NCBI GenBank assembly: GCA_001898095.1
Contig: MKSH01000276.1
Coordinates: 43,299 to 55,294 of the forward strand
Direction: 5' to 3'
From: Solirubrobacterales bacterium 70-9
GTDB taxonomy: Bacteria > Actinomycetota > Thermoleophilia > Solirubrobacterales > 70-9
Length of the DNA: 11,996 nt
The notes beneath the pieces are model-generated. The model saw nothing but the letters and a program-made list of their open reading frames with translations. It was not told where the DNA came from and ran no database searches. Shown one piece after another: positions 1 through 11,996 of this stretch (position 1 is its first letter; each line of letters begins with the position of its first letter). Made by a program: the position numbers and the translations under genes.

Positions 1-2
1 AG

Positions 3-284
3 CCCGACACCAAGGCCTCCGACGACGCCGACGAGAAGAACGGCAAGAAGACGACGAAGCTGTTCGTCAACCGCGGCGAGCGCAGCGGGATCGACGAGGA
101 GGACCTCCGCTGGGCCCTCCGCGAGGGCGCCGTCCTGCCCGACGAGGCCGTCCACGACGTCCGCGTCCTGCACCGCTTCTCCTTCGTCGAGGTCGACCCC
201 GACCAGGCCGAGCGCACGGTCGAATTCCTCGACGGCACGAAGCTGAAAGGCAAGGAGATCCGACTCGAGGTCGCCCGCAGCTAG
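3..284 (+). CDS. DEAD-box RNA helicase, C-terminal fragment with DbpA-type RNA-binding domain (5' end outside window)
   Basis: This is the 3' end of a gene that begins before the window; the frame is open from base 3 to a TAG at 282-284 (93 residues). A short charged linker rich in Asp, Lys and Glu is followed by about 72 residues beginning KLFVNRGERSGI and ending GKEIRLEVARS. That pattern (a first beta strand LFVNxGxxxG, a middle strand SFVEV, and a final KGKxIRLEVA strand) matches the small RRM-like DbpA RNA-binding domain found at the C terminus of many bacterial DEAD-box helicases, where it targets structured RNA such as rRNA during ribosome assembly or cold adaptation. The helicase core is not visible, so the assignment rests on the tail domain alone. 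The stop is followed at once by the gene-free repeat region. Confidence 0.8.
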   Translation, partial: PDTKASDDADEKNGKKTTKLFVNRGERSGIDEEDLRWALREGAVLPDEAVHDVRVLHRFSFVEVDPDQAERTVEFLDGTKLKGKEIRLEVARS

Positions 285-357
285 AGCTGCGGAGGTGGCC
301 GGCGGGGGCCGGCGGGGGACGGAAGGGATGGGGCGCGGGGAAGCTGGCGCCCGGGAA

Positions 358-421
358 GGGACGCGGCCCTCTCGTAGGCGGTCCGGGCAGGCTGTGACCG
401 CCTACGAGAGGGCCGGGTCCC
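358..421 (+). repeat. Hairpin A of copy L (conserved 14-nt loop)
   Basis: Arms 358-382 and 397-421 pair over 25 positions with a single mismatch (G363 against G416); the inner 19 pairs are perfect. The loop 383-396 reads CCGGGCAGGCTGTG. The same loop occurs in four hairpins of the window and is the exact reverse complement of the loop region of hairpin C at 682-695. Confidence 0.93.
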
Positions 422-453
422 GGGGAGAGGGCGAGGGTGCGCGTCCCGTGCGG

Positions 454-474
454 GTCGCGGCGGAGGTCCGTGAC
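454..474 (+). repeat. Small hairpin G of copy L
   Basis: GTCGCGG (454-460) pairs with CCGTGAC (468-474) over 7 positions with one G-T wobble, enclosing a 7-nt loop. In copy R the wobble is replaced by a Watson-Crick pair (GTCACGG with CCGTGAC), which weakly supports a maintained structure. Confidence 0.5.
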
Positions 475-532
475 GATCTGCGCGGGTCCGGTGCGGAACT
501 CCGGGTTCGTTAAGGAGGTTCCGGAGCCCTGA

Positions 533-566
533 GTGAGTTGACCACACCAGGGTGTGGTCAACTCAC
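533..566 (+). repeat. Palindrome B of copy L (15-16 bp arms, AG centre)
   Basis: The arm TGAGTTGACCACACC (534-548) is followed by AG (549-550) and then by its exact reverse complement (551-565); the outer pair G533-C566 extends it to 16 bp. Such a short centre makes it nearly a perfect DNA palindrome: it could be a protein binding site, a cruciform, or an RNA hairpin with a loop opened to about six bases. Two relatives lie in copy R (11461-11492 and 11522-11553). Confidence 0.93.
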
Positions 567-572
567 CCAGAC

Positions 573-605
573 CGGCTTTTTCCGCCCCCGGCCCGGAAAA
601 GGCCG
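573..605 (+). repeat. Hairpin D of copy L
   Basis: CGGCTTTTTCCG (573-584) pairs with CGGAAAAGGCCG (594-605) over 12 positions with one T-G wobble, around a 9-nt C-rich loop. It resembles a terminator stem, but the T run lies in the ascending arm and not after the stem. The matching segment in copy R lies at 11422-11453. Confidence 0.7.
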
Positions 606-655
606 ACCGCGTCCCCCGACCTGCGCCGGAACCCGCGCACTTCCCTACGGAAGGC

Positions 656-721
656 TCGCGTCCTGGGCGTCTCGCGGCGGCCACAGCCTGCCCGGGCCGC
701 CGCGAGACGCCCAGGACGCGA
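656..721 (+). repeat. Hairpin C of copy L (27-bp perfect stem)
   Basis: Arms 656-682 and 695-721 are perfectly complementary over 27 bp, with a 12-nt loop (683-694). With the two closing bases the top reads CACAGCCTGCCCGG (682-695), the exact reverse complement of the loop of hairpin A. Read on the minus strand, hairpin C is a relative of hairpin A: CTCG, a 1-2 base variable position, GGCGG, a pyrimidine, then the shared loop and the mirrored arm. This is the longest perfect inverted repeat I found in the window. Confidence 0.95.
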
Positions 722-791
722 CCGTCCCCGGCCGCAGGGGCCGCGAACTACGCCGTCCCCGCCTGCAGACCCGAACCCCGCCCGCCCCCGG

Positions 792-3080
792 TCAGACGCC
801 GACGGTCAGGCCGAGGCGGGTGCCCTTGCCGCCGCTTTCGCGGGTGGCGACGACGATGCCGAGCTTCTTCGTCCGCCCTTCACGGATGTGGGCGATCAGC
901 TTCGGCGTGGTCGCCAGGGCCGGGAAGCCGATCTTCAGCGTCACGGTCGGCTGCGGGGTGAGCAGCTTGATCCGGATCGTGCCCGGAGTGGAGGTCGCGG
1001 TGAACTTGATCCGGGCGCCGTTTGCGCCGCGGACGACGATGCCGGCGGCGAGGGTCCTGGCGTTCTTGGCGACGTCCAGCGCGGGCGGCACTTGGACCGT
1101 GAAGTTCGTCAGCGTCGCGCCTTCGCGGGCGGCCAGTCCGAAGGTCAGGCGCGGCTTCCCCTTCAGCACCTTGGCGAAGCGCGCGTTGCTGACCGTGGCC
1201 GGGGTGGGCGCCGGCGCGGTCGCCTTCACGGCCGCCGTCGAGGCCGGGGCGGGCGGCGGCGCAGGCGGGTTCACGAGGGCGCAGAGAGAGGCGCCGAGGG
1301 TCGAGGCGATCGGCGTGCCGAGCCCGCTCGCCATGTCGTAGCCGACCTTGGCCGGGAAGGGTTCGTTGTCGTCGAAGCGGTCGGTGGTCGGTTTGAGGGC
1401 GCCGAACGGGCCGGTGACGTCGCGGAAGTTGGCCGCGTAGGAGGTCCCACCGAGGCTGTAGAGGGCCGGGTTGACGAAGCCGACCGTGTGGCCGCCGCAA
1501 GCGGCGGAGGCGTTGGTGAGGGCGGTGATGGCGGCCCAGAAGGGAGCCGCGGCGCTGGTCCCGCCGTTCACTTCCCAGGCTTCTTCGGCGTGGATCACCC
1601 AGCCGGTCTCGACCGCGGCATCGGCGGAGACGTCGGGGACCTGGCGGCAGAAGCCGGAGGTGAGGCCGCAGGGCGTGCCGCTGGAGAGCGCTTCGACGAC
1701 GCCGAGCGTCGCGCTCGCCCCCTGCTGGTAGGCGGGCATCGCGAAGTGCGCCGAGCGGCCGCCGCCGCCCGCGCCCCAGGACGGGGCCTGGTTCCAGAGG
1801 AAGTTGTTCGGCGAGCCGACCGCTTCCATCCGGGTGCCGCCGACGGAGGTGGCGAAGGGGCTCGAGCCGGGGAAGTCGACCTGCAGCGAGCGGTCGTCGT
1901 TTTTCGAGGTCCAGCAGTCGGTCGAGCCGTCGTCACCGGAGGCGACGAAGAAGGACTGGCCTTGGGCGGCGGCCTCCTGCAGCAGCGTGTTGGTCGCCTC
2001 CATTTCACTGCCTTCCTCGTCCGGCTCGCAGATGCCCCAGGAGCTGGACATCACCTTGGCGCGGTTCTCGCTCGTGTACGCGGTGAGGATTTCGATTTCC
2101 GCCGGGCCTTCGTTTTCGGCCTGGTAGACGACGATGTGGGCGTCCGGGGCGAGCCCGGCGATGTTCTCGATGTCCATCGCCGCCTCGCCGTCTTCGCCTT
2201 CGTATTCGCCCGGGCCTTCGCCGACGTTCACCGCTTCGACGCTGGCGTGGGTGCCGTAGCAGGCCTGGAAGTCTTCGATGTCTTTGGGCAGGAACGGTTC
2301 GAGCTCGAGCAGAGCGACGGTCTGGCCGGCGCCGAAGTTGCCCGCCGCGTAGAAGCCCGGCAGGTCGTAGGCGGCGGCGATCTGGTCGATCGTGTTGCCG
2401 TGTTCGCTGCTGCCGATCGCGCTCGCTTCGGCGCACGGCTGGGGACCGCCGGTGACGACCGAGGTCGTCGCGGGCGGGACGGCGGCCGCGGTCGTCAGGG
2501 TGCCGGCAGCGGAGCCTGCGTCGGCGCGCTCCGATTCCTTCAGGTTGTCGAGGCCGAGCACGCCTTGGACGTAAGGGGCGGCCGACGCGGGGACGCGCGG
2601 GGCGCTGCGGTTGGCGTAGGCGATGCGACCGCCGGCCGTGTCGACCCGGTCGATCGTGGTGCCGAAGGCATCTTCGGCCTCCTCCGCGGTTGCACTGACC
2701 GGCAGCGAGAGGTTGTTGGCGCTCGGCGCGCCGACTTCGAGTCCCGCGGCGACGAGCGCTGCGCGCACCGTCGCCACCTGGGCCGCGGTGGGGGCGAAGC
2801 GGGCGGCGAACTGGGGCACCGAGAGGTAGTCCCCGTACACGGGCGAGCCGGGCGTGGCGACTTCTTCGGCAAACGCTTCCAGCGCCGCCGGGTCGCGCGG
2901 TTCGAGCGCCACCTGCAGGCTCAGCTGCCGTTCCGGCGAGACCGCCCCGGCAAGCGACGCGCCCGCGGGCAGTTCAGGGGTGGAGCCGATCCGGACCCCG
3001 GTCGCGGCTCCGGCGGGAGCGGCGGCGACGCAGAGGGCGAACAGGCAGAGGCAGATCGCGGCGAGCGGGCGAGAGCGCAT
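792..3080 (-). CDS. Secreted sedolisin (peptidase family S53) with pro-domain and C-terminal extension
   Basis: A 762-residue serine-carboxyl protease that cleaves proteins outside the cell, typically at acid pH. Residues 1-26 form a signal peptide ending AGAA. Residues about 50-146 match the pro-kumamolisin activation domain. The catalytic domain starts near 210 and shows the family's residues: the Glu-Asp pair E299/D303 in GEAAMDIE, oxyanion Asp D383 in ASGDDG, and nucleophile S509 in NGGTSAAAP. D554 (FRDVTGP) and D582 (GYDMASGLGTP) lie in the usual calcium-site motifs. A Pro/Ala-rich linker (605-627) leads to about 130 extra residues rich in Val, Thr and Lys, probably a beta-sandwich wall or substrate-binding domain of unknown role. 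It lies 67 bp downstream of the response regulator on the same strand. The ATG at 3080 is preceded by AAGGGC and TATACA, neither a good ribosome site nor a clear promoter. Confidence 0.93.
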   Translation of the reverse strand: MRSRPLAAICLCLFALCVAAAPAGAATGVRIGSTPELPAGASLAGAVSPERQLSLQVALEPRDPAALEAFAEEVATPGSPVYGDYLSVPQFAARFAPTAAQVATVRAALVAAGLEVGAPSANNLSLPVSATAEEAEDAFGTTIDRVDTAGGRIAYANRSAPRVPASAAPYVQGVLGLDNLKESERADAGSAAGTLTTAAAVPPATTSVVTGGPQPCAEASAIGSSEHGNTIDQIAAAYDLPGFYAAGNFGAGQTVALLELEPFLPKDIEDFQACYGTHASVEAVNVGEGPGEYEGEDGEAAMDIENIAGLAPDAHIVVYQAENEGPAEIEILTAYTSENRAKVMSSSWGICEPDEEGSEMEATNTLLQEAAAQGQSFFVASGDDGSTDCWTSKNDDRSLQVDFPGSSPFATSVGGTRMEAVGSPNNFLWNQAPSWGAGGGGRSAHFAMPAYQQGASATLGVVEALSSGTPCGLTSGFCRQVPDVSADAAVETGWVIHAEEAWEVNGGTSAAAPFWAAITALTNASAACGGHTVGFVNPALYSLGGTSYAANFRDVTGPFGALKPTTDRFDDNEPFPAKVGYDMASGLGTPIASTLGASLCALVNPPAPPPAPASTAAVKATAPAPTPATVSNARFAKVLKGKPRLTFGLAAREGATLTNFTVQVPPALDVAKNARTLAAGIVVRGANGARIKFTATSTPGTIRIKLLTPQPTVTLKIGFPALATTPKLIAHIREGRTKKLGIVVATRESGGKGTRLGLTVGV

Positions 3081-3147
3081 GCCCTTGTATATCGACCAGC
3101 CGGAGAGCGGCTTGAGCAGGTAGGGGTTCGGGGCCCCGGGAGCGGAG

Positions 3148-3522
3148 CTACGCGGCTTTCGCGGTCAGTTCCGCGACGGCGCCGAGGAGCAGGTCGAAGT
3201 CGATCGGCTTGGTCACGTAGCCGCTGATCTCGAGGTCGGTGGGGGCGTCGGCGTCGCTCGGGTCCTGGTGGGCGCTGACGATCAGGGCCGGGGTCTCGAG
3301 GCCCGCGGCGCGCAGCTCGCGGAGGGCATCGATGCCGGACTTGCGCGGCATCATCGCGTCGAGAAGGAGCAGGTCGGGGCCGTCGGTGGAGTCGGGATCG
3401 ACCCGCTCGGTCACCTCCTGGCCGTCGGCGGCGGTCTCGACTTCGTAGCCCGCCAGCTCGAGGCGCGTGCGCATCAGCAGCAGGATCGTCTCGGAATCGT
3501 CGGCGACGAGGACGGTGGTCAT
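3148..3522 (-). CDS. Single-domain response regulator (CheY-like receiver)
   Basis: A 124-residue receiver domain with no output domain. The acidic pocket is D8/D9, the phospho-acceptor is D55 in LLLLDAMMP, the switch Ser is S83 in LIVSAH, and the conserved Lys is K105 in GYVTKP. All residues needed for phosphorylation are present. Its ATG overlaps the stop of the upstream kinase by four bases (ATGA at 3522-3519), so the two are translationally coupled and very likely partners. Lacking a DNA-binding domain, it must act through protein contact, as a phosphorelay intermediate or by allosteric control of another protein; which of these cannot be told from the sequence. The sedolisin gene follows 67 bp downstream with no obvious terminator between them. 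Confidence 0.95.
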   Translation of the reverse strand: MTTVLVADDSETILLLMRTRLELAGYEVETAADGQEVTERVDPDSTDGPDLLLLDAMMPRKSGIDALRELRAAGLETPALIVSAHQDPSDADAPTDLEISGYVTKPIDFDLLLGAVAELTAKAA

Positions 3523-4865
3523 CGCGGGCCCTCGGCGATCGCGCGGGGGCCGCTCGGCGGCGCCTCGACCGCCCCGGGCGGAGCGACCGGCAGCAGCACC
3601 TTGAAGGTGGAGCCGCGGCCGACCTCGGAATCGACCGAGATCGTGCCGCCGTGCAGCTCGACCAGCGATTTGGAGATCGCCAGGCCGAGGCCGGTGCCGC
3701 CGACCCGCTGGGTCAGCCCGGCGTCGCCGCGGACGAAGCGCTCGAAGATGTGTTCCATCTGCGCGGGGGGTATTCCGGGGCCGTCGTCGATCACGTCGAT
3801 CTCCACTTCAGCATCCGTTACCCGTGCGGTCACCTCGATAGACGCGCGTTTGGGCGAATACTCATGCGCATTGGTAACCAGGTTCACCAATATTTGGCGA
3901 ATCCGGTCGGGCTCGACCTCCACCAGCGGCAAGTTTGCGTCGATCTTCTCGGTAAGCGTCTGTTCGGAGGCCTCGGTCTGCGCCCGCAGCGTCCGCACGA
4001 CGTCCTCGATCAACGGGCCCAGCCGCGTCGGCCGCGGCCGGATCGCCAGCCGCCCGGCGTCGGAGCGGGCCAGGTCGAGCAGGTCGTTCAGCAGGCGGAC
4101 GAGGTGGCGGCAGTTGTCGAGGATGATCTCGACCGTCTCCACCTGGCGTTGGGTGAGCGAGTCGCGCTCCATCATCAGCAGCTCCGCGAACCCCTGCACC
4201 GAGGTGAGCGGGCTGCGCAGCTCGTGGGACGCCGTCAGTACGAACTCGTCTTTCATCCGGTCGAGCTGGTCGCGCTCCGAGGCCTCCAGCTCGAGCTCCG
4301 CCGCCATGTCGTTGAAGGCTTTGCCGAGGGTCGCCGTCTCCGAGAGCCCGCCGACCTCGACCCGGGTCGAGCGGTCGCCCGCGGCGAGCCGGCCGGCGGC
4401 GTCGACCAGCGCCTCCAGCGGCCTGCGCATCGCCGTGATCAGCCCGGCGAAGAGGAGGAGCGCCCCGATCAGCCCGGCGATCAGCCCGATGCCGACCAGG
4501 ATCGCCGTGTTGCGGGTGTCGTCGGAGATCGAGTCGCGCAGTTCGGCCCGCCGCGCCTCCTCGGCGGCGATCGTCCGGCGCGCCGCCTTGCTGTCGTCCC
4601 CCTGGGCGATCTGGACCCGCGCCGCCATCTCCGCCTGGTAGGAGCGTTCGATCGAGGTCTCGTAGTCCTGTCGTTGCGAGATGAAGTGGCCGACGCCGAT
4701 CACGGCTGCCGCCGTGAGCACGGCGAAGGCGATCGCGAAGCCGATCCGGAGGCGGTTGGCAAGCGATGGACCGAAGCGTCGGCCCCTGCGTGAATATGCT
4801 TGCGCGGCTATGGGAGACGAGGCTACAGGCCACGCCGACGGCTCCGCGGCACCCGTCGACGGCAT
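3519..4865 (-). CDS. Membrane-bound sensor histidine kinase (HAMP, HisKA, HATPase)
   Basis: A 448-residue sensor kinase. There is a transmembrane segment at about 41-62, a small extracytoplasmic region of about 55 residues, a second membrane segment at about 120-145, a HAMP linker (about 146-200), and HisKA with phospho-acceptor H214 in TASHELRSPLTS. The ATP-binding domain has an N box (NLVTNAHEYS, 328-337), G1 (DDGPGI, 360-365), F box (FERF) and G2 (GGTGLGLAIS). It autophosphorylates on H214 and should pass phosphate to D55 of the overlapping regulator. The tail after residue 425 is Pro/Ala-rich. The only standard in-frame start before the first membrane helix is the ATG at 4865, which places the 5' end 56 bp inside the divergent kinase gene at 4810. 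The short extracytoplasmic loop shows no recognisable ligand domain, so the signal is unknown. Confidence 0.94.
   Translation of the reverse strand: MPSTGAAEPSAWPVASSPIAAQAYSRRGRRFGPSLANRLRIGFAIAFAVLTAAAVIGVGHFISQRQDYETSIERSYQAEMAARVQIAQGDDSKAARRTIAAEEARRAELRDSISDDTRNTAILVGIGLIAGLIGALLLFAGLITAMRRPLEALVDAAGRLAAGDRSTRVEVGGLSETATLGKAFNDMAAELELEASERDQLDRMKDEFVLTASHELRSPLTSVQGFAELLMMERDSLTQRQVETVEIILDNCRHLVRLLNDLLDLARSDAGRLAIRPRPTRLGPLIEDVVRTLRAQTEASEQTLTEKIDANLPLVEVEPDRIRQILVNLVTNAHEYSPKRASIEVTARVTDAEVEIDVIDDGPGIPPAQMEHIFERFVRGDAGLTQRVGGTGLGLAISKSLVELHGGTISVDSEVGRGSTFKVLLPVAPPGAVEAPPSGPRAIAEGPR
4795..4800 (+). promoter_or_regulatory. Possible -10 element for a leaderless mRNA of the APH-type kinase
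   Basis: TATGCT fits the TANNNT pattern of actinobacterial -10 boxes and lies 9 bases before the ATG at 4810, which has no Shine-Dalgarno sequence. Leaderless starts are common in actinobacteria, so transcription may begin at or near the start codon. I see no -35 box at normal spacing, so this is tentative. Confidence 0.25.
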
Positions 4866-5883
4866 CGACGCGGCGGGGATGGAGGCCTGGTTCGACGCGC
4901 ACGTGCCCGGGGCGCGGGCACCGCTCGCCTACGAGCGGATCGCGGGCGGCCTCTCCAACCTCACCTACCGGGTCACCGACGCCGACGGGCACGAGTGGGC
5001 GCTGCGCCGGCCGCCGCTCGGCAAGACCCTCTCCTCGGCCCATGACATGGGGCGCGAGTTCAAGGTCGTCTCCGCGCTCGGCGCGACGCCGGTGCCGGTG
5101 CCGCCCGCGGTCGGCCTCTGCGAGGACGAGAGCGTCAACGAAGCGCCCTTCTACGTGATGGAGTTCGTCCGCGGGCCGGTCCTGCGCGGGGTCGCCGAGG
5201 TCGAGGAGGCCTTCCCCGACGAGGGCGACCGACACGAGATCGGCATGCGCGTCGCCGACACCCTGGCCCGGGTCCACGCCGTCGACCCCGACGCGGTCGG
5301 GCTCGGCGACCTCGGCCGCAAGGAGGACTACGTCGCCCGCCAGCTGCGCCGCTGGTACGGCCAGTGGGAGAAGTCGAAGACGCGCGAGGTGGAGGCGGTC
5401 GACCGTGTGCACGAGCGCCTCGCGGCGCGGATCCCGGCCCAGCAGGGCGTCTCGCTGGTCCACGGCGACTACCGCCTCGACAACATGATCTTGAGCGACG
5501 CGGGCGAGGTCGCCGCGGTGGTCGACTGGGAGCTCTGCACGCTCGGCGACCCGCTCGCCGACGTCGGCACGCTGATGGCCTACTGGCCCGAGCGCGGCGA
5601 GCCGGCCCTGCGCTTCGGCGAACCCGCCAACCTCGCGCCCGGCTTCCCCGACCGCGCCGAACTCGCCGCCCGCTACGCCGAGGCCTCCGACCGCGACCTC
5701 GGCGAACTCGACTTCTACCTCGCCCTCGGCTACTGGAAGCTGGCGATCATCCTCGAGGGCGTGCTCGCCCGGATGGCGGCCGGCGGCTACGGCAAATCGG
5801 CGGCCGACTCGGGCCTGGAAGCGTTCGCCCACCTGGTCGACCGCCTCGCCGAGACGGCGGCGACGGTCGAGGCGCGCGGCTAG
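4810..5883 (+). CDS. APH-fold phosphotransferase of the ACAD10/ACAD11 (LvaA-like) kinase family
   Basis: A 357-residue cytoplasmic kinase of the aminoglycoside phosphotransferase/choline kinase fold. It has a nucleotide-binding GGLSNLTYRV loop (46-55), WALRRPP (63-69), the catalytic LVHGDYRLDNMI loop with D220 and N225, and the metal-binding DWELCTLGDP with D239. The RRPP and DWELCTLGDPLAD signatures are those of the kinase domain fused to acyl-CoA dehydrogenase in human ACAD10/11 and of LvaA-type proteins, which phosphorylate the 4-hydroxyl of 4-hydroxyacyl-CoAs; antibiotic resistance is therefore unlikely. A matching dehydrogenase lies at 6975-8240. The ATG at 4810 is used because homologous-looking sequence (IDAAGMEAWFDAHVPGA) starts soon after; ATG 4879 is an alternative that would shrink the overlap with the kinase gene to nothing. 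An upstream frame extension to 4681 is antisense shadow. Confidence 0.9.
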   Translation: MGDEATGHADGSAAPVDGIDAAGMEAWFDAHVPGARAPLAYERIAGGLSNLTYRVTDADGHEWALRRPPLGKTLSSAHDMGREFKVVSALGATPVPVPPAVGLCEDESVNEAPFYVMEFVRGPVLRGVAEVEEAFPDEGDRHEIGMRVADTLARVHAVDPDAVGLGDLGRKEDYVARQLRRWYGQWEKSKTREVEAVDRVHERLAARIPAQQGVSLVHGDYRLDNMILSDAGEVAAVVDWELCTLGDPLADVGTLMAYWPERGEPALRFGEPANLAPGFPDRAELAARYAEASDRDLGELDFYLALGYWKLAIILEGVLARMAAGGYGKSAADSGLEAFAHLVDRLAETAATVEARG

Positions 5884-5886
5884 GTC

Positions 5887-5918
5887 GGCGCCGTTTGTCG
5901 GCGCTAGCTGGGGTTTTT
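5887..5918 (+). terminator. Weak terminator-like hairpin after the APH-type kinase gene
   Basis: GGCGCC (5887-5892) can pair with GGCGCT (5900-5905) over six positions, including one wobble, and five T residues follow at 5914-5918. The T run is eight bases from the stem, so the match to a Rho-independent terminator is poor. It would separate this gene from the next one, which has its own promoter-like sequence. Confidence 0.3.
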
Positions 5919-5930
5919 CGACGAGATTCC

Positions 5931-5959
5931 TTGACAGTACCCAAGCGCATTGGGAGGGT
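5931..5959 (+). promoter_or_regulatory. Putative housekeeping-type promoter for the decapeptide-repeat protein gene
   Basis: A consensus -35 TTGACA (5931-5936) is followed after 17 bp by GAGGGT (5954-5959), which keeps the conserved A at position 2 and T at position 6 of actinobacterial -10 boxes but lacks the first T. A start of transcription near 5966 would give a leader of about 36 bases. The surrounding segment is visibly richer in A and T than its neighbours. Confidence 0.5.
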
Positions 5960-5990
5960 CACGCTGTTCAAGCTCGACCCTTCCAAAATA

Positions 5991-5995
5991 AGGAG
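5991..5995 (+). promoter_or_regulatory. Strong Shine-Dalgarno site fixing the ATG at 6002
   Basis: AGGAG, preceded by AAAATA, lies six bases before the ATG. It is one of only two clear ribosome binding sites in the window and settles the start of the decapeptide-repeat gene. Confidence 0.8.
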
Positions 5996-6001
5996 CAGCC
6001 G

Positions 6002-6820
6002 ATGCAGTCCGTCCGGAGACGACTCACGTACGCAAACGTGATGTCGTCGATTGCAGTTTTCCTCGTCGTAGCAGGCGGTAGCGCCTTCGCGGCCAGCCAG
6101 CTCGGCAAAAATACCGTCGGTACCAAGCAGTTGAAGAACAATGCCGTGACCGCGGCGAAGATCAAGAACAACGCGATCACCGGCGGCAAGATCGCCAACG
6201 GAGCCGTGACCGCCTCGAAGCTCGGTGGCGCTGCCGTGGGAGCCTCGAATCTGGGCGCGAACTCCGTCGGCCCCACGGCGCTCAGCGACAACGCTGTGAC
6301 CGGTTCGAAGATCGCCAATGGCGCAGTCAGCGGCGACAAGATCGCCAACGACGCCGTAGGGGGAGAAAAGATCGCCAACGGTGCGGTTACGAGCACGAAG
6401 ATCGGCGCCGGCGCAGTGGGGAGCACCCAGTTGGCCGAAGCGGAGCGCTCGGAGGCGTTCAAAGCAGAAGGCTCCGGCCTGCTCAACCTGGAACTGGCGC
6501 AGCCCGTCAGCCAGGCCCCGACGGTGATTCAGAGCTTGGCCCTCCCGCTGGGCGGCCAATACGTGGTTACCGGCGAGACGGAGTTGATCCTTTCGACCGG
6601 GACCAGCCAGTTCTCGCAGTGTTTCCTGGCCGATGAAGGGGCGAGCATTGCCACGGCGGCCGATACCTACGAAAAAGGACTCCTGTCGGTGAGCGGCGGC
6701 GTGAGCATGACCGGCGTCTCGAACGGCGGCACGATCACCCTCGCCTGCCGATCGAGCGGGGCAGGTACGTTTGCCTTCAACCGGCAGATCGTTGCCATCA
6801 GGGTCGGTTCGGTCAACTAA
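6002..6820 (+). CDS. Exported decapeptide-repeat protein (N-A-V-T-x-x-K-I-x-N repeats) with Cys-containing C-terminal domain
   Basis: A 272-residue protein. Residues 1-30 hold an Arg-rich start and a hydrophobic segment ending AFA, a signal peptide or membrane anchor. Residues 37-146 are eleven consecutive ten-residue repeats with consensus N/G-A-V-T-x-x-K-I-A-N, in which small and beta-branched residues recur every five positions; this suggests a regular beta-helical or trimeric stalk. Residues 150-272 form a separate, probably beta-rich domain with two Cys (C207, C249) that may form a disulfide. Such proteins are common in Solirubrobacterales, but I know of no established function; a surface stalk displaying a globular head is an inference. 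It is transcribed alone, with a promoter-like sequence, a strong ribosome site and a terminator. Its codon use is visibly less GC-rich than the adjacent enzymes, especially early in the gene. Confidence 0.88.
   Translation: MQSVRRRLTYANVMSSIAVFLVVAGGSAFAASQLGKNTVGTKQLKNNAVTAAKIKNNAITGGKIANGAVTASKLGGAAVGASNLGANSVGPTALSDNAVTGSKIANGAVSGDKIANDAVGGEKIANGAVTSTKIGAGAVGSTQLAEAERSEAFKAEGSGLLNLELAQPVSQAPTVIQSLALPLGGQYVVTGETELILSTGTSQFSQCFLADEGASIATAADTYEKGLLSVSGGVSMTGVSNGGTITLACRSSGAGTFAFNRQIVAIRVGSVN
6110..6439 (+). repeat. Eleven tandem 30-bp units encoding decapeptide repeats
   Basis: Each unit encodes ten residues. Several units share AAGATCGCCAACG-type sequence, for example around 6188, 6308, 6338 and 6368, so parts are close enough at the DNA level to recombine and change repeat number in multiples of 30 bp without breaking the frame. 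Confidence 0.85.
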
Positions 6821-6843
6821 CCCAGCCGCAGCGGCAGTTTCGA

Positions 6844-6870
6844 GAGGGCCGGGCTTACGACCCGGCCCTC
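6844..6870 (+). terminator. Rho-independent-type terminator in a convergent junction
   Basis: GAGGGCCGGG (6844-6853) pairs perfectly with CCCGGCCCTC (6861-6870) around a 7-nt loop, 23 bp after the stop of the repeat-protein gene; a pyrimidine-rich stretch with scattered T residues follows. On the other strand it lies downstream of the acyl-CoA dehydrogenase gene and could serve both. CGAGAGGGCCGGG at 6841-6853 also occurs in hairpin A of both composite repeats. Confidence 0.75.
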
Positions 6871-6974
6871 ATCTCGTCCTTATCCCTATCCGGCCGAATC
6901 GCGCCCGTCGGGGAAGATCGGGGATCCGGAAGCGCCGAGGTCACGGTGACCGGCGGGGAAAGCCTAGGCCACGC

Positions 6975-8240
6975 TCAGACCATGCGGGTGGGGTGGCGGG
7001 GCTCTAGCTCCTCGCCGCTCGCTTCCGCCTCGGCACGCTTCGACCAGCGATTCAGCTCGCGGCGGGCGAGGACCATCTTGTGGACCTCGTCGGGGCCGTC
7101 GGCGAGGCGCAGCATGCGGCTGAAGCGCCACATCGGGGCGAGCGGGGTGTCGTCGGTCATGCCGAGGCTGCCGTGGATCTGGATCGCCCGGTCGAGCACG
7201 TTCATCACCATGTTCGCGGCGACCACCTTGATCGCCGAGATCGACTGACGGGCGGCGCGCTTGCCCTCGGTGTCCATCTTCCAGGCGGCGTAGAGGGTGA
7301 GCAGGCGGGCCTGGTCGATTTCCATCCGGCTCTGGGCGATGTCCTCCTGGACGAACTGCTTGTCGGCCAGCGGGCCGCCGAAGGCGTGGCGTTCGTTGGC
7401 GCGGCGGCACATCATCTCCAGCGCCCGCTCGGCCGAGCCGATCGCCCGCATGCAGTGGTGGATGCGGCCCGGGCCGAGGCGGTCCTGGGCGATCGCGAAG
7501 CCGGCGCCGCGCTCGCCGAGCACGTTCTCCTTCGGCACCCGGCACTCGGTGTAGCGGATCTCGCAGTGGCCGGGGCCCTTGTCGTGTCCCATCACCGGGA
7601 TCGGCCGCACCAGCTCGTAGCCCGGGGTGTCGGTGGGCACGCAGATCATCGAGGCGCGCGCGTAGGGGGGCGCCTCCGGGTTGGTGACGACCATCGCGAT
7701 CGCCAGCTCGGCCCCGACCGCGCCGCTCGTGTACCACTTGTGCGCGTCGATCACCCACTCGTCGCCGTCGAGGACGGCGCGGCCCTGCAGCAGGGTCGGG
7801 TCGGAGCCGGACACCTCCGGCTCGGTCATCGAGAAGCAGGTGCGGATGCGGCCCTCCAGCGCCGGCTCGAGCCAGCGCTGCCGCTGTTCCTCCGAGCCGT
7901 GCTCGGCGAGGATCTCCATGTTGCCGGTGTCCGGGGCGGAGCAGTTGAAGGCCATCGGCGCCACCATCGGGCTGCGGCCCATCTCCTCGCAGAGGAGCCC
8001 GTACTCCCAGTTCTTCAGCCCCGGGCCGAAGCGCTCGTCGGGCATGAAGAGGTTCCAGAGGCCGGCCTCGCGGGCCTTGGCGCGGACCGCTCCCAGGTTG
8101 GCCGGGTAGGGGACCCCGGGGCCGACCTCGGCGTCGAGCGCCTCCATCAGCTCGCGCTCGGCCGGGTAGATCTCGGCATCCATGAAGTTGAGCACGCGCT
8201 CGCGCAGCGCGGCGACCTCCGCCGTGGGTTCGAAGTCCAT
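6975..8240 (-). CDS. Acyl-CoA dehydrogenase of the ACAD10/ACAD11 (LvaC-like) type
   Basis: A 421-residue FAD-dependent enzyme of acyl-CoA dehydrogenase fold. Family marks: SAPDTGNME (101-109), the FAD-contacting MTEPEVSGSD (138-147), LGPGRIHHCMR (255-265), RHAFGGPL (284-291), IHGSLGMTDDTPLA (355-368) and ADGPDEVH (380-387). The combination SAPDTGNM, LGPGRIHHCMR and LADGPDEVH is what I recall from the dehydrogenase half of human ACAD10/ACAD11. In that group the usual catalytic Glu of the YEGT motif is an Asp, here D381, and the enzyme acts with a partner kinase on 4-hydroxyacyl-CoAs, eliminating the 4-phosphate to give an enoyl-CoA. A candidate kinase is at 4810-5883. The ATG at 8240 has a good ribosome site. 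It is the last gene of a probable three-gene leftward operon, 41 bp after the reductase. Confidence 0.93.
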   Translation of the reverse strand: MDFEPTAEVAALRERVLNFMDAEIYPAERELMEALDAEVGPGVPYPANLGAVRAKAREAGLWNLFMPDERFGPGLKNWEYGLLCEEMGRSPMVAPMAFNCSAPDTGNMEILAEHGSEEQRQRWLEPALEGRIRTCFSMTEPEVSGSDPTLLQGRAVLDGDEWVIDAHKWYTSGAVGAELAIAMVVTNPEAPPYARASMICVPTDTPGYELVRPIPVMGHDKGPGHCEIRYTECRVPKENVLGERGAGFAIAQDRLGPGRIHHCMRAIGSAERALEMMCRRANERHAFGGPLADKQFVQEDIAQSRMEIDQARLLTLYAAWKMDTEGKRAARQSISAIKVVAANMVMNVLDRAIQIHGSLGMTDDTPLAPMWRFSRMLRLADGPDEVHKMVLARRELNRWSKRAEAEASGEELEPRHPTRMV

Positions 8241-8245
8241 CTCTG

Positions 8246-8251
8246 CCTCCC
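8246..8251 (-). promoter_or_regulatory. Shine-Dalgarno site of the acyl-CoA dehydrogenase gene
   Basis: On the minus strand GGGAGG lies five bases before the ATG at 8240. It lies in the 41-bp gap after the reductase stop, which supports independent translation within one operon and fixes the start. Confidence 0.75.
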
Positions 8252-8281
8252 TGCTCGTGACCCTGGTCGGGCGAATCTAGT

Positions 8282-9010
8282 TCATCGCCGCCGGTAGCGG
8301 GCGAAGAGCTCCGAGCCTTCCTGGAGAAGCCACTCGAGGTCGAGCTCGGCCACCTCGGGGAGGGCGCCTTCGAGGATCGTCGTCCCGGCGCCGACCAGCT
8401 TCGGCGCGATGGTGAGGAAGAGCTCGTCGGCCAGCCCGCCCGCCTGCAGTTGGGAGTGGAGGCGGGGGCCGCCCTCGCAGAGGAGCGCGCGGACCTCGTG
8501 CTCGGCGCGCAGGTGGCGGAGCGCGGTGGCCATCTCGACCCGGCCGCCGGGTTCGCGGACGACCTCGACCGGGGTCGCGGTCGGCGGCGGGTCGCCTTCG
8601 TCGGCGGTGAAGATCACGACCCGGCCGCCGCCGTCGGTGAAGAGGCCCGCGTCCCAGGGGAGGTCGAGGCTGCCGATCAGCACCATCAGCGGGTCGCCGG
8701 GGAGGCCGAGGGCCTCGCGCCGCTCGCGCACGGCGGGGTCGGAGATGACGCGGCCGTAGTGCTCGACCCGCATCGTCCCGGCGCCGATCATCACGGCGTC
8801 GAAGCGCTTGCGCAGGCCGACCAGCATCGCCGTGTCGGTGTTGGAGCCGATCGGCCCGGAGCGGCCGTCGATCGAGGCGCGGCCGTCGAGCGTGGTGGCG
8901 AAGTTGAGGACGACGCGGGGGCGGTCGGCGGGCGGGCCCTCCCAGGGGCGGTAGTCGCCCAGCTGGTCGCTGACCGAGGTCGGGCCGGGCTCCGGGACGA
9001 GGCGCTCCAC
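8282..9010 (-). CDS. RibD C-terminal-domain / dihydrofolate-reductase-like NADPH reductase
   Basis: A 242-residue protein of the DHFR-like fold seen in the reductase half of RibD. Motifs: LNFATTLDGRAS (35-46), GAGTMRVEHYG (76-86), the nucleotide-binding LLCEGGPRLHSQL (176-188) and the DELFLTIAPKLVG strand (195-207). RibD reduces the ribose of a pyrimidine intermediate in riboflavin synthesis, but free-standing relatives lacking the deaminase domain are numerous and of mixed or unknown substrate. There are no other riboflavin genes here, so the substrate is not assigned. The frame opens with GTG at 9010 without a clear ribosome site; conserved sequence begins only near residue 30, so a later start is possible. 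It lies between a sulfotransferase gene (59 bp upstream) and the dehydrogenase (41 bp downstream) on one strand. Confidence 0.88.
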   Translation of the reverse strand: MERLVPEPGPTSVSDQLGDYRPWEGPPADRPRVVLNFATTLDGRASIDGRSGPIGSNTDTAMLVGLRKRFDAVMIGAGTMRVEHYGRVISDPAVRERREALGLPGDPLMVLIGSLDLPWDAGLFTDGGGRVVIFTADEGDPPPTATPVEVVREPGGRVEMATALRHLRAEHEVRALLCEGGPRLHSQLQAGGLADELFLTIAPKLVGAGTTILEGALPEVAELDLEWLLQEGSELFARYRRR

Positions 9011-9069
9011 GCGTCGAACCCTAGATCACGCCTGTGGCCGTCCGGGCGAGGGCCGCCGGGGCGGGCGGC

Positions 9070-9918
9070 TCAGCTGTAGTCGTTCCAGCCGGCGAACTCG
9101 CGGCCGGCGAACTTCTGCAGCTCGGGGACTTCCGCGGCGAAGCGGGTCTTCAGGGTCGCCACGAGGTCGTCAGGGAGGACGGGCTTCGGCGCGCTCGGTT
9201 TGTCCGGGTCGTGGACGACTTTCTCGACCACCCAGCGCATGCGCTCGGGCAGGCGGTCGAAATTGCGGTCGAAGGAGCGGAAGCCCGGCAGTTTGATCAG
9301 CTTCTCCATCAGCTGGTATTTGTCGCCCGACTTGGCCGCCGACTTCTCCCACTGGCGGTCGAACTGCTCGGAGCTGAAGTTCTCGTCGACGCCGGCGTAG
9401 GCGAAGGCCTTGCGCATCGTCGTGTCGCGGTCCGACTGCAGCTCCTCCTGGGTGATGACCTCGATCTGGGAGCGGTCGAAGTGCTCGAGGTAGGGCTGCA
9501 GCTGCATCCAGTAGCGGGAGCGGTTCACGTACTGGGTCTCCGGTTCGTTCAGGACCGTGAGCATGTCGCGGGTCTCGTAGCCGGCGCCGGTCGCGTGCAT
9601 CCAGTGGCTGAGGATGCGCTTGATCGGGTCGCGCACCATGTAGAGCAGCTTCGCGTCCGGGCAGTGGGTGCGGATGCGCTCGGCGACGCCGCCGTAGCGG
9701 GGCAGGTTGGTGTAGTGCGGGGAGGACTCGCCGCGGACCTTGAAGCGCTCGTCGAAGCGGCTCGCGTACCAGTCGAGGCCGAGGTCCCAGTTCAGCTCGG
9801 TGACGAAGAAGTTCAGCTCCTTCGGCTTCGACATCTGGATCTCCGGATGGAGGCCGAGGTAGTGGTGGATGCTCGTCGTGCCGCACTTCAGGCCGCCGAT
9901 GATGATCAGGTTCGGCAT
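9070..9918 (-). CDS. PAPS-dependent sulfotransferase (heparan/NDST-like family)
   Basis: A 282-residue cytoplasmic enzyme that moves a sulfo group from PAPS to a hydroxyl or amine, often of a glycan or lipid. The 5'-phosphosulfate loop is GGLKCGTTS (8-16), the likely catalytic Glu is E34 in PKELNFF, as in heparan sulfate sulfotransferases, and the 3'-phosphate motif is MVRDPIKRILSHW with R96 and S104. The acceptor is unknown. The ATG at 9918 is preferred because homologous proteins usually begin right before the PAPS loop; the frame stays open to a GTG at 10059, which would add 47 residues of Pro- and Arg-rich sequence without recognisable domain and leave only 21 bp to the divergent membrane-protein gene. 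It is the first gene of the leftward operon. Confidence 0.9.
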   Translation of the reverse strand: MPNLIIIGGLKCGTTSIHHYLGLHPEIQMSKPKELNFFVTELNWDLGLDWYASRFDERFKVRGESSPHYTNLPRYGGVAERIRTHCPDAKLLYMVRDPIKRILSHWMHATGAGYETRDMLTVLNEPETQYVNRSRYWMQLQPYLEHFDRSQIEVITQEELQSDRDTTMRKAFAYAGVDENFSSEQFDRQWEKSAAKSGDKYQLMEKLIKLPGFRSFDRNFDRLPERMRWVVEKVVHDPDKPSAPKPVLPDDLVATLKTRFAAEVPELQKFAGREFAGWNDYS

Positions 9919-10080
9919 CGCCGCGTGGGCTTTGGGGCGCCGCCGGCGCGCGCTTTTGCGATCGGCGCTGTAGCGCTCGCGGGCACGGGCGCACATCGCC
10001 TCGTCGGCGGGGTCTGGGAGCAACGGCGGCGGCAAGGTGTGCGTGTCGGTATCCGGCACGAGCGTGGCATTCTAGCTGTG

Positions 10081-11103
10081 ATGCCGGTTCTCCTCGTTCA
10101 GACGCCGCTCGGCGACCTCGCGTCGAGCCTCGAACACTTCTTCAACGCGACCACCGAATTCTTTCGGCACCTCTCCGAAGTGCACTGGTCCCAGTTCGGT
10201 CTGGCACTGCTCTGCCTGCTGGGGATGCAGTTGGTGCGGGCCTGGGCGTGGCGCAACGTGCTGAAGGCGGCCTACCCGGAGAAGCGGATCGGCTTCACCC
10301 ATCTCGCCGCCGCCTACCTGGCCGGGGCGGGAATCAACGCGATCATCCCGGCCCACGCGGGGGACGTGACGAAAATCTTCCTGGTCAAGCGCCAGATCCC
10401 CGACTCCTCCTATCCGGCGGTGACCTCCTCCTACATCGTGCAGACCGTCTTCGACACTTCGGTCGGGATCCTGGTGCTGCTCTACGCGATCAGCCAGGGG
10501 CTGCTGCCGCCGCTCCCCGAGCTGCCCCACCTGCCGGCCTTCGAGGTCTCCTTCTGGGCCAACCACCCGAAGACTTTGGCGATCACGGTCGCCGTCCTCC
10601 TGGTCCTGATCGTGGTCGGGGTCTGGTACCTGAACCAGCGCGTGCGGCGCTTCTGGGCGCGGGTCAAACAGGGCCTGGTCATCCTCACCCGGCCCGGGGA
10701 CTACATGCGCCAGGTCTTCGCCTGGCAGGGGGTCGGCTGGCTCCTCCGTTTCGCCGCCTTCTGGTTCTTCCTCGAGGCCTTCGGCCTAAAGGGGTCGGTC
10801 GGCAACGTGATGCTGGTGATGAGCGTCCAGGCGATCGCCAACATCGTCCCCTTCACCCCGGGTGGGGCGGGCGCCCAACAGGCCCTCCTCGTCGCCACCC
10901 TCCACGGCCCCTCCCGCGCCGCCGTCCTCTCCTTCTCGGTCGGCACCCAGATCGCGATGGCCGCCTGGTCCGTGGTCCTCGGCTTCGCCGCCATCTTCCT
11001 CGTCTTCCGCACCACCGACTGGCGAGGCCTGATCCGCCAGGCCCAGGAGGATGCCGACCGCGAGGACGGCGACGGCGGCGGCGGCGCGGCGGTGGCGACC
11101 TGA
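10081..11103 (+). CDS. Polytopic membrane protein, LPG-synthase transmembrane / flippase-like family
   Basis: A 340-residue integral membrane protein with about seven or eight hydrophobic segments, clear ones near 38-55, 115-140, 165-183, 217-235, 240-258 and 285-308. It carries the family's paired motifs: NAIIPAHAGDVTKIFLVKR (86-104) in the first half and NIVPFTPGGAGAQQALL (254-270) in the second. The family covers the flippase half of MprF-type proteins and many stand-alone proteins thought to move lipid-linked molecules; no aminoacyl-transferase domain is present. The tail after 320 is Asp/Gly-rich and cytoplasmic. ATG 10081 is chosen since upstream sequence in frame is antisense to the sulfotransferase; GTG 10078 is an alternative. 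It is divergent from the sulfotransferase operon, so a shared role in modifying and exporting a lipid or glycan is possible but unproven. Confidence 0.88.
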   Translation: MPVLLVQTPLGDLASSLEHFFNATTEFFRHLSEVHWSQFGLALLCLLGMQLVRAWAWRNVLKAAYPEKRIGFTHLAAAYLAGAGINAIIPAHAGDVTKIFLVKRQIPDSSYPAVTSSYIVQTVFDTSVGILVLLYAISQGLLPPLPELPHLPAFEVSFWANHPKTLAITVAVLLVLIVVGVWYLNQRVRRFWARVKQGLVILTRPGDYMRQVFAWQGVGWLLRFAAFWFFLEAFGLKGSVGNVMLVMSVQAIANIVPFTPGGAGAQQALLVATLHGPSRAAVLSFSVGTQIAMAAWSVVLGFAAIFLVFRTTDWRGLIRQAQEDADREDGDGGGGAAVAT

Positions 11104-11140
11104 GAGGTTGGGGCAGGTGAGGGTCCGGGCCCCTGCGGCG

Positions 11141-11307
11141 GGGGACGGCGGGATCCGTGGCCCGGGCGGCGGGGACGGCGCACTTCGGGGCCCGGCGGCC
11201 GGCGTTCGCACTTCCCCGTAGCCGGTACGGGGAACTGCGAACGCAGATGGGGGACGGCGCACGGCCGGGGGACGGCGCGCTCCGGGGCGCCTGCCGCGGG
11301 GACGGTC
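11141..11307 (+). repeat. Five dispersed GGGGACGG boxes
   Basis: GGGGACGGCG occurs at 11141, 11171, 11250 and 11268, and GGGGACGGTC at 11298, in 170 bp. The reverse-complement boxes follow hairpin C of copy L at 720-729 and 751-760. The two closest to the element keep the same order and about 30-base spacing in both copies, so they are part of, or an appendage to, the composite repeat. Confidence 0.65.
11202..11244 (+). repeat. Hairpin F, outside the core of copy R
   Basis: Arms 11202-11220 and 11226-11244 pair at 18 of 19 positions (one C-C mismatch) around the 5-nt loop GCCGG. It has no counterpart in copy L. It lies 99 bp beyond the membrane-protein stop and lacks a T run, so it is not a typical terminator. 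Confidence 0.8.
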
Positions 11308-11308
11308 C

Positions 11309-11368
11309 CGTCCTGGGCGTCTCGTGGCGGCCCGGGCAGGCTGTGGCCGCCGCGAGACGCCCAGGACG
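11309..11368 (-). repeat. Hairpin C' of copy R
   Basis: Arms 11309-11332 and 11345-11368 pair over 24 positions with one T-G wobble (T11325 with G11353) that is a C-G pair in copy L. The top reads CCGGGCAGGCTGTG at 11332-11345 on the plus strand, complementary to the loop of hairpin A'. Confidence 0.93.
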
Positions 11369-11421
11369 CGAGGCTTTAGGGGGAAGCGCGCGGGTTCCGG
11401 CGCAGGTCGGGGGACGCGGTC

Positions 11422-11453
11422 GACCTTTTCCGGGCCGGAGGGCGGAAAAAGCC
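11422..11453 (-). repeat. Hairpin D' of copy R
   Basis: On the minus strand GGCTTTTTCCG faces CGGAAAAGGTC; all 11 positions pair if two G-U wobbles are allowed. The loop differs from copy L by a one-base insertion, one of the indels that break reading frames across the repeat. Confidence 0.6.
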
Positions 11454-11460
11454 GGTCGCA

Positions 11461-11492
11461 CGGGTCGACCGCGCCAGGGCGCGGTCGACCCG
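11461..11492 (-). repeat. Palindrome E, second member of the B palindrome family, only in copy R
   Basis: The arm CGGGTCGACCGCGCC (11461-11475), a central AG, and the exact reverse complement (11478-11492) give the same geometry as palindrome B: two 15-bp arms and a 2-nt centre. Its arm differs from the B arm at positions 1, 3, 6, 11 and 13, always a transition, and each change is mirrored in the other arm. Confidence 0.93.
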
Positions 11493-11521
11493 CTCGGCGG
11501 GTCGGAAGATCGGGCCCTGCA

Positions 11522-11553
11522 TGAGTTGAACACACCAGGGTGTGTTCAACTCA
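11522..11553 (-). repeat. Palindrome B' of copy R
   Basis: The arm TGAGTTGAACACACC (11522-11536), AG, and its exact reverse complement (11539-11553). It differs from B of copy L by one base per arm (C to A, G to T), a compensating pair that keeps all 15 base pairs. Confidence 0.93.
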
Positions 11554-11612
11554 CTCAGCGCTCCGGAACCTCCTTAGGGAACGCGGAGTTCCGCACCGGA
11601 CCCGCGCACCTC

Positions 11613-11633
11613 GTCACGGATCCTCGCCGTGAC
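11613..11633 (-). repeat. Small hairpin G' of copy R
   Basis: GTCACGG (11613-11619) pairs perfectly with CCGTGAC (11627-11633) around a 7-nt loop. The corresponding stem in copy L has a wobble at one position. Confidence 0.5.
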
Positions 11634-11668
11634 CCGCACGGGACTCGCACCCTCGCCCCTCTCCCCGT

Positions 11669-11728
11669 GACCCGGCCCTCTCGTAGGCGGTCACAGCCTG
11701 CCCGGACCGGCTACGAGAGGGCCGGGTC
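11669..11728 (-). repeat. Hairpin A' of copy R
   Basis: Arms 11669-11691 and 11706-11728 pair over 23 positions with one G-G mismatch (11687 with 11710). The loop 11692-11705 reads CACAGCCTGCCCGG on the plus strand, the exact reverse complement of the top of hairpin C' at 11332-11345. Confidence 0.93.
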
Positions 11729-11784
11729 CCTTGGCCGTCTCTTCCTCAGTACCCTCCCGTCCTTTCCCGTCCCCCGCGAACCCT

Positions 11785-11996
11785 CTAGTCCGACCACCCC
11801 GGATACCGAGGGTCGACCTGCCACTGCCACGGCGCCGCTTCCGCGGCCGGGAAGTCGTAGTGGTTGCGGCCGGGGAGGGTCTCGAGGGGGACGAGGGCCG
11901 GGTCCTGGGAGGCGAGGAGTTCGGTGCCGGCGGCGGACGCGACGTCGGCGGCGGTCGCGGTGCGGCGGAGGGAGCGCCAGCCCAGGGACGGGCGGT
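11785..11996 (-). CDS. C-terminal fragment of an unidentified protein (5' end outside window)
   Basis: The minus-strand frame is open from the window edge (first full codon at 11994) to a TAG at 11787-11785, giving 69 residues that end PRYPGWSD. The segment includes LRRTATAADVASAAGTEL, LETLPGRNHYDFPA and PWQWQVDPRYPGW. Codon use is GC3-rich and the composition is balanced, unlike the Arg/Pro-rich translations of the other frames, so I believe it is a true gene end. I do not recognise the family; the aromatic C terminus may be part of an enzyme. Its stop lies a few bases from copy R of the composite repeat. Confidence 0.7.
   Translation of the reverse strand, partial: RPSLGWRSLRRTATAADVASAAGTELLASQDPALVPLETLPGRNHYDFPAAEAAPWQWQVDPRYPGWSD

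What the first reader, a model, noticed from the sequence alone, without database searches (positions are those of the whole stretch)
305..760. Composite multi-hairpin intergenic repeat, present twice and inverted, in convergent gene junctions
Copy L (about 305-760) and copy R (about 11264-11780, inverted) share a fixed order of structures: A, G, SD-like box, B, D, C. Both fill the gap between the 3' ends of converging genes and nothing else in those gaps looks coding. The conserved architecture, position and lack of a conserved reading frame suggest a dispersed functional or selfish element rather than gene remnants. It may work as a bidirectional transcription barrier or structured RNA, or be a mobile BIME-like unit. 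I know of no named family with this layout.
Basis: partly seen in the sequence, partly recalled or inferred. Interest (0 to 1): 0.8.

Follow-up and report, generated by a model that had tools for sequence, protein, structure and literature searches.

The report
Mosaic hairpin repeats at gene ends
This bacterial genome carries about 140 scattered copies of a roughly half-kilobase, apparently non-coding DNA element, bounded by two facing hairpins with the same 12-base loop and found mainly just after the ends of genes; it looks mobile, but what moves it is unknown.

Summary
Copies L and R are two of 141 clusters found in this 4.2-Mb genome. The terminal-hairpin model has 105 or more matches in six genomes of the genus, this one included, 0-1 in the other six, and 0 in 38 further family genomes. 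A complete copy is bounded by two long hairpins: strongly covarying stems and a conserved 12-nt loop, identical in 172 of 201; the two loops face each other in 97 of 99 neighbouring pairs. The interior is a mosaic of exchangeable hairpins. Copies favour convergent and avoid divergent gaps. Copy R is a lineage-specific gain: in six relatives the flanking genes overlap or lie within about 15 nt, here 681 nt apart. Best reading: a non-autonomous mobile mosaic element with palindromic terminal inverted repeats, read as DNA by an unidentified enzyme; BIME-like in habit but not a GTAG/CGTC REP (no Y1 transposase match in 12 of 12 genus genomes; longer stem and loop, no unpaired tag). Loop-loop RNA kissing is disfavoured. 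A two-way transcription role is plausible, untested. New variant of a known kind.

The parts
285..791 (+). Copy L: whole intergenic unit between the stop codons of the DbpA-domain gene (3-284, +) and the S8/kumamolisin-like gene (792-3080, -)
   Evidence: gene calls and Pfam; family matches
298..357 (+). Copy L outer flank, A side: G-rich, degenerate repeats of GGGACGG type
358..421 (+). Copy L terminal hairpin A; loop 384-395 CGGGCAGGCTGT
512..527 (+). 'SD-like box' AAGGAGGTTCCGGAGC; its AAGGAGGTTCC part is the 3' arm of a small predicted interior hairpin; shared by some copies only
529..570 (+). Copy L interior hairpin module B1 (TGAGTTGACCACAC-CAGG-); exchangeable with other modules, in either orientation across copies
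573..604 (+). Copy L interior hairpin D with T-rich and A-rich arms
   Evidence: sequence; fold
656..721 (+). Copy L terminal hairpin C; loop 683-694 ACAGCCTGCCCG, reverse complement of loop A
722..791 (+). Copy L outer flank, C side: C-rich on the + strand, like the tandem-repeat flank of other copies
11104..11784 (-). Copy R: whole unit (681 nt) between the stop codons of the LPG-synthase-TM gene (10078-11103, +) and the convergent neighbour (from 11785, -)
11110..11300 (-). Copy R outer flank, C side: GGGGACGGCG-type tandem repeats
11202..11244 (-). Copy R palindrome of type B7 (GCGTTCGCA...), outside hairpin C
11306..11371 (-). Copy R terminal hairpin C; loop 11333-11344
11422..11457 (-). 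Copy R interior hairpin D
11461..11492 (-). Copy R extra interior hairpin (CGGGTCGACCGCGC-CAGG-), absent from copy L
11522..11553 (-). Copy R interior hairpin module B1
11669..11728 (-). Copy R terminal hairpin A; loop 11693-11704
11729..11784 (-). Copy R outer flank, A side (next to the minus-strand gene)

Best explanation
A non-autonomous mobile mosaic element restricted, as far as searched, to one branch of one genus. Its ends are terminal inverted repeats of about 60 bp, each itself a long palindrome with a conserved, asymmetric 12-nt loop. SHOWN by computation: copy number, facing loops, compensatory stems, exchangeable interior hairpins, placement after gene ends, presence/absence at orthologous junctions. 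INFERRED: an enzyme encoded elsewhere recognises the hairpin (loop plus a few fixed stem pairs) as DNA at each end separately and moves the unit; insertions survive where they do least harm, just after stop codons and above all between convergent genes; interior hairpins are exchanged between copies by recombination or gene conversion. Once in place, the symmetric layout (G-rich entry, hairpins, C-rich exit on both strands) may help to end transcription from both sides.
For: 141 clusters in the own genome. Loops face each other in 58 of 60 neighbouring pairs here and 39 of 39 in relatives. Loop identical in 172 of 201 hairpins. On 34 diverse hairpins 17 of 23 stem pairs have changes on both sides and 91.7% of cells pair, 0 of 500 shuffles as high on either. 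Interior modules swapped between copies that align well outside them. Of 121 clusters with both neighbours 62 convergent, 47 tandem, 12 divergent, against 21, 87, 69 of 177 element-free gaps of 100 nt or more (Fisher p 1.8e-13 for convergent, 1.3e-8 for divergent); relatives 27, 22, 1 of 50. Copy R junction: the two genes are convergent in all 11 relatives; in six they overlap or lie within about 15 nt, here 681 nt apart; no terminal-loop hairpin within the 900 nt scanned downstream in any of the 11. Further presence/absence pairs; of 4 copy-bearing junctions conserved with G007, 3 are empty there. Loops of a pair vary independently and G-U pairs are 7 of 748 cells, which fits recognition of each end as DNA. 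Range.
Against: No transposase or recombinase was tied to it: no Y1_Tnp match in 12 of 12 genus genomes; Y2_Tnp gave none either, but its control did not ring, so that shows nothing. No autonomous copy and no clear target-site duplication seen. Some junctions are shared or reused between species: 1 of 4; relatives' copy-flanking genes match copy-flanking genes here in 16 of 28 cases against 13 of 68 for other genes; one relative has a single family hairpin at the copy L junction. Presence/absence alone does not tell gain from loss except where, as at copy R, all 11 relatives lack it. Mismatches in stems lean to A-C over G-U on the CGGGCAGGCTGT strand, which pure two-strand symmetry does not predict. 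In one search one of five measures (further pair types) was reached by 63 of 500 shuffles.
Confidence: 0.66

Rival explanations
1. Host-useful two-way transcription end-point: transcripts from either side meet a G-rich stretch and a stable hairpin, then a C-rich stretch that could load Rho; copies are kept because they limit read-through between convergent genes.
For: Placement after gene ends and depletion between divergent genes; facing loops mean that a transcript entering from either side meets the same loop first. In 28 convergent two-hairpin copies the entry flank is 45% G and 28% C and the exit flank 45% C and 28% G, with the expected skew sign in 27 of 28 on each side; 26 element-free convergent gaps over 60 nt have median half-gap skews of 0.00 and -0.05.
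Against: Intrinsic-terminator scan: 0 sites in the copy L region, 1 in the copy R region, 0.3 expected in each. The same junctions in relatives and the sister species do without it. It does not by itself explain spread or the conserved loop. No expression data seen.
Confidence: 0.2
2. A structured RNA whose two terminal hairpins kiss through complementary 12-nt loops.
For: In copies L and R the two loops are reverse complements; strong predicted fold.
Against: Loops of one copy do not covary: identical in 14 of 39 facing pairs of relatives against 15.1 expected, 43 of 58 against 39.9 here. No strand preference in tandem gaps. No Rfam match in the window.
Confidence: 0.05
3. A true REP/BIME moved by a RAYT (Y1) transposase.
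For: Paired inverted palindromes in mosaics after gene ends, as described for REPs (PMC3733652, passages seen).
Against: No Y1_Tnp match in 12 of 12 genus genomes while the control rings in 5 of 14; stems and loop longer; no fixed unpaired tag at the foot.
Confidence: 0.04
4. Decayed gene or phage remnants, or an assembly artefact.
For: The assembly is fragmented (278 contigs, 84% complete, 5.7% contamination).
Against: Same family in six genomes of the genus and under five MAG names in another collection; no gene called inside the clusters by codon usage, except one weak call overlapping a copy on C7; no match in plasmids and phages by BLAST or in viral contigs by an exact pattern.
Confidence: 0.02

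Closest known systems
REPs and BIMEs of the GTAG and CGTC superfamilies (PMC3733652; abstract, background, start of results and 12 passages seen)
   Same: Palindromes often in facing pairs, mosaic clusters, many copies, between convergent and unidirectional genes
   Different: Here stems of about 20-27 bp and a conserved 12-nt loop, against stems of 6-13 bp (GTAG) or 8-9 bp (CGTC) and mostly short loops; no fixed unpaired tetranucleotide tag; no Y1_Tnp match in the genus. The word Actinobacteria does not occur in that paper
MITEs (RUP, NEMIS, ERIC, Nezha and others, as named in PMC3733652)
   Same: No coding capacity seen, terminal inverted repeats, next to genes, presence/absence at orthologous sites
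   Different: Each terminal repeat is itself a long palindrome with an asymmetric loop; loop-to-loop 242-504 nt here and 220-856 in relatives against 70-300 bp; no parental transposon found; no clear target duplication
IS200/IS605-type elements with end hairpins (recalled, no call)
   Same: Sequence-specific hairpins near both ends
   Different: Hairpins here are inverted to each other; no Y1 transposase match
Uptake-sequence pairs that double as terminators in Neisseria and Haemophilus (recalled, no call)
   Same: Facing copies of a short conserved word at convergent gene ends
   Different: The word lies in the loop of a covarying stem inside a large mosaic unit

Membership tests
REP/BIME (GTAG or CGTC superfamily) | 20-40 bp palindrome with short stem and mostly short loop | tested here: not met
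   Hairpins of 64 and 66 bp in copy L, 12-nt loop; 23-column stem across 34 rows
REP/BIME (GTAG or CGTC superfamily) | Unpaired GTAG or CGTC tag at one end | tested here: not met
   Foot is paired or runs into G-rich sequence; no fixed unpaired tetranucleotide seen in the flanks printed (the output was cut in the middle)
REP/BIME (GTAG or CGTC superfamily) | RAYT (Y1) transposase in the genome | tested here: not met
   0 of 12 genus genomes at E 0.001; control rings in 5 of 14. CGTC REPs are said to lack a dedicated one, so this weighs on GTAG REPs
REP/BIME (GTAG or CGTC superfamily) | Located between convergent and unidirectional genes | tested here: met
   62 and 47 of 121
REP/BIME (GTAG or CGTC superfamily) | Mosaic of several palindromic motifs | tested here: met
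MITE | Terminal inverted repeats, no coding capacity | tested here: met
   coding judged by a codon-usage caller only
MITE | Presence/absence at orthologous sites | tested here: met
MITE | Target-site duplication | tested here: inconclusive
   None visible by eye; flanks grade into G-rich sequence up to the stop codons
MITE | Parental autonomous transposon with the same ends | tested here: inconclusive
   No gene called between facing hairpins within 0.8 kb (G000, 744 kb held) or 1.1 kb (relatives' loci); wider spacings and whole genomes not scanned
Rfam RNA families | Match at gathering score | tested here: not met
   0 matches in the window
Intrinsic terminator | GC-rich stem followed by a T run | tested here: inconclusive
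   0 sites in copy L region, 1 in copy R region, 0.3 expected in each; other copies not scanned

The most novel reading that the evidence does not exclude
A so far undescribed kind of bacterial transposition or recombination system, in which an unknown enzyme recognises a 12-nt loop (CKGGCAGGCTGT) presented on a long, freely varying DNA hairpin at each end of the mobile unit, whose cargo is a shuffled set of other hairpins and whose surviving target is the space just after stop codons.
Probability: 0.27. Interest if true: 0.8.

Novelty: new variant of a known kind. Interest (0 to 1): 0.6.

Why it matters
The tagged REP families described in PMC3733652 are found mainly in Proteobacteria, with members in some other phyla, and how such palindromes spread is still open. 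Here a family whose gaps take up about 2% of the assembly (89.6 kb) is found in six genomes of one genus, while six others of the genus have 0-1 match. Conserved junctions serve as empty sites, and loop and stem define what is recognised. That makes two questions directly testable: what moves hairpin-ended DNA where no Y1 transposase is found, and whether such insertions change how convergent genes end.

Tried and rejected
Only two copies or a recent duplication: rejected. Loop-loop kissing RNA: disfavoured by independent loop variation. RAYT-driven REP: fails membership. Y2/IS91: nothing found, but its control did not ring, so it shows nothing. Intrinsic terminators: no clear excess in the two window copies. 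Plasmid, phage and viral spread: no match (the viral scan used an exact pattern, so diverged forms could be missed). Strand test by mismatches: A-C exceeds G-U on the CGGGCAGGCTGT strand in every group counted, but much of it is one fixed pair third from the loop and related copies are not independent, so I draw no conclusion. A stop-codon bias at element-facing gene ends (TAG 106 of 178 against 144 of 459 other ends) is unexplained; element-free convergent ends less than 30 nt from the next gene are also TAG-rich (24 of 52), so part may go with convergent ends as such. Literature searches for this family listed no paper that describes it by title or abstract start; the library holds open-licence papers only.

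Limits of the counts. Genes come from a home-made codon-usage caller trained on seven window ORFs and refined on held sequence. Background gaps come from the same stretches as the copies, plus three stretches taken as extra sequence. The hit lists showed only the first 100 of 179 and about 100 of 209 places, so some clusters are missing; a copy split over two contigs may count twice; so 141 is neither exact nor a strict lower bound. 20 of 141 clusters lacked a neighbour on one side and were left out of the orientation counts, as were 56 of 106 of the relatives. In one search repeats, hairpins with N and those near locus ends were dropped and each stem counted once. The 34 rows were picked as differing at 5 or more positions with stems of 18 or more, so they favour well-paired hairpins. 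In one search the element gaps were chosen because they hold terminal hairpins, so that excess is partly built in. One search ran with stricter filters (over 40 genomes) and scored at most 113 places a genome. One search drew 299 genomes and did not include G003, G005, G008, G009, G010. Gap lengths in relatives at the copy R junction were read by eye from the sequences printed, and the copy L junction in relatives.

Full report
Setting. The window is part of a 64.7-kb contig of a genome of 4.2 Mb in 278 contigs, 84% complete with 5.7% contamination. Copies of the family elsewhere come from records titled Actinomycetota bacterium SZAS-9, -10, -14 and -15 and Solirubrobacterales bacterium RYN_247. 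Copy L lies between a gene with a DbpA RNA-binding domain (3-284, +) and a pro-kumamolisin/S8 protease gene (792-3080, -); copy R between a lysylphosphatidylglycerol-synthase-TM gene (10078-11103, +) and a minus-strand gene whose stop codon is at 11785.

The observation. Copies L and R share the order of hairpins in opposite orientation and are 84-96% complementary in three blocks of 76-160 nt and 76% in a fourth of 127 nt. The copy L core folds with z-scores of -12.1 (plus) and -9.5 (minus) against 100 dinucleotide shuffles. The window has no Rfam match and no tRNA.

It is a large family. A BLAST search of the own genome scored 40 of 275 candidate places and reported 145 matching stretches. 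An A-hairpin pattern with up to 3 mismatches has 95 places, 0 for the reversed control; the exact loop word CGGGCAGGCTGTG 179 against 1; a wider loop pattern 209 against 5. In 744 kb gathered around these places I find 201 terminal hairpins in 141 clusters; 60 clusters have two hairpins and 81 one, the single ones often with N in the gap or an altered partner. The gaps that hold them add up to 89.6 kb, about 2% of the assembly.

Anatomy of the ends. Both terminal hairpins are built alike: a stem mostly of about 20-27 bp and a 12-nt loop that reads CGGGCAGGCTGT in 172 of 201, and CGGGCAGGCTGT or CTGGCAGGCTGT in 131 of 145 hairpins of relatives. The stems fall into two main groups (A and C) that share positions. 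On 34 diverse hairpins 17 of 23 pairs show changes on both sides and 91.7% of cells pair; no shuffle of 500 reaches either value and slid partners stay at 37-47% paired; the measure 'further pair types' is reached by 63 of 500. G-U pairs are 7 of 748 cells. Neighbouring loops face each other in 58 of 60 pairs here and 39 of 39 in relatives; two copies carry one hairpin with the loop the other way round. So the unit has terminal inverted repeats of about 60 bp, each itself a palindrome.

The loops do not answer to each other. If the two loops paired in RNA, a change in one should be matched in the other. In relatives, where G and T at loop position 2 are both common, the loops of a pair are identical in 14 of 39 against 15.1 expected by independence; in the own genome 43 of 58 against 39.9. 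Each loop follows the family consensus, not its partner. I take that as a sign of a common factor that reads each end separately.

The interior is a mosaic. Copies that align well outside carry different hairpins at the same place, for example TGAGTTGACCACAC-CAGG in some and GACTTTCACCCTGC-CCTG in others. Eight interior hairpin types recur, 3 to 36 times each (the last type, B7, also lies outside hairpin C). B1 lies in either direction equally often (12 and 11), whereas B3 (10 to 1), B4 (21 to 1) and B6 (19 of 20) keep one direction. Twelve copies share a loop-to-loop distance of 465-467 nt; copies with CTCTCATAGG stems, several of them of that length, still show swapped modules. No gene is called inside the clusters apart from one weak call overlapping a copy on contig C7. 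Outside the terminal hairpins the flanks run to the neighbouring stop codon through G-rich sequence read from the gene: GGGACGG-type repeats on the A side, longer tandem repeats containing GGGGACGG on the C side.

Placement. Of 141 clusters 121 have a called gene on both sides: 62 convergent, 47 tandem, 12 divergent. Element-free gaps of 100 nt or more in the same stretches are 21, 87 and 69 of 177; Fisher p is 1.8e-13 for convergent and 1.3e-8 for divergent. In relatives 27, 22 and 1 of 50. In tandem gaps the element points with the genes 21 times and against them 26 times. The outer edge of hairpin A lies a median 41.5 nt after a facing gene end, of hairpin C 93 nt. In 28 convergent two-hairpin copies the left flank is 45% G and 28% C and the right flank the mirror image.

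Mobility. The copy R junction is the clearest case. Both flanking genes are found, convergent, in all 11 relatives. In six (G001, G004, G006, G007, G008, G010) they overlap or lie within about 15 nt; here 681 nt lie between them. In the other five (G002, G003, G005, G009, G011) the gap holds other sequence or other genes, in G003 and G011 with unrelated palindromes. No terminal-loop hairpin was found in the 900 nt scanned downstream in any of the 11. At the copy L junction the protease gene was matched in 2 of 11 relatives; by eye, one shows no terminal hairpin before the DbpA-domain gene, the other carries a single terminal hairpin of this family. Other presence/absence pairs: an SZAS-10 copy against a 44-nt gap on own contig C88, and a copy in locus L312 against a 189-nt gap on C263; a copy on C29 against a 116-nt gap in G007. 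Among 18 gene junctions conserved between the held parts of G000 and G007, four carry a copy here; three have none in G007 and one has. Against pure mobility, genes beside copies in relatives match copy-flanking genes here more often (16 of 28) than other nearby genes do (13 of 68), so some positions are shared or reused.

Range. A covariance model of the terminal hairpin finds 105 or more matches, 113 being the ceiling, in six genomes of the genus, one match in G005, none in the other five of the genus and none in 38 further genomes of the family. The six rich genomes have 3.8-4.7 Mb, the six others 2.4-3.4 Mb. A loop word over 299 genomes of the class stays at 0-3 per genome outside G000, G006 and G007 (G003, G005, G008, G009 and G010 were not in that draw). 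No match in viral contigs (exact pattern), plasmids or phages.

What moves it. The Y1 transposase family, said to move GTAG REPs, gave no match in 12 of 12 genomes of the genus while the control rings in 5 of 14 reference genomes. The Y2 family also gave nothing, but its control did not ring. The genomes are 78-100% complete, so a gene could be missing from one; missing from all six element-rich ones is less likely. No copy with an internal gene was seen at the spacings examined. Other transposase, recombinase and reverse-transcriptase families were not searched. The mover is unknown.

Comparison with the known. From PMC3733652 I saw the abstract, background, the start of the results and twelve passages. 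REPs there are 20-40 bp, with stems of 6-13 bp (GTAG) or 8-9 bp (CGTC), mostly short loops and an unpaired tag; they lie mainly between unidirectional and convergent genes and cluster into BIMEs. Our element shares the habit and the mosaic nature but fails size, tag and transposase. The MITE description there (70-300 bp, terminal repeats, non-coding) fits in kind but not in size or in the palindromic ends. Hence it works like a BIME or MITE, belongs to neither REP superfamily, and its parent is unknown.

Verdict. A new, so far genus-restricted variant of bacterial mobile palindromic repeats, well supported as a family and as inserted DNA; the mechanism of movement and any effect on transcription are inferred.

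Noticed in passing
window 9034-11103 (+): The 689-aa ORF is probably not one gene: relatives align along it, but many with stop codons in the first half; the caller gives 9070-10059 (-) and 10078-11103 (+).
   Followed up: partly
window 3-284 and G000:C276:42088-43287: The DbpA-domain ORF follows a 400-aa same-strand ORF after 13 nt; may be one DEAD-box helicase gene split by a frameshift, in the assembly or real.
   Followed up: no
L115 (G019, another genus), 1517-1554: A hairpin almost identical to interior module B1 (TGATGAGTTGACCACAC-CATG-) stands there, while the terminal-hairpin model finds nothing in that genome: some interior modules may be independent palindromes with a wider range.
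   Followed up: partly
G007:C91:157902-158264 and 63708-64116: Orthologous gaps lacking the terminal loop carry lone palindromes resembling types B1 and B4.
   Followed up: partly
G000 gene 3' ends facing copies: TAG stop codons are over-represented (106 of 178 against 144 of 459 others), often followed by GG; element-free convergent ends under 30 nt from the next gene are also TAG-rich (24 of 52).
   Followed up: partly
window 6002-6820 (+): 272-aa ORF without a Pfam match that contains 30-nt direct repeats with AAGATCGCCAACGG-like units.
   Followed up: no
same-genus genomes G000-G011: Genomes rich in the element have 3.8-4.7 Mb, the others 2.4-3.4 Mb.
   Followed up: no
L361 (G003) and L365 (G011), downstream of the LPG-synthase gene: Unrelated palindromes (GTGGAGCTTTAGTTGC..., TGTCGAGTTTGTTCC..., CGAGGAGTGCATATGC...) sit in this junction region in other species: perhaps a common landing place for palindromes.
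   Followed up: no
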